NCBI RefSeq assembly: GCF_001042695.1
Contig: NZ_AP012334.1
Location: 434,001 to 498,000, forward strand
Origin: Scardovia inopinata JCM 12537
GTDB lineage: Bacteria; Actinomycetota; Actinomycetes; Actinomycetales; Bifidobacteriaceae
Direction: 5' to 3'
Length of the DNA: 64,000 bases
The notes below the pieces were generated by a model. It was not told the DNA's origin. It ran no database searches and saw nothing but the letters and a program-made list of their open reading frames with translations. Each line of letters opens with the position of its first letter. The stretch's first letter is position 1. Below, piece after piece: positions 1-64,000 of the stretch. The position numbers and the translations under genes were made by a program.

Positions 1-704
1 ATGTTGCCCGTGTTGCCCGTTTCTTCAGAGAATCCTTTGCCTCCAAAATTTACCCCAGCATTGGCAGTAGTAGTGTTGACAGCGTCTCCAGCTAGCTTAT
101 CTACATCAGGCCGCTGCCAAACCCCTGAGGCAAGCGCCTGATTATCAATCTTTACAGCCGTCTGAGGACGTAAACCTATCAGGGCTTTGACCGCATTCCC
201 CGTGCCTGAGCGCGCACGAGCTTCGAGCAGGCGGCCAACCAGAACCAAGGTAATCACTACGCCGACGGATTCAAAATATGCGGTTCTCGACTGCTGCGGC
301 AAAGCTTCCGGAGCAATGCACACAACCAAACTGTAAAGATAAGCAGCAAAAGCGCCAACAGTAACCAAGGAGTTCATGTCAGGCGACCGATGGACTATAG
401 CCATCCATCCCACCCGGTGGATCGGCCAGCCGCAGTAAAACATAACCGGAGTAATAAGAACAGCCTGCCACCAAGGATTCATTAGCCACATAGGCATCCC
501 GGGTACGAACATTCCAATCATGCCCACCAAAAACACCGGAGTTGTCAGGACTGCACCAATGACGATCAGCCTTTTCAGGTCCTTGATTTCTTTCGCACGT
601 TCCAACTCTTCGTTATTGCCGTTATTGCCGTTATTATCGTTACTATCTATGCTGCTTATGTTATTTTGACTGCTCACGCCCCGTGCACTCCTTATGTTGC
701 TCAT
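1..704 (-). CDS. copA: Copper-type P1B ATPase, N-terminal part (runs off the left edge)
   Basis: Heavy-metal-translocating P-type ATPase, cut by the window edge; about 234 codons are visible and stay open to base 1. After a Asn/Gly/Ser-rich start come hydrophobic segments (VIGAVLTTPVFLVGMIGMF, then a segment containing YFESVGVVITLVLVGRLLEA) followed by RARSGTGNAVKALIGLRPQTA, the usual P1B-ATPase stretch leading into the actuator domain. The CPx motif, DKTG loop and ATP-binding domain lie outside, so copper specificity is inferred only from the neighbouring cupredoxin. There is no CxxC heavy-metal-binding domain at the N terminus. ATG at 704 has no clear ribosome site; a GTG at 677, ten bases after AAGGAG, may be the true start. 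Probably co-transcribed with the cupredoxin gene 33 bp upstream. Confidence 0.8.
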   Translation of the reverse strand, partial: MSNIRSARGVSSQNNISSIDSNDNNGNNGNNEELERAKEIKDLKRLIVIGAVLTTPVFLVGMIGMFVPGMPMWLMNPWWQAVLITPVMFYCGWPIHRVGWMAIVHRSPDMNSLVTVGAFAAYLYSLVVCIAPEALPQQSRTAYFESVGVVITLVLVGRLLEARARSGTGNAVKALIGLRPQTAVKIDNQALASGVWQRPDVDKLAGDAVNTTTANAGVNFGGKGFSEETGNTGN

Positions 705-737
705 AATTACCCAATCTATTGTTTACTTATTAATTGT

Positions 738-1109
738 TTACTTATTAACTTTGAGCATGCCATGGATCATATTCATTCCACAGGCGAAAGGGTATTCTCC
801 AGCTTTCAGTGCCGGCAAGTCGACAGATGTAATTTTGTTCCCAGGTAGGTGGGCGTCAATCCCCAAATCAGAAAAAACTACATGGGAGGTGCATTCTCCG
901 GTTTCACGCCGGTCAAAGACAAGCTGAGTGGGGACCCCTTCTTTTATTTGAATCAGCGCAGGGGAGTAACCACCATTGACCGTTACCTGTGCAACTTGAC
1001 GATTTCCCTGCATCTGTGCATAACCTGCTTTTCCTGGAGAGAAGAAGTACCACAAAATAAAGGCACTGATGGCCACTGCTGCAGCTATGATCGCAATAGT
1101 CTGAATCAT
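738..1109 (-). CDS. Membrane-anchored cupredoxin-domain protein
   Basis: Small protein with one N-terminal membrane anchor (IQTIAIIAAAVAISAFILWYF) and an extracytoplasmic cupredoxin-like domain. Likely copper ligands sit in GECTSHVVF and in the C-terminal FACGMNMIHGMLKV, a Cys/Met/His pattern typical of cupredoxin domains linked to copper ATPases. The ATG at 1109 is chosen because AGGAG precedes it at good spacing; a longer form from 1172 lacks this. It lies directly upstream of the P-type ATPase on the same strand, so it probably binds copper outside the membrane and works with the pump. Redox or chaperone role cannot be told from sequence. Confidence 0.75.
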   Translation of the reverse strand: MIQTIAIIAAAVAISAFILWYFFSPGKAGYAQMQGNRQVAQVTVNGGYSPALIQIKEGVPTQLVFDRRETGECTSHVVFSDLGIDAHLPGNKITSVDLPALKAGEYPFACGMNMIHGMLKVNK

Positions 1110-1421
1110 AATTCTCCTAACCAATTTATTGCCAGGTGTCTTCCCCGGCAATATTCTTTGTCCCACAGTCATAGACGGCTGTTAAGACTCGTAGTTTCTT
1201 GTGATTTTGTGGTTCTTGTAGTTCTTTTGTCCTGCAGTATGGCAAACTGCAATCCAGACCATTTCATTCCACTATTCGCTACGGGCCTATTCTCACATCA
1301 TATTTTCTTCGTGTTATCTTTATTATTTCTATTCTTTTTATTCTTTTTAGCAACTTTGAATGAGTCCTGTGAGAATTTATGAGAGAAATTGCGCAGTAAC
1401 TGGAAGCAAACTTACACTTTA

Positions 1422-1449
1422 TTGACAATTCGGTCAATTTTACTATTCT
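1422..1449 (+). promoter_or_regulatory. Candidate promoter for the nuclease-like gene
   Basis: TTGACA at 1422-1427, 16-bp spacer, TATTCT at 1444-1449. It would give a 5' untranslated region of about 250 bases that contains the palindromic element. The -35 is perfect, the -10 is four of six; the call rests on consensus alone. Confidence 0.3.
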
Positions 1450-1528
1450 TTCTTAAAATTACTTAAAATTATACGAATTTTGCTTGATATACATGTATAA
1501 AAACGAGCAATTTTGTCAATTTCGGGAT

Positions 1529-1640
1529 GGTATAGGAAACTACCCCTCACCCAACTGCACTCCAAAAATTCTAAATTGGCGGAAAAACAAGGATTCGGAA
1601 AATTAACGATGCAGTTGGGTGAAGGGTGGTATTCAATACC
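1529..1640. repeat. Dispersed palindromic element, copy 1
   Basis: Inverted arms at 1540-1559 and 1610-1630 share CACCCAACTGCA / TGCAGTTGGGTG with flanking CCCTT/CCCCT bases; the imperfect palindrome extends outward to GGTAT/ATACC. Exactly 50 bases (1560-1609) lie between the two TGCA ends. Other copies are at 24181-24285 and 61873-61962. The interior sequence differs between copies while arm sequence and spacing are kept. Confidence 0.85.
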
Positions 1641-1706
1641 CCAAAAAGTTATCCACATTTCGCCTTTTTTGCCCTAAAAAAATACAAAAACATATACCAT
1701 GGTCCT

Positions 1707-2864
1707 ATGTTCGAGATTTATCCAGATCCCTCTGCGAGGGAATTGATGAGGTTTGCTGCTTGGCAGCGTCAACAGGAGGCAGTACGTCTGGCTAGTGACC
1801 TTAGCAAGCGGTTTCGTCGCGATGTGACTTTCAGTCATTACACAGCAGCAGCGCTTTTGGGAGTCCCTGTTCCCGGAGTGCCAGATCACATTCAGTATGA
1901 GCGTGAATTTCTTGGTCATAGAAAGTCAAGAATGCAGATGCAGATAAATCAGGAAGAACAAGAGGTGTTTGTTCCAGACACTCCTATTGGAGAACAGGTA
2001 AATCAGGATCGGACAGATGAACAGCAATCTAAAGAGAGACAAACACAAATAAGCGTGCGAAGAATGAATCAACAACCCACGGCAGGTTTTGCTCAAGCGG
2101 AGTCTAGGCCTGAACCAGTTAAAAAAGCGGAGACAGATGCCGTGAGTGAAATTCCCCGGCATTTTAGACCGGAGCAGAAAATTCACATCATTCATCGCAA
2201 CAAGACCAGGCGCTGTCGGTTATTCGGCGTTACTGCGCATTATTCGAACAACGCCGATGAGCTTGGATCGACAGTTGAAGTGTATGGTTTGCTGTGTTCT
2301 TCGCCGGAATTTCTTTTTACTCAAATGGCTTCCTATCTGAGTCTGGATCAACTGATCGAGTTCGGGGATTCTCTCATTTGCCGTGATGCACTTCTAAGGC
2401 GCACCACGAAAGAAGATCTGTATAAATATGTTGAATCATGTCAGCGTATGCGTGGTTCTCGGAAGTGTAGACAAGCCCTCAAACAGATGCGGGAAAATAC
2501 AGATTCACCCAGGGAAACGCAGCTCAGACTGATCATGGTCCGATCGGGTTTGCCCAACCCTAGCATAAATTTTCCGGTTAGCCCCGATGCTCCGTTTTTG
2601 CGGCAGCGTTTGCAGCCGCAACCGCAATATTTCCTGGACATGGCTTATCCTGCTTTTCGTGTGGGGGTGGAATATAACGGTCTTCATCATCATGATCAGT
2701 GGGCCGATGACTGGCAGCGGTTCAACTCTCTTCAATCGGTCCGCTGGCATATTTTTATTGCTGAGAATAACATAATTGATAATCCAAGTAAAACTGTAAT
2801 TTTCATAAAAAATATTCAGCACGCTCTGATTTTGGCGGGGTGGGATGGCCGTTTCTGCGCATGA
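1707..2864 (+). CDS. Orphan protein with a Vsr/DUF559-like nuclease C-terminus
   Basis: A 385-residue protein I do not recognise as a named family. Visible features: an Arg/Gln-rich N-terminal part (FAAWQRQQEAVRLASDLSKRF), a polar low-complexity linker rich in Gln/Glu, a middle part with IHRNKTRRCRLFGVTAHYS, and a C-terminal region (FLDMAYPAFRVGVEYNG, HHHDQWADDWQRFNSLQSVRW) resembling the one-strand Asp...Glu core of DUF559/Vsr-like endonucleases. The layout recalls AbiEi-like or 'DUF559' proteins common in actinobacteria. ATG at 1707 (MFEIYPDP) is preferred; a GTG at 1626 lies inside the palindromic element's arm. No strong ribosome site. Function unknown; defence or DNA repair is inference only. 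Confidence 0.6.
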   Translation: MFEIYPDPSARELMRFAAWQRQQEAVRLASDLSKRFRRDVTFSHYTAAALLGVPVPGVPDHIQYEREFLGHRKSRMQMQINQEEQEVFVPDTPIGEQVNQDRTDEQQSKERQTQISVRRMNQQPTAGFAQAESRPEPVKKAETDAVSEIPRHFRPEQKIHIIHRNKTRRCRLFGVTAHYSNNADELGSTVEVYGLLCSSPEFLFTQMASYLSLDQLIEFGDSLICRDALLRRTTKEDLYKYVESCQRMRGSRKCRQALKQMRENTDSPRETQLRLIMVRSGLPNPSINFPVSPDAPFLRQRLQPQPQYFLDMAYPAFRVGVEYNGLHHHDQWADDWQRFNSLQSVRWHIFIAENNIIDNPSKTVIFIKNIQHALILAGWDGRFCA

Positions 2865-2895
2865 ACATTCCTGCCCATGAATTAGAGTTAACCAT

Positions 2896-3645
2896 ATGAC
2901 TGACAAGCAGACAAACAACGAGTCTCGATCTTCTGCATCCGGTTTCAAAGCGACTGGTACTCCCGATCTTCGTGATAACTTGCTTGATGAGATCGATCAG
3001 CTGCCGGATGACATGCTGGATCCTCGAAAACGCCTGGCCCGTATGGTTCACCGAGAGATTGCCAATAAACCCTTCAGCGAGCTGACCGCAGTAACCTACG
3101 ATCATGAAGGTGCCCAACTTGCTGGCCACGTTATGCTCGATACCCTGGAAGAGCAGGGTTTCAGTGTGGACGATTTCGATGCGGTTGGCGCCCTGACAAC
3201 TGCTGCTATTCCCCTGGTCAGCGCTGTCATGCATGCTGCCGCTTCCAGGGGGCAGTCAGTAGACGGTTTCGTCATGGATTTTGTTTATCCATCCATCAAA
3301 GGTCCCTCAATTGAAGGGAAGCGGGTGATTTTGCTGGATGCATGGTTGTCAGAGAAATCCTTTATTCAGACCTCATCTTTGGTAACTTTGCAGAATGGGA
3401 ATGAGCTTAATCTTGATTTCGCCATTCTTGATAAATTGGGGGCAGATTTGCTGGCCATCGCCTCTCTGGTTGGCAGTTTGGGGATTGGCAGCGCCGGCAC
3501 AGAAGGCAGCAGCAGCAATGAAACAGGCAGTCAAGATAATTTCGATGCTGCTTCGTCCTCTGATGAGGATCTTTTTATTTCTGTTATTAATCCAATTACA
3601 GGTGTTCAGCGTTCCGTCAGATTTATCCCCCTATTTCGTGGCTGA
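2896..3645 (+). CDS. Phosphoribosyltransferase-like protein
   Basis: 249 residues. The N-terminus is polar (MTDKQTNNESRSSASG); a core from about residue 65 (VTYDHEGAQLAGHVMLDTLEE, FDAVGALTTAAIPLVSAVMHAA) and GKRVILLDAWLSEKSF resemble the substrate and PRPP-loop regions of orotate phosphoribosyltransferase-like proteins. The PRPP loop is atypical: an LLDAW stretch replaces the usual acidic pair followed by T/S-G-G-T, so catalytic activity is uncertain. A Gly/Ser/Ala-rich tail with many Asn/Glu follows. It starts 31 bp after the nuclease-like gene and is followed by the methyltransferase gene, probably in one transcript. Confidence 0.5.
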   Translation: MTDKQTNNESRSSASGFKATGTPDLRDNLLDEIDQLPDDMLDPRKRLARMVHREIANKPFSELTAVTYDHEGAQLAGHVMLDTLEEQGFSVDDFDAVGALTTAAIPLVSAVMHAAASRGQSVDGFVMDFVYPSIKGPSIEGKRVILLDAWLSEKSFIQTSSLVTLQNGNELNLDFAILDKLGADLLAIASLVGSLGIGSAGTEGSSSNETGSQDNFDAASSSDEDLFISVINPITGVQRSVRFIPLFRG

Positions 3646-3680
3646 TTTCGGCTGAAACGTGATCGGTTTGAAGGCTGATA

Positions 3681-4511
3681 ATGTACGAACCAAGTGATTA
3701 TACCAAGCGAGTTATGGCTGCCGGCGATCCGGGTCTGCGCAAGATTGGGGTAGGACCGTGGGAAGAGGAACATCCGGGGCAGCCTCGTCCCGACCAGTAT
3801 CCTCTCGAACAGCCGCATCCTGATCAGCCACATTCTGATCAGCCGCATCCTGAGCAACTGCGTCCTGACCAATCTCATCCCGACAAATCGCTGCCCAACC
3901 AGCCTTCTGCGGATAATGCCGATTCTTCTTCTCCATCTCCTTCAGTCTTTGACCCTGATCTTCTCGACAACGGGGACAGCAGGAATATCATGGACCGTTA
4001 CCGCTACTGGACGGTAGATGCCATCAAAGCGGACCTGGATCGCCGCGGCCGTCACTCATTTGAAGTTGCTATAGAAAACTGGACTCACGATTTTAATATT
4101 GGCTCTATCGTCCGCACTGCGAATGCATTTACAGCCAGAGGTGTGCATATTATTGGTCCTCACAAGTGGAATCGAAAGGGCTCCCTGATGACGGAACTTT
4201 ACCAAAGCGTCGATTATTATGCCAGTATTGATGAGTTTGTTCACGCTGTTCGCACCCGTGATCAGGAAAGCGGTCAGCATACCCGTCTGATAGCCTTGGA
4301 TATTGTTCCTGGAGCTGTTCCGATAGAATCTTACCAATTTCCTGAACAGTGCATCCTTCTTTTTGGGGCGGAGGGACCAGGTTTGACTTCCCGAGCTTTG
4401 GAAATTGCTGACGATGTTGTTTATATTACTCAGTATGGTTCTGTCCGATCCCTCAACGCCGGTGCTGCCGCCGCTGTTGCTATGCACGCCTGGATGATGC
4501 AACACGGTTAA
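3681..4511 (+). CDS. SpoU/TrmH-family RNA 2'-O-ribose methyltransferase
   Basis: 276 residues. The C-terminal SPOUT domain (about 115-276) shows family motifs: NIGSIVRTANAFTARGVHII (motif 1, Asn and Arg), LLFGAEGPGLTS (motif 2) and SVRSLNAGAAAAVAMHAW (motif 3, deep trefoil knot). It should methylate a ribose of tRNA or 23S rRNA with SAM; the exact target cannot be read. The N-terminal 90 residues are an unusual Pro/His/Asp/Gln tail built from repeats such as HPDQPHSDQPHPEQ, encoded by an imperfect 15-bp repeat. That tail is not part of the catalytic fold. Confidence 0.88.
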   Translation: MYEPSDYTKRVMAAGDPGLRKIGVGPWEEEHPGQPRPDQYPLEQPHPDQPHSDQPHPEQLRPDQSHPDKSLPNQPSADNADSSSPSPSVFDPDLLDNGDSRNIMDRYRYWTVDAIKADLDRRGRHSFEVAIENWTHDFNIGSIVRTANAFTARGVHIIGPHKWNRKGSLMTELYQSVDYYASIDEFVHAVRTRDQESGQHTRLIALDIVPGAVPIESYQFPEQCILLFGAEGPGLTSRALEIADDVVYITQYGSVRSLNAGAAAAVAMHAWMMQHG

Positions 4512-4907
4512 CTTCCCCTGCGTGTCTAAACGATTTTTGTGATATAGATAAAAGCATGGTTTTATAATTTCTGTCTAAAGCCTAGATTAAGAATTCTGGA
4601 TTTCGATAAATCCAGCTGAGTCCCGCTGCGAACTCTGCGAGATTTTTTGTGATCCTTTTAAGATCCTTCTAAGGCCCAGGTTCACGGCTTTCAGCTTCTC
4701 AGTTTCCTGGTTTCGGATTTTTCGTTGACTTTCCGGTAGAAGTTTGCGGTCGAAGAATCTGTATAGTTCTGCGCTTTACAAAGAGCACATTTTACAAAGC
4801 GCACGTTTTACAAAGTGTGCATTATACAAAGCGCAGTTCATATGGTGACACGTCCTCGTTTCATAATTTATAAATTTCCACATATATTCACTATTCAGGG
4901 AGGCTGC
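4512..4907. other. Intergenic region with 16-bp tandem repeats upstream of the ABC-F gene
   Basis: No gene seen. AT-rich leader-like sequence. From 4775 to 4836 four copies of a 16-bp unit containing TTTACAAAG(A/C/T)GCAC lie in tandem, ACAAAG starting at 4778, 4794, 4810 and 4826. Long leaders are common before antibiotic-resistance ABC-F genes, so attenuation is possible, but no clear leader peptide was identified. Confidence 0.5.
4775..4836. repeat. Tandem 16-bp repeat, four imperfect units
   Basis: ACAAAG recurs at exact 16-bp steps (4778, 4794, 4810, 4826), with GCAC/GTGC bases after each. It lies about 70-130 bp upstream of the ABC-F start, so copy-number change could alter the leader. 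Confidence 0.75.
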
Positions 4908-6758
4908 ATGTCCTTGATCAATGTTTCACATCTTACTTTTGCCTACGAAGGCAGTTATGACAATATTTTTGAAGATGTTTCTTTTCAAATTGACACCAAC
5001 TGGCGTCTGGGTTTTATCGGCCGTAACGGCCGGGGCAAAACTACTTTTCTTAAACTTCTGATGGGAAAGTATGATTATTCAGGGTCTATATCTTCGCATG
5101 TTGATTTTATTTATTTTCCTTTCGATATCCCTGATCGGTCCGCTCTTACTTCTGACTTAATCCAGCAGACAATCAGCGGCAGACGGTCGGAGCAGACTGA
5201 GGAATCGATCAAGTCAGAACCATGGAAAGAGCATGTGGAAGAATATAAAGAATATACGGAATATACGGAAGAATATGTTGAAGAGCAGGATTATGAGCCA
5301 TGGAAGATAGAGAAAGAGCTCTCCCTCCTGAATGTTGATCTTGATGTCCTCAACCGTCCCTTTTCTACCCTGTCCAATGGGGAGCAGACTAAAGTTCTCC
5401 TGGCTGCCCTCTTTTTGAAGGATAGAGCCTTCCTCTTGATTGATGAGCCCACTAATCATCTGGATGAACCAACTAGAAAGGAAGTAGGCAACTATCTGAA
5501 GCGGAAGAAGAGCTTTATCTTGGTCTCGCACGACCGGGCCCTTTTGGATGAATGTGTCGATCATATTCTGTCCATCAACAAGACAAGCATCGATATTCAG
5601 GCTGGGAATTTTTCGGCCTGGGAGCTCAATAAAAAGCGCAAGGACGCATACGAACTAGCCCAGAATGAGAAACTGCAGAAAGAAGTTGACCAGATGAAGA
5701 TTGCTGCAGTCAGGATAAGCCATTGGTCTGATCTGAAAGAGGCTACAAAAATAGGGGCTGGCGATAAGGGATATGTCGGTCACAAGGCAGCGAAACTTAT
5801 GAAACGCTCAAAATTGGTTGAGCGCCACAGGGATATTGCGATTGAGCAAAAGGAGAAGCTCCTGAAAGATCTGGAGAGGACAGATGATCTGTCCTTGCAT
5901 CCTCTTGATTTTCCCGCTGTCTCTAGTGATAGCAGCGGAAGTAGTGATGGAAGCAACAGCAGCAGAGATGGGCAGAACAGTCTGGACTTGATTCGGGTTG
6001 ACAACCTGTCTTTGGCTTACGGGGATAAGTGTCTGTGTCGGAACCTGTCCTTTACTCTGCATCCGGGGGAGCGGATCGCCCTGCAGGGGAAGAACGGGAG
6101 TGGCAAAACCAGCATTCTTCGTCAGATTTGTTGCAGAGCCAGTGCCCTGGGCATGCCTGGCCAAAGTGCGCCTGCCCAAAGCGAAGCTGCCCAAAGCTCA
6201 GCTGCACAGGATACGTCCGTCCAGCCTTGCCGCCTGCTGAGTGGTCAGATTCTTGTGGCTGACGGCCTGGTTATCTCCCTGCTTTCTCAGGATACGTCTT
6301 TTATGCAGGGGAATCTGGAAGATTTTATGCGGAATAAATATAAGCAGGAGCGGGCTCAGCTGGGTCTTGCAACAAATTATACAAACCGAAATCAGTTGGA
6401 TCTGCTGGAAGACGGCCTGGAAAGACGAATCCGTCTGCTGGTCCAGGTTCTTCGACAGCTTGATTTTTCTGATAGTCAGATGGAGAAGAATCTGCAGGAT
6501 TTCAGTGAAGGACAAAAGAAGAAATTCCTTCTTGCGGTTTCTCTCAGCCAGCGGGCCCATGTTTATATATGGGATGAACCGTTGAATTTTATAGATATTC
6601 TTTCCCGAGTTCAGATAGAAAATCTGATAAGGCGGGCCCAGCCCACCATGATTTTTGTTGAGCACGATCAAACATTTACTCAATCAGTGGCAACCAGGAT
6701 TGTCGATTTGCCGCCTGTAGCACTGCCAGATACGGCTCTGTCTGCTGCATCCGACTGA
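4908..6758 (+). CDS. ABC-F ATPase, Lsa/Vga-like ribosome-protection type
   Basis: 616 residues, soluble protein with two ABC domains and no membrane segments. Domain 1: Walker A GRNGRGKTT, signature LSNGEQ, Walker B FLLIDEPTNHLD. A charged alpha-helical linker (about 235-350, with EVDQMKIAAVRISHW) separates it from domain 2: Walker A GKNGSGKTS, signature FSEGQ, Walker B VYIWDEPLNFID. The DEPLNFID form is characteristic of Lsa/Vga-type proteins, which displace lincosamide, streptogramin A and pleuromutilin drugs from the ribosome. Spacer and Ala/Gln/Ser repeats (AQSEAAQSSAAQ) interrupt domain 2 between Walker A and the signature. ATG at 4908 follows a GGGAGG site; longer upstream forms have none. 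Resistance is inference. Confidence 0.85.
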   Translation: MSLINVSHLTFAYEGSYDNIFEDVSFQIDTNWRLGFIGRNGRGKTTFLKLLMGKYDYSGSISSHVDFIYFPFDIPDRSALTSDLIQQTISGRRSEQTEESIKSEPWKEHVEEYKEYTEYTEEYVEEQDYEPWKIEKELSLLNVDLDVLNRPFSTLSNGEQTKVLLAALFLKDRAFLLIDEPTNHLDEPTRKEVGNYLKRKKSFILVSHDRALLDECVDHILSINKTSIDIQAGNFSAWELNKKRKDAYELAQNEKLQKEVDQMKIAAVRISHWSDLKEATKIGAGDKGYVGHKAAKLMKRSKLVERHRDIAIEQKEKLLKDLERTDDLSLHPLDFPAVSSDSSGSSDGSNSSRDGQNSLDLIRVDNLSLAYGDKCLCRNLSFTLHPGERIALQGKNGSGKTSILRQICCRASALGMPGQSAPAQSEAAQSSAAQDTSVQPCRLLSGQILVADGLVISLLSQDTSFMQGNLEDFMRNKYKQERAQLGLATNYTNRNQLDLLEDGLERRIRLLVQVLRQLDFSDSQMEKNLQDFSEGQKKKFLLAVSLSQRAHVYIWDEPLNFIDILSRVQIENLIRRAQPTMIFVEHDQTFTQSVATRIVDLPPVALPDTALSAASD

Positions 6759-6875
6759 CGAGACCGTCCGACCGACGAGATTGGCAGATAAGAGTACCAT
6801 AAATATTCATAAGATCAAGATCGATGGAAAACGGAACCACAAGGAACCATAAGAGCAGACATAAGAGGAGAAATT

Positions 6876-7337
6876 GTGTGCTTTATATGTGACAGAATTG
6901 AAATGATTAAGCAGGGGACAAATCCATACTTTGTTAAGGAGCTGGAAACTGGATATGTAGTAATTGGCGATAATCAACATTTTAAAGGTTATACATTATT
7001 TTTATGTAAATATCATAAGAATGAATTATTCGAATTAGACAAGGATTTCAAGCTAAAATTTTTAGAAGAAATGTCTGTGGTTGGACAGGCTGTGGCACAG
7101 GCTTTCCAGGCAGAGAAAATAAATTATGAATTATTGGGAAATGGTGATAGCCACTTACATTGGCATTTATTCCCGCGGGTCAGCGGAGACCTTGAGAATT
7201 ATGGGAATAAAGGAAAGGGACCAGTCTGGTGGTATCCAATGGAAAAAATGTATGAAAATTCCAATCGCCCATCGCCTCACGAGCTTACTCAGATGAAGGA
7301 TAAATTATTACAAGAGCTGAATTATATATATGAATAA
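6876..7337 (+). CDS. HIT-family hydrolase, strongly AT-rich
   Basis: 153 residues with the histidine triad near the C-terminus (HLHWHLFPR), the nucleotide-binding active site of HIT hydrolases that cleave phosphoramidates or dinucleotides; an N-terminal CFICDRIE may add a metal site. GTG start at 6876 follows AGAGGAG at good spacing. The gene is markedly richer in A/T than the flanking gat genes and uses AT-ending codons, suggesting acquisition from a low-GC Firmicute. It follows the ABC-F gene, which may have come with it. Substrate unknown. Confidence 0.85.
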   Translation: MCFICDRIEMIKQGTNPYFVKELETGYVVIGDNQHFKGYTLFLCKYHKNELFELDKDFKLKFLEEMSVVGQAVAQAFQAEKINYELLGNGDSHLHWHLFPRVSGDLENYGNKGKGPVWWYPMEKMYENSNRPSPHELTQMKDKLLQELNYIYE

Positions 7338-7382
7338 TTTTTTGTATATGAGGTGTCATCCAGAGACCCTATAGTATGAGCT

Positions 7383-7676
7383 ATGCCTAGATTCACACGA
7401 CAAGAAATAGAACACTTGGGAGATCTGTCCCGCATTGCCTTGACTGACCAGGAGATTGAGCGTCTGCAGGGCGAGCTGAATGTTATTACTGACTCTATTG
7501 ACAAGGTCCAGGAAGTTGCCAAGGATCACGTTCCTCCAACAGCCAACCCTGTCCCTCTGGAAGCTTACATGCGCGAGGATGAGCCAATCGCCCCTCTAAC
7601 CCAGGAAGAGGCGCTGTCTGGTGCCCCCCGGCAGGAGGAGGGCATGTTTGTGGCCCCGCAGATTTTGTCGGATTAG
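7383..7676 (+). CDS. gatC: Asp-tRNA(Asn)/Glu-tRNA(Gln) amidotransferase subunit C
   Basis: 97-residue small subunit that stabilises GatA and helps link it to GatB. Family motifs: N-terminal helix [20 protein letters not shown] and C-terminal LREDEP-like [17 protein letters not shown] with a final FVAPQIL. First gene of gatC-gatA-gatB; 49 bp separate it from gatA. Its presence means the organism makes Gln-tRNA(Gln) and/or Asn-tRNA(Asn) by transamidation. Confidence 0.95.
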
Positions 7677-7725
7677 GGTAAAGCTGCAGAATTGTGAAAA
7701 TAATTGCTAAGAGGAGCAAATAAGC

Positions 7726-9285
7726 ATGGCATTAAGTACAAGTGAGCGCACAGAGCTGGTCCAGTTGTCCGCATCACAGATGGCAGACAAGCTGGCCGCT
7801 GGAGAGGTATCCAGCCGCCAGCTGGTGGAGGCCCATATGGAGGTCATCAACGCTGCAGAAGGCGATATTCATGCCTTTCTTAAGGTCAGCGAAGACCAGG
7901 CATATGCCCAGGCCGATGAAGCAGACCGCCGGCGGGCAACGGGAGAACAGGACGGCCCCCTGGCTGGAGTTCCTATTGCTATCAAAGATATGATCGTTAC
8001 CAAAGGGATTGAAACTACAGCTGCTTCCAAGATCCTTGAAGGATGGGTTCCTCCTTATGACGCTACGGTGATTGAGAAGATCAAAAAAGTCGGTATGCCA
8101 ATTTTGGGCAAAACCAATCTTGATGAGTTTGCTCAGGGGTCATCTACGGAGCATTCGGCCTTTGGCCCTACCTATAATCCCTGGGATACTCAGAGGGTTC
8201 CTGGTGGATCCGGCGGCGGTTCTGCTGCTGCTGTCGCTGCCTTTGAAGCCCCTCTGGCCCTAGGAACAGATACCGGCGGATCTATCCGTCAACCTGGCGC
8301 TCTGACTGGAACTGTGGGCGTCAAGCCTACCTATGGCGGAGTTTCCCGTTTTGGCGCTATTGCCATGGCCTCTTCCCTGGATCAGATTGGCCCCGTCAGC
8401 CGTACAGTTCTGGACGCAGCCCTTCTGCAGGAGATTATTGGCGGTTATGATCCCAAAGATTCCACCTCCATTCCTCAGCCGGTGCCTGCCTTATCTGAGC
8501 AGGCCAGGCAAGGGCAGAAGATGGACCTGAAAGGCATGCGTATTGGTCTAATCAAAGAATTAAGTGGGGACGGTTTCCAAAAAGGAGTCGAAGACCGCTT
8601 TAATGAATCAGTTCAGCTGCTTACAGACATGGGAGCAGATGTAGTTGAGATTTCCCTTCCTCATGCTGAGTATGCTCTTGCTGCCTATTATGTAATTATG
8701 CCTTCCGAGGTTTCCAGCAACCTGGCCAGGTACGACGGTATGCGGTATGGACTGCGGGTCATGCCTCCGGACGATGAACCACAGACTGCGGCCAATATGA
8801 TGGCTTACACCCGGGAAGCCGGTTTTGGCGATGAGGTGAAGAGGCGCATTATTCTGGGTACATATGCCTTGTCTGCCGGTTATTACGATGCTTGGTACGG
8901 TTCTGCCCAAAAGGTTCGTACCCTGATTATTGACGATTTTAAGAAGGCTTTTGAGACAGTTGATGTGCTGGTATCCCCTACATCTCCTTCTACCGCCTTC
9001 AAGTTTGGTGAAAAGATGGATAATCCGCTGGAAATGTATATCAACGATACCGCAACTATTCCGGCAAATTTGGCTGGGGTTCCTGCCATGTCCATTCCCT
9101 GCGGTCTCAGTGATGATGGTCTTCCGGTTGGATTCCAGTTTATTGCTCACCAAATGCAGGATCACAAGATGTATAAGCCAGCTGCAGCCTTGGAGGCAGC
9201 CTTGGAAGACAAATGGGGAGGCCCGGTCTGGAAGTCCCTGAACGCATCATGGCTGAATGCTCCTGCCACCTCAGATGCAGACTAG
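7726..9285 (+). CDS. gatA: Asp-tRNA(Asn)/Glu-tRNA(Gln) amidotransferase subunit A
   Basis: 519-residue glutaminase subunit of the amidase-signature family. Shows the Lys-cisSer-Ser triad region: [10 protein letters not shown] (Lys), [33 protein letters not shown] (Gly/Ser-rich block, split here only as one continuous motif region around residues 162-195). It releases ammonia from glutamine for GatB. ATG at 7726 follows AGGAG. Length and motifs are normal. Confidence 0.95.
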
Positions 9286-9384
9286 AGAACAACCAAAAGC
9301 ATCGATAGAGCAGCGAGAGATTAAGAAAAAAAGATGTAACTTTTCAGTAGTGTTGTCAACTGAAAAAGATTGGAAATAGGAATT

Positions 9385-10884
9385 ATGGCTGAGAAATTGA
9401 TGAAATTTGCCGAGGCGGTCAGGAAGTTTGATCCTGTCATCGGTCTGGAAGTCCATGTTGAGCTGAGCACCAAGACCAAGCTCTTTTGCCCGGCCGAAGT
9501 CCACTTTGGAGGTGAACCCAATACTCAGCTGACACCAGTTTCCCTGGGCCTGCCCGGGAGCTTGCCTGTAGTAAACAAGAGGGCCATTGACTATGCCATT
9601 AAGTTAGGTTTGGCCCTGCACTGCAACATCGCTGAATGGTCACAGTTCTCCCGCAAGAATTACTTTTATCCTGATATGCCTCGCAACTATCAGATTTCTC
9701 AGTATGACAAGCCCTTAAACGGGGAAGGCTACCTGGATGTTGAACTGGAGGATGGCAGCATTTTCCGGGTTCCTGTGGAGAGGGCCCATGTAGAAGACGA
9801 TGCAGGCAAGAACACGCATGTGGGTGGGGCAGACGGCCGTATCGAAGGAGCCGATCATTCCCTGGTGGATTACAACCGGGCCGGGGTTCCCCTGGTGGAG
9901 ATTGTGACTAAGCCCATTACTGGAGTAGGGGCTAAGGCTGCTGATGTGGCCGGAGCCTATGTGAGGACCATTCGTGACATTGTCCGTGCCCTGGGTATTT
10001 CTCATGCCCGCATGGAGCAGGGCAACATGAGGGCCGATGTGAACGTATCTTTGAGGCCTTCCCCCAACGATCCTTTGGGGACCCGGTCAGAGACCAAGAA
10101 TGTCAACTCCTTTAGGGGTATTGAAAAGACTATTATTTATGAGATCCGCCGGCAGGCTGCTATTTTGGATGAAGGCGGCGAGATTCTTCAGGAAACCAGA
10201 CATTGGGATGAAGCTTCCCAGACCACTGCTGGAGGCCGAGTGAAGACCGATGCCGATGATTATCGCTATTTCCCGGACCCTGACCTGGTTATGGTGCATG
10301 TTACCCAGGATCATATTGATCGTTTGGCTAAAACCATGCCTGAAATGCCGAGGGAGCGCCGTAACCGGCTGCAGGCTCAGTGGGGATTCTCTGACCTGGA
10401 GATGAGGGACGTGGTGAACGCTGATGCCCTTGATCTCATTGAGGCTACGGTAAAGGCTGGAGCTACTGCTTCCGGTGCCCGCAAATGGTGGCTGGGGGAG
10501 ATCTCTCGTAGCGCCAATGAAGAGGATAAAAGCCTGGAAGAGATGTCTATTACCCCTGATGATATCGCCCGGGTGGAAGAGCTGGTCGCCCAGGGTAAAC
10601 TCAACGATAAACTTGCCAAGCAGACAGTCGCCGCAGTTTTGGCTGGAGAGGGTAGCCCTGACCAAGTCGTGAAAAAGCACGGCTTTGAGGTTGTATCCGA
10701 TAATGGTGCCCTGGAGACAGAAGTAGATAAGGCTCTGGAAGCTCATCCGGATATCGCCGACAAGCTGAAGAGCGGCAATATGAAACCCATGGGTGTTATT
10801 ATTGGTTCCGTTATGAAGGCGACGCGCGGACAGGCTGATGCTAAGGCCGTGACTGCTATTGTCATGAAAAAGGTCAAGGGCTGA
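9385..10884 (+). CDS. gatB: Asp-tRNA(Asn)/Glu-tRNA(Gln) amidotransferase subunit B
   Basis: About 499 residues; binds the misacylated tRNA, phosphorylates the Asp/Glu side chain and adds ammonia from GatA. Motifs: [18 protein letters not shown] at the start of the kinase-like cradle, [34 protein letters not shown], and a C-terminal YqeY-like tail ([18 protein letters not shown]). ATG at 9385 with AGGA close upstream is preferred over a TTG at 9370. The 100-bp gap from gatA contains no obvious terminator, so the three genes probably form one operon. Confidence 0.95.
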
Positions 10885-10979
10885 TTCTCAGCCAGCAGTC
10901 AGATTTCGCGTAGAAACGGTACTACAATAAGAAGCGATGTACGATGCACAGTCGCTTCACAGTAAGGATTTGATTTAAT

Positions 10980-12092
10980 ATGCCACAATCCGCTTCGACA
11001 GCGCAATCACAGCATTCTTCTGTGGATCAGCAGGTTTCTGCTCAGAATCCATCCCAGGATGATTCCCCTCGTGAGTTGCCGGCATCCATCGCTCTTCCTC
11101 AAATTAAAGGCGAAATGATGGTTCTGCGGCCTGCCTCCTGGGAGGACTGCGAACAGATGGATGCCTTGGACGCTTATCACGATTCGGTTGTCATCACTGG
11201 TAAGAGTAAATCTGCCGAACGATCTATGGTTCGCTCCTGGGTATCCCGCTACCTGTCCTGGTCTCGGGGAGAACTTCGCAGCCAGGAGAGTTTTTCCGAC
11301 CCTGAAGCGAGGGGAGTCATGGCTTGGTCTATTTTTGTCAAGTCGGATTTAACGGCCAAGAAAGACTCTGACCATAGCGATTCCCTGGGGTATGTTCTTA
11401 TTGGCATGATTTTTCTGATCGATATTGATGGTTGGGCACAGTCCGCCCGAATTCAGGTTATTCTGGGCCGGGACTACAGATCCCGTGGTTTTTCCCGTGA
11501 CGCCATGCCCCGGGTGATGACCTATGGTTTTGCTCCGCAGCCTGCTGGCCTGGGTCTGCACCGGATCTGGGTGGGGATTCCTCAGAGGAACAACAGATCT
11601 TCAACTGTGTATAAATCTCTGGGATTCACGCCAGAAGGCATTTCCCGTGACGCCTTGTGGGACAATGAAAATAATCGCTACCAGGACCTGGAAGTCCTGG
11701 GAACCCTGGCCGATGAGTTCGATCCCATTGCTTCCCTGGAAGCTTTTGGTATGAGGCCCATAGTTAGTAATCCAGGCTTGAAGGAAGCTATGGCTATGCA
11801 TGAGCATTCGATCGAAATCGAAAAACACAAAAAGTCTTTTATTACAGATCTAGCATCCATGACTTTTGACCCAGAAACGGATGAAGACAGTGATCAAGCT
11901 GTGGATTCTGGGCAGATCAGGAAGTCCCGCCAAAGAGACGAAGCCGATGATGATGCCGCCGATTTTACTATGGGAGCAGAGGAAGCGGAGTCTGATGCGG
12001 AGTCTGAGACAGAGACCGATGCCGAGTCGGACAGCAGTAGCAAGATTCCCTGGTGGCGCAAGCTTGGTCGTGGCCGTAAACGTGAATCGTAA
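10980..12092 (+). CDS. GNAT N-acetyltransferase with long acidic tail
   Basis: 370 residues. The central part (about 40-235) is a RimJ/RimL-like GNAT domain: MVLRPASWEDCEQMDALDAY at its start, DYRSRGFSRDAM at the acetyl-CoA-binding loop, and GLHRIWVGIPQRNNRSSTVYKSLGF near the end. This suggests acetylation of a protein N-terminus or a small amine. The last 90 residues are low-complexity and acidic (Glu/Asp/Ser/Ala, then a basic RKLGRGRKRES), atypical for RimJ enzymes. ATG at 10980 lies after AAGGA. Substrate unknown. Confidence 0.75.
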   Translation: MPQSASTAQSQHSSVDQQVSAQNPSQDDSPRELPASIALPQIKGEMMVLRPASWEDCEQMDALDAYHDSVVITGKSKSAERSMVRSWVSRYLSWSRGELRSQESFSDPEARGVMAWSIFVKSDLTAKKDSDHSDSLGYVLIGMIFLIDIDGWAQSARIQVILGRDYRSRGFSRDAMPRVMTYGFAPQPAGLGLHRIWVGIPQRNNRSSTVYKSLGFTPEGISRDALWDNENNRYQDLEVLGTLADEFDPIASLEAFGMRPIVSNPGLKEAMAMHEHSIEIEKHKKSFITDLASMTFDPETDEDSDQAVDSGQIRKSRQRDEADDDAADFTMGAEEAESDAESETETDAESDSSSKIPWWRKLGRGRKRES

Positions 12093-12113
12093 AAGCAGTG
12101 TGGAGGACAACTG

Positions 12114-12425
12114 ATGGGCGCTGAAGATCTGGATAAGTACGAGACCGAAGCAGAACTGTCTTTATACCGTGAATACCGCGATGTCATTAAGTTTTTCACC
12201 TATGTAGTAGAAACAGAGCGTCGTTTTTATCTGGCTAATCGGGTGGATTTCAATGTTCGCTCTGCCGGTCAGGATGTATATTTTGATGTTCAGCTTACTG
12301 ACGCCTGGGTATGGGACGTATATAGGCCCAGCCGTTTTGTAAAAAGTGTCCGGATCGTCACCTTTAAAGATGTCAATGTTGAAGAGATCCAAAAATCTGA
12401 TATGGATATTCCCGCGTCCATGTAA
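12114..12425 (+). CDS. DUF2469 family protein
   Basis: 103 residues, matching the small actinobacterial DUF2469 family by its pattern: MGAEDLDKYETEAELSLYREYRDV, a central VETERRFYLANRVDF, and a C-terminal DVYRPSRFVKSVRIVTFKDVNVEE. Function is unknown; in many actinobacteria it lies beside rnhB, and rnhB is 3.6 kb away here. It starts 22 bp after the acetyltransferase gene and may share its transcript. TGGAGGA precedes the ATG. Confidence 0.85.
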   Translation: MGAEDLDKYETEAELSLYREYRDVIKFFTYVVETERRFYLANRVDFNVRSAGQDVYFDVQLTDAWVWDVYRPSRFVKSVRIVTFKDVNVEEIQKSDMDIPASM

Positions 12426-12624
12426 AAAATCTCTGTAAGAACGCCATGTAAAAACTTAACTGGTGCAAGACTGTCAGTGTACAGTCAGCGTAGAAGACTG
12501 TCAGCAGAAGGTAAAAGCCGAGTCTGCATAACCCAAATTTGTATAATCTGCCGGCAATCATCTCCCCATTCAGCTAAAATAAACTTGATTTATTACTGCT
12601 GAATAATTCCTATAAGGAGGAAAT

Positions 12625-14214
12625 GTGGCAGACAAGAAGAAAGTCGTTATTATTGGTGGAGGACCTGCCGGTCTCACTGCGGCATGGGAGTTGGTTAAAG
12701 ATGATGCAAACTCCTACGATGTAACGATTCTTGAGGCTACCAAAGAGTTTGGTGGCATTTCCCGCACGGTCAAGTACCATGGCAATCGGATGGATATTGG
12801 GGGTCATCGTTTCTTCTCCAAAGATGACCGCATTATGAACTGGTGGAAGGAGATTCTTCCTCTTCAAGGGGCTCCTTCCTACGATGATAAAAAACTGGGT
12901 CGTCACCATGACCTTGAGCCGGGTGGGCCAGATCCAGAACAGACTGAGGAAGTCATGCTCAAGCGTCACCGTGTTTCACGCATTTTCTGGAACCAGCACT
13001 TCCTGGATTATCCTATTACCCTGAGCCCTAACACCTTGAAAGCCATGGGTCCAAAGATCACCATGCAGGCAGGATTCAGCTATCTGGCTTCTGTTTTCCA
13101 TAAGCTGCCGGAAACCAATCTGGAGAATTTTTATATTAACCGCTTTGGTCGTAAGCTCTACTCCATGTTCTTTGAGGACTACACCGAAAAACTCTGGGGT
13201 CGTCATCCTTCTGAAATTTCTGCTGACTGGGGCGCCCAGCGGGTCAAGGGCTTGAGCATTATGAATGTTCTCAAGAATGCTGTGCTTAAACTCATGCCTC
13301 AGCACAAGACCGACAATTCCAAGGTGGAAACTTCCCTGATCGAGGAGTTCTGGTACCCCAAGCTGGGGCCGGGACAGCTCTGGGAAACCGTGGAGAAGAA
13401 GGCCGAAGATAAAGGCGTGACCGTTCTGACTGATGCCCGGGTAACCGCTATCAATCAGGAAGGAGGAAAAATCTCTTCGGTCACCTATATCGATTCCGCA
13501 GGCCAGACTCATCAGATAGAAGCAGATCAGTTCATCTCTTCCATGCCTCTGAAGGACCTGGTCAATGCCTTGGATAAGTCTGAAGCCGGTGCTCCAGAAG
13601 ATATGAAGGAGATTGCCAATGGCCTGCCTTACCGCGATTTTGTGACCGTGGGTCTTCTGGTTCGCAAGCTGCGGATTCGCAACAACACCGATATTCCAAC
13701 TCTGGGGCATCCTCCTATTGTTCCTGATAACTGGATTTATGTGCAGGATCCTGGCTATAAGGTTGGCCGTTTCCAGATCTTCAACAACTGGAGCCCTTAC
13801 CTGGTCAAGGATGTAGATAGTACTGTCTGGATTGGGATGGAATATTTCTGCAATGAGGGCGATGACTTCTGGAATATGACCGATGAGCAGGCTGAAGACT
13901 TGGCTATCAAGGAATTAACCCGAATGCGGGTTATCAATGGAAAGCAGGATGTTTTGGATGCTCATCGGGAACGGGTCCAAAAGGCTTATCCGGCTTACTT
14001 TGACACCTACCAGGATATTGATCAGCTTATTGAATACCTGGATTCCTTCGGCAACCTCTACTGCGTGGGCCGCAACGGTCAGCATCATTACAATAATCAG
14101 GATCACTCTATGGCAACCTCCATTGAGGCTGTCAACAACATTAAGACAGGCAGGACTTCCAAGAAGAATGTTTGGGAAGTCAATACGGAGAAGTCTTATC
14201 ACGAGTCAAAGTAA
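12625..14214 (+). CDS. FAD-dependent amine-oxidase / protoporphyrinogen-oxidase-like oxidoreductase
   Basis: 529 residues with an N-terminal dinucleotide-binding fingerprint [19 protein letters not shown] and [23 protein letters not shown], the FAD-binding pattern of amine oxidases and of UDP-galactopyranose-mutase-like enzymes. A C-terminal region carrying [18 protein letters not shown] and SIEAVNNI is the usual closing FAD contact. Soluble, no signal peptide. The start is GTG at 12625, four bases after a strong AAGGAGG; the ATG overlapping it is out of frame. In bifidobacteria such proteins sit near cell-wall polysaccharide genes; here no glycosyltransferase is adjacent, so substrate is open. 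Confidence 0.7.
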
Positions 14215-14240
14215 GAGTTTTTCTTCCCCCCTTGTATAAT

Positions 14241-14416
14241 GGCCTAGTACTATGCACCGGGTCTGGTTTGCCGTGTGGAGCCAGGCCCTTCAGGTCCAGC
14301 TGGTCAGCCGGGAGGAATCCATGGCTGACAGCGGATTGGTGCACCTGCCTGTAGGCAAACCTGTGGGCAGTCGTTTTCTATCATGCGCTGGCATGCGGCG
14401 GCGATGGAGGATAATT
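14241..14416 (+). promoter_or_regulatory. Structured leader of rplS (candidate r-protein leader)
   Basis: A TATAAT box at 14235-14240 is followed by about 175 bases before the rplS ATG. GGTTTGCC (14265-14272) pairs perfectly with GGCAAACC (14354-14361), enclosing GC-rich local stems. At 14321 a second ATG in the rplS frame lies after GGGAGGA. This could be an autoregulatory L19-type leader; that is inference from structure and position. Confidence 0.4.
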
Positions 14417-14785
14417 ATGAATGCTGTAGAACAGTTTGAAGCTGCTCAGCTCAAGGATGCAGACAGCATCCCCGCTTTCCGCTCTGGCGATACCGTTAAG
14501 GTGAACGTCAAGATTCAGGAAGGCAACAACACTCGTCTTCAGGCCTTCCAGGGAGTGGTCATCGCCCGCAACGGTGCCGGTCTGCGCGAGACTTTTGTTG
14601 TCCGCAAGGTCAGCTTTGGCGTAGGTGTTGAACGTCGGTTCCCCGTCCATTCCCCGTCCATTGATTCCATCGAATTGATGCGCCGCGGTCGGGTTCGCCG
14701 TGCTAAGCTTTATTATCTGCGCAAGCTGCGTGGTAAGGCTGCACGTATTGTGGAACGTCGTGATAACAGTCAGAAAGCTGCTTAA
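14417..14785 (+). CDS. rplS: 50S ribosomal protein L19
   Basis: 122 residues from ATG 14417, which has GGAGG seven bases upstream. Typical L19 motifs: [58 protein letters not shown] and [23 protein letters not shown]. An upstream in-frame ATG at 14321 with its own ribosome site would add 32 residues not found in the family, so the shorter start is chosen. A run of T (14854-14860) after an imperfect stem around 14828-14855 may end the transcript. Confidence 0.95.
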
Positions 14786-14956
14786 TTCCTTCAATGGTAA
14801 CTAGCGGCAACTACTGGCAATTTACCGAGTCCCAGGAATAACTATTCTTGGGACTTTTTAATAAATTTATAAGCCAATTTCTTTATTAGCATTAGTAAAT
14901 AGCAGTGAATAATTTTATACCCTTGATAGCAGGCCTATGAATCCGGGAGGATGAGC

Positions 14957-15748
14957 ATGGAGCATAAAAATACCAGCTCTTCAGCAGATCAGAACCAGAG
15001 AACCCCCCGGCAGGCCTTTTCCCGGAATTATGATTCTCATGCGAATTCTCACCGGGGCGGCTACATCATTCCTCAATATGGCAAGAGGGCAGCGCAGCGC
15101 AGGGCTGCAATCCGGAGTTTTGTGGAAACTCTTGTCATGATTCTGATTATAGGAGTCATTGTGGTTTCTCTGCGTTTGTTTGTAGTGACTCAGTATATTA
15201 TTCCTTCTGCTTCCATGGCCGATACTTTGCCTGTCGGCTCTCATGTTCTTGCCAATAAGCTGATGCGCAAGGAATCATCCCTGAAAAGGGGGTATGTGAT
15301 TGTCTTCCGCGATACCCGCAACTGGCTGTCGTCGGCTGAGAGTTCTCAATCTCAGGGGTTTTTGGGAGCGCTGACCCAAAAGATTACTGGAGATAAGACT
15401 GGTCAGGGCTATCTGATCAAAAGGATCATTGGCCTGCCTGGTGATACGGTTTCCTGCAAGGGAAGCGGTTACCCCATTATGGTCAATGGACATCCGATCA
15501 AAGAACCTTATCTAAAAACCGGGGTCAACCCCAGCGATGTGGCCTTTCGGGTAACAGTAACTGCTGGGAACATTTTTGTTATGGGAGATAATCGCTCTAA
15601 CTCTGCTGATTCCCGTTTCCACACCGATGACGGCAACAATGGGCTGGTCCCCATTTCTGCCGTTGCCGCTGTGGCTGTGGCTGTGGTATGGCCCTTGTCC
15701 CAATGGAAGACCCTGACGTCGGAGACTGGGGTTTTTGCTGGTGTGTAA
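14957..15748 (+). CDS. lepB: Signal peptidase I
   Basis: 263 residues. Anchored by one membrane segment (about 40-65, LVMILIIGVIVVSLRLFVV) with the catalytic domain outside. Catalytic serine in IPSASMADTLPVGSHVLANK, catalytic lysine in YLIKRIIGLPGDTV, and the conserved MGDNRSNSADSR. It cleaves signal peptides of exported proteins. ATG at 14957 is seven bases after GGGAGG; the ATG at 14951 touches the site directly and is unlikely. Its stop codon overlaps the rnhB start region, in the rplS-lepB-rnhB order usual in actinobacteria. Confidence 0.93.
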   Translation: MEHKNTSSSADQNQRTPRQAFSRNYDSHANSHRGGYIIPQYGKRAAQRRAAIRSFVETLVMILIIGVIVVSLRLFVVTQYIIPSASMADTLPVGSHVLANKLMRKESSLKRGYVIVFRDTRNWLSSAESSQSQGFLGALTQKITGDKTGQGYLIKRIIGLPGDTVSCKGSGYPIMVNGHPIKEPYLKTGVNPSDVAFRVTVTAGNIFVMGDNRSNSADSRFHTDDGNNGLVPISAVAAVAVAVVWPLSQWKTLTSETGVFAGV

Positions 15749-16685
15749 CGCATCTGGCGCATCTGACGCATCTGGCGCATCTGACGCATCTGGCGCATCT
15801 GCTAAATCCGCCAAAATTATCGGATCGGGGAAATCCAGCCGCCAGATGTGTCCTCATTGGCGAGTTGAAGCCGCTCTGGCTGCCGGTCCGGATAATCCCC
15901 AGTGGATTATTGGCTGCGATGAAGTCGGTCGTGGCTGTCTGGCTGGGCCTGTTATGGTTGGGGCATGTGCTTTCCGCCTGCCGGATCTGCGCCCGCCTGA
16001 TTATGCATCTGAGCACAAATTTGATTATGAATCCGACTACGAATCAGCCATGACTGCTTCTATACCCAGTGGTTTGAAGGATTCCAAGCTGCTGACTGAA
16101 AAGAAGCGGGAAGCTCTCTACGATCCTCTTGCTTCCTGGTCTGATACCTGGGCTGTGGGATCTGCCTCGAATAAGGAAATAGATCAGGTAGGAATTATTA
16201 GCGCCTTGGGATTGGCAGCAGTTCGGGCCCTGGATCAGATAGGACAGACAATCAGTGGCTCTTCTTCTGAGGCTGTAGATGCGTCTGAGGAGACTGAAGA
16301 CACCGATGATCACAGCAGCCGGGAGGCCCGAGGCCTGAGCCAGCTTCCTGCCTCCCTGATCTTGGATGGGCCTTACGATTACATCAGTCCTATACTTCAA
16401 TCTATTCTTCTGCCTGACCAGATTCGTTCCCGCTTCGCTTTCAGACTGTCGGTGACGACTGTGGTGAAAGGGGACCAGACCTGCGCCAGCGTAGCTGCTG
16501 CTTCTGTCATGGCTAAGGTAACCAGGGATCGTTATATGATTCGATTGGCTGATAAAAATCCTCAATGGGAACCATATGGCTGGGCGCGCAATAAAGGGTA
16601 TGGGACAGCCCAGCACAGACGGGCAATAAAAGATTTGGGGCCAACTTCTTATCACAGGGTGAGCTGGTGCAAGCTGAACGAATAA
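15741..16685 (+). CDS. rnhB: Ribonuclease HII
   Basis: About 315 residues. Removes RNA from RNA/DNA hybrids and single ribonucleotides. Motifs: IGCDEVGRGCLAGPVMVGACAF (catalytic Asp, Glu and the GRG turn), LKDSKLLTEKKREALY, SLILDGPYDY and TCASVAAASVMAKVTRDRYM. Relative to short family members it has an acidic insertion near residue 175 (EAVDASEETEDTDDHSS) and a repeat-coded N-terminal (Ala-Ser-Gly/Asp)n stretch. The start is unsure: GTG at 15741 overlaps the lepB stop, TTG at 15735 is six bases earlier, and ATG at 15846 (MCPHWRVE) would omit the repeat. Catalytic core is intact either way. Confidence 0.9.
   Translation: MCNASGASDASGASDASGASAKSAKIIGSGKSSRQMCPHWRVEAALAAGPDNPQWIIGCDEVGRGCLAGPVMVGACAFRLPDLRPPDYASEHKFDYESDYESAMTASIPSGLKDSKLLTEKKREALYDPLASWSDTWAVGSASNKEIDQVGIISALGLAAVRALDQIGQTISGSSSEAVDASEETEDTDDHSSREARGLSQLPASLILDGPYDYISPILQSILLPDQIRSRFAFRLSVTTVVKGDQTCASVAAASVMAKVTRDRYMIRLADKNPQWEPYGWARNKGYGTAQHRRAIKDLGPTSYHRVSWCKLNE
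15749..15802. repeat. 9-bp tandem repeat, six units, at the lepB/rnhB junction
   Basis: Six units alternating CGCATCTGG and CGCATCTGA (last one CGCATCTGC), starting at the base after the lepB stop. In the rnhB frame each unit encodes three residues from Ala/Ser/Gly/Asp, so changes in copy number would not shift the frame. Confidence 0.9.
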
Positions 16686-16705
16686 ATTGGGAGCAGCTTG
16701 GGAAC

Positions 16706-18724
16706 TTACTGAGGCAGGGCCCGGCGACTGCGAGAAATATGCCTGCGGGACTCACGGATAAAAGTTATTATCATAAAAAGACAAACAAAAGCTAAAGGAA
16801 GCATGTGCCGGTCAAAATTATTGGCCGGAGATAAAACCATAACCCCCATCAGCAGAAGAAGGGGAAAATGCCGCAGGAGATAGGTCCAGCGTCGGAGAAT
16901 AAATTCAGCACAGATGATCATCAGACATATAATCACATAAAAATTTCCGTGCATGAGTTGGCCAATAACCGGCTTGGATGATGCCCTCAACGAGCTGTCT
17001 TTGATATATTCCCGAATACCGGGCAGCCAGTAGCGGATCCATGAAGTCCGCGTGTCAATCTGTGGGGTTTTCACATAATAAGCAGCAGATACATAAGGGG
17101 GATCGGAAATATCAAAATACCCATAAATTTTAGCCAGAAAAGCATCCAGATAAATTACTGGATTCCGTTTGCCCAAATCAAGCCAGGCTTCATTTAAGTG
17201 AGACATATCCTTGGCTGTTACTGTTTCCCACTTGTATGTTTCAATTTTTGGGTCTCCGCCGGAAGATTTGACCCTGTCGGCATCATCGGGGAAATATGTA
17301 TTTCCCATGGCATAAAGGTTGAAAATAGGTTGGAGTTGGCGCTTTGTTTTGGGGGAGATATTCAGGGGATCCAGCTTCATCACCCTGGCGATTTGCTGGA
17401 CTTGAACTCCACGGCTTTCAATTGGATCTCCGTTTATAATAGCTCCAGTGCCAACTGCCACATTCAGCCCTACCTGGAAAATCAGCAGGGGAAGGACCAG
17501 CCCTGCCAGCCAGGTTCTCCACCGGCTTCTGTCGCTGAGCAAAACCAGAATAATCTGGATTGCCAGAATATAGAGGGCATATTTCGCTGATATCAGCATA
17601 ATCAGGCTGCTGAGGAAGAGGCCGGCAGTGCGGCGGCGGGAAATTTTGCTGGTGTGGGGGGAAGCGAAAATTTCAAACCAGAGGCCGAACCACCAGAGAA
17701 AAGCGAAAGCAAAAAGAGGAGACTTGGTCAGGGCTGGCATGCTGAAAACAACCAGGGGATTAAAGGAAAAGAATACGATGATAATCAGCCGGGGCCACGG
17801 TCCTGCTGTAGAATTCCGCTCCAGGTGGGAAGAATCCTGGTAAATTCGGGAAGGACGAGCAAAACGGAAGAATCTGGCCATGGTAACGCTGACGCAGAAA
17901 AGGGCAAAGGCTGCCTGCAGAAGGGAAAGGAAGATAAAACCCAGGTCCAGCGAACCTGTCCATTGGTTGGATAGTTCCAGCAGGCTGCCGGTAATAATCG
18001 TGAGAACAACGTTATGCTGGTTAGTCAAATAAGTCGACGTTGTAGGCCATAAGTAGTGGGCAATGGGGTAGACATCCACCACATTGAACGATTCCATATA
18101 GTCAGGCCGACTGCCGTTCAGGTAGGCAATCCACCGTTTCGCTTCATTCCATTGAGAGAGGGCATCGGCCCCAAAAATCGTGGGGACCAGGGCCAAAAAA
18201 ATGAGCCAGAAAAAACCCACTATACAGGCAATTTGCCAGGAATACTGGGTGTGAGTGATGATCCAGGGCCGCCAGGAGGAGGTTATTTTTTTGATCAGAC
18301 TTAGTGCGGGTGGATTCTTCCGGCTGGTGGATTTTTTCGCATGCACGGTCAGCTTAGATTGTATCTGTTGTATCCATCGCATCCCTTTTAACCGTGTTAA
18401 TACTGGTTTTTTCAGCTTTTTCGCCCGGGCGGCCAAGAGTTTGCTAACCGTCTTAAGACGAGAATGGGGACGGCTGAGATCTACCAGGGAAGCAAGCAGT
18501 GACAGATAGATGGCGAAGGAAAAGATAAGAATCAGCCAGTTACCGACGGCAAAGGTAAGGATGGAATGGTTTGCCCGGTAAATGGGCCCAACTGCGGTAC
18601 AAAAAGCCAGCCAGAGGCAGACCAGTCCGGCAAGGATCCAGCGGAGGACAAGGGCAATCGTGGCAGCGGGGGAGTGATGAACCGGAAAAGGGCGGATGCT
18701 GGTGCTCCTGTCAGAATTCGTCAT
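16706..18724 (-). CDS. Large polytopic membrane protein, DUF6020-like
   Basis: 672 residues with many hydrophobic segments spread over the length, for example ALVLRWILAGLVCLWLAF, WLILIFSFAIYLSLLASLV, WQIACIVGFFWLIFLALV and LLLLMGVMVLSP near the C-terminus, and a mostly soluble loop around 430-590. The pattern and length resemble the DUF6020 family of bifidobacterial membrane proteins, which look like GT-C-type glycosyltransferases, but no catalytic motif was identified. ATG at 18724 is preceded by GAGG. It is convergent with rnhB (20 bp apart) and has tRNA-Gly upstream on the same strand. Confidence 0.6.
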   Translation of the reverse strand: MTNSDRSTSIRPFPVHHSPAATIALVLRWILAGLVCLWLAFCTAVGPIYRANHSILTFAVGNWLILIFSFAIYLSLLASLVDLSRPHSRLKTVSKLLAARAKKLKKPVLTRLKGMRWIQQIQSKLTVHAKKSTSRKNPPALSLIKKITSSWRPWIITHTQYSWQIACIVGFFWLIFLALVPTIFGADALSQWNEAKRWIAYLNGSRPDYMESFNVVDVYPIAHYLWPTTSTYLTNQHNVVLTIITGSLLELSNQWTGSLDLGFIFLSLLQAAFALFCVSVTMARFFRFARPSRIYQDSSHLERNSTAGPWPRLIIIVFFSFNPLVVFSMPALTKSPLFAFAFLWWFGLWFEIFASPHTSKISRRRTAGLFLSSLIMLISAKYALYILAIQIILVLLSDRSRWRTWLAGLVLPLLIFQVGLNVAVGTGAIINGDPIESRGVQVQQIARVMKLDPLNISPKTKRQLQPIFNLYAMGNTYFPDDADRVKSSGGDPKIETYKWETVTAKDMSHLNEAWLDLGKRNPVIYLDAFLAKIYGYFDISDPPYVSAAYYVKTPQIDTRTSWIRYWLPGIREYIKDSSLRASSKPVIGQLMHGNFYVIICLMIICAEFILRRWTYLLRHFPLLLLMGVMVLSPANNFDRHMLPLAFVCLFMIITFIRESRRHISRSRRALPQ

Positions 18725-18790
18725 CCGATACCTCGTGCTTGACCCTATATGTTATGCCTTATATATTATGACCTATGCGAAAACCGCGGG

Positions 18791-18861
18791 AGCGAGCGAC
18801 GGGAATCGAACCCGCGTAATCAGTTTGGAAGACTGAGGCTCTACCATTGAGCTACGCTCGC
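18791..18861 (-). tRNA. tRNA-Gly(UCC)
   Basis: 71-nt cloverleaf on the minus strand. Acceptor GCGAGCG pairs with CGCTCGC; D arm GCTCAATGGTAGAGC; anticodon loop CTTCCAA flanked by TCAGT/ACTGA gives anticodon UCC; T arm GCGGGTTCGATTCCCGT. No CCA is encoded. Confidence 0.95.
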
Positions 18862-18971
18862 GGTAAGACTGATCAAGCAGCCTTACCACATTATACATAA
18901 GTCATGGAATTAACCCTTCCCTGCCTGTCGCATGAAGTGTCAAATTCTCTTACCCTGCTAAGCTATGAGCT

Positions 18972-19628
18972 ATGGCAGAAAAAAAGGCGATAGCAGCCAG
19001 CCAGTCGGTGAAGGACGAGCTGGTAGAGTCAGCCGAGGAATCGCATATTTCCGTTGCTGATGTGCAGCGCAGCCGCTCTCACCCTTCCCGCTTTGTTGTC
19101 TTTTTGCTTCTCACTATTCTGGCAGCAACTCTTCCCTACGGTTGGGGACGCAGTTTGGCCCTGAATCACACGAAGGAATTGATGTCCCTTCTAGCTCCCT
19201 ATGATCCCCGAAGTATGGCCTTCCTTTCCTGGGCGGTCACCACCATGGTTTTTATGGCTTTGGGCATGGTAATCATGGATTCCAAACGGATCCTGTGGGG
19301 CTTAATTGCTCTTCTTCTCTTCTCTTCCCAGCAATTTCTCTGCGGATTGGGCCTGGTTAAAACCAGTTTTTGGTATGGCACTCAGGTCGTTTATGGATCG
19401 GCTGCTGGTTATGCTAATGCCCTTAATGTGGGTGTTTTTTCTTCCGGCATCGGCCTAGCCCTCTTCCTGATCGCCTACTTGCTGGTTCTGGTGTCTGTAA
19501 AGAAAACATCATCTCTCAATATTCTTACCCGCAGTTGGATGGCCCTGCTCAGCTTTTTCCTGGTGGAAGTTCTGGTTATGATTCTGACTTATTTAGGCGG
19601 GTTCGTGAACATGTTTATCCCGACTTAG
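18972..19628 (+). CDS. Integral membrane protein of unknown function
   Basis: 218 residues: about 45 polar residues (AEKKAIAASQSVKDELVESAEESH) then five likely membrane helices (RFVVFLLLTILAATLP, AVTTMVFMALGMVIM, ILWGLIALLLFSS, GIGLALFLIAYLLVLV and SFFLVEVLVMILTYL). No recognised domain. It is followed by mscL after 158 bp and may be expressed separately. Confidence 0.65.
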   Translation: MAEKKAIAASQSVKDELVESAEESHISVADVQRSRSHPSRFVVFLLLTILAATLPYGWGRSLALNHTKELMSLLAPYDPRSMAFLSWAVTTMVFMALGMVIMDSKRILWGLIALLLFSSQQFLCGLGLVKTSFWYGTQVVYGSAAGYANALNVGVFSSGIGLALFLIAYLLVLVSVKKTSSLNILTRSWMALLSFFLVEVLVMILTYLGGFVNMFIPT

Positions 19629-19786
19629 GGATTTCCCCGATTTCTTTAATAAACTGTACATTTTTAACTGTCCATTTTAAGAGAGGAAACAATAAATCTG
19701 GCATCAAGAACCTTTTTATCTTCTGTATCTTGCTATACCCGTAGAATAAAAACGTTCTTATTTATATACTTCTTGGAAGGAAAAAT

Positions 19787-20230
19787 ATGTTTAAAGGATT
19801 CAGAGAATTCATTGCCCGCGGAAATATGGTTGAAATGGCTGTTGCCTTTGTTATGGGTTCCGCCGTCACTGCCATCGTCACCTCTCTGGTTACGAGTATC
19901 ATCAACCCCCTGATTGCTGCCATCTTTAAGATGCCCAACATGAGCAAAGTCTGGAATGTGACTCTTAATGGTTCCACCATTAAGTTTGGTGCCTTCATCG
20001 GGGCCATTATCAACTTCCTGATTATCGCCCTGGTTGTCTACTTCTGCATTGTAGTTCCCATGAATAAATTCACAGCTTTGCTTAACCGCAACAAGGCCGA
20101 TGACGAGGAAGAAGAGCTCGACAATGAGGCCCAACAGACCCAGCTCCTGTCTGAGATTAAGGAACTCCTGGCTGCAGAAGCTCATAATCCTACTGCGCCT
20201 TCTTCTCCCAGTCAGTCTGAACAGGCTTAG
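19787..20230 (+). CDS. mscL: Large-conductance mechanosensitive channel
   Basis: 147 residues. Opens under membrane tension to release solutes in hypo-osmotic shock. First helix begins FKGFREFIARGNMVEMAVAFVMGSAVTAIVTSLV, shown here as the family's constant N-terminal amphipathic helix plus TM1 (residues 2-35); second helix IGAIINFLIIALVVYFCIVV; cytoplasmic end DEEEELDNEAQQTQLLSEIKELL forms the coiled bundle. GGAAGGAAAAAT before ATG 19787 is a good ribosome site. Confidence 0.95.
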   Translation: MFKGFREFIARGNMVEMAVAFVMGSAVTAIVTSLVTSIINPLIAAIFKMPNMSKVWNVTLNGSTIKFGAFIGAIINFLIIALVVYFCIVVPMNKFTALLNRNKADDEEEELDNEAQQTQLLSEIKELLAAEAHNPTAPSSPSQSEQA

Positions 20231-20354
20231 TCCTGGTCTGTCCTGGCTTTTCTTGCCGAAGTGTTATAGTTTCCAATTGGCGTGAGTATCGCCCGCGGAT
20301 AGAGAGCGCTTTGGCATCGGGCCAGGGCACCGCGCAACAAGACAGGAGGCCGGT

Positions 20355-20624
20355 ATGGCACTGAGTAATGAAGAAAAGCAGTCGATCATTTCCGAATACG
20401 CGACTCATGAGGGTGACACTGGTTCTCCCGAAGTCCAGGTTGCACTGCTCACCGCACGTATTAACAATCTGACTGGTCATATGAAGCAGCACAAGCACGA
20501 CAATCATTCTAACCGTGGTTTGCTCCTTATGGTTGGTGAACGCAGCCGGATGCTGAATTATTTGAAGGATAAGGATATTAATCGTTATCGTTCTCTGATT
20601 GAGCGCCTTGGCTTGCGTCACTAA
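20355..20624 (+). CDS. rpsO: 30S ribosomal protein S15
   Basis: 89 residues, full length. Contains [49 protein letters not shown] and [12 protein letters not shown]. It nucleates 30S assembly and in many bacteria represses its own mRNA. Upstream, 124 bases with several GC stems (near 20290-20340) and AGGAGG before the ATG could be that leader. A terminator follows directly. Confidence 0.96.
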
Positions 20625-20633
20625 AAATCTTTC

Positions 20634-20660
20634 GCCCAGGTTGTCGCCTGGGCTCTTTTG
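20634..20660 (+). terminator. Rho-independent terminator of rpsO
   Basis: GCCCAGG (20634-20640) pairs with CCTGGGC (20647-20653), then TCTTTTGC. It lies ten bases after the rpsO stop. Confidence 0.85.
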
Positions 20661-20975
20661 CATAAGCTTTCTGCTTTCCCTCACTGTTTGATATCAACGG
20701 ATAATAACGCGAAGCGAAAATTAAGCAGGAAAAAATCAAACAGAGGAAGTCGGACGGGGCAGCAAAGATGGCAAAGATACATGCACACAGATAAAGATAC
20801 GCAAAGATACGCAGAAAATAAATATAAATAAATATAAAGAAATAAGAAAGTCGTGTCAGTTTCCAGCTAATTCCTAAACGTAGGGGGGCGCAGGAGCGGA
20901 TACGCAACAGATAAAAATGATGATTCGCAAGAGGGTCTTGCGACTAGGTATGAAGAAAAAATAAAGGAGGAACCC
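20661..20975. other. Intergenic region before pnp
   Basis: No gene seen. It is purine-rich with short A-rich repeats (GCAAAGATA... and AATATAAATA... units around 20765-20845) and ends in AAAGGAGGAACCC, the ribosome site for pnp at 20976. pnp mRNA leaders are often autoregulated; no specific structure was identified. Confidence 0.4.
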
Positions 20976-23837
20976 ATGGAGGGTCCCGATATTAAAGCAG
21001 TAGAAGCCGTTATTGATAACGGCGATTTTGGCAAGCGCGTTCTGCGCTTTGAGACAGGTCGTCTCGCCCAGCAGGCGGATGGGGCAGTTGCCGCTTATCT
21101 TGATGATGATTCCATGATTCTGTCAACGACTACGGCTGGAAGCAGTCCTAAGGAGAATTTCGATTTCTTTCCTCTGACTGTTGATGTTGAAGAAAAAATG
21201 TATGCAGCCGGGAAGATTCCCGGGTCTTTCTTCCGCCGGGAAGGCCGCCCATCCAACGAGGCTATTCTGGCCTGCCGCATTATTGATCGTCCTCTGCGGC
21301 CTCTGTTCCCTCACACTCTGCGTAATGAGGTCCAGGTTGTGGAAACAGTTTTGTCCATCAGCCCTGATGATTCTTATGACATGATTGCTATGAATGCCGC
21401 TTCGGCATCCACCATGATTTCCGGGCTACCTTTTGAAGGTCCGGTTTCCGGCGTCCGCTTGGCTCTGATTGATGATCAGTGGGTAGCCTTCCCTCGGTGG
21501 TCTGAGCGCGAACGGGCTGTTTTTGAACTGGTTGTTGCTGGTCGGGTGCTCGACAATGGAGACGTAGCTATAGCTATGATTGAGGCCGGAGCCGGTAAGA
21601 ACGCATGGAAGCTCATTTATGATGAAGGCATGACCAAGCCGGATGAGGTTGTTGTTGCCGGCGGTCTTGAGGCTGCAAAGCCTTTCATCAAGACCATCTG
21701 CGAGGCTCAGAATGAGCTGAAGAAGGCAGCTGCCAAGGAAACTAAGGACTTCCCCCTCTTCCCTGAATACACTGAGGATCTTTACAATCGAATTGATCAG
21801 ATTGCCCACAGCGACCTGAATGATGCCCTCTCTATTGCCGAGAAGCTTCCCCGCCAAGACCGGATTGCCCAGATTAAGCAGGGTGTTGTTGACACTCTGG
21901 CTGCGGAGTTCACCGATATGGACGATGCTGAGAAAGAAAAAGAAATTGGCAATGCCTTCAAGGAATTGCAGCGCCAGATTGTCCGTACCCGCATCCTGAC
22001 CGAAGATTACCGAATCGATGGCCGTGGTCTGCGTGACATCAGGACCCTCTCTGCTGAAGTGGATGTAGTTCCCCGTGTTCACGGGTCTGCCCTCTTCCAG
22101 CGTGGAGAAACTCAGATCCTGGGCGTGACTACCCTGAATATGCTGAAGATGGAGCAGACAACTGATGCTCTGTCCGGTCCTAGCACCAAGCGGTATATGC
22201 ATAATTATGAGATGCCTCCCTACAGCACCGGAGAAACCGGCCGCGTGGGCTCTCCCAAGCGCCGTGAGGTGGGGCATGGAGCCCTGGCTGAGCGGGCTCT
22301 GATCCCGGTTCTCCCTTCTCGGGAGAAGTTCCCCTATGCTATCCGGCAGGTGTCTGAAGCCATTGGCTCCAATGGTTCCACTTCTATGGGATCGGTCTGC
22401 GCTTCTACTATGTCCCTTCTGGATGCTGGTGTTCCCCTGAAAGCTCCGGTTGCCGGCATTGCTATGGGGCTGGTTTCCGGTGAAGTCAATGGCCAGATGG
22501 TCTACAAAACTTTGACTGATATTCTAGGTGCCGAAGATGCCTTTGGTGATATGGACTTCAAGGTAGCTGGAACATCGGAATTTATTACTGCCCTTCAGCT
22601 CGACACTAAGCTTGATGGTATTCCTGCTGATATTTTGGCTGCTGCTCTGCGTCAGGCTTATGAGGCCAGAACCACTATTCTTGAAGTCATCAACGAGTGC
22701 ATTGATGGTGTTAACGAGATGAGCCCCTATGCTCCTCGGATTATCAGCATGACTGTTCCTGTGGATAAGATTGGCGAAATCATTGGGCCTAAGGGCAAGA
22801 TGATTAACGAAATCCAGGAAAAGACCGGTGCTGAAGTCACCATTGAGGATGATGGTACTGTGTACATTGCATCCGAAGGCGGTAATGCCGCTGAAGAAGC
22901 CCGCAAGTTGATTGATCAAATTGCTAATCCTCATATTCCTGAAGAAGGGGAGAAGTATCAGGGCAAGGTTGTGAAAACCACTAGCTTTGGTGCCTTCGTC
23001 AACCTGACTCCCGGAACCGACGGACTTCTGCATATTTCACAGATTCGCAACCTGGCTAACGGTGATCGTATTGATGCTGTGGAAGATGTTTTGCGCGAAG
23101 GCGACACCGTTGAGGTAGTTGTTCAGGGCGTGGATGACAAGGGTAAGATTTCTCTGGCAATTCCTGGATTCGAAGATCAGGAAAACAACTCCCGTTCTGG
23201 GGCTGGCCGTGGTTTTGGCCATTCTGACAGGGGCAACCGTGGAGATAGGTATGACCGCGGAGACCGTGATGATCGTAGTGATCGCGGCGACCGGTCCGAT
23301 CGTGGAGATCGTTCCGACCGCGCCGACCGGTCTTCTCATAACCGCCGTCATGACCGTTCTGATCGTTCCGACCGCGCCGACCGTTCTGACCGGAATGATC
23401 GTTCCGACCGCGCCGACCGTTCTGACCGGAATGATCGTTCCGACCGCGCCGACCGAGGCAGCCGTTACGACCGTAGAGATGAAGCAGGAGATGACGATCG
23501 CTTTGATCGTTCTTCCCGTTTCCGTCGTTATGACGATGACGACCGTTCTGACCGCCATAATTCCCGGTATGAGGATGACGACCGTGATTATCGTTCTCGC
23601 CGTCCCCGCCGTGATGATCGGGACGATAGGTCTGATCGTTCCGACCGTTCTGATCGTTCCGACCGTTCTGACCGTGGCGATAGGTATGACAGGTCCGACT
23701 GGGGTTCTCACAGCCGTCGTTCTGACCGCTATGCCGATGAAGATGCTTATAACGAGTATCGTCAAGGTCGTGAGGAAAGAACGGCCCGTCCCCGCCGCCG
23801 TATTCGCCGCGACTTCGATCCTTTCGACGAGGATTAA
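20976..23837 (+). CDS. pnp: Polynucleotide phosphorylase with extended Asp/Arg/Ser tail
   Basis: 953 residues (usual bacterial length about 700-750). Two RNase PH-like domains (core about 25-250 and 340-570, the second with [21 protein letters not shown] and the catalytic [17 protein letters not shown] and [13 protein letters not shown] regions), then a KH domain ([22 protein letters not shown]) and an S1 domain ([20 protein letters not shown]). It phosphorolyses mRNA 3' ends. The last ~200 residues are a disordered tail built mostly from Arg-Ser-Asp and Arg-Gly-Asp units, ending with [14 protein letters not shown]. That tail is encoded by near-identical short DNA repeats. AAAGGAGG precedes ATG 20976. 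Confidence 0.93.
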
Positions 23838-23967
23838 TTTTGGGATTTCACAGTTCAGTAATTTGGAGTTGAATAACGTTGAATAACTCGGAGTTCCTAA
23901 TTCAATAACTTCGAATTCTTTATTCAATAACTCGGAATTTTGAGTTCGCAAACTCTGAATTCTTACT

Positions 23968-24004
23968 ATCTCTGGCTGGATGAGGCATCCAGCCAGAGAT
24001 TTTC
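23968..24004 (+). terminator. Rho-independent terminator of pnp
   Basis: Perfect 15-bp stem: ATCTCTGGCTGGATG (23968-23982) with its complement ending at 24000, a 3-base loop, then TTTTCC. It lies 130 bases after the pnp stop. Confidence 0.85.
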
Positions 24005-24180
24005 CTTTCTATTTCCTTCTTGTTTCCCTTCCTCTTTACTTTGTGTTTAGTTACTTTTGGGTTACAATTTACCTATTTCCTAGTTTCTCTTCATCTTTTT
24101 ATCAATTGCTTCTCCTTATGCATAATTTCTGTTATTGGAATATAAGTTAGTGGTGCTGAAGTCTGTTCCAACCGGTTTCA

Positions 24181-24285
24181 TATAAACTATCCTTCACCCA
24201 ACTGCACAGGGAAAAAAAGAAAGTGACGTAATTCCAACCTTTTTATTTAGAGACAATGCAGTTGGGTGAAGGGTAGTTTTCTATA
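24181..24285. repeat. Dispersed palindromic element, copy 2
   Basis: Left arm 24186-24206 and right arm 24257-24277 share CTTCACCCAACTGCA / TGCAGTTGGGTGAAG and extend to TATA on both sides. Exactly 50 bases (24207-24256) separate the TGCA ends, as in the other two copies. Confidence 0.85.
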
Positions 24286-24451
24286 ATCTAAAATCAGTGG
24301 TTGCTCGACCCTTATAAAGGTTTTGTTTTATGTATTTCCATACATAAAACAATCCTATTTTCAACAAATTCTAAATGAATAATGAAATGGGTTCTCGTGA
24401 ACTAGAATTCTGGAAGAATGAACCCAACGAAAATTGGCTCTCTTCAAAAGA

Positions 24452-24510
24452 AAGAGCCCTGTTATTGGTGCACTATACGTTGATTCATTGTACCAAATAA
24501 CAGGGCTCTT
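24452..24510 (-). terminator. Terminator hairpin downstream of pgm
   Basis: AAGAGCCCTGTTATTGG (24452-24468) pairs with its near complement at 24493-24510, with about 24 bases in the loop. On the minus strand it is followed by TTTCTTTTG, fitting a terminator for pgm. Confidence 0.65.
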
Positions 24511-24621
24511 AAATATTAATATATTAATATTGTCTGGAGGCTGCTTTCCCGCAGTGCTTTAGCACTAGTGGCGCAATACTCCAGAGTCTAATCTGGCTTG
24601 TTGCTAGTCAGCTTAGTTGAC

Positions 24622-26298
24622 TTAGTCGGCTAAGGCCTTGTTGACAACAGCTGTTGCCTCATCGAGAACCTTGTCCAGAGTTTCTTCTGAAATGAAGGAT
24701 TCTGCGTATACCTTGTAGATGTTCTCCGTGCCAGAGGGACGGGCAGCGAACCAATTATTCTTGGTTGTTACCTTAATTCCTCCAATGGGAGCACCATTGC
24801 CGGGAGCCTCAGTCATCTTCTGCTCAATGGCCTCACCACCGAGGGTGGTGTCGGTCACGGAATCAGGGGTCAGGCTGGCAAACTTTTGCTTCTGCTCCAG
24901 GGTGGTAGGGGTGTCAACCCGCTTGTACCAGCTCTGTCCGAAACGTGCAACCTGCTCATCATGAAGCTGAGCAGGGGTCTTACCGGTCTTGGCCGTTATC
25001 TCTGCCGCGAGAAGATCGGGAATAATGCCGTCTTTGTCAGTTGTCCATACACGGCCGTCGAAACGCAGGAAGCTCATTCCAGAGCTTTCTTCGCCGCCAA
25101 AACCGACTTCGCCGTTAAAGAGCGGATCCACGAACCATTTGAAGCCAACGGGAACTTCCACCAGCTTTGCGTTAATAGAAGCGGCAACGCGGTCAATTAG
25201 GGAAGAGGAGACCAGAGTCTTGCCAATGCCTGAGCCTTCCGGCCAGCCGGGCCTATTACCGCCAAAGAGGTATTCCACGCAGACAGCAATATAATGGTTC
25301 GGGTTCATCACACCGCTGCCAGGGCAAACAATTCCGTGCCGATCAGCATCTGGGTCGGTACCGCCTACCAGGTCGTACTGATCCCATGCGCCGGCATTGA
25401 GCCTGTCTACCAGTCCCTTCATGGCATAGGGAGAACTGGGATCCATGCGAATCTTTCCATCGTGATCGATGGTCATGAAGGACCACTGCGGGTCAACTTT
25501 CGGGTTTACTAGGCCAATATTGAGGCCGTATTTCTCGTTGATCAGTTCCCAATAGTTCACCGAAGCCCCACCCAAGGGGTCAATTCCCAAACGGACTCCG
25601 GAACTCTTGATCAGATCAAGATCAATAACGTTTTTCAGATCGTCCACATAATGCTCGCGATAATCAAAGCGCTCAACCAGATCGGACGTGACGGCCTGGC
25701 TGTATGGCACACGGGCCACATTCTTCCAGTTGGGGAGGAGCTCGTTGGCGCGCTGAGCAATGGCATTGGTTGTCTCAGCCGGGGCAGGCCCGCCGGTGGG
25801 TGGGTCATACTTGAAGCCGCCGTCTGTTGGAGGATTATGGGATGGAGTGACCACAATGCCGTCTGCCAGGTCATCCCCACTGAACCGCTGACTGCCGTCT
25901 GCGGCGCGATTGTGGGTTAGGATAGCCTGGGAAACAGTAGGTGTGGGGGTGTAATCATCGCGAGAATCAATGCGAACGCGAACTCCGTTGGCAACGAGGA
26001 CTTCGATGGCGGTCTTCCATGCCGGCAGGCTTAGGGCGTGGGTGTCACGGCCCAGATAAAGCGGACCGGTGACCTTGGCATTCTTGCGATATTCAGCGAT
26101 GGCTTGAGAAATTACTACAATGTGAGCTTCATTGAAGGAAGTCTTCAGACTTGATCCCCGGTGCCCGGAGGTACCAAAAGCAACTCGCTGCTCAGGTACA
26201 GAAACATCAGGAACGAGGTTGTAGTAAGAATCCAAAACCTCAGTGACATTAATGAGATCTTTTTCGGTGGCGGGCATTCCCGCATTTGTTGCAACCAT
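24622..26298 (-). CDS. pgm: Phosphoglucomutase (alpha-D-glucose-specific)
   Basis: 558 residues; interconverts glucose-1-phosphate and glucose-6-phosphate. Motifs: AFGTSGHRG, the phosphoserine loop [13 protein letters not shown], metal-binding DPDADRHGI, the sugar-binding [10 protein letters not shown] and the phosphate-binding [10 protein letters not shown]. Full length. It follows from glycogen/UDP-glucose metabolism. The next gene upstream on the same strand (lipid kinase) ends 88 bp before its start. Confidence 0.96.
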
Positions 26299-26385
26299 AC
26301 TCCTATTGTGCCATGCTGAGAAGATATTATACTTAGTCTGATTCTTGCACAGTTGAGTTTAATTATTTATTTTATAAAGGATCGT

Positions 26386-27813
26386 TTACATGAGGAGGAT
26401 GGGAGTCTCTCCGGTCAAGTGTGACGCTGAGGTAGGAGATGAGGTAGGAGATGGTGTGGTAGATGATGGTGTTGTAGACGATGCCGTAGCTGATGCCCCC
26501 GCCGATCCTGAAGTGGGTGCAGATTTTTCTGCTTCAGATGAATCTGAATCGATGTCAGTCTTTCCGTCGACACCAGTTTTCCCAGTTTTCCCAGTTTTCC
26601 AAGTCTTCCCAGGCTTCCCAGCTTTTCCAGAGGCTTCCCTTGAAGTTCCGTTTTTGGCGTCAGCCCCGGCCCTTGCACTGGTATCAGCTCCCATTCCTGA
26701 ATTGGCTCTAGTCCCGGCAGCAGTTTCACTAGCCGTCTGAGGAGCCCTGACGATCAGGGATTGGTGATCAATGGTAAACCGAATGTGCTGGGTTTTCTCT
26801 AATATATCCCCATCCACTTCGGCCAGGATTGGCTTGTCCAACAGGACCTCTGCACTGGTTCCCTGATATTGCTTAACTGTTGACCGCTGTGTAATCGGAC
26901 TTTGCTCGGCCTTACGGGTGATGGTTTGATGGATGACGTCAATGAGCAGATTAAGCCAACCCCAAAGTCCATGGGTAGTATCAATTGTCTCAAAATCAAG
27001 CAGACCGTCATCGTAGTGGGCTGCGGGCATCAGGCTGAAGCCAGGAATTTTTCCGCAATTGCCAGCCATGAGAGTACGGAAAGTTTCTCCCCTGGTTTGA
27101 TGAATGCTGCCGTCGGCCTCAGTCAAAATGACTGTTCCATGAATACGGCTTTCAAAAAGATGCTTTAAGGCACCCCAAAAGTAAGCAAACCAGCTGATGG
27201 ATTTCTTCAGATTCGGATCGGTGTCATCAATCAGCTGAGCGTCAAAGCCAACTCCTGCAATAATAAGGAAACCGTGTTTATGCTCGGGCTCATCAGAATC
27301 CAGGAGGGCCATTCGTCCCATATCTACCCGGCGAGAACCATGAGAAGTGGCGATAGCCATGGCTGCTTCCAGATTATCTACAGGAATTCCTATGTTTCTG
27401 GCAAAAAGGTTTCCAGTTCCAATCGGGATAATGCCAAAAGCATGTGTAGTGCCGGACATTGCGCTGGCAACAGTACGGACGGTCCCGTCGCCTCCACAGG
27501 CAATAACCACATCTGCCCCGAGGGAAAGAGCTTCCTTGGCACAGGCGTTTCCATCTTTATCAAGCTGAGTATCAATAAAAATAGTGTCAGAAATATTATG
27601 ATCAGAACAGTATTTTTTTATGTATGAGCGGGTTTCTTCAGCCTGAGGTTTGGAAGGATTGATAATAAAAGCATAGGAGACCTTATCTCCGTACCGCTGT
27701 TCGGCTTGAATTACTTGGTGTTTGCGGCGGGCAAGGATGAATAGGCATACTATAAGAGCAATCGCTATGATGGCCCCGATAATGCTGAGGGCTATAATCC
27801 ACCCTTGATCCAT
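26386..27813 (-). CDS. Diacylglycerol-kinase-family lipid kinase with low-complexity tail
   Basis: 475 residues. One N-terminal membrane helix (WIIALSIIGAIIAIALIVCLFIL), then a DagK catalytic domain from about 45: AFIINPSKPQ, VIACGGDGTVRTVASAM (nucleotide loop GGDGT), FGIIPIGTGNLFARNIGIP and FDAQLIDDTD / DGLLDFETIDT. It should phosphorylate a lipid such as diacylglycerol or undecaprenol. After residue ~365 comes a tail of Gly/Ala/Ser, including GxK repeats (AGKPGKTWKTGKTGKTG) and a Ser/Thr/Pro end. Function of the tail is unknown. Confidence 0.82.
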   Translation of the reverse strand: MDQGWIIALSIIGAIIAIALIVCLFILARRKHQVIQAEQRYGDKVSYAFIINPSKPQAEETRSYIKKYCSDHNISDTIFIDTQLDKDGNACAKEALSLGADVVIACGGDGTVRTVASAMSGTTHAFGIIPIGTGNLFARNIGIPVDNLEAAMAIATSHGSRRVDMGRMALLDSDEPEHKHGFLIIAGVGFDAQLIDDTDPNLKKSISWFAYFWGALKHLFESRIHGTVILTEADGSIHQTRGETFRTLMAGNCGKIPGFSLMPAAHYDDGLLDFETIDTTHGLWGWLNLLIDVIHQTITRKAEQSPITQRSTVKQYQGTSAEVLLDKPILAEVDGDILEKTQHIRFTIDHQSLIVRAPQTASETAAGTRANSGMGADTSARAGADAKNGTSREASGKAGKPGKTWKTGKTGKTGVDGKTDIDSDSSEAEKSAPTSGSAGASATASSTTPSSTTPSPTSSPTSASHLTGETPILLM

Positions 27814-27978
27814 AGTTATATATTATGCGCATGGTAGTTCAAATTTTCTGGAAGATGTCGAAATCTTTCCTTTAATTTTTCTCGATAGGGCTTGGATGGG
27901 AATTATTAGTAAAATTTTGGGTATAAGTCCAACAGCTCAGCTTTTCCAGCGTCTCCTGTGGTCGCTATTCTGTTAAAC

Positions 27979-29265
27979 ATGCTTGATATTCAATTTATTC
28001 GTGAAAATTCTGATATTGTCAAGGAATCCCAGCGTAAGCGAGGCGAATCGGTGGAGCTGGTTGATGAGGTTCTGCAGGCTGATAAACAGCGCCGTGATTC
28101 CTTGTCTCAGTATGAGACTACCAGAGCTGAGCAGAAGCGGATTGGTAAGACTGTTGCCGCTGCTTCCGCAGAGGAGCGTCCGGCTATTATTGCCCGGACC
28201 AAGGAGTTGTCTGCCCGGGTGTCGGCTTTCAAAGATGCCGCCGATAAGGCGACCGAAGAATACACGGCCGCCATGTGGAAGCTGTCTAACATTGTTGAGC
28301 CGGAAGCCCCGGAAGGCGGGGAAGATGATTACGTGGTGGTGAAGAAGGTTGGCCAGCTGCGTGATTTTGCTGCCGAGGGTTTTGATCCTAAGAATCATCT
28401 GGAGCTGGGCGAAGGCGTTGCAGGAATTGATATGAAGAGGGGAGTGAAGGTTTCCGGATCTCGCTTCTATTTTCTGCGCGGGGCTGTGGCCCGTCTGGAG
28501 CTTGCCATGCTGACCATGGGAGTGGACCAGGCAGAGGCTCATGGTTTTATTATGACGACTACTCCCACCCTGGTCCGTCCCGAAATCATGGCTGGTACAG
28601 GTTTTCTTAATTCTCACGCTGATGAAATTTATCGTCTTCGTGAGCCCGATGACCAGTATTTAGTAGGGACATCTGAGGTTGCTTTAGCTGGAATGCATGA
28701 AGATGAAATTCTGGATTTGAGCAAGGGACCTTTGCGGTATGCTGGCTGGTCCAGCTGCTACAGGCGGGAGGCCGGAAGCGCCGGCAAAGATACGATGGGC
28801 ATTATTCGTGTTCATCAGTTTAATAAGGTAGAGATGTTTGTTTACTGCCGGCAGGAGGATTCTTACGCTCAGCATCAGAATCTTCTGGCTATGGAGCAGG
28901 AGATGCTGGGAAAAGTGGAGGTTCCTTACCGGATTATTGATACCGCTGCCGGAGATTTGGGTTCTTCAGCTGCCCGCAAGTTCGATTGCGAGGCCTGGGT
29001 ACCTACTCAAGGAAGGTATCGCGAGCTGACATCCACTTCCAACTGCACCGAGTACCAGGCCCGTCGTTTGAATATTCGTGAGCGGACTGAGGATGGTTCT
29101 ACCCGTCCGGTATCAACTCTGAATGGTACTTTAGCGACGACCCGTTGGCTGGTGGCTATTCTGGAGAATCATCAGCAGGCGGACGGATCCATTGAGATTC
29201 CTGCTGCTTTGCGTCCTTATATGGGCGGCCGACAGGTTATTGATCCTGTTGCCTGGGAAGCTTAG
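27979..29265 (+). CDS. serS: Seryl-tRNA synthetase
   Basis: 428 residues. N-terminal tRNA-binding coiled coil (about 25-110) and class II core: motif 2 [25 protein letters not shown], split over residues ~255-280, and motif 3 [16 protein letters not shown] with later [21 protein letters not shown] at 27979 starts [18 protein letters not shown], the family start. There is no Shine-Dalgarno; TATTCT ends eight bases before the ATG, so the mRNA may be nearly leaderless. A GTG at 27958 is less likely. tRNA-Ser lies 157 bp downstream. Confidence 0.96.
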
Positions 29266-29421
29266 GCTTTAGAGGGTGAGTTGAGATGTAGCCTGAACTT
29301 AACTTTGCTCAACCCTCTGTCTGCCTTCTGCGTGTTGCACTCCTAAATCTGACTATCAGGTGAGGTATTATATAAACTTGTGCAACGGGAACGGACGTAT
29401 GAGCCTCCTGGTGCACGTTAG

Positions 29422-29504
29422 GGACAGGTGTCCGAGCGGTCGAAGGAAACGGTCTTGAAAACCGTCGAACGCAAGTTCCGTGGGTTCGAATCCCACCCTG
29501 TCCG
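29422..29504 (+). tRNA. tRNA-Ser(UGA)
   Basis: Class II tRNA of 83 bases plus no encoded CCA. Acceptor GGACAGG pairs with CCTGTCC; discriminator G; anticodon loop CTTGAAA between ACGGT and ACCGT gives UGA; a variable arm (CGAACGCAAGTTCG region); T loop GGGTTCGAATCCC. The CRISPR/restriction block begins just downstream. No matching att repeat was found farther right by eye. Confidence 0.95.
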
Positions 29505-29683
29505 CTCTCCGCGCGGGGGTTCTAATCACCTCCTTTCTTTTCTAACCCGATTATTTTCCTCGCGCGGGCTTCTATGCTTGTCTGTTTTGTAGCTGCTCTT
29601 CGGCTGATATTCCAAAATTTGTAATGTCACATTATCAGTTTTTGCTTGATACCTTAAAGTATCGGTTTAGCAGAGAATTACAT

Positions 29684-29712
29684 TTGCAATTTTGAATAAA
29701 GTGGTGTACACT
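29684..29712 (+). promoter_or_regulatory. Candidate tracrRNA promoter
   Basis: TTGCAA (29684-29689), 17-bp spacer, TACACT (29707-29712). The predicted start at about 29719 falls on the base before the anti-repeat. Confidence 0.6.
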
Positions 29713-29718
29713 ACTGAC

Positions 29719-29826
29719 TTGGATAATTCCAAGTAAGAACGATGCTCATTTATTGAGGTTGTCGTTTTGAATTCTCCGCAGAAGCTTTGTTTCTGCAGGG
29801 GTGGAGATTTCTCTCCACCCCGTTCT
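29719..29826 (+). ncRNA. tracrRNA: Candidate tracrRNA of the type II-C system
   Basis: GGATAATTCCAAG (29721-29733) is identical to the end of the plus-strand repeat, and so complementary to the 5' end of the repeat in the minus-strand crRNA (13 Watson-Crick pairs plus one G-U). After it come three stems: AACGA...TCGTT (from 29738), GCAGAA/TTCTGC (29778-29796), and GGGGTGGAGA/TCTCCACCCC (29798-29821), the last a terminator-like stem followed by GTTCT. A promoter with 17-bp spacing starts transcription at the anti-repeat. The anti-repeat is short, so pairing with the rest of the repeat would be weak. Experimentally unconfirmed. Confidence 0.7.
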
Positions 29827-29922
29827 GATTTGGCTTATTAATTCCTGTATCGATGTTGAGATATTGTGTAATTTTTTTATGTTTTTACTGTATAGTTTCT
29901 GGGAAAGCGCCATAATTCTAAT

Positions 29923-32900
29923 ATGGCTAAGAAGAAAATTTCTTATAGAATTGGTATTGATGTTGGTTTGAATTCTACCGGATTGGCAGCTATCGAAGTT
30001 GATGACGATGGTGCACCAATTCGTATTCTGAATACTATGAGTGTAATCCACGATGGCGGTGTGGATCCGGATGCTGCGAAGGTGAGGGGAACACGCTTAG
30101 CTATTTCTGGCATAGCTCGAAGAACACGGCGCATGAGGAGGAGAAGGGCAAAGCGCTTGGACCGTCTTGAACAGATTCTGGAGAAGTATGGATACACAGA
30201 TACGGAACCGGTTTTAGAAGAACCTTACGGCCCCTGGATATGCAGAGCGGAACTGGCTGACGGCTTCATCAATGATGACGAACAGCGCAGAATGATGATA
30301 GGCATTGCTATCAGGCATATTGCACGTCATAGAGGTTGGAGAAATCCTTACCAGAATGTTCGAGCATTGTTAAATATTGATGATTCAGATCTTTCCGAAG
30401 AATATAAGAATCTCAAAGAAAAGGTACAAGATCAAATTAATGACGGAAAGGATCTGCCTAATTTTACTCCTTCTCAATTAGTCAGAGATTATCTTGATAA
30501 TTTTTCCGGACAGCCTGCAGCAAGAATTCGAACAGGAAAAGCTGGTCCTCGGGGGAATAGAAGAGATGCGGTAGGTATTCTTCCTCAACGAATGAGGCAA
30601 TCCGACTATGCATATGAGTTACAGCGTATTTTTGATATGCAGAAAATTGGCAGAGATGAGGCTCAAGAATTGCTTATGGCTGTTTTTGAGGCTAAATCGC
30701 CAAAAGGATCAGCTGAGAAGAGGATTGGGAAGGATCCTTTAACAGGAAAGAAGCGGGCATTAAAGGCATCGCTAGCATTTCAAAAATATCGAATTGTAGC
30801 AACAATTACGAATCTACGAATTAAAACTGGTACTGGTTCTGAGCGTATGCTTTCCCCAACAGAACTTAACGACATTTATACATATTTATTACGTGTGCAA
30901 GATGACAATCACCTTCCAACGTGGGAAGATATCTGCGAAGAGGTCTTGCATATTGGCAGGTATCAACTAGCTGGAATCGGGAAAACCTTCGAGGGTGGAG
31001 AACGTATTTCCAACATGCCACCTGTGATTCAGACAAGTTTAGCGATACATGGATTGTCGGAAGGAACTCTTGCTGAAAAACTCACTAAGTGGTGGGATAA
31101 AGCGGATGATGATTCTCGAGAAAGCATGATTAAACTACTTTCAAACACTGTTGATATTGATAGAGTCAATGAGGTTGATGAGAATTTTGCTTCTGCTCTT
31201 GATTTTATTGACTCACTTGATGATGAGGAACTAACTAAATTAGATAAGATCGCTCTGCCTCGTGGCCGTGCAGCTTATTCTGAAGAGGCTCTGAATAAGC
31301 TGACTGCAGACATGTTAAATACAGGTGATGACCTTTTCTCTGCACGGCAAAGAATATACCATGTTAACAATAGCTGGAGGCCCCCTCAGCCACCAATCGG
31401 TGAGCCATTGGGGAACCCGGCAGTTGACAGAGTATTGAAAATTACCAACCGGTATCTTATGAATTGTTTGAATAGGTGGGGCCAGCCAAGACGCGTTACA
31501 ATTGAGCATACTCGTAGCGGTTTTACATCAGTAAAACAAGCAACTGAACACCAGAAAATAAGTGATAAGAGAGCCGAATATAGGCGAGATATTGTAAAAC
31601 AATTGGAAGAAGCTGGTGTAGAGTCTGTCCATGAATATGATATTAGGCGCTGGGAAGCAGTTCAAAGGCAAAATGGGCAATGTTTATATTGTGGAAGAGA
31701 CATCACCTTTAAAACGTGCGAAATGGATCATATTGTTCCTCGAAAGGGGCCTGGATCGACGAACACGAGAACTAACTTTGCAGCCGTTTGCCCTGAGTGC
31801 AACAGAATGAAGAGCAATATTCCTTTCGCCTCCTGGGCAGAAACAAAAGAAGCAAAGGACCGTGGCGTATCTCTAGACAAAGCTATAAAACAAGTTAGAT
31901 TCTTCAATTTTACAAAAAACGAATATTCACCGCAGGCTCAACGCAATTTCAAGAAATCAATGATTGAGCGGTTAAAACAGAAAACATCTGATGAGCCGCT
32001 TGATAATCGTTCAATTGAATCTGTCTCTTGGATGGCAGATGAATTGTATAAACGAATTGATTGGTACTTTAACCATGAACAATATGAGACTTCTAAGAAA
32101 GCGATTAACGATGATAAGGATAATTTATCCGGGACCCAGGTTGTAGTCTATCCGGGTAGTATTACGGCAGAAGCACGTAACGCTGCGGGGCTTGGTGGAA
32201 ATATTCATTTCATCGGTGGTAGATACAAAACACGTCTTGATCGCAGGCATCATGCGGTTGATGCATGCGTAATTGCAATGATGGAGCCTGGGATAGCCAG
32301 GATTCTCACTGAGCGGAACCAACTTAGGCAGGCGCAAAGACTTACTGCTCGAATTGAAGATGATGAAGTTAACTGGAAAGATTATCCTACAGAGAATACT
32401 GCGGGATATAACAAGTACCAAGCATGGAGTGATCGAATGCATGCCTTATTAGAGTACATGAATAATGCACTAGATTACGACAAAATTCCCGTGGTTCGGT
32501 GGGAAAGGCTTCAACTAGGGAATAGGTCCGCACATGAAGATACTATTCATCCATTAAAAAAGTTGCCATTATCGCATGAAATATCAGCCATAGATATTAA
32601 CCACGCTTCGACTCCAGCTTTATATGAGGCGCTGGTTTCGCTCCCTGATTTCAGCGAACAAGATGGGTTGCCAGCTGATCCATCTCGCCAAATCAATGTT
32701 AATGGGGAGAGGTATTCCGGAGATGACCTTGTGTCATTTTTCAATTCGAATGCTGCACAAATAGCGATTCAAGGAGGGTCAGCCGAACTCGGTACAGCCT
32801 TCCATCATGCCCGCATCTATCGTTGCTGGACTGTCGGGAAAAATGGTAAGAAGAAAATTTTCTTTGGTATGATTCGTGTTTATCAACATGATTTGCTTCA

Positions 32901-33435
32901 CGCGAAGAATGAAGATTTATTTACATATCCGCTCAAGAGATCTTCAGTATCTATGCGGTATGCTAAGAAAGAAGTGGTACATGCTATTCTTTCTGGGAAT
33001 GCTGAATATGTTGGATATCTCTGTGTCGGTGATGAGCTAGTTCTTGATCTAAAAGGTGACAAAAGTAATGATGAAGGCGGCTCAAGGCTAAGTGGACAGG
33101 TAGGAGAATTTGTCCAGAAATTTGAAGAAGATTCTAAAGTCAATTCTCAAATCGTTAATCGGTGGACTGTTGATGGTTTTCCCGATGAGGCTAAACTCCG
33201 TCTACGTCCTTCAATGTTTGCTGGTGAAGGTTTGAAAAATATGAAAAGTGAGCTAGTGGAGAATGCAGCAATAAAGAATATTCTTTCTAAAACTGGATGG
33301 AGAGTGTCTGTGGACGTAATATCAAAGAAGAGTCCTGTAGTACTCCGACGTAATGCTTTTGGAGAACCAAGATGGAAAACTAATGCGGGGCTTCCTGTTT
33401 CATACAGATGGCAGGACACTGAAACCAAAGAATGA
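29923..33435 (+). CDS. cas9: CRISPR-associated endonuclease Cas9, type II-C
   Basis: 1170 residues. RuvC-I IGIDVGLNSTG (Asp13), arginine-rich bridge helix about 62-85 (RRTRRMRRRRAKRLDRLEQ), REC lobe 90-500, RuvC-II RRVTIEHTRSG (Glu528), HNH 585-632 with MDHIVPRKGPGS (His603) and NRMKSN (Asn627), RuvC-III RRHHAVDACVIA (His777, Asp780), then a PAM-interacting C-terminus. The HNH is flanked by CLYC (587-590) and CPEC (623-626), a likely zinc site. The length and absence of csn2 or cas4 make it II-C. All catalytic residues are present. ATG 29923 has no strong ribosome site. cas1 begins 10 bases after the stop. Confidence 0.96.
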   Translation: MAKKKISYRIGIDVGLNSTGLAAIEVDDDGAPIRILNTMSVIHDGGVDPDAAKVRGTRLAISGIARRTRRMRRRRAKRLDRLEQILEKYGYTDTEPVLEEPYGPWICRAELADGFINDDEQRRMMIGIAIRHIARHRGWRNPYQNVRALLNIDDSDLSEEYKNLKEKVQDQINDGKDLPNFTPSQLVRDYLDNFSGQPAARIRTGKAGPRGNRRDAVGILPQRMRQSDYAYELQRIFDMQKIGRDEAQELLMAVFEAKSPKGSAEKRIGKDPLTGKKRALKASLAFQKYRIVATITNLRIKTGTGSERMLSPTELNDIYTYLLRVQDDNHLPTWEDICEEVLHIGRYQLAGIGKTFEGGERISNMPPVIQTSLAIHGLSEGTLAEKLTKWWDKADDDSRESMIKLLSNTVDIDRVNEVDENFASALDFIDSLDDEELTKLDKIALPRGRAAYSEEALNKLTADMLNTGDDLFSARQRIYHVNNSWRPPQPPIGEPLGNPAVDRVLKITNRYLMNCLNRWGQPRRVTIEHTRSGFTSVKQATEHQKISDKRAEYRRDIVKQLEEAGVESVHEYDIRRWEAVQRQNGQCLYCGRDITFKTCEMDHIVPRKGPGSTNTRTNFAAVCPECNRMKSNIPFASWAETKEAKDRGVSLDKAIKQVRFFNFTKNEYSPQAQRNFKKSMIERLKQKTSDEPLDNRSIESVSWMADELYKRIDWYFNHEQYETSKKAINDDKDNLSGTQVVVYPGSITAEARNAAGLGGNIHFIGGRYKTRLDRRHHAVDACVIAMMEPGIARILTERNQLRQAQRLTARIEDDEVNWKDYPTENTAGYNKYQAWSDRMHALLEYMNNALDYDKIPVVRWERLQLGNRSAHEDTIHPLKKLPLSHEISAIDINHASTPALYEALVSLPDFSEQDGLPADPSRQINVNGERYSGDDLVSFFNSNAAQIAIQGGSAELGTAFHHARIYRCWTVGKNGKKKIFFGMIRVYQHDLLHAKNEDLFTYPLKRSSVSMRYAKKEVVHAILSGNAEYVGYLCVGDELVLDLKGDKSNDEGGSRLSGQVGEFVQKFEEDSKVNSQIVNRWTVDGFPDEAKLRLRPSMFAGEGLKNMKSELVENAAIKNILSKTGWRVSVDVISKKSPVVLRRNAFGEPRWKTNAGLPVSYRWQDTETKE

Positions 33436-33444
33436 GGTGATATT

Positions 33445-34356
33445 ATGCAAAGCGCCTGGCGGATTATAGATTGTACCAACTTAGATGGGCAGTTGAAATA
33501 TGTTCGTGGGCGCTTGGTTGTCCATCGATTCGATGTAGATGATGAATATCAGCTGAGTAAATTACCTCTTGCTGATATTGCAGTTATCCTTTTAGGATTG
33601 CATTGTAATTGCTCGGCTGGCTTACTTCACCAATGCGCACAGAATGGTGTTTGCGTTATGGTCTGTGATTGGCGAGGAGTTCCTATTGCAGCTATGCATT
33701 CTTGGGCAACGACTCACACCAGGATAACTTCTCGTCAAAGAGCTCAGGTGTCTATGACAGTGCCTAGACAGAAAAATGCTTGGGGAAGGATAGTTCGGAA
33801 TAAGATACTAGGTCAAGCGGCATGTTTGGATGCCCTTTCTATAGAAGGCGGCAATACTCTACGTGGATTAGGGAATTCTGTCAGATCAGGAGATCCAGGA
33901 AATATTGAAGGACGAGCAGCAAGAGAGTATTGGAAACGTATCTTCCCACGCGAGAAAGACTTTCGCAGGCTTCCTGGACAAGGCATAGGAAGGAATGCGC
34001 AGCTGGATTATGGGTATATGGTTCTTCGCGGTTTTGCAACTAAAGCGGTAATTTCAGCAGGTTTAAATCCTTCACTTGGTGTTAATCATCATTCGGGTGC
34101 AAATTATTTTTGCCTTGTAGATGACCTTATAGAGGTTTTTCGCCCAACAGTAGATGTAAAAGTTGCTAGTCTCAGCCCTGCGGAAGAAATCATGGATAAA
34201 GAAGTGAAACATTTCTTAGTGGAGTCAGTGAATCGACAGTTTAATGGTTCAGGATTCACTATTCCAAGTGTCCTGAATGATTTCGCTCAACAATATGGTC
34301 TTTATGCGGAAGGGAAATTAGACAAATTACCAGTTCCGCTGTTTAAGGAAGAATAA
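33445..34356 (+). CDS. cas1: CRISPR integrase subunit Cas1
   Basis: 303 residues; with Cas2 it inserts new spacers. The metal-binding Glu is in EGRAAREYWKRIF, His and Asp in GVNHHSGANYFCLVDDLIEVFRP. N-terminal beta-rich part MQSAWRIIDCTNLDGQLKY is the type II form. It lies 10 bp after cas9 and overlaps cas2 by one base (TAATG), so one transcript is likely. Confidence 0.95.
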   Translation: MQSAWRIIDCTNLDGQLKYVRGRLVVHRFDVDDEYQLSKLPLADIAVILLGLHCNCSAGLLHQCAQNGVCVMVCDWRGVPIAAMHSWATTHTRITSRQRAQVSMTVPRQKNAWGRIVRNKILGQAACLDALSIEGGNTLRGLGNSVRSGDPGNIEGRAAREYWKRIFPREKDFRRLPGQGIGRNAQLDYGYMVLRGFATKAVISAGLNPSLGVNHHSGANYFCLVDDLIEVFRPTVDVKVASLSPAEEIMDKEVKHFLVESVNRQFNGSGFTIPSVLNDFAQQYGLYAEGKLDKLPVPLFKEE

Positions 34357-34688
34357 TGAAAAAAGACGAGGATAGTGGCGGAATGTGGTGTCTTGTAATG
34401 TTTGATCTCCCAGTTCAAACAAAAAAACAGCGTCGTGCTGCAACTGAGTTTCGTAATATTCTTCTGGATTTAGGGTATGCAATGGTGCAATATTCCGTTT
34501 ACGCAAGATATACACCAACTCAATCTGGGAACAGAACCACAGTGAAAGTTATAAAAAGGAATTTACCGCCACAAGGAAAGGTGCGAATTCTTCACATCAG
34601 TGATCATCAGTGGTCTAGTGCAGACCGATATATTAATTTAAAGAAGGAAAAAACTGATGAAACCCCAGATCTGTATGTACTTTTTTAA
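34356..34688 (+). CDS. cas2: CRISPR integrase subunit Cas2
   Basis: 110 residues, ferredoxin-like fold: WCLVMFDLPVQTKKQRRAATEF, VQYSVYARYTP, and KVRILHISDHQW. Structural partner of Cas1 for spacer uptake. The stop lies only about 50 bp before the first repeat, so the acquisition leader is very short. Confidence 0.94.
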   Translation: MKKDEDSGGMWCLVMFDLPVQTKKQRRAATEFRNILLDLGYAMVQYSVYARYTPTQSGNRTTVKVIKRNLPPQGKVRILHISDHQWSSADRYINLKKEKTDETPDLYVLF

Positions 34689-34738
34689 ACGTAAAAAGTA
34701 CAAAAAAGCTTGAAATCTTCCTCTTCTGAGGGATTGCT
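34689..34738. promoter_or_regulatory. Short cas-proximal leader
   Basis: About 50 bases between cas2 and repeat 1. It holds a run of six A (34702-34707) and a decayed inverted copy of the repeat (34708-34729). Since the perfect repeats start here and the decayed one is at the other end, new spacers probably enter here. This is inference. Confidence 0.4.
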
Positions 34739-34774
34739 CCATTTTATCAGAAGAGGAAGAGGATAATTCCAAGC
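34702..34774 (-). terminator. Array terminator built from repeat 1 and an inverted half-repeat
   Basis: On the minus strand the final repeat (34739-34774) folds back on the decayed inverted copy 34708-34729, with a perfect 13-bp core CTTCCTCTTCTGA and more pairing around it, then reads TTTTTT (34702-34707). This is a classical terminator shape for a transcript that comes from the right through the array. Confidence 0.65.
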
Positions 34775-36695
34775 GGATACTTCCACGGATTCCCCCAACG
34801 GGCCATTTTATCAGAAGAGGAAGAGGATAATTCCAAGCGTTCTATTGCAACGATTTTCGCAAACCCCCATTTTATCAGAAGAGGAAGAGGATAATTCCAA
34901 GCCAGACACTGTTGTCTCGGGCTCGGATGGCCATTTTATCAGAAGAGGAAGAGGATAATTCCAAGCCGATCCCGCGTAAACCGGCGGGCAGCACCCATTT
35001 TATCAGAAGAGGAAGAGGATAATTCCAAGCAGTCTTGGAATGTGGGCGATGGTGCTACCCATTTTATCAGAAGAGGAAGAGGATAATTCCAAGCGGTTGT
35101 CCGAGGAATTTTCGTGGGTATGCCATTTTATCAGAAGAGGAAGAGGATAATTCCAAGCGCAGTATCGCGTCTCAGTCATTTTGCCTCCATTTTATCAGAA
35201 GAGGAAGAGGATAATTCCAAGCAGAAACGCCGCAGAATTATCCTTCAAAACCATTTTATCAGAAGAGGAAGAGGATAATTCCAAGCAAAGCCTGGTTAAG
35301 CACACCAGTAGTGTGCCATTTTATCAGAAGAGGAAGAGGATAATTCCAAGCAAGTCGCATAATGACCATCACCTATAATCCATTTTATCAGAAGAGGAAG
35401 AGGATAATTCCAAGCTCCGGGGATACCAGTGTTAAGCGGGTCACCATTTTATCAGAAGAGGAAGAGGATAATTCCAAGCCAGACACTGTTGTCTCGGGCT
35501 CGGATGGCCATTTTATCAGAAGAGGAAGAGGATAATTCCAAGCAGGCAGAAGAATGACTCAACTGTCTGTGCCATTTTATCAGAAGAGGAAGAGGATAAT
35601 TCCAAGCCTAACACCAACAACCACAGCACCAATCACCATTTTATCAGAAGAGGAAGAGGATAATTCCAAGCCCACAAGTATAGTCTGGTGGGGGCGCGAC
35701 CATTTTATCAGAAGAGGAAGAGGATAATTCCAAGCTGAAAACCGGCGTATACTGGCTCGCCTGCCATTTTATCAGAAGAGGAAGAGGATAATTCCAAGCC
35801 TCGCGTAATAAGATCGTTGATTTTTAACCATTTTATCAGAAGAGGAAGAGGATAATTCCAAGCCAAGGGAAGAATGGCAGGGGCAGGTAATCCATTTTAT
35901 CAGAAGAGGAAGAGGATAATTCCAAGCCATGATGACGATCATGCTCGGAAATGGTCCATTTTATCAGAAGAGGAAGAGGATAATTCCAAGCCTCGCTTTC
36001 CAGTTTCCTGATTTCGCTCCCATTTTATCAGAAGAGGAAGAGGATAATTCCAAGCCAGTATCTCGGGCTACTACCAGGTAGCGCCATTTTATCAGAAGAG
36101 GAAGAGGATAATTCCAAGCCTTCTCCTTCGCCTGAGTCTGCCTGCGCCCATTTTATCAGAAGAGGAAGAGGATAATTCCAAGCCCAAAACGAAAGGAACT
36201 TGTTATGGGAACCATTTTATCAGAAGAGGAAGAGGATAATTCCAAGCCGTAATGAGCGTGGATGAGGAGATTTACCCATTTTATCAGAAGAGGAAGAGGA
36301 TAATTCCAAGCAGGATATCCACCCATATGCTTCTGTTCGCCATTTTATCAGAAGAGGAAGAGGATAATTCCAAGCGGGCGCTAAATAGAGCCTCATTAGT
36401 AACCCATTTTATCAGAAGAGGAAGAGGATAATTCCAAGCGCCAAGAGCAGCAAAAGAAGCAGTAAGACCATTTTATCAGAAGAGGAAGAGGATAATTCCA
36501 AGCGCCAAGAGCAGCAAAAGAAGCAGTAAGACCATTTTATCAGAAGAGGAAGAGGATAATTCCAAGCCCTCGAACAGGATACTCGTCAGCATGTGCCATT
36601 TTATCAGAAGAGGAAGAGGATAATTCCAAGCAAAAAGCTTCGTAAGGCATCGGCTTTTCCCACTTTATCGGAAGTGGAAGGCCTATATGCATTAG
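34739..36695 (-). CRISPR. Type II-C CRISPR array: 30 perfect 36-bp repeats, 30 spacers, one decayed end repeat
   Basis: Repeat on the plus strand starts CCATTTTATCAG, continues AAGAGGAAGA and ends GGATAATTCCAAGC. Repeats 1-30 run from 34739-34774 to 36596-36631 and look identical. Spacers are 28 bases (one of 29 at 35287-35315). A decayed repeat starts at 36660 (CCACTTTATCGGAAG). Spacers 34903-34930 and 35480-35507 are identical, and so are neighbours 36440-36467 and 36504-36531. Transcription is assigned to the minus strand because crRNA repeats then begin GCTTGG and end TGATAAAAT, an extended -10 box, and because of the terminator at the left. Confidence 0.97.
36632..36659 (-). other. Cas-distal spacer matching the sugar-binding-protein gene
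   Basis: The 28-base spacer agrees at 25 positions with 47410-47437, inside the ABC substrate-binding-protein gene. Mismatches correspond to 47410, 47420 and 47422; the next three bases also agree. Read in that gene's frame, the spacer encodes KKLRKASAF against EKLHQASAF. Confidence 0.75.
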
Positions 36696-37251
36696 CATGT
36701 TGCTAAGTTAGTCATAATTATCCGCGCTCTATTGGTGTGGAATTCTGCGTAGACAGCAGCGTCTCCCTGACTGTGATTAATTTAGCAGAAACTAAAGCGT
36801 AGTAATGGCCTATGAGAATCGTATTTCTGTGCATGTGCTTAAAGACATTGAGAAAATAAAACAGATTCTCGCTCTTTCTTGCTCTTAATGAAACATGTGG
36901 ATGTGTTTCTCAGGGTTTGAAGAAAGGCCTATTAGCCTTATAACCCTCTTATGAGAAGCTTCGTGGTGATTTAAGTGGCCTTTTTAAGTGGTCTTTGCCC
37001 GCAAAGAATTGGTATTCAGCCGACTTGTCTATAAAGTAGATCAGCAACAGAACTATATAGTTAGAATAGTAACCAGAAATTATCGTAATTCGTGCTATGC
37101 GGACGCATTATAAAGGGTGAGAGATAGAAAAATACTTGTATTGCATCATGCTTCATGGCTGTGAGCATAATGGGGGTAAAAACGCCACACTGCATCCTGT
37201 TTGAGTCCTGTGCTCGATTAGAATAAAGTCAGATTAACCAAAGGATTCATT
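36696..37251. other. Intergenic region between the CRISPR array and hsdR
   Basis: No supported gene. A 27-codon open frame at 36805-36888 (MAYENRISVHVLKDIEKIKQ...) lacks a ribosome site and may be a remnant. The rest is AT-rich with scattered stops on both strands, consistent with decayed DNA. Confidence 0.4.
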
Positions 37252-40200
37252 ATGATTAAAACTGGAAAACTCAATGATCGAGTCGTATCGGCAACTGTGA
37301 AGAATTCTGATAAAAGTATGACTTCATTTAGAAGCGAAGAAGAGTTTGAAGATGCGTTAATCGAGTACCTTCAAAATATAGGTGGTACAAAGCAGTGGAA
37401 ATATGAGCCACATATTAAGACTGAAGAACAGTTATGGGCTAATTTCAAAGCTATCTTGGAGAGAAATAATCAAGGTAAGCTCGGTAAAAATCCGCACCTA
37501 AGTCCATCAGAATTCGAGCAGGTAAAGAGAGAAATCCTCCGTGAATGCAGAACTCCATATTCTGCAGGACGCTGGATATATGGAATTAACGGAATCACAC
37601 AAGTTGAAATTACCAGAGATTCTGAGGACAACAGTCGCACTGCTCAAGATGATAGTGAAACTGCTCACAAGGTACAGGACCATGTTTATCTTGATGTTTT
37701 TGATCAGGCAAATGTTGGTGCAGGGAACACCGTTTACCAGATTGTTAATCAAATTCAACGTGAACCTGTACACGCTCGGAATAAAAAGCGCCGTTTTGAT
37801 ACTACTCTTCTGATTAATGGTTTGCCCATGATTCATATTGAAGAAAAGTGGGATAAACATGATGCGCTGGAAGGACTGTATCAAATTCAGCAATATATTG
37901 ATGAGGGAGTTTTTACAGGTATTTATTCGACAACCCAAATTCTGGTTGGATTGACTCCTCATGAATCACGGTATATGGCTAATACGGATTCTGAACATTT
38001 CAATACGGATTTTGCTTTTCGTTGGCAAAGAAAAGAAGATAGCAAGCCGGTATGGGACTGGAGAGAGTTTTGCGACAAAATGCTTTCCATCCCAATGGCT
38101 CATAGAATGGCCACACAGTATATGATTCTTGACGGTGAAAAAGAGCGTCAAAAATTAATTGTCATGAGACCTTATCAAGTTTATGCAACTGAGAAGGTTA
38201 TAGAACAATTGCGAAAGCATGTGTTTGGGACTGATCCTCAAGAAGTTGGATATATTTGGCATACTACAGGATCAGGCAAGACAATCAGCAGTTTTAAGAC
38301 CGCTTGGTTGGCATCTAGACTACCGAACGTTAACAAGGTGATTTTTGTTGTAGATCGTAAAGCATTGACAAAACAGACCTACGATAACTATCATGCTTAC
38401 GATCCAGATGCTACTGATGAGGGTCTGGGAATTGTAGCAGATACTACGAATACGCGGGACTTATACAAAAAACTAAGAAGTACAAGCAGCAACCATAATA
38501 TTATTGTCACATCCATACAGAAGCTTGGCGAGTTAGCCAGTAGAAAGAGATTCCAACCTTTCCAAAAAAACGTAGTTTTCATTGTTGATGAAGCGCATCG
38601 TTCGACTAATGGGGAAACAGTTGAACTGGTCAAGAAGAAGTTCCCTCTCTCTGCTTGGGTTGGTTATACAGGAACGCCGGTTTTCAAAGGTGATTTAACC
38701 TATCAAGTTTTTGGTAATTTGTTACACGCTTACACGATTCGGGAAGCAATACAAGATAAGAATGTTCTTGGTTTCCAAGTGGATTTTGAGCACACTTTAA
38801 GTGACGAAGAGGTACACGAGCAACTTCTCCCACAATTGTTAGCTGAAAAATATCCAGATAAAGCAGAAGACGAAGAGTGGATAGATAACAAAATAGCATC
38901 TTTGAGTGCAGAAGAATCTGAAGAATTGGTTGATTCAAGAGTTTATGACTCTAATCCTCAGCATGTTCATGCTGTGGTAGAAAACATTGTGAAGAACTGG
39001 AAGAACCGTTCTGTTGAAGGCAAATACGGTGCAATTTTGACTACTCATGTTGGAGGCAATGGAGTTTCTGCTCCGATGGCTCTACAGTATTACGATGAAT
39101 TCCAAAAAGCCAACGAAAACCTGAGACAGGTGAATCAGAAGCCTTTAAATGTTGCTGTCACTTTTTCATGGACCACTGATAATAGTGAAACACAGCTTGC
39201 GAAGAATCAGGGGTTGCGTCGTGCTATTGAAGATTATAATCATACTTTTGGTCAATCTTTCGGACCGGAAACAGTAAATGAATACTTTGATGATGTCATG
39301 GATAGGCTTAAAGGAGAGCAAGAGAAGGGCGAAAAGCTTGACATTGTTATTGTTATTGATCAATTGCTGACTGGATATGATGCTCCGAAAGTTAACACCC
39401 TTTACGTTGATAGATTGTTGAGCGGGGCGAACCTCATCCAGGCTTACTCGCGAACAAATCGAATCGATGACAATCTGAAGAAACAATACGGGCATATTGT
39501 CAATTTCCGATACCCGCGTACTTCAAAAGTTCTCATGGATGAAGCCATAAGAGTTTATGCGAATCGTGATTCAGCCGCTGTACAAAGTGGGTTGTTGCCA
39601 GAGGACGATGGGATTATTGCTAAGAATTTCTCTGATGTTCTGGAAGAAACGCATAAGATTGCTGAGCAGCTGCGTGAATTATCTGAAGATTTTACCCTTG
39701 CTGCACCTCCAAGCGAAGCCAAGCAACAGGAGGCAGTTAACTTAGTTTCTGACTATAATTCTAAAATTGCTGCTTTGAAGCAGTATACTGAATATGATTA
39801 CGATAATCCTGAGGAGTTATTTTCTAAGGTTGGAGTTACCAAAGATGAGCATGAGCATATTGTTACCGTAATGCGCAACGAGCTCATGAGGTTGGCAAAG
39901 AATAATACACAGAGTCACAAACTTGATGTTGCAAGTCTGAACTTCGAGGTGGAACACGTCTCCGATGTAAGCGTTAACTATGACTATATTGATGAACTGT
40001 TGGCGCAGGTTATCAATGAGGCACATGAAAACTTCCCTGGCATTGATGAAACCTATTCAAATCTTATTCGGGCAACAGACCGGATGGATAATAGACAGGA
40101 TGCTGAGCGTATTAATGCAACTGCAAAGGCTGCGATGGATGGTACTTTGAAACTTTCAGAAGAACAATACCCAGTCACAGCACAAGACACCCATGGAATT

Positions 40201-40509
40201 ATAGAAGCACATCGTAATCGGACAAAACGAGAAGCAGCACTGCAGTTCAGGCAGAAATGGGGACTTGTAGATGTGGAAATGGCTTCCCAGCTTCTTAGTA
40301 AAATTTTAGAAAAGCATGTTGCTGGTAGAGATGATATTGGCATGTTCGAAGAGGGCAGTGATCTACTGAATAAAGCAACAAACGCTCAATATTATAAGAC
40401 AGATGCAACTGATCCAAAAATTCGTACACTCAGTGGTGTGAAATACAAGGATTTACTTAGGATAGCTATTAAAGATTTTGCTGAAGATATAGCACAAAAT
40501 TATTCGTGA
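37252..40509 (+). CDS. hsdR: Type I restriction enzyme, R (motor/nuclease) subunit
   Basis: 1085 residues. N-terminal PD-(D/E)xK-type nuclease with RFDTTLLINGLPMIHIEEKW (about 183-202). SF2 motor: Walker A TTGSGKT (~346-352), Walker B VDEAHR (~445-450), YTGTPVF, then the later helicase motif LIQAYSRTNRIDD, and a C-terminal helical part for binding the methylase. It cuts unmodified DNA with HsdM and HsdS, using ATP for translocation. Full length with no frameshift. First gene of the hsdRMS group; hsdM starts 61 bp downstream. Confidence 0.95.
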   Translation: MIKTGKLNDRVVSATVKNSDKSMTSFRSEEEFEDALIEYLQNIGGTKQWKYEPHIKTEEQLWANFKAILERNNQGKLGKNPHLSPSEFEQVKREILRECRTPYSAGRWIYGINGITQVEITRDSEDNSRTAQDDSETAHKVQDHVYLDVFDQANVGAGNTVYQIVNQIQREPVHARNKKRRFDTTLLINGLPMIHIEEKWDKHDALEGLYQIQQYIDEGVFTGIYSTTQILVGLTPHESRYMANTDSEHFNTDFAFRWQRKEDSKPVWDWREFCDKMLSIPMAHRMATQYMILDGEKERQKLIVMRPYQVYATEKVIEQLRKHVFGTDPQEVGYIWHTTGSGKTISSFKTAWLASRLPNVNKVIFVVDRKALTKQTYDNYHAYDPDATDEGLGIVADTTNTRDLYKKLRSTSSNHNIIVTSIQKLGELASRKRFQPFQKNVVFIVDEAHRSTNGETVELVKKKFPLSAWVGYTGTPVFKGDLTYQVFGNLLHAYTIREAIQDKNVLGFQVDFEHTLSDEEVHEQLLPQLLAEKYPDKAEDEEWIDNKIASLSAEESEELVDSRVYDSNPQHVHAVVENIVKNWKNRSVEGKYGAILTTHVGGNGVSAPMALQYYDEFQKANENLRQVNQKPLNVAVTFSWTTDNSETQLAKNQGLRRAIEDYNHTFGQSFGPETVNEYFDDVMDRLKGEQEKGEKLDIVIVIDQLLTGYDAPKVNTLYVDRLLSGANLIQAYSRTNRIDDNLKKQYGHIVNFRYPRTSKVLMDEAIRVYANRDSAAVQSGLLPEDDGIIAKNFSDVLEETHKIAEQLRELSEDFTLAAPPSEAKQQEAVNLVSDYNSKIAALKQYTEYDYDNPEELFSKVGVTKDEHEHIVTVMRNELMRLAKNNTQSHKLDVASLNFEVEHVSDVSVNYDYIDELLAQVINEAHENFPGIDETYSNLIRATDRMDNRQDAERINATAKAAMDGTLKLSEEQYPVTAQDTHGIIEAHRNRTKREAALQFRQKWGLVDVEMASQLLSKILEKHVAGRDDIGMFEEGSDLLNKATNAQYYKTDATDPKIRTLSGVKYKDLLRIAIKDFAEDIAQNYS

Positions 40510-40570
40510 AATTTTGGATTGGGAAACACTAGATATTCTTTAATGGCAGGCAAAAAAGGAAACGAGTTAT

Positions 40571-42271
40571 ATGGATAACCGGAAAACAAAAGAACAAAAA
40601 CAAGAGAAAAATAATCAGGCGGGGAATTTGTCATCCCAACTTTGGGCTATGGCTAATGATCTTCGTGGGAAAATGGATGCGAGCGAATTCCGTGATTATA
40701 TATTAGGATTTATTTTTTATCGGTATCTTTCTGATAGGCAGGAACATTATCTTGAGAGTTCTGGGACAGTTGATATTGAAGAAGGAGAAAGTCTTAATGA
40801 TGCCTATACTCGGTGTTCTAAGCGTGAAGGAATAGAACTCTACAGAGAAGATCTATCTAATGAACTTGGCTATGCAATAGACCCTGCTGACACTTGGCAA
40901 TCCCTTCTGGACAAAATACAAAATCAGAGAATTCGTCCTGAAGACTTCCAGAATATTTTTGATCACTTTAAGAGGAATGCACTTCTTAATCCAAATTCTG
41001 AGAAAGATTTTCGCGATGTTTTTGATGACATTAACTTGTCTAACTCATCATTAGGGACTTCAACTGCTGCAAGAGCTAAGGCGCTCGCAGCGATTGTAGA
41101 GAAAATTAATGAAGTTGACTTTCTCGATGAAGGCGGTAGAGATATTCTCGGTGATGTCTATGAGTATCTGATTGAGAAATTTGCTGGTTCTAGCGGTAAA
41201 AAAGCTGGAGAATTCTATACTCCACATGAAGTATCAAAAGTCCTTGCAAAACTTGTAACTTACGCAGCACCTGACGCAAGTGATGAATCTAAAGATGTCA
41301 TTAACAATGAAGATTCGACATTTACCATTTATGATCCGACAATGGGCTCAGGGTCCCTGCTGCTTACTGTTCAAAAAGAATTAACAGGCTTGGATCATAG
41401 GAGTAGAGTTCATTTTTATGGGCAAGAGCTTAATCGAACTACATTTAATCTAGCCCGAATGAATCTCCTCATGCATGGTGTTGGCTATCAGTCCATGTTC
41501 TTGAGGAATGCTGATACTCTTGAATCAGACTGGCCAGATGGTGTTGATGCCCAGGGGATCAATCATCCACTCTTTTTCGATGCAGTTGTAGCGAATCCTC
41601 CCTATTCTCAGAAATGGGATAACAATGCAACTAAGATGAAGGATCCACGTTTTAAAGAATATGGGAAACTCGCTCCTAAATCAGCTGCAGATTTTGCATT
41701 TGTGGAACATTGCTTGTACCACATGAAACTTACAGGAAGGATGGCAATAGTTCTTCCTCACGGTGTTCTTTTCAGGGGAGGGGCCGAAGGGATAATCCGT
41801 AAGGCATTGTTAGAGAAGAATTATCTAGATGCTGTCATTGGCCTACCTAGTAATCTTTTCTATTCGACTGGTATAGCAACAGTTGTACTAGTATTCAGGA
41901 AAGATAAAACAACTGATAATGTCCTGTTTATTGATGCTTCCCAACATTTTGAAAAGAGAAAGAATCAGAATACTCTGAGAGACGAAGACATTAATCTGAT
42001 CTTTCAAACGTATAAAGATAGAAAAGACGTTGATAAGCTTGCGCATGTAGCTAGCCGTGATGAAATTATTCACAATGAGTATAATCTTAACATTCCTCGG
42101 TATGTCGATACTTTCGAGGAAGAAGAGCCAATTGACCTTAACGAGGTAAATCAGCAGATCGCTGATGTCGATAAAGAGATAGAACGGCTTCAAACTCAGT
42201 TTGAGTCTATGGTTGCAGATCTTGTAGAGACCTCAATAGATGACGATGAGAATGAGGCTAAAAATGACTAA
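40571..42271 (+). CDS. hsdM: Type I DNA methyltransferase, M subunit
   Basis: 566 residues. N-terminal helical domain (LSSQLWAMANDLRGKMDASEF), SAM motif DPTMGSGSLL (255-264) and catalytic NPPY (342-345): N6-adenine methylation of the site read by HsdS. A C-terminal coiled region (NEVNQQIADVDKEIERLQTQ) contacts HsdS. Its stop overlaps the hsdS start (ATGACTAA), giving coupled translation. Confidence 0.96.
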   Translation: MDNRKTKEQKQEKNNQAGNLSSQLWAMANDLRGKMDASEFRDYILGFIFYRYLSDRQEHYLESSGTVDIEEGESLNDAYTRCSKREGIELYREDLSNELGYAIDPADTWQSLLDKIQNQRIRPEDFQNIFDHFKRNALLNPNSEKDFRDVFDDINLSNSSLGTSTAARAKALAAIVEKINEVDFLDEGGRDILGDVYEYLIEKFAGSSGKKAGEFYTPHEVSKVLAKLVTYAAPDASDESKDVINNEDSTFTIYDPTMGSGSLLLTVQKELTGLDHRSRVHFYGQELNRTTFNLARMNLLMHGVGYQSMFLRNADTLESDWPDGVDAQGINHPLFFDAVVANPPYSQKWDNNATKMKDPRFKEYGKLAPKSAADFAFVEHCLYHMKLTGRMAIVLPHGVLFRGGAEGIIRKALLEKNYLDAVIGLPSNLFYSTGIATVVLVFRKDKTTDNVLFIDASQHFEKRKNQNTLRDEDINLIFQTYKDRKDVDKLAHVASRDEIIHNEYNLNIPRYVDTFEEEEPIDLNEVNQQIADVDKEIERLQTQFESMVADLVETSIDDDENEAKND

Positions 42272-43451
42272 AGAATTACAGCCAGCACTGCGCTTTTGTG
42301 GTTTTACTGACGCTTGGGAGCAGCGTAAGTTGGGTGATGTATTTGAAGAATATTCGGAAAAAAACCATGGGGATCTCCCTCCATTGACAGTCCTTCAAGG
42401 AAGTGGGACTATTCAGAGAGATGAGTCTAGTAGAGTTTTATTGTACAAAAAGGCGAGTCTCAGCAATTATAAGCTAGTGAACAAAGGGGATTTTATTCTT
42501 CACTTGCGTTCTTTTGAAGGTGGTTTAGAGATTTCTAAGCAGCGAGGGATTATTAGTCCTGCATATCATACTTTCCATGGAGAAGGGGCTAATTCAAAAT
42601 TTTATTATCTTTTCTTTAGATCGTATAATTTTATTAATATTCTATTGAAACCATATATCTATGGAATTCGAGATGGGAAAAATATTGATATAGATGGCAT
42701 GAAGGAAATTATGATTCCTTATCCGGTAATCGAAGAACAGCGAAAAATCGGTGAGTTTTTCAAGACCCTGGATGATCTTATCGCTGCCACCGAGCGTAAA
42801 AAAGAGCTTCTACAAAAGAAAAAACAAGCATACCTACAACTCATTTTTTCTCAACACCTTAGATTCAAAGGTTTCACAAAACCATGGGAGCAGCGCAAAC
42901 TCAACGATATTGCTTATAAAGTGACTGAGAAAAACAATAATTTTAGTATTCGAGAAACCTTTACAAACTCTGCAGAGTTAGGAATCGTTAGCCAACTTGA
43001 TTTCTTTGATCGTAATCTTTCAAATGCTGAAAACATTGTAAATTATTATATTGTACGAGCAAAAGATTTTGTTTACAATCCTCGGATTTCTGCTGCTGCA
43101 CCAGTTGGTCCTATAAACTGTAATAATTTGGAAAGAGAAGGTATTATATCACCGCTTTATACAGTATTCAGAACGCATTGTATTGATACAAATTATCTTG
43201 AATGGTTCTTCAAAAGTTCAGACTGGCACAAATTCATGCGTTACTATGGCGATTCTGGTGCTCGTTCTGATCGTTTTTCAATCAAAGATTCGTTATTTTT
43301 TGAGATGCCGATCCCTTATCCGGTAATCGAAGAGCAGCGAAAAATTGGTGAGTTTTTCAAGACTCTGGATGATCTTATCGCTGCCACCGATAAGAAGATC
43401 AATCTCCTTAAGCGAAGGAAGAAAGCTTATTTACAACTTATGTTTATCTGA
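42264..43451 (+). CDS. hsdS: Type I specificity subunit HsdS (expressed copy)
   Basis: About 396 residues with two target-recognition domains, each opened by WEQRKL (TRD1 from ~12, TRD2 from ~211) and each followed by a conserved helix (EEQRKIGEFFKTLDDLIAAT). Each TRD reads one half of a split site. Start at ATG 42264 overlaps the hsdM stop by eight bases. A 138-bp piece at its centre (42761-42898) and 24 bp at its start (42306-42329) recur inverted in the second hsdS, so this gene can be rewritten by inversion. Confidence 0.94.
   Translation: MTKELQPALRFCGFTDAWEQRKLGDVFEEYSEKNHGDLPPLTVLQGSGTIQRDESSRVLLYKKASLSNYKLVNKGDFILHLRSFEGGLEISKQRGIISPAYHTFHGEGANSKFYYLFFRSYNFINILLKPYIYGIRDGKNIDIDGMKEIMIPYPVIEEQRKIGEFFKTLDDLIAATERKKELLQKKKQAYLQLIFSQHLRFKGFTKPWEQRKLNDIAYKVTEKNNNFSIRETFTNSAELGIVSQLDFFDRNLSNAENIVNYYIVRAKDFVYNPRISAAAPVGPINCNNLEREGIISPLYTVFRTHCIDTNYLEWFFKSSDWHKFMRYYGDSGARSDRFSIKDSLFFEMPIPYPVIEEQRKIGEFFKTLDDLIAATDKKINLLKRRKKAYLQLMFI
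42306..42329 (+). repeat. Outer inverted repeat of the hsdS switch, left
   Basis: 24 bases (ACTGACGCTTGGGAGC and eight more) identical in inverse orientation to 45729-45752; similarity continues with two mismatches. Recombination here would exchange both TRDs. Confidence 0.8.
42761..42898 (+). repeat. Central inverted repeat of the hsdS switch, left
   Basis: 138 bases that match 45139-45276 in inverse orientation at all but two positions. It codes for the conserved helix and the start of TRD2. Recombination here would exchange only TRD2. Confidence 0.9.
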
Positions 43452-43543
43452 GGCTTGAATTAAGTAGCTCAAATTTTTTAAGGCCATTATATCCAGTAAA
43501 GTCCTTTTTATTGGCTGCAGACGTAGTTGATAGAAAGGGTAAG

Positions 43544-44473
43544 ATGTACGCTCAACAACTATTCTCTCGTTACTTCGCTGAGTGGATTGAAACATACAAG
43601 CGTGGTGCAGTGACTCAAATAACACTTAACAAGTATTTAATGACACTGAAACAGATAAAGTTGCTTATCCCCAACACAAAAGTTGCTGATCTAAATCGTA
43701 TAGTGTATCAGAATCTTTTAAATACTTACGCACGGACACATGAAAGACAAACAGTATTAGATTTTCATCATCAGCTGAAGGCTGCCTTATCAGATGCTAT
43801 TGAAGACGGTCTGCTAAGAAAGGATCCAACTAGGAAGGCTGTCATTAAAGGGAAAGCTAAACAAACTGAGAAGATAAAATTTTTAAATCAAGCGGAACTA
43901 AAAAAATTACTAAACATGTTGTGCTTAGACCACGATCATTTACTTGATTATACAATTCTTATAACTGCAAAGACAGGCCTACGCTTTGCTGAAGTGCTTG
44001 GTTTAACAGTTCAAGATATTAATTTTAAACAGCTCGTTATTGACGTGAATAAAACATGGAATTATAAAACGAAAGCTGGAGGATTTGCACCAACAAAAAA
44101 CGATTCTTCTCGCCGAAAAATACATATTGACTGGCAACTCGCTTTGCAACTTAAGGAATTTATCGATACGTCAGATCACTGTGAGCAGAGTGATTCTCTC
44201 TTATTCATTCAAGGGAAAAGAATACATAACTCAACTGTGAATTCTCGTCTAGAAAGTTTATGCATTGAAGCCGGAATTCCAGTTATCACTTTTCATGGTT
44301 TACGACATACACATGCTTCCTTGCTCTTGTATAAAGGGGTCTCAATAGCTTCAGTTGCAAAGAGACTTGGTCATGCGAATATGGCAACAACCCAATCAAC
44401 ATATCTACATATCATCCAAGAACTTGAGACACAAGATGATAGTAGGATCATGCAATTCTTAGGTAGTCTGTAA
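43544..44473 (+). CDS. Tyrosine recombinase (probable HsdS invertase)
   Basis: About 309 residues from ATG 43544 (MYAQQLFSRYFAEW). N-terminal SAM-like DNA-binding part; catalytic domain with Arg in TGLRFAEVLGL, a beta-hairpin Lys around KNDSSRRKI, HGLRHTHASLLL (His-x-x-Arg), GHANMATT (His) and STYLHI (nucleophilic Tyr). All catalytic residues are present. It lies between the two inverted hsdS genes, the usual site for the enzyme that flips them. A TTG at 43511 is a less likely start. Confidence 0.9.
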   Translation: MYAQQLFSRYFAEWIETYKRGAVTQITLNKYLMTLKQIKLLIPNTKVADLNRIVYQNLLNTYARTHERQTVLDFHHQLKAALSDAIEDGLLRKDPTRKAVIKGKAKQTEKIKFLNQAELKKLLNMLCLDHDHLLDYTILITAKTGLRFAEVLGLTVQDINFKQLVIDVNKTWNYKTKAGGFAPTKNDSSRRKIHIDWQLALQLKEFIDTSDHCEQSDSLLFIQGKRIHNSTVNSRLESLCIEAGIPVITFHGLRHTHASLLLYKGVSIASVAKRLGHANMATTQSTYLHIIQELETQDDSRIMQFLGSL

Positions 44474-44579
44474 ACCAGAAATTCAGTAAGAATATCAGTA
44501 AGAATATGAATCGTTGCTTTCCCCTCGCAAACAGTTATTTTAAATGTAAGTTTGGGGAAAGCAATATGCAATTAACCAA

Positions 44580-45833
44580 TTAAATGAACATTTTTTGCAG
44601 GTATGCTTTCTTTTTCTTTTTTAAGAGTTCAAGTTTTCTATCATTAGCTTTGATTAGTTCATCTAAAGTCTTGAAGAGCTCACCTACACGAGACTGCTCA
44701 CTCATACAAGGTACTGGTGCTACTAATTTAGCAATATCACTTCCAGCTATTGATGGTACTGCACCAATTCTGGTTAGTGAAGAAAAATCAATCGTATGAA
44801 AATAAGAAACAGTATATGCGATATCCAGATTCATCGGATTAGGCGAATAAGCCATTGTATTGTTGTCAAGCAGAAAAGGTTTTGTGCAGATACGTTTACG
44901 ATTCAACATAATAGCAGCGCCGACTTTAGCAAAAATGATTGCTGGCAAGTCTATAACAGGTTTCCACCCATATATTGCAATCTGCTTATTCGTAACATAA
45001 TTCTTTGCTTTTGTAATTTCAAGTTCGTTACCAGCCAAGTTCATATCTGACACTTTTAAAAATAGAATTCCATTCTTCCCACCCTGCTCAGAATTGGGGA
45101 ATGCATAGCCGGAATATAAATTTCCCACATCACCCAACTTACGCTGCTCCCATGGTTTTGTGAAACCTTTGAATCTAAGGTGTTGAGAAAAAATGAGTTG
45201 TAGGTATGCTTGTTTTTTCTTTTGTAGAAGCTCTTTTTTACGCTCGGTGGCAGCGATAAGATTATCCAGGGTCTTGAAGAGCTCACCTATGCGAGACTGT
45301 TCAGCAAGACTCGGTAAATGAAACATAAATTCTTTTACACTATTACGTTGTACTCGTTTCTGGCTCCCCGTGACACCTATTGTCTCTGATAATAAAAAAT
45401 TTCTAAATTTTGGTGAACTTAAAAAATCTACGAGGAACTGGCGGTCCATGCTTTTACCAGAAGTTCTAAAAATTATCCACTCAAGTGAAGCTATAGGAGA
45501 AGAAGTATCAAGATTACCTGTATCGACAACCCAGACTCTATTGATTCGTGGATTAATTTTACAGAGCAATATATCTCCATCAAGAATTCTCTGCTTCGTA
45601 CTCTGAATTTTATCTCCAGTAGCTAATTCAGGTTTAGAATTAGTATAAGCCGGGACACTCCATAATGCGTAACTGTTTCTTCTTAAAGGCGTCACACTTT
45701 CTACTTTCTCAAGCATTGCATCGCCCAGCTTACGCTGCTCCCAAGCGTCAGTTTGCTTAAATTCCTTCGTAGGTATCACGTTTGGTAATTTCTGGAAGAG
45801 AGATGTTTTCAAAGAATAAAAGTCCTTTATCAA
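44580..45833 (-). CDS. hsdS: Second HsdS, inverted (alternative specificity cassette)
   Basis: 417 residues, opposite in direction to hsdRMS. Two TRDs differ from those of the first hsdS, while the linker (LFKTLDNLIAATERKKELLQ) is nearly the same. The first 35 residues (MIKDFYSLKTSLFQ...) are not shared. No promoter was seen upstream, so it may be silent until inversion. It is complete and free of frameshifts. Confidence 0.9.
   Translation of the reverse strand: MIKDFYSLKTSLFQKLPNVIPTKEFKQTDAWEQRKLGDAMLEKVESVTPLRRNSYALWSVPAYTNSKPELATGDKIQSTKQRILDGDILLCKINPRINRVWVVDTGNLDTSSPIASLEWIIFRTSGKSMDRQFLVDFLSSPKFRNFLLSETIGVTGSQKRVQRNSVKEFMFHLPSLAEQSRIGELFKTLDNLIAATERKKELLQKKKQAYLQLIFSQHLRFKGFTKPWEQRKLGDVGNLYSGYAFPNSEQGGKNGILFLKVSDMNLAGNELEITKAKNYVTNKQIAIYGWKPVIDLPAIIFAKVGAAIMLNRKRICTKPFLLDNNTMAYSPNPMNLDIAYTVSYFHTIDFSSLTRIGAVPSIAGSDIAKLVAPVPCMSEQSRVGELFKTLDELIKANDRKLELLKKKKKAYLQKMFI
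45139..45276 (-). repeat. Central inverted repeat of the hsdS switch, right
   Basis: Partner of 42761-42898, 136 of 138 bases identical in inverse orientation by eye. Confidence 0.9.
45729..45752 (-). repeat. Outer inverted repeat of the hsdS switch, right
   Basis: Partner of 42306-42329, perfect over 24 bases, near the start of the inverted hsdS. Confidence 0.8.
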
Positions 45834-46665
45834 TTTAGTTCACATTGCTGAAGACATTCGGAACCGACAAAGAATGCACTCGTTTGCGTATCACGAATGA
45901 CCTGTTTTCAACGGGTGGAATGTTCTGCGGCCGAGAGCAAGAGAGAGTTCATTATGCTGATAAAATGAGCCGGTCTGTCTATGCTGCTTTTATCGAGTGA
46001 GCTTTTATCCAGTGAGCTTTTCACCCAGTAATTTTTTCTTCAGCGAGATTTCCTTTTCCTTTTGAGCGAGACTTTCTCTTGTGTCAGACCATTTTTTAAT
46101 TTGAGGCATTGAGGCTCTCTATGCTCGATAATTATTGATTCTTTTTCTGCGGGGAGTGTAACTGGGCTTCTCGCAAGATATCAATGACCACACGGATCTT
46201 ATTGCTCTGAGATTTTATTGCCCCGTTATTGCTCTGATCTTATTACTCTGGGCTATACCCCTGATCTATAGCCCTGATTTTATACCCCTGTTATTCCCCT
46301 ATTACTACTACCTCTTATCACCCTTATCCACTTCAATTATTCTCATCCATTTCAAGCATCTTCCTCTACGCATTCAATGCATATCTTATAGCCCTTATCT
46401 TGTAGCCCTGTTAATGCCTATCGCGATTACTGATAGGGAATCAGGTCAGGTCGCAACATGTTAATCGATTAACATATCCATTAACACAAATCTACATCGG
46501 GTATGAAGCTAGTAACCATAGTAAAAATTCCCATCATCAGCCAATTTTATTAGATAATTTATTTCTTTTTATGCTAATCGAGAAACATACTATTACATAA
46601 CCTTCTTCAAGAGTAAACTTAGCAACGTAACAACGTAGTTCAAGGTGCGCAAAGGAGGCACTAGA
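45834..46665. other. Intergenic region between inverted hsdS and the fructan operon
   Basis: No gene. A 15-bp unit GCTTTTATC(C/G)AGTGA repeats three times (45985-46030). From about 46190 to 46430 the sequence is pyrimidine-rich with repeated TATTGCTCTGAT/TTATACCCCTG-like words. The operator at 46458-46475 and a ribosome site AAAGGAGG before 46666 close the region. Confidence 0.5.
46458..46475. promoter_or_regulatory. LacI-type operator of the fructan operon
   Basis: Perfect 18-bp palindrome ATGTTAATCGATTAACAT with central CG, the usual LacI-family operator form. It lies about 190 bp upstream of the sugar-binding-protein gene; the LacI regulator of the cluster is encoded at 53078. A possible half site TTAACACAAAT follows. 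Confidence 0.7.
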
Positions 46666-47988
46666 GTGAAAACTTTTAAAAAGTTTGTCGCAGTTGGAGT
46701 GACTATCGCCATGAGTTTTGGCGCTCTTGCTGCTTGTGGAGCTTCTAACCAGAGTGAGGTAAGAAGAGATTCTACAGGAGCAGTTGTCATAAAGTTTGGT
46801 ATCAATGTGGCAAATCCCCAAAAACAGGAACCTGCAACTTACGCAATTGTTAATGCTTTTAATAAGAAAAACAAAGGTAAGTATAAGGTAAAGTTTGAAG
46901 CTGCTGACACTGAAACCCATAATAAGAACATGAAGCTTGAGGCATCTGATGGATCATTGCCTGAAGTTTTTTGGGTAGAAGGAAGTCAGGTCACTGATTT
47001 TCTTAAGGCAGACGTACTCCTCAATCTGAAAGATTTTTTGGCAGAGAATCCTTCCATTAAAAAGGGACTCTCCGGCGCGGAGAAAGCATTCCAAACGAAT
47101 GATGTTCAATATGGTTTGCCGTATCAAAGCAATGTGCAAGGATTCTTCTATAACAAGGAAATCTTTGACAAAGCAGGGGTTCACTATCCAACTAACTCAA
47201 CCACCTACGACGAATTTTTGCGCATAGTTTCAAAGCTGAAGAATTATGGGGTCACTCCAATCACGATTGGGAGTAAGAACAGCTCATATGCCATGTGGGA
47301 ATTTAACTTGTGGCTCTCTCGTTACGGATGGCAGGAGAATATTCCATCCATCTTAAAGGGAAAGAAGAAGTTTAATAATCCCAGCTTCAGGAATGCTTTT
47401 ACGAAAATTGAAAAGCTTCATCAGGCATCGGCTTTTCCCAGTAATGTTTCTACGATGGAATATTTTGATGCCAAACAGCAGTTCGAAGATGGCAAAGCCG
47501 CAATGTTTGGCTCAGGTCAATGGGATAATAGCGAATTTGACAAGAAATTCGGCTCCCACATCGGCTTTTGGTGGGGCCCGACTTTTACTGATTCTCACTA
47601 TAGCCAAAAAGTCGGTATGCGAGTTCCTTCTGCGCCAATAGCTGTAAATTCTTCAATCTCCGATAATGCTGAAGTAAAGAAAGCCACATACGCTTTCTTG
47701 AAGTTTTATTACAGCAAGGAGGCTGCAAAGATCTCGTATGAGAATTCAGTCTTTCCTGGCACAAATTATCCGGGGCTGTCTCCTCGTAAAAATCAGTATA
47801 CGATGACAGAGATGGTCAAAGCTCTGAGCGATAGAAGTTATACATATCCAGAAGCTGCCCCTGATCTAACTGTTTCTACTGCGGTTCAGCAGGCTCTGTA
47901 CGATTCTATTTTTGGGGTTATTCAGGGAACATATACCCCTGATCAGGCTCTGAAAAAAATAGATGAGGCACAAAAGAACAACAATTAA
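46666..47988 (+). CDS. Sugar ABC transporter substrate-binding lipoprotein
   Basis: 440 residues from GTG 46666 after AAAGGAGG. Signal peptide with lipobox LAAC (Cys24) anchors it outside the membrane. The rest has the family-1 binding-protein pattern (EGSQVTDFLKADVLLNLKDF, GLPYQSNVQGFFYNKEIFDKAG, FEDGKAAMFGSGQWDNSEF). It should deliver a fructose-based oligosaccharide to the permeases below. A CRISPR spacer resembles 47410-47437 of this gene. No ATPase gene is present; a shared one such as MsiK is likely elsewhere. Confidence 0.92.
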   Translation: MKTFKKFVAVGVTIAMSFGALAACGASNQSEVRRDSTGAVVIKFGINVANPQKQEPATYAIVNAFNKKNKGKYKVKFEAADTETHNKNMKLEASDGSLPEVFWVEGSQVTDFLKADVLLNLKDFLAENPSIKKGLSGAEKAFQTNDVQYGLPYQSNVQGFFYNKEIFDKAGVHYPTNSTTYDEFLRIVSKLKNYGVTPITIGSKNSSYAMWEFNLWLSRYGWQENIPSILKGKKKFNNPSFRNAFTKIEKLHQASAFPSNVSTMEYFDAKQQFEDGKAAMFGSGQWDNSEFDKKFGSHIGFWWGPTFTDSHYSQKVGMRVPSAPIAVNSSISDNAEVKKATYAFLKFYYSKEAAKISYENSVFPGTNYPGLSPRKNQYTMTEMVKALSDRSYTYPEAAPDLTVSTAVQQALYDSIFGVIQGTYTPDQALKKIDEAQKNNN

Positions 47989-48001
47989 TATACACAATAA
48001 T

Positions 48002-48157
48002 CTGTTCTGGTGGATATTCCCATAAGGGTTAAGAATATCCACATTTCGATAGGCTATCCAATGGCTATCCAATGGCTATCCAACAGTTATCCAGCAGCTA
48101 TCCAATAGCTGCCCAGCAGGATATTCCAACAGGATATTCCAATATTCACCAGAACAG
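48002..48157 (+). repeat. Long stem-loop with tandem repeats between binding protein and permease genes
   Basis: CTGTTCTGGTGGATATT (48002-48018) pairs with AATATTCACCAGAACAG (48141-48157), one mismatch. Inside are about six 11-bp units around GGCTATCCAAT (from 48051) and two 13-bp AGGATATTCCAA units. Such intercistronic stems often raise binding-protein levels over permeases. Confidence 0.6.
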
Positions 48158-48185
48158 AAACTAATGTGGAGAAAGTATTGTTCTT

Positions 48186-49055
48186 ATGTACTGGCTTAGT
48201 AAAACAAGATATAAAATTGGATTTATTATCCCCACGTGTTTAGTTTATATTCTGTTCATAATTCTGCCAATCTTCATCGCTATAGGCTACAGCTTTACAA
48301 GTTACTATGGAATAGGCAAGGCTCACTTTAATGGTCTCACGAATTATATTCATTTATTCCACGACAATATATTTTGGAAATCATTGAAGAATACTGCCAT
48401 TATCTTTGTATTGGTTTCTGTAATATTACTCGTTTTGTCTTTCTTCATAGCCCTTTTGCTGAATCAGCGCTTAAAATTTGCGGATATGTCTAAGGCCCTT
48501 ATATTCTCCCCGGCAATTATTGCTCCAATAATTGTAGGAATCATCTGGGTGTATATTCTTGATCCAAAAATTGGAATAATTAATAGTACACTTAGACTAT
48601 TAGGGCATGCATCATGGGCAAAAGAGTGGATTGGTGGAACTGTCCTATCTCCTTACAGCATCGCTGTCATTTATGTTTGGCAGCAGCTTGGCTATCTAAC
48701 GACTATTTTTATCGCTGGATTAAAGATGATTCCTGATGATATTCTTGAGGCTGCGAAAGTTGATGGGGCCAATGCATGGCAACGGATTTGGCATGTAATT
48801 ATCCCTTCTATGCGATCAACCATATCAACGGTAATTATTTTAATAATTACCGGGGTCTTTAAAATCTTTGAAATTGTTCAGCAAACCACCGGTGGCGGAC
48901 CAAATCATATGTCCGAAACACTCGTAACCTACAGCTATTCAATGACTTTTCAAAGTGGGAATTATGGATACGGTATGTCCCTCGCAACCGTAACGTTCCT
49001 GGTTTCGTTGGTTCTCATGGGAATCTATTTCATTTTTAGTTCCGAGAGGAAATAA
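48186..49055 (+). CDS. Sugar ABC transporter permease (MalF type)
   Basis: 289 residues with about six membrane helices (IGFIIPTCLVYILFIILPIF, FVLVSVILLVLSFFIALLL, AIIAPIIVGIIWVYIL and others). The EAA loop reads ILEAAKVDGANAWQRIWHVIIP, the contact for the ATPase. Second gene of the fructan transporter; the next permease starts four bases after its stop. Confidence 0.93.
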   Translation: MYWLSKTRYKIGFIIPTCLVYILFIILPIFIAIGYSFTSYYGIGKAHFNGLTNYIHLFHDNIFWKSLKNTAIIFVLVSVILLVLSFFIALLLNQRLKFADMSKALIFSPAIIAPIIVGIIWVYILDPKIGIINSTLRLLGHASWAKEWIGGTVLSPYSIAVIYVWQQLGYLTTIFIAGLKMIPDDILEAAKVDGANAWQRIWHVIIPSMRSTISTVIILIITGVFKIFEIVQQTTGGGPNHMSETLVTYSYSMTFQSGNYGYGMSLATVTFLVSLVLMGIYFIFSSERK

Positions 49056-49059
49056 TAGT

Positions 49060-49890
49060 ATGTTGTCGAAGGAGAATCGAACTGTTTATACAGTAATTAT
49101 GGTCCTTATTACTGTGATAATGGTTTTCCCATTCTTATGGATGCTTGTGATGTCCCTTAAGTCAAATTCTGAGATTCTGTCAAATCCAGCAGCTCCTCCA
49201 AGAAGCTTCAATATGACGAATTACAAGAATGCTCTGCAGACGCTCAATTATCCAAGAATGTATATGAATAATATTTTTGTCTGCATTGTCTCTCTTGTCA
49301 TTGAGCTGGTAATAACATTTCTCAGCTCTTTTGCACTCTCACGAATGATATTTCGCAGCAGAGTATTGAAGAGAGTAATTTACGTTTTCCTGTTGGCGGG
49401 ATTATGCGTTCCTCCCTTCATACTTCTCTTCCCTGTGTATAAGATAAATGTTTTCTTTGGGCTGCGAGAGTTATGGGCGTTGATATTTCCCTATGTAGCG
49501 TCATCAATTTCATTTAATACCCTGCTCTTCGTCGGGTACTTGCAGGCACTGCCAAGTGAAATTGATGAGGCAGCCGTTATAGATGGTTGTTCCCTTTGGG
49601 ATCTGATTACCAAAATTATTCTGCCAATGTCGAAACCGGTTATTGCAACCGTCGTAATTTTCAATGTTTTATACATCTGGAATGAATATCCATTTGCATC
49701 AGTTATGCTTCGAGAGCAGGCCAATTATACGCTTTCTATGGGTGCCTCCTTCTTCAAGGGAACTTACACAGTAGATTATGGAGGCATTATTGCCTCTGGG
49801 GTAATGATTATTGTGCCTGAACTGATCTTCTATGGCCTCTTCCAAAAGAAGATTGTTGGCGGCATGGTAGCTGGTGCAGTTAAAGGCTAA
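49060..49890 (+). CDS. Sugar ABC transporter permease (MalG type)
   Basis: 276 residues, six helices (VYTVIMVLITVIMVFPFLWML, VYVFLLAGLCVPPFILLFPV and others) and EAA loop IDEAAVIDGCSLWDLITKIILP. Partner of the preceding permease. Confidence 0.93.
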   Translation: MLSKENRTVYTVIMVLITVIMVFPFLWMLVMSLKSNSEILSNPAAPPRSFNMTNYKNALQTLNYPRMYMNNIFVCIVSLVIELVITFLSSFALSRMIFRSRVLKRVIYVFLLAGLCVPPFILLFPVYKINVFFGLRELWALIFPYVASSISFNTLLFVGYLQALPSEIDEAAVIDGCSLWDLITKIILPMSKPVIATVVIFNVLYIWNEYPFASVMLREQANYTLSMGASFFKGTYTVDYGGIIASGVMIIVPELIFYGLFQKKIVGGMVAGAVKG

Positions 49891-49934
49891 GTCAATTTTA
49901 ATTTTTCAATTACATAAAGAAAAGGATTAGTACA

Positions 49935-51293
49935 ATGAATGCTATTACAGGATTATTTAAAGATTTAACACAGGTTTCTTCCGCGCGTAATGGACGGCTT
50001 GCAAGCTGGGATCAGAGAGGGAAAAACCAGGATTATTGGATGATTCCTGCGCAGGAAAGCATTACTTTAGGTGAGATCCAAGGTCCAGGATGCATCACAC
50101 ATATGTGGATGACCTCGTCGTGCAGGAAATCTGTCGCTCCCTCACTCATAGATCCAAAATTAGGTGCTTCTGCCGCTCCTGTGATGGAAATTCATCCTGC
50201 ACTTGGGGTTATTTGGGATGCATACGATCCCTTCTACTATAGGAAGGCTCTTATTAAAATTACCTGGGATGATCAGGATACTCCGAGCGTTCTAGCTCCC
50301 TTGGGTGATTTTTTCTGCATTGGGAATAGTTATCCTGGTAATTTTTCCTCGCTTCCTTTCAACGTTTCTCTTAAGCCAGAAGAGGCCGGCAAGTATGGGG
50401 TCCCCTGTGCCGTGTCGTGCTATTTCCCAATGCCTTTCAACAAGAAAGCAAAAATTGAAATAGTTAATGAGAATGACCTTCCCTTCATTCTTTATTTTAA
50501 TATTGATTACGAAATGTATAGCAGTCCTCTTCCTGAAGAGACAGCATATTTCCATTCTTCGTGGACGCGCCAGAATCCGTGCGCAGGGTGGGGAACAGAT
50601 ATACAGGTGAATTCGCCAGAAGTAAATAATGTGGTTAATAAAGACGGAAAGGATAATTATACCATTCTCGATGTTTCCGGTCAGGGCCATTATGTTGGCT
50701 GTAATCTTACCGTTAAGCATTTCCAGGGCAGCTGGTGGGGCGAAGGCAACGATATGTTCTTCATTGATGGTGAAGAAGCTCCATCGCTCAATGGAACTGG
50801 CACAGAGGATTACTTTAATCATGGATGGGGAATGCAGCGGAATGCCTATCCTTTCTATGGAACTATCGTTCACGAGGGAGATACAGATGGATTCCAGGTC
50901 TCCTATCGATTCCATATAACTGATCCTGTCCGCTTTACCAAGCATCTTAGGGTTTCGATTGAGCATGGGCATGCAAACCAACTCTCTGATGATTGGAGTT
51001 CTACCGCCTATTGGTATCAAACGCTCCCAACTCAAGAGAAACTAACCATTGCCCCAGTGGGGGAACGGATTCCTTTAGTTCCTTATTATCCTGCCCGCCC
51101 ATCAACAGCGTCCGATAGCACACCCGAACAGCGTAAAGCTGTTCAGGCATATGAGGATCGATGGAAGGAGTATGCGCCTAAACGCGAGGAACAAATAAGA
51201 ATCAAAGAAGAGAAAGCCAGAAGAGAATCGCAGCTTAATACGGTTTTTGCCAGGAAACTGCGTAAAGACTTTGACGAGTCACAAAAAAATTAA
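49935..51293 (+). CDS. GH172 (DUF2961) alpha-fructofuranosidase / difructose dianhydride I synthase-hydrolase
   Basis: 452 residues, cytoplasmic (no signal peptide). The fold and motifs fit the DUF2961/GH172 family: KHFQGSWWGEGNDMFFIDGEE and NGTGTEDYFNHGWGM. As I recall, the characterised B. dentium enzyme uses Glu270 and Glu291 as catalytic pair; in this protein residue 270 is Glu in SWWGEG and residue 291 is Glu in TGTEDYF, the same numbers. It should open difructose dianhydride I to inulobiose, or split alpha-fructofuranosides. A charged helical C-terminus follows (AYEDRWKEYAPKREEQIRIK). The adjacent GH32 and transporter suit this pathway. Confidence 0.85.
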   Translation: MNAITGLFKDLTQVSSARNGRLASWDQRGKNQDYWMIPAQESITLGEIQGPGCITHMWMTSSCRKSVAPSLIDPKLGASAAPVMEIHPALGVIWDAYDPFYYRKALIKITWDDQDTPSVLAPLGDFFCIGNSYPGNFSSLPFNVSLKPEEAGKYGVPCAVSCYFPMPFNKKAKIEIVNENDLPFILYFNIDYEMYSSPLPEETAYFHSSWTRQNPCAGWGTDIQVNSPEVNNVVNKDGKDNYTILDVSGQGHYVGCNLTVKHFQGSWWGEGNDMFFIDGEEAPSLNGTGTEDYFNHGWGMQRNAYPFYGTIVHEGDTDGFQVSYRFHITDPVRFTKHLRVSIEHGHANQLSDDWSSTAYWYQTLPTQEKLTIAPVGERIPLVPYYPARPSTASDSTPEQRKAVQAYEDRWKEYAPKREEQIRIKEEKARRESQLNTVFARKLRKDFDESQKN

Positions 51294-51372
51294 TGGTTTT
51301 CCATTTATAGAGTTCTACACAATTTAAGGCAGAGGAGAGTAGCATAGCCTACTCCCCAGGAGGATAGCGGAC

Positions 51373-52869
51373 ATGTCTTTCGAACTAATGCAGGCTTCTA
51401 TTAAAAAAGCTGAAAAATATATTAGCGAAAATGCCCCACAGGTACAAAAAGGTAAATATCGTCAGCGTTACCATTTTATGGGGCAATGCGGTTGGATAAA
51501 TGATCCAAACGGATTAATCTATTTTAAAGGGCAGTATCATTTCTTTTACCAGTTTAATCCATACAGTGGGTTTTGGTCACAAATGTATTGGGGACATGCT
51601 GTCAGCTCAGATTTAGTGCATTGGACGTATCTTCCTATAGCGCTCGGCCCGAGTGAAGAATACGATAACCATCCTGAGGGAGGGTGTTTCTCAGGAAGCG
51701 CAGTGATTAAAGATGATAAGCTGTATCTCATATATACAGGTACTGCGAATCATGGCAACGGTTTTGTACAAACACAAAATGTGGCATTCAGCGAGGATGG
51801 TATTCATTTTACGAAATATGAAAATAATCCTGTTATTCTTCCACCTGCGGATGTTCCCACAGATTATTTCAGAGATCCAAAAGTTTGGGAGCATGACGGG
51901 TCCTATTATCTTGTCTGCGGCGCTCAAAGAGGTGGTTGCGCTCAAGCATTGCTGTATAAATCAAAGGATTTATACCACTGGCAGTATGTGAATGTTCTCC
52001 TTGAATCTCGCGGAGAATGGGGATACATGTGGGAATGCCCTGATTTCTTCCCTATGAAAGATAAATGGGTGTTTATGTGCTCTCCAATGGGTTGCAAGGA
52101 ACGAACGACTGTGTATTTTGTGGGAGATTTCGATTATCACACTGGGAAATTTTTCTACACAGTTACTGGGGAGCTCGACTGGGGATTTGATTTTTACGCT
52201 CCTCAGACCTTCGTAGATGGTAATGGCCGACGGCTGATGGTCGGCTGGGCCAACGAATGGGACTGGATGCCATTTTGGAAGGACTGGGGGCCGACATACC
52301 AGGAAGGGTGGTGCGGTTCTTTCGGCATCCCGCGTGAAGTAAAAATGAATGACGATTTAACCCTCTCGACCACTCCGGCACAGGAAATTATGAGTCTGCG
52401 AACTAATCCTGCACACGTGGATCGCGTTCGTGTTGATCATGCGGAGACTCGTCTCCTCGCCGGTGACGGAATTGCTTTTAATGTAAATTTTAAAATCGAT
52501 ATGCAGAATACGACTGCCCGTCAACTTCAATTGCTGTTACGCGTAGACAATGCAAGAGGTCTAGAGGTGGTATGCTCATTCGATTTTGCCCATTCTGAAT
52601 TCAGGATTGATCGCAGTAAGGGAGATAATTGGAGCAAAGGAATCTCCAGAAGTCCGCTCAAAATTGATAAAAATACGATGATTGATGTGGAAATTTTTAG
52701 TGATCAAAGTTCTGTAGAAATCTTCATAAATAAAGGACGTATTGTTCACTCTATGAATATTTTTGCAGACGACCATCAGTCTGGCATTTTTGTAAAGACA
52801 GCTAATGATGACGGTATAGTTACCTTGCGTGACGTTAACGGATATGGATTGAAATCTTGTTTTGAGTAA
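51373..52869 (+). CDS. GH32 beta-fructofuranosidase
   Basis: 498 residues, cytoplasmic. Catalytic triad visible: WINDPNG (nucleophile Asp44), YFRDPKVW (Asp168, transition-state residue) and WECPDFF (acid/base Glu221). The five-bladed domain is followed by a C-terminal beta-sandwich. With GH172 next door, inulobiose or a short fructo-oligosaccharide is the likely substrate, releasing fructose for central metabolism. AGGAGGATA precedes ATG 51373. Confidence 0.92.
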   Translation: MSFELMQASIKKAEKYISENAPQVQKGKYRQRYHFMGQCGWINDPNGLIYFKGQYHFFYQFNPYSGFWSQMYWGHAVSSDLVHWTYLPIALGPSEEYDNHPEGGCFSGSAVIKDDKLYLIYTGTANHGNGFVQTQNVAFSEDGIHFTKYENNPVILPPADVPTDYFRDPKVWEHDGSYYLVCGAQRGGCAQALLYKSKDLYHWQYVNVLLESRGEWGYMWECPDFFPMKDKWVFMCSPMGCKERTTVYFVGDFDYHTGKFFYTVTGELDWGFDFYAPQTFVDGNGRRLMVGWANEWDWMPFWKDWGPTYQEGWCGSFGIPREVKMNDDLTLSTTPAQEIMSLRTNPAHVDRVRVDHAETRLLAGDGIAFNVNFKIDMQNTTARQLQLLLRVDNARGLEVVCSFDFAHSEFRIDRSKGDNWSKGISRSPLKIDKNTMIDVEIFSDQSSVEIFINKGRIVHSMNIFADDHQSGIFVKTANDDGIVTLRDVNGYGLKSCFE

Positions 52870-53077
52870 TGTCATGTGCGAGTTTAGTGCGGCAAAAGGA
52901 TAATGGGCAACGTTCCTTTTTGAGTTCCTCGGAGAAAAATACATAAGGTGCGGACTATTATTATTATCCACTCCGAGCATAAACAGTCCTTTACATAATT
53001 TAGACTAACGAAGCAGTAACACACAGTGTGAGTTTGCAAGCTATTGTGATATCTCAATAGGTGTAGGGGTGAAGTTT

Positions 53078-54037
53078 ATGACTACTCTGAGTGACGTTGC
53101 CCGGGTTGCAGGAGTCTCTAAGAATACTGTCTCCCGGTATTTAAATAACCGTGGGTATATTTCTGATAAAACCGCCAAGGCAATTGATAACGCTATTGAT
53201 GTATTGAATTACAAGCCTAATCAATTAGCTCGCAGCCTGCACTCGCAGAGAACAAATTTAGTAGGGTTGGTTGTCCCAGACATTGCGCATCCCTTCTTTT
53301 CTACGGTAACATCGTTCATTGAGGATGAGCTTGACCGCCGTGGATATAGAATGATTCTGTGCAACACACTGCATTCTTCTGATAAAGAGAAAAATTACAT
53401 AGATATGCTGATTTCCAATAAAGTGGATGGAATAATTATTGGATCTCATTCAGTAGATATTAATTATTCACGTATTAATGCTCCAATCGTTGCACTTGAC
53501 CGTTACTTAGCACCGACTATTCCTGTAGTCTCATCGGACCATATACAGGGCGGGCTTATAGCCTCACAGGCTTTTATTCAAAAAGGAGTGCATAGAGTTC
53601 TTCAGATTTCGGCATCTTCCAAAGTCAAGACTCCTTCCAGCTTAAGGCATGAGGTATTCGCCAAAGAACTGCGCATTCATGGCATAGATGTCGTTACCAA
53701 AGAGCTCGCTCCCAATCAATTTGAATTTTCAACATATATTAAAACAGCGAATGAGATATTAGACTCAGATTTTAATTTCGATGGAGTTTTTTCCGGGGAC
53801 TCAGTTGCCGTCGCTATACAGAGAAGTGCATTGCTTAGAGGTATTCGCGTTCCTGAGGATCTCTTTATTTTTGGGTATGATGGTACTTTTCTGTCTGAGG
53901 CTGTATACCCTTCTATGCCTACTATTGGTCAGCAATTCGATAAATTATCTCGCCTGACTGTCGAAGTTTTATGTAAATTAATGAATAAAGAGCCACTGAC
54001 TGATTTAGCATATACGATTCCTGTTTTGAAGGTTTGA
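53078..54037 (+). CDS. LacI-family transcription regulator
   Basis: 319 residues. Helix-turn-helix TLSDVARVAGVSKNTVSRYL with hinge LNYKPNQLARSLHSQRT, then a periplasmic-binding-protein-like sensor. It probably represses the upstream fructan operon via the operator at 46458 and is released by a fructose-based inducer. The link is by position. Start ATG 53078; a GTG three codons earlier is an alternative. Confidence 0.9.
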   Translation: MTTLSDVARVAGVSKNTVSRYLNNRGYISDKTAKAIDNAIDVLNYKPNQLARSLHSQRTNLVGLVVPDIAHPFFSTVTSFIEDELDRRGYRMILCNTLHSSDKEKNYIDMLISNKVDGIIIGSHSVDINYSRINAPIVALDRYLAPTIPVVSSDHIQGGLIASQAFIQKGVHRVLQISASSKVKTPSSLRHEVFAKELRIHGIDVVTKELAPNQFEFSTYIKTANEILDSDFNFDGVFSGDSVAVAIQRSALLRGIRVPEDLFIFGYDGTFLSEAVYPSMPTIGQQFDKLSRLTVEVLCKLMNKEPLTDLAYTIPVLKV

Positions 54038-54149
54038 ACCAAGCGCTGATGATTATAAAGCCGGGCATCTGCCCTGCGGGCAAATCCTTCCTATCACGCC
54101 ATCTTATGGGCGACACGATTATGGGCAACACGCTGAACAGGTCTTGACA

Positions 54150-54515
54150 ATGGTCAGACTGAGCAATACACTACCTGATCAGTTACATCAGTTACATGAG
54201 AATAGCTTGCCCGGCAAGTCATTACTCTATGACTTTGGAGAAGGTGCTCGTTACCGCTTAACATTTGTTGATGATACGAATCTTGATGTCACGGTGGTGG
54301 AAGACAGCTTCTTCGCTCCCGGTACAGTCAATCACTGTACTGTTGAGATTACTCAGCTGAGAGATAGTTTGGTAATGATTACCTGGGAAGAGAAAGAAAG
54401 TAGCAATACGGTTGTGAATGTTGATGATTTTTCTTCTCATGTTAGCTATACCAATATAACCACTATGTCGTCGGGCCAGTTCTGGCGCTTAAAGGGTACG
54501 ATTACTGAAGAATAA
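54150..54515 (+). CDS. Small MoaF-like protein of unknown function
   Basis: About 121 residues, predicted beta-rich and soluble. Pattern FGEGARYRLTFVDDTNLDVTV and HCTVEITQLRDSLVMITWEEKE resembles the MoaF-related small beta-barrel family. No catalytic residues are identified. No clear ribosome site before ATG 54150. It may be linked with the quinone reductase 143 bp downstream. Confidence 0.5.
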   Translation: MVRLSNTLPDQLHQLHENSLPGKSLLYDFGEGARYRLTFVDDTNLDVTVVEDSFFAPGTVNHCTVEITQLRDSLVMITWEEKESSNTVVNVDDFSSHVSYTNITTMSSGQFWRLKGTITEE

Positions 54516-54658
54516 ATAAAAGAAATTCTTCATCCAACACATCAGCGCAGTTGAATGACAGTGGCTAATGGCTGAAAGCTCTGTTCTGTTGTAGAATAGA
54601 TGCCAGCCTTATTGAAAGTTTTATTGAAAAAGCACTCTGCACGAAAGGAATCAGCTGG

Positions 54659-55183
54659 ATGACAACCCGTATCTTTCTCTTCCATCCTGATATTCACTCT
54701 GGATCAATAGTCAATCGCGTCCTGGCAAAAAAGGCTCAGGAGAAGGGAATCGAGGTCAGAGATGAGTATAGTCTCTATCCTGATTTTCGCATCGATGCAA
54801 AGGCGGAACAAGAAATACTGGAAGACACCGATCGCATTGTTCTTCAATTCCCCATGTATTGGTACAGTACGCCGGCATTGCTGAAGGAATGGCTAGACAA
54901 AGTTCTGGTGCATGGCTGGGCGTATGGTTCCACCGGCAAGGCCCTGGTTGGTAAAGAGATGGCCCTGGCTTTCACCCAGGGAGCAAAAGCGGAGGACTAC
55001 ACCAGGGAAGGGCGTTTTCATGCGACAAACGAAGAGCTGCTCAAGCCGCTTGAGACTGCCGCGTATTATGTGGGATTAAAGTTTTTGCCGCTTTTTGTTG
55101 TCTCCGGTACACTGAATATTTCTCAGGAAGAGTTAGACAAAGCAGCCCAGCGCTATGCTGACTATCTTGTAAAGGAAGACTGA
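54659..55183 (+). CDS. NAD(P)H:quinone oxidoreductase (flavodoxin-2 fold)
   Basis: 174 residues of the YwrO/KefF/MdaB type. RIFLFHPDIHSGSIVNRVLAKKA forms the FMN phosphate loop and VLQFPMYWYSTPALLKEWLD the flavin-contacting region; HGWAYGSTGKALVGKEMAL is also typical. It reduces quinones by two electrons and may protect against electrophiles. AAAGGAATCAGCTGG precedes ATG 54659. Confidence 0.85.
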   Translation: MTTRIFLFHPDIHSGSIVNRVLAKKAQEKGIEVRDEYSLYPDFRIDAKAEQEILEDTDRIVLQFPMYWYSTPALLKEWLDKVLVHGWAYGSTGKALVGKEMALAFTQGAKAEDYTREGRFHATNEELLKPLETAAYYVGLKFLPLFVVSGTLNISQEELDKAAQRYADYLVKED

Positions 55184-55236
55184 TCCCAGGAATCCTGGAA
55201 TCAGGATTTTGAGGATCTTGTGTTAGATATTAGAGA

Positions 55237-55282
55237 TTTTGTCCAGGCAGACTTATCTAAACGGTTCTTCTGCCTGGACAAA
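55237..55282. terminator. Shared hairpin between convergent genes
   Basis: TTTGTCCAGGCAG (55238-55250) pairs with CTGCCTGGACAAA (55270-55282). It lies between the convergent quinone reductase and HNH/Excalibur genes. It has no good T-run either way, so it may act as a pause or stabiliser. Confidence 0.5.
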
Positions 55283-55288
55283 GGCTGT

Positions 55289-56773
55289 CTATTCGCAGGC
55301 GACACCGTCGTGATCACGATCCAGCTTGGCGCTGTAGCCGGGCTGGCCCCTGTATAGAGGAGCTTTCCCAGCGGCTCTAACGGCAGCGCAGTTGGGATAG
55401 TAGACGTTTGAACCGGATCCGGAGCTTCGAGGCGGGGTATAGGTTCGCCTGGGCGGAATGTATGTGCGGCGCGGAGTTGGCTTTGAGGGAGTATAGGTGC
55501 GACGAGGCTGAGGAGTATACCGCTGGGTTGGCCTGGTAGGCTGAGCAGGCTTTGGGGTAGGCCGAGGAGCCGGAGGGAGCTTGGGGGCAGTAGTTGTCCT
55601 TGCTTTACTAGATGCCGACGGAGGAGAAGAAGAGGGAGAAGTGTTCTTGCTGCTCTTTTGGCTGTAGGGAACGAAGTCGGTCAGGCCGCTGTCGGCGGGG
55701 ATAGTCTGGCTGGGGCAGGAAGACAGGACCGCACTCATAGCATTCTTTTCTGCTGCAGTTACCCACAAATTATATTTATGCTTCACGCCGATCTGACGGG
55801 CAACATAGCTGCAACGATAGCTTTTATTGGCCGGCAGCCAGGTGGCAGCATCCCCATCGGACTTCTGTTCGTTGGCTGCTCCCTGGACTGCCAGTAAGTT
55901 GAAGGGATCGTTGGCTAGCTGTTTGCGCAGATCTGCGTCAATCTGCTGAGCCCCCGTCTGCCAGGCATCAGACAGGGCTACCACATGATCAATCTGGACT
56001 TGTCTGCTGGTTTTCTGTCCCCGGCGGAAGTGGATAGTCTGGCCTGTATAAGGATCATGCAGAATTCCAGTCAGAACTACGCAGTCGTGGGTACCGTCCT
56101 TATAGGTTTTGTCGATCAAATCACGATCCAGAATATCGTTCCTGGTGTCGCAGCCATTATAATCAACGTCTTCCCAGCCTTTGCTGAATTTGGCTCTGGA
56201 ATATCCGGTTTTGGGAGCCCGTCCCTTGACTGCCAGAGCAGCTAGGACAACGGTTGCCAGGGTTCCCGATGAAGCTCCGTCGCTCACTTTTTCTGGTGAT
56301 GAGGAGGCTGAGGAGGTGTCGGAGTCCGGATCATCATTCGAATCCGAGTCGTCGTTGGAATCAGAATTATTATCAGAATCAGAATCATTATTGGAATCAT
56401 TTTCAGAATCTGACGTATCCTCAGAATCAGAGGGGCTGGGTGAAGAATCTTCGTCATCTGCACTATAAGAAGAAGTACTATCTGAGCCGGGATTGGCTGC
56501 GGCTGTGGTACGGGTATATCCGATTCCAGCGCCGATCAAGCTAATAATCAGGGCTATCGCTGCTGCTCGTGAGGTATCTGTTTTATGCTTTTTGCGCCGG
56601 ATTAGGGAGATAATTGACCAGGCAACGGCAAAGAAAGACAGGACAAGGCCCAACAATGTCGTTGTGGGAAGAAGAGCCATGATCAAGCCTATATCAGCTA
56701 CAATCATCATAATCTTCGTTCCCAGTGGAGCTTGGTGAAAGATAGTGGTCAGCGATGTCCAAAATTTTTTCAT
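55289..56773 (-). CDS. Surface HNH (DUF1524-type) nuclease with Excalibur domain
   Basis: 494 residues. Two or three N-terminal membrane helices (IMMIVADIGLIMALLPTTTLLG, LSFFAVAWSIISLI, AAAIALIISLIGAGIG), a long Asp/Ser/Asn-rich linker (SDSEDTSDSENDSNNDSDSD), a nuclease-like domain with IDHVVALSDAWQTGAQ and NLLAVQGAANEQKSDGD (DUF1524/GmrSD-like HNH), a Pro/Thr/Arg wall-type linker (RRTYTPSKPTPRRTYIPP), and an Excalibur calcium-binding end with DRDHDGVACE. It is likely displayed outside the membrane, cutting extracellular DNA. Active-site completeness should be checked by alignment. Confidence 0.75.
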   Translation of the reverse strand: MKKFWTSLTTIFHQAPLGTKIMMIVADIGLIMALLPTTTLLGLVLSFFAVAWSIISLIRRKKHKTDTSRAAAIALIISLIGAGIGYTRTTAAANPGSDSTSSYSADDEDSSPSPSDSEDTSDSENDSNNDSDSDNNSDSNDDSDSNDDPDSDTSSASSSPEKVSDGASSGTLATVVLAALAVKGRAPKTGYSRAKFSKGWEDVDYNGCDTRNDILDRDLIDKTYKDGTHDCVVLTGILHDPYTGQTIHFRRGQKTSRQVQIDHVVALSDAWQTGAQQIDADLRKQLANDPFNLLAVQGAANEQKSDGDAATWLPANKSYRCSYVARQIGVKHKYNLWVTAAEKNAMSAVLSSCPSQTIPADSGLTDFVPYSQKSSKNTSPSSSPPSASSKARTTTAPKLPPAPRPTPKPAQPTRPTQRYTPQPRRTYTPSKPTPRRTYIPPRRTYTPPRSSGSGSNVYYPNCAAVRAAGKAPLYRGQPGYSAKLDRDHDGVACE

Positions 56774-57155
56774 AACAATACCTCAATAATTCTCATTTTT
56801 ATTATAATTTTCTTTCAGACAGATGGGAGGAATCTCGGAAAGGAATCTCGGAAAGGAACCTTGAAAAAGGAACCTTGGAAGGTTAAAAAGAACAGTGAGT
56901 TGTAGGGTTTTTTGAGTTGTACAATATACACTATTTTTGCATAAATACAGAAATTTAAAAGAGTATTTATGCTGTTATAAATTACCATTTTGTTCACAAA
57001 TGGTAAAAAACCTAAATATGCTCCCCGCGATATTTCTTATGACTAGGGGTGCAGTTATCCTATAACTCGGGTTTGAAATTAAGAATATACACAGCTTATA
57101 AATAGGGGAGGGCTGTATCCTGTTAGGCGCCTTTGAAGTTTATTATCCGATTATT
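56774..57155. other. Intergenic region upstream of the PNAG-type genes
   Basis: No gene. Tandem 13-14-bp units GGAATCTCGGAAA and GGAACCTTGGAAA-like lie at 56829-56882, and a short hairpin TACCATTT.../...AAATGGTA at 56993-57005. GGGGAGG at 57104-57110 is a good ribosome site without an ATG at the right distance. Confidence 0.5.
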
Positions 57156-58376
57156 ATGTCCCTTATTTGGATAATCGGTGCGATTTTCCACGATGTTACC
57201 AGACAGCTTAGGATGCACCAAAAGAGCAGGAACATACAGGGCAGGCTGGTACAAACTTACGGTTTGGAGCAGAAGGCAGCCGCTGAGGAATATCCCAGGG
57301 TAGATGTGCTCATGTCCTGCTACAACGAAGAACCAGTCCTCAAAGATGCTGTTGATTCCCTGGAAAAATCCACCTACCCCAATTATCAGCTGGTCCTCAT
57401 TGACGATCAGAGCACAGACGGAACTCTGGGTATTATGAACCAGCTTAAGGATGAATACAACAATATTATCGTCATTGCTTCTCAGCGCAATCTGGGTAAG
57501 GCTAAGGAGCTTAATACTGCCCTGCGGTCAAGCCAGTCAGATTACATTCTCTGCGTGGATGCCGATGCAGTTTTCCACCATCAGGCCATCAGCCGGCTGG
57601 TTACCTTTCTTCAGCATCATCCTGACTGTGCTGCGGTCACTGGACGTCCATCAGTGCTGAACAAAGGAAAAATTATCACCTGGCTGCAGTGGTTGGAATA
57701 CCTGATGAATATTGACTTCATCAAGCGGTCTCAATACTTTTTTACCAATCACATTCTCACAGTCAGCGGAGTACTCACCATGTTCCGTCGCCAGGCTCTG
57801 CTTGACGTTAACGGCTGGGACACCTCGGCTATGACCGAAGATATTGACGTTACCTGGAAGTTTTATAAAGCTGGCTACACCTGTGGCTACGAGCCGGGAG
57901 CCCTGTGCAGAATCTATGTTCCTGAAACTATCAGCGGCTTTATTAAACAGAGAATCCGCTGGGCACGAGGGGGAGTGGAGGTAACCCGCAAGCGCTTTAC
58001 CTACATGAAAAACCTGACTATGGGTGCCCATCTGATTGGTCTGGATGCCCTGCTGAGCTATCTGTGGATTATTATGGTTTCCTACTCCTTTTTCAGGCAG
58101 ATTGCTGAGTATATTTTTGCCCGCAACCTGGAACTTAGGCTCGACATTATTATCGTCTACTTTGCTGTCACCCTCCTCTTCTACTTGATGGCTAAGGTTG
58201 TCAATCATGATGATCCTCTGGTGCACATTCCTCTTCTCAGCCTTTTGTTGGTTCCTGTGTATTTTTATGTGTACTGGCTTTATACCATTGTTGTTACCCT
58301 GGTTGCTTTTTATCACGCTTTTGATCACATTACCTATGCGGCCTGGGGAGACTCAGACAGGGGGTTGGCAGCATGA
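57156..58376 (+). CDS. Glycosyltransferase family 2, PgaC/IcaA-like poly-GlcNAc synthase
   Basis: 406 residues from the only ATG available. GT2 motifs: VDVLMSCYNEE, LVLIDDQSTDG, CVDADAVF (DxD, 135-137), MTEDIDVTWK (TED 227-229) and KQRIRWARGG (QxxRW 265-269). C-terminal helices (LLSYLWIIMVSYSF, IIIVYFAVTLLFYLM, LSLLLVPVYFYVYWL) anchor it and form a conduit. The frame runs open upstream: a ribosome site at 57104-57110 would serve an in-frame CTG at 57120 and add GAFEVYYPII to the first helix. It overlaps the next gene by four bases. Confidence 0.82.
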   Translation: MSLIWIIGAIFHDVTRQLRMHQKSRNIQGRLVQTYGLEQKAAAEEYPRVDVLMSCYNEEPVLKDAVDSLEKSTYPNYQLVLIDDQSTDGTLGIMNQLKDEYNNIIVIASQRNLGKAKELNTALRSSQSDYILCVDADAVFHHQAISRLVTFLQHHPDCAAVTGRPSVLNKGKIITWLQWLEYLMNIDFIKRSQYFFTNHILTVSGVLTMFRRQALLDVNGWDTSAMTEDIDVTWKFYKAGYTCGYEPGALCRIYVPETISGFIKQRIRWARGGVEVTRKRFTYMKNLTMGAHLIGLDALLSYLWIIMVSYSFFRQIAEYIFARNLELRLDIIIVYFAVTLLFYLMAKVVNHDDPLVHIPLLSLLLVPVYFYVYWLYTIVVTLVAFYHAFDHITYAAWGDSDRGLAA

Positions 58377-58684
58377 ATCGGCGTCCATCCTGGTGGGGAG
58401 TAGTCCTTACAGTCATCTCTGCTCTTTTGCAGATTCTGCTTATTGTTCTCATGGTATTTTTCCTGGCAGGCAAGCAGGAGGAGAGTCTGGTCAATTTTTA
58501 TGTCGTCTTTAATTGTGATATTCCTACTCTTCTAACAACTTTGAGAGTGATAGGAATTTCTTCACTTGTGATTTTTGCTTTGGGAATTGTCCGCCTTATT
58601 TATCTGGGTATCAGGCGTGATAAGCGCACTAACAGTAAGCAGGCAGCAGACGCAGACAAGGAGAACAGCCATGAACAGCGATAA
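58373..58684 (+). CDS. Small two-helix membrane protein, PgaD/IcaD-like
   Basis: 103 residues. Starts ATGA over the stop of the synthase. Two membrane segments (WWGVVLTVISALLQILLIVLM and VIGISSLVIFALGIVRLIYL) and a charged C-terminus (RRDKRTNSKQAADADKEN). Size, topology and position match the accessory subunit that makes the synthase fully active; sequence likeness alone would be weak. Confidence 0.6.
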   Translation: MNRRPSWWGVVLTVISALLQILLIVLMVFFLAGKQEESLVNFYVVFNCDIPTLLTTLRVIGISSLVIFALGIVRLIYLGIRRDKRTNSKQAADADKENSHEQR

Positions 58685-59597
58685 GTCTGAGAAGGCTCTC
58701 AAAAGGAAAAAACAGGCAGAAAAAACCTGGCATAGGATCTTTATCCTTCTGATTATCTGCAGTCTGATTGTTGCTACAGCCAGTTCAATTCGCCGGGTAC
58801 ATGCGGAACAAGCCATCAATAAAGAACTGGCGGGCAGCACCCTGCCACAATCAGAAAAGAAAACAAACGGAATCATGATCCTGTGTTATCACCGGATTCT
58901 GAAGCCGTCCCTGGCTACCACCATTGCTCAGAGCCTATCCAATAATAGGCAGCTGCATGATTATGCAATAACGACGACTGTCTTCCGCTCCCATCTGGCA
59001 TATTTGAAAAAGCACAAGGTCGAGATCATCAGCTTGGATAAAGCCGTCGCTATGGTCGCATCAGGCAAACCTATTGCCCGGCAGTATGCGGTGATCACCT
59101 TTGACGATGTGGATAGTACGGTCTATGCCAATGCTTTTCCCATTTTGAAGCGTTTAAACTACCCCTTTACTGTTTTCGTCATTACCAGCCAGACGGGCAG
59201 CTATGATAAGGGCACCAGCCTGGCTACCTGGTCTCAGATTCGGCGAATGGTGGACAGTCCTCTGGTAACTGTAGGCCTGCATACTAATAATATGCATTTT
59301 ATGGTTAAGAACAAGCCTGTTTTGACTTCACAGCAGGGTACGGAGCGTTTCGCTGCTGATTATCAGGAATCGCAAAAGATTTTGACTCAGCGTCTGGGAA
59401 TAACCGCCCGTTACTTTGCCTATCCCTACGGGGAAAGTACAAAAAGTGCGCAGAAATACCTGACTAAGAAGGGAATTATTACTGCTGGTCTGACTGACGG
59501 GGTGATTCACGAGTATACATCCCTCTCTCAGCCCCTTCCGCGAAGCCTGGTGACAGTTAAATCGTGGAAAAAGGTTGTTAAGCCCTGGATCAGATAG
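58671..59597 (+). CDS. Polysaccharide deacetylase, IcaB/PgaB-like
   Basis: 308 residues. One N-terminal anchor (RIFILLIICSLIVATASSI), then a NodB-type domain outside: ITFDDVDSTVYANAFPIL (TFDD 143-146) and LHTNNMHF (204-210). The TFDDVD form is that of IcaB, which removes some acetyl groups from poly-N-acetylglucosamine at the surface. GGAGAACAGCC precedes ATG 58671; it overlaps the preceding gene by 14 bases. Confidence 0.82.
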   Translation: MNSDKSEKALKRKKQAEKTWHRIFILLIICSLIVATASSIRRVHAEQAINKELAGSTLPQSEKKTNGIMILCYHRILKPSLATTIAQSLSNNRQLHDYAITTTVFRSHLAYLKKHKVEIISLDKAVAMVASGKPIARQYAVITFDDVDSTVYANAFPILKRLNYPFTVFVITSQTGSYDKGTSLATWSQIRRMVDSPLVTVGLHTNNMHFMVKNKPVLTSQQGTERFAADYQESQKILTQRLGITARYFAYPYGESTKSAQKYLTKKGIITAGLTDGVIHEYTSLSQPLPRSLVTVKSWKKVVKPWIR

Positions 59598-59633
59598 CTG
59601 GATTGGGTAACTTGATCAGATAGCTGGATCGGG

Positions 59634-60752
59634 CTAATGAGCCGGCGCAATCTTGTCTATAGCTGCAAGCTCCTCATCGCTGAATGTAGTATTGAGCACT
59701 GCCTTGGCGCAGTCTAGAATCTGAGAAGGCTTTGAAGCACCAATCAGAACGCTGCTGATTGGGCCATCCACCCCATCCCGCAGGATCCAGGACAACGCCA
59801 TTTGAGCTAAACTCTGTCCTCGACGGGCGGCGATGGAATTCAGAGCCAAGATCTGATCATGCCTCTGACGCACATCTCCCGGATGGAGAAAACGCGGGTC
59901 ATGACCAACCCGACTGTCAGACGGAATTCCGTCTAAATATCGGCTGGTCAGCAGGCCCTGAGCTAAGGGGGAGTAAATGATTAGGCCAATTCCCGCTTCT
60001 TTGGCAGCAGCTTTCAATCCGCCTGAAGAACCTGTGCCGGAAGGAACTTTTATCGATGAATCCTTCTCAATGTGACGGTCAAAAATATTATATCGAACCT
60101 GGTTAATCACAAAAGGTGTATGGGAGTCTCGCAAAATCGCGGCAGCCTTCAGAGTCGTTGCTGCATCATAATTTGAAATTCCAGCATACAGAGCCTTGCC
60201 AGACCTGACCGCCTGAGTCAGGGCCCCCATGGTTTCTTCCAGAGGAGTATCAGGATCCATACGATGACTGTAAAAGATATCTACATAATCCAAGCCGAGT
60301 CTTTTCAAAGATTGATCCAAGCTGGCCAGCAGGTATTTGCGGGAACCAAAGTCTCCATAGGGGCCGGGCCACATATCAAATCCTGCCTTGGTGGTGATGA
60401 GCAGTTCATCGCGGTAAGGCATCAGATCCAACGTGAGAATGCGGCCGAAGTTCGTCTCAGCTGCCCCATAATCGGGTCCGTAGTTGTTGGCGATATCAAA
60501 CTGTGTGATACCAGCGTCAAAAGCTGTCCGGCACATAGCCCTCATCGTTGCAAAATTTGAAATATCGCCAAAGTTATGCCACAAACCCAGTGAAATTTGC
60601 GGCATTTTCAAGCCACTCTTTCCGCAGCGCGAATATGGCATGCGGCCGTCATAGCGGTTATCATCTGCGGTATATTTTTCAGTGATATCCATTGGTGCTC
60701 CATTCATCGTTGAATTATTCAGATTGTTTATACCGGTACCGTACCCATCCAA
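59634..60752 (-). CDS. Aldo/keto reductase
   Basis: About 372 residues. Family pattern: MPQISLGLWHNFGD, FDIANNYGPDYGAAETNFGR, DYVDIFYSHRMDPDTPLEETM, and SVLIGASKPSQI at the cofactor end. Resembles YghZ-type L-glyceraldehyde-3-phosphate reductases. NADPH-dependent. The first 14 residues may be too long: ATG at 60710 (MNGAPM...) is possible. Stand-alone gene. Confidence 0.86.
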   Translation of the reverse strand: MDGYGTGINNLNNSTMNGAPMDITEKYTADDNRYDGRMPYSRCGKSGLKMPQISLGLWHNFGDISNFATMRAMCRTAFDAGITQFDIANNYGPDYGAAETNFGRILTLDLMPYRDELLITTKAGFDMWPGPYGDFGSRKYLLASLDQSLKRLGLDYVDIFYSHRMDPDTPLEETMGALTQAVRSGKALYAGISNYDAATTLKAAAILRDSHTPFVINQVRYNIFDRHIEKDSSIKVPSGTGSSGGLKAAAKEAGIGLIIYSPLAQGLLTSRYLDGIPSDSRVGHDPRFLHPGDVRQRHDQILALNSIAARRGQSLAQMALSWILRDGVDGPISSVLIGASKPSQILDCAKAVLNTTFSDEELAAIDKIAPAH

Positions 60753-60872
60753 TCATACCCTTCCAGTATAGTCCGAATCTTGTTCATGAGTCTTGCTCGT
60801 AGCCGAGTTTCTGCCCGGTGAAGGCAGCCGCCTATCGTTCTTAATCCAAATTCGTAAGTCAAATTCGTAATT

Positions 60873-61487
60873 TCAAATTTGGCTCAAACGGGAAGGGCAA
60901 TTTTCCCGATGATCATTGATTAAGCCAATCCCTTGCAGATAGGAATATATGATGATAGGTCCCACGAAGGTGAATCCTCTCTTTTTCAAATCTCTGCTGA
61001 TCTGCTGAGATAGGCTGTTTTCGGTTGGCATAGGGTCGGTCTCGCCCAAATGATGATCTACTACTTCGCCCTGGGTGAAGGACCAAATATAGGAATCGAA
61101 ACTTCCGAACTTTTCTTGAATTTCCAAGAAATGCCGGGCGTTATTGCGGGCTGATCGGATTTTTAGTTTGTTGCGAATAATTGCTGAATTATTATGCAAC
61201 TCTTCCAGTCGTGCATCGGTATACGCCGCTACTAAAACCGGATTAAAATTATCATATGCCTGACGAAGATCCTTCTCTCGCCTGAGAATGAGGGACCATG
61301 ACAGACCTGCCTGCTGGCCCTCCAAAATCAGCATGGCGAATAGTTCCTGATCGTTGTGCAGTGGCCTGCACCAGCGATGATCGTGGTAGGCGGCAGACAG
61401 GGCATCAGTTGGTCCCCAGCAGGTGAAGAATTTCGCGCTTTTACTCATCTCTGTGATTTCATCGTTTTTCATGCCAGACTCTTCCAT
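60873..61487 (-). CDS. tag: DNA-3-methyladenine glycosylase I
   Basis: 204 residues. CWGPTDALSAAYHDHRWCRPLHNDQELFAML and LEGQQAGLSWSLILRRE are characteristic of Tag (given here as separate parts of the catalytic fold), with zinc ligands from Cys and His near both ends. Removes 3-methyladenine from DNA. Start may be any of three ATGs; MSKSAKFFTCWG (61448) is also plausible. Confidence 0.92.
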   Translation of the reverse strand: MEESGMKNDEITEMSKSAKFFTCWGPTDALSAAYHDHRWCRPLHNDQELFAMLILEGQQAGLSWSLILRREKDLRQAYDNFNPVLVAAYTDARLEELHNNSAIIRNKLKIRSARNNARHFLEIQEKFGSFDSYIWSFTQGEVVDHHLGETDPMPTENSLSQQISRDLKKRGFTFVGPIIIYSYLQGIGLINDHRENCPSRLSQI

Positions 61488-62380
61488 GAGAAATGCCTTT
61501 CATTCCAGGGTATCTAGGTATTGATTGACTTTTATTAATAAGTTTTTATTGATTGATTTTGTTTATACCTGTCATAATTTTATACCAGCCATGTCTATGC
61601 CCATTTCTGTCATCGGTGGTGCGTCTTAAGTCTTGAAACGGTTAGGCGCTCGCCTGCATGACGTTTTAGATATTTAGATATTCGCTTAAACATCTGTTAA
61701 AACACCTGTTAAACGAATATCTAAACGACGGTTTAAGCGAATATTCGAATCGTTATTTAAATGATGGCTTTCTGGGTGCCGGCAGAAGATAAGAACATAA
61801 TATTCTTATTATTAACAGTGTATTTTCCAGATAATGGTATGGAAAAAAGGTGATTTTAGAAAGGATAAAAAAGTACCCCTCACCCAACTGCACAGCGGAA
61901 AAATAAAAACCGTGGAAAATAGCCATTCTTGTTTTCCACTTGTGCAGTTGGGTGAGGGGTATGTGAGTATACTTTCCATTGAAAGGGTGAAAAACGAGTC
62001 TTTTTTCGATATTTTCCAGTTTGTCTCTCAATATGTTTGCAGTAAATTCTTGGTTCATTCATAATTTTCTCCCATAATTTGTGTAATTGGATTAAAGTAA
62101 TTGGATTTGTGCAATTGGATTAGTGTAATTGGTATGGTGTTTTCAATCGGATAATTACCAGTGGGGAACTTGCCGAACGATTCGTCGTAACCGTTGTGAG
62201 TGCTCGCTGTAACTGCCGTGACTGCTCGTTGGAACCGCTGTGAGTGTTTGTTGGAACTGTGCTCGTAAAACTATTGTGCTAAAAGAGAGAAATAAGCGCA
62301 ATAGTATAAGGTTGAGGCGGTAAAGTTGATATTTCCATAGTCTGGGCCTCTGCCGGATGGTATGCCTTTAGGTGAAAAGT
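61488..62380. other. Intergenic region with hairpins, palindromic element and repeats
   Basis: No gene. TTTAGATATTCG (61673-61684) pairs with CGAATATCTAAA (61714-61725). Copy 3 of the palindromic element follows at 61873-61962. From 62080 to 62140 TAATTGGATTA-type units repeat, and 62180-62275 is rich in GTTGTGAGTGCTCG-like repeats. Confidence 0.5.
61873..61962. repeat. Dispersed palindromic element, copy 3
   Basis: Arms 61873-61893 and 61942-61962 pair perfectly over about 19 bases around CCCCTCACCCAACTGCAC. The TGCA ends are exactly 50 bases apart (61893-61942). The interior carries its own stem GTGGAAAA/TTTTCCAC. Confidence 0.88.
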
Positions 62381-63691
62381 ATGACTGACGTTGTAATTGT
62401 AAGTGCTGTCCGCACGCCTATTGGGACTCTTGGCGGATCCCTTAAATCGGTATCGGCAGTAGAACTGGGAACGATCGCAGCTAAGGCTGCCATTAAGCGG
62501 TCCGGCCTTGACCCAGTTGAGATTGATCAATCGATTTTTGGCAATGTTCTGCAGGCTAATAACGGGCAAAACGTAGCACGTCAAATTGCTCTCAAATCCG
62601 GAATGGACACTTCTAGCAGTGCGATGACAGTAAACGAAGTCTGCGGTTCAGGTCTTAAGGCTGTTCGCTTAGGGCAAGCAGCGATTCTGCTGGGGGATGC
62701 TGACATTGTTCTGGTTGGCGGCACGGAGAGTATGAGCAACGCGCCGTATTATGCACCCCATATGCGTTTTGGTAATAAATATGGGAATGCAGAGTTTGTT
62801 GACGGTATTTTTCGGGATGGTCTTTCTGATGCCTTTACCGGACAGCCTATGGGGATGACTGCGGAAAATGTGGCTCGAACTTTTGGGATTACTCGTCATC
62901 AGCAGGATGAATTTGCACTTTCTTCCCACAGGAGGGCAGTTGCTGCTCAGCGCTCTGGCGCCTTTGACAAAGAGATGACTCCGGTTGTTATTCATACTCG
63001 CAAGGGCGATATTCTTGTTGATGAGGATGATAGCCCTCGGCCAGATACGAACATGGAAAAGCTTGGCCGTCTGCGGACCGTTTTTATCCATTCAGAAAAG
63101 GAAGGAAGACTTTATACGGCAAAGAGCCAGAGTTCTTTGGAGAAGGACGGACAGCCTGTGGACAAAACCGAGCAGTCCCTGGACAGCACCCAGGTTTTAG
63201 GTACGGTGACTGCAGGAAATGCCAGCGGAATCAACGATGGGGCAGCGGCTTTGATTCTTATGCGCAAAGATTTGGTTGAGAAGAGACATATTCCTTATTT
63301 GGCAGAAATTCAAGGATATGCTGAAGGTGGCATCAACCCTGATTTTATGGGGTATGCGCCTAAAAGAGTCATTGAGAAAATGCTGAAGAGAACGGGTTCG
63401 ACCATTGAGAGCATCGATCTCTTTGAGATTAATGAGGCTTTTGCTGCTCAGAGCGTTGCCGTCATGAACCAGCTGGAAATTCCAGAAAATAAATTAAATA
63501 TTCATGGGGGAGCACTGGCGCTGGGGCATCCACTGGGGGCTTCCGGGGCACGGATTCTGGTGACTCTTCTTTATGCTTTGCGCGATACAGGCAAGAAGAC
63601 GGGCGTTGCCGCCCTGTGCGTAGGGGGAGGAATCGGAGTCGCTCTTCAGATACGCATGTCTGATCAGAAGGATGAGGGAGAGCAGAGGTGA
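62381..63691 (+). CDS. Acetyl-CoA C-acetyltransferase (thiolase)
   Basis: 436 residues. Catalytic NEVCGSGLKAV (Cys88), GHPLGASGARI (His) and CVGGGIG (second Cys). It condenses two acetyl-CoA to acetoacetyl-CoA. An insertion of about 30 residues (SEKEGRLYTAKSQSS...) near residue 240 is not usual. ATG 62381 follows AGGTGA; GTG 62372 is less likely. It overlaps the HMG-CoA reductase gene (GTGA), so it belongs to the mevalonate route. Confidence 0.9.
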   Translation: MTDVVIVSAVRTPIGTLGGSLKSVSAVELGTIAAKAAIKRSGLDPVEIDQSIFGNVLQANNGQNVARQIALKSGMDTSSSAMTVNEVCGSGLKAVRLGQAAILLGDADIVLVGGTESMSNAPYYAPHMRFGNKYGNAEFVDGIFRDGLSDAFTGQPMGMTAENVARTFGITRHQQDEFALSSHRRAVAAQRSGAFDKEMTPVVIHTRKGDILVDEDDSPRPDTNMEKLGRLRTVFIHSEKEGRLYTAKSQSSLEKDGQPVDKTEQSLDSTQVLGTVTAGNASGINDGAAALILMRKDLVEKRHIPYLAEIQGYAEGGINPDFMGYAPKRVIEKMLKRTGSTIESIDLFEINEAFAAQSVAVMNQLEIPENKLNIHGGALALGHPLGASGARILVTLLYALRDTGKKTGVAALCVGGGIGVALQIRMSDQKDEGEQR

Positions 63692-64000
63692 AGTTCTATC
63701 AACTTTCGCCTGAGGATCGCATAAAGACTTTGGTTGGGGATGATCTTCTCAGCCCTGAGGATGCTTCTGCCCTTCTTACCTTTCGAGGCCTTGATGATGA
63801 CATTGCCAACAATCTGATTGAGAACCAAATTGGACAGTTTGCTCTTCCCATGGGAATAGTTCGCAATCTAGCGGTTAATGGCAGAAATTATCAGGTTCTG
63901 ATGGCGACAGAGGAACCATCCGTGATAGCAGCAGCCAACAACGGAGCCAGAATCGCCAGGCTTAATGGGTTTGTTGTGGCGTCTGCCCCGAAGCGTCGCC
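63688..64000 (+). CDS. mvaA: Hydroxymethylglutaryl-CoA reductase, class II, N-terminal part (runs off right edge)
   Basis: 104 residues visible before the edge. ENQIGQFALPMGIVRNLAVNG and VLMATEEPSVIAAANNGARI are hallmarks of class II HMG-CoA reductases (the Glu in ATEEPS is catalytic). GTG start at 63688 overlaps the thiolase stop. It reduces HMG-CoA to mevalonate. The rest lies outside the window. Confidence 0.9.
   Translation, partial: MKFYQLSPEDRIKTLVGDDLLSPEDASALLTFRGLDDDIANNLIENQIGQFALPMGIVRNLAVNGRNYQVLMATEEPSVIAAANNGARIARLNGFVVASAPKRR

Follow-up and report, generated by a model that had tools for sequence, protein, structure and literature searches.

Dispersed palindromes of fixed spacing in Scardovia inopinata as probable DNA sites of a DUF559 protein

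The window, i.e. the whole 64,000-nucleotide stretch of DNA that was analysed, is part of the 1.80-Mb, single-contig genome of Scardovia inopinata JCM 12537 (G000) and carries three copies of an intergenic palindrome, the first of which lies just upstream of a gene of the DUF559 family. The features are as follows:

1539..1630, no strand: palindrome copy 1, with 12-bp arms at 1548-1559 and 1610-1621 and a 50-bp interior
1707..2864, + strand: DUF559 gene, 385 aa, matching PF04480 with 21.8 bits against a cut-off of 20.6
2896..3645, + strand: conserved gene following the DUF559 gene, resembling a phosphoribosyltransferase by eye and without Pfam support
24187..24276, no strand: palindrome copy 2, with arms at 24195-24206 and 24257-24268 and a 50-bp interior
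61874..61961, no strand: palindrome copy 3, with arms at 61881-61892 and 61943-61954 and a 50-bp interior

Copy 1 is located 67-85 bp upstream of the DUF559 gene, copy 2 is flanked by the convergent pnp (20976-23837, +) and phosphoglucomutase (24622-26298, -) genes, and copy 3 by divergent methyladenine glycosylase and thiolase genes. All three copies named in the preliminary description of this DNA are present, and the distance between the TGCA ends is exactly 50 bp in every one of them. The DUF559 assignment passes the PF04480 gathering cut-off, and the homologue of the window protein in the sister species G005 scores 20.6 bits. A homologue of the gene at 2896-3645 also adjoins the DUF559 gene in G005.

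When copies and spacings were counted genome-wide, 12 intact pairs of CACCCAACTGCA..TGCAGTTGGGTG were recorded in G000, two of them with a single mismatch in one arm, in addition to a decayed 13th copy near C1:1512130-1512203; a reversed control pattern gave no matches, as opposed to 9 for the true pattern. The interior is exactly 50 bp long in 11 of the 12 pairs and 62 bp in the other (C1:21688-21773, L010). Among relatives, AACTGCA-N35..65-TGCAGTT occurs at 12 places in Bifidobacterium callimiconis and B. tissieri, all with exactly 50 bp, and a B. callimiconis copy with an interior of 70 bp is found at L108:1501-1584. The fixed 50-bp spacing put forward at the outset thus holds at nearly every place, the copies with 62 and 70 bp being the exceptions. 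All exact arm 12-mers in G000 fall within pairs, 50-62 bp apart. The copies sit between convergent, divergent and co-directional genes with no strand preference relative to them, and the neighbours are ordinary genes in all orientations, among which no common function was found.

Whereas the interiors had been described as mostly unlike one another, those of G000 share 52% identity in an ungapped alignment, compared with about 30% for shuffled sequences, and their consensus is symmetric (..G..AAAAAA..AAAA.GGC..AATT..GCC.TTTT..TTTTTT..C..). What lies between the arms is thus a dyad with weak conservation rather than free sequence, and the proviso attached to the earlier reading, that well-aligning interiors would speak against it, is half borne out, in that a weak symmetric core is common to the copies. 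The stems extend beyond the 12-bp arms, often reaching 25-30 bp, and contain complementary changes that are specific to single copies; for instance, TAGGCCT/AGGCCTA stands in place of the TACCCCT/AGGGGTA of other copies. In the outer 12 bp the true right-hand partners give 81 matches, versus 65 when partners are shuffled among copies (p=0.0014). Pairing in the core is not copy-specific, the observed value equalling the permuted one (p about 0.5); since true partners show no excess pairing there, the interior does not behave as a base-paired stem.

The possibility has to be considered that the palindromes work as hairpins of RNA or single-stranded DNA (a structured RNA, a terminator or a REP processed as single-stranded DNA), with the DUF559 protein acting on the folded form. 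Strong stems on both strands would fit, as would the compensatory changes both in the G000 outer arms (p=0.0014) and in the B. callimiconis/B. tissieri arms (p<0.001), and because the outer arms covary, a single-stranded hairpin form may be adopted. However, the core lacks copy-specific pairing, a search of the whole window with Rfam at gathering score returned two tRNAs only and nothing at the palindromes, neither a terminator nor a T-run was called at copy 1, and the copies are indifferent to the strand of the neighbouring genes. Hairpins are for these reasons a rather unlikely explanation. Of the two structural needs that had been read from the fixed spacing, the better match is DNA bound at two fixed points, and an RNA hairpin is less favoured given the pairing in the core, the Rfam result and the presence of copies in all gene orientations.

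Members of the family in other species were sought with a covariance model (R1) built from eleven G000 copies, which scores both strands alike because the element is symmetric. Its matches include B. callimiconis (G007) and B. tissieri (G050), and an exact scan for the arms in 84,980 genomes gave real matches in these two species only; arm matches in Massilia, Acidobacteria and Gammaproteobacteria lie in coding-like sequence and look like chance, and no match was obtained in viral contigs, phages or plasmids. Weak R1 matches in sister species, chance-like at first, proved to be other arm types: two other species of the genus, G005 and G021, have palindromes of the same architecture with unrelated arms (AAGTGGCACTMAACGCAAGTA and CTGGTGGTAAAACACGCAGATACAAAA, respectively), and the arms in G062 are CGGTTCACAAATCAAAGATACCC. 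There are thus five arm types and one common core geometry, most copies reading RTA-N40-TAY from the inner arm with GGAATT-like letters at the centre. Core identity is 0.57 both within G000 and between G000 and G005, whereas arm identity drops from 0.88 to 0.25, and therefore the arms, and not the cores, form a genome-wide dialect. In other words, arms that are uniform in one genome bear a near-random relation to those of another, while the cores are no closer within a genome than to the closest relatives.

Several arrangements of dialects were recorded. In B. callimiconis, a type-A palindrome is often followed within about 150 bp by one of type B (GGTTCACAAATCGAAGATACC), as at L137:7988-8079 and 8166-8254, L141:8030-8115 and 8134-8220, and L145:5223-5302 and 5416-5503. 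No DUF559 gene adjoining type-B arms was found in the B. callimiconis genome, and the type-B palindromes are possibly orphans of an earlier specificity. In G021, two copies about 295 bp apart (C1:168687-169091; L040:1501-1905) carry arms close to the G000 type (CTCACCCAAC) on the G021 inner arm and combine two dialects. A separate family of clustered REP-like GGGAGCTGTC/GACAGCTCCC repeats is also present in B. callimiconis (L092:2540-2690, L082:6427-6549, L095:1046-1255). Two B. callimiconis assembly contigs end in the same palindrome (L122, at the start of G007 C28, and L113, at the end of C4), so that palindromes may be under-counted in draft genomes.

Across the genus, palindrome copies are not at identical positions. 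The elements of G005 and G021 share the same tRNA-Asp/Phe intergenic region without occupying the same base, and window copy 2 has no counterpart at the same place in either species; the intergenic DNA is too diverged for an empty-site comparison to show an insertion edge. All three B. tissieri copies, on the other hand, are at loci orthologous to B. callimiconis copies and unchanged in length, with arm differences on both sides and a core identity of only 0.53-0.60. Together, these observations imply that the elements are of long standing at some sites, whereas at others they are recent or have been lost. That the palindromes are intergenic, multicopy, bounded by inverted arms and sporadic across species could suggest a family of MITEs mobilised by a classical transposase, with the arms as terminal inverted repeats. 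Yet every exact 12-mer arm in G000 belongs to a short pair, from which it follows that no autonomous element carries the same ends. Uniform arms around diverged cores are moreover the reverse of transposon decay, a single core is common to species with unrelated arms, and the B. tissieri copies have stayed in place. The MITE explanation is largely refuted, and we regard it as very improbable.

The DUF559 gene was picked post hoc among the neighbours, and its linkage to palindromes was then tested on independent loci. In G005 the DUF559 homologue lies between two palindromes, both with G005 arms, and in B. callimiconis it adjoins an A-type palindrome. With a profile built from these three proteins (G000, G005, G007), 16 of 23 Bifidobacteriaceae genomes proved to contain DUF559 genes. 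Two more of them, G021 and G062, have close homologues, each flanked by exactly the arms of its own genome. Own-genome arms therefore accompany the close homologue in all five species (G000, G005, G007, G021 and G062). At other DUF559 genes there are palindromes with additional arm types and a TTGNAATTNCAA-like centre. A second gene in G005 has one arm type on both sides (L209), and near a second gene in G000 stands a palindrome of its own, CTCACCTAACACG-N51-CGTGTTAGGTGAG, whose arms partly resemble those of the main family (L196:1112-1188; C1:1397982-1398058).

The association is strong in numbers. In Bifidobacteriaceae, a spaced palindrome occurs within 600 bp of 25 of 48 DUF559 loci and in 6.4% of control windows drawn from 400 kb of Bifidobacteriaceae DNA (p=9e-18, or 4e-15 when the three query loci are left out), and with gene-anchored, length-matched controls the counts are 20/47 DUF559 genes versus 6/108 others (Fisher 8e-8; 1e-6 without the query loci). 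Of the palindromes in the control DNA, only one (L233, G058) has the centre motif, and its arms are those of the palindrome that adjoins a DUF559 gene of G058. Among other Actinomycetes the count is 18 of 29 DUF559 loci, compared with 3.6% of control windows (2e-19) and 4/85 control genes (Fisher 4e-10), and 6 of these 18 loci have palindromes on both sides. No nearby palindrome was detectable at 27 of 47 Bifidobacteriaceae and 11 of 29 other DUF559 genes, and no matching gene was found beside a palindrome for the B. tissieri A-type and B. callimiconis type-B sets. Related DUF559 proteins tend to have common arms, as in pairs that are 90%, 80% and 69% identical and in a GATCATG-armed group, the overall correlation of protein relatedness with arm likeness being weak (Mantel rho 0.12, p=0.02). 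DUF559 matches are present in 59 of 79 sampled Actinomycete genomes, and one weak protein match is on an Arthrobacter megaplasmid record. From these comparative data, the pairing of DUF559 genes with palindromes is well supported. We found no published link between gene and palindrome, whether for DUF559, for Vsr-like nucleases or for Actinomycete palindromes, in a literature in which subscription journals were thinly covered and an earlier description is possible.

The best single evidence that gene and palindrome belong together is a natural swap at the orthologous DUF559 loci of B. callimiconis and G062, which have A-type and B-type arms, respectively. DNA identity between the two is about 95% in the flank past the palindrome and about 90-100% within roughly the first 72 codons, and falls abruptly to 25-75% over the palindrome and the remaining 240 codons. 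As judged from this alignment, the C-terminal three-quarters of the DUF559 gene and the adjacent palindrome have been replaced together, from which we infer that arm specificity would reside in that part of the protein. Elsewhere in G062 (C19, L171:115-289), two tandem B-type palindromes stand where B. callimiconis and B. tissieri hold one A-type. In another orthologous B. callimiconis/G062 pair, the L144 element and L172:1830-1916, one half of the core is common (18/20 bases) and the other differs, which in this one case suggests conversion of half an element from the centre, the outcome expected of repair that starts there.

An AlphaFold2 model of the window protein was obtained with 41 homologues in the alignment (pLDDT 79); a PDB sequence search had given no relative. 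The C-terminal domain of the model resembles the homing endonuclease I-Bth0305I (3r3p; Z 9.3, with a Foldseek probability of 1.00 and a TM of 0.79 to the target) and Vsr (Z 6.4), and residues 27-262 resemble the AbiEi antitoxin (6y8q; Z 10.4) and Rv2827c (Z 7.2). E270, E322 and D335 are kept in all 41 homologues, D311 in 40 and H328 in 39. On this prediction, an AbiEi-like part is joined in the protein to a Vsr/EDxHD-like nuclease domain at the C-terminus, the modelled fold and the acidic and histidine residues being those by which an EDxHD homing endonuclease is recognised.

AbiEi and Rv2827c are autoregulators that bind inverted repeats (PMC7319586), and since the model matches both, the palindromes could also be operators at which an AbiEi-like DUF559 regulator binds its own and other promoters. 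A copy just upstream of the DUF559 gene in G000, G005 and G021 would agree with this. On the other hand, the palindrome is on the 3′ side only at 15 of 23 Bifidobacteriaceae loci, copies are found between convergent genes, and the nuclease residues are kept in the 41 homologues bar one D and two H exceptions, which makes an operator role unlikely.

We consider it probable, from the comparative sequence evidence, that the palindromes are dispersed double-stranded DNA sites of DUF559 proteins, in G000 of the one encoded at 1707-2864, because this reading accounts for the fixed spacing, the dyad core, the arm dialects, the gene linkage, the co-replacement and the nuclease-type fold and residues. 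The long multidomain protein would allow two DUF559 protomers to bind the inverted arms, and the bound dimer would place two Vsr/EDxHD nuclease domains at the central pseudo-palindrome of the TTGNAATTNCAA type. Judging from fold and pattern only, cleavage could then take place at the centre and be followed by repair from another copy via arm homology. Such cutting and repair, the weakest step of the scheme, would keep the arms uniform while the cores drift and might enable the element to persist or spread between genes. Genes for DUF559/AbiEi-like nucleases rank with the most frequent Actinomycete genes that lack an explanation; cognate DNA sites would make the function of these nucleases directly testable, and the natural arm switches are ready-made specificity swaps.

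How do these palindromes compare with known systems? The integron attC pattern (RYYYAAC...GTTRRRY) fits the G000 arms ACCCAAC/GTTGGGT and fails on GCAGAAC/GTTCTGC of B. callimiconis. Like MITEs and ERIC/Correia-type repeats, the elements are short, palindromic, intergenic and multicopy; unlike them, they have conserved arms and a diverged core, and from species to species the arms are replaced entirely around a constant core geometry. With AbiEi and Rv2827c, binders of inverted repeats, the DUF559 protein shares the fold of model residues 27-262, but it is fused to a nuclease and its sites are dispersed through the genome, and no DUF1814/AbiEii toxin gene is among the neighbours of the DUF559 gene (849-1382, 2896-3645 and 3681-4511). 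The target on which I-Bth0305I acts as a dimer measures nearly 60 bp (PMC3943268), and the palindromic elements, at 64-80 bp, are close to this length. The catalytic-domain fold and the E/D/H/D-type residues are common to both proteins; however, the DUF559 gene is not intron-borne and carries the AbiEi-like part, and its presumed sites are palindromes flanking its own gene and scattered elsewhere rather than an uninterrupted host gene.

The closest likeness is to REPtrons, in which REP/REPIN palindromes are associated with RAYT (TnpA-REP) HUH transposases and protein and palindrome co-evolve, REPINs having two conserved inverted ends, a variable spacer and compensatory changes (PMC3116915, PMC8266576). 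Here, too, species-specific intergenic palindromes with two conserved inverted ends around a variable spacer are dispersed in the genome, and matching ones flank an enzyme gene, with DUF559 in the place of RAYT; compensatory changes and joint evolution of protein and palindrome are likewise common to both. The differences are that the linked protein is a DUF559 Vsr-like nuclease, that there are about 3-15 copies instead of hundreds, and that the spacing is long and exact with a conserved centre. The 5′ tetranucleotide GTAG of REPtrons stands beside the right arm in only 6 of the 12 G000 copies, short of the REPtron pattern, and a Y1/HUH RAYT gene (PF01797) was found in none of the 10 genomes with these palindromes, control genomes including E. 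coli being positive. By analogy, the arrangement is most likely REPtron-like with a non-HUH nuclease. The wider proposition, on which we are evenly divided, is that Actinomycete DUF559 (AbiEi–Vsr-like) proteins may be the enzymes of a new REPtron-like selfish or genome-structuring class, each with its own palindrome dialect and with a specificity switched by cassette replacement of the C-terminal part and the palindrome. If this is true, dispersed palindromes with a dedicated enzyme would have arisen more than once, here with a nuclease unrelated to the enzyme of REPtrons.
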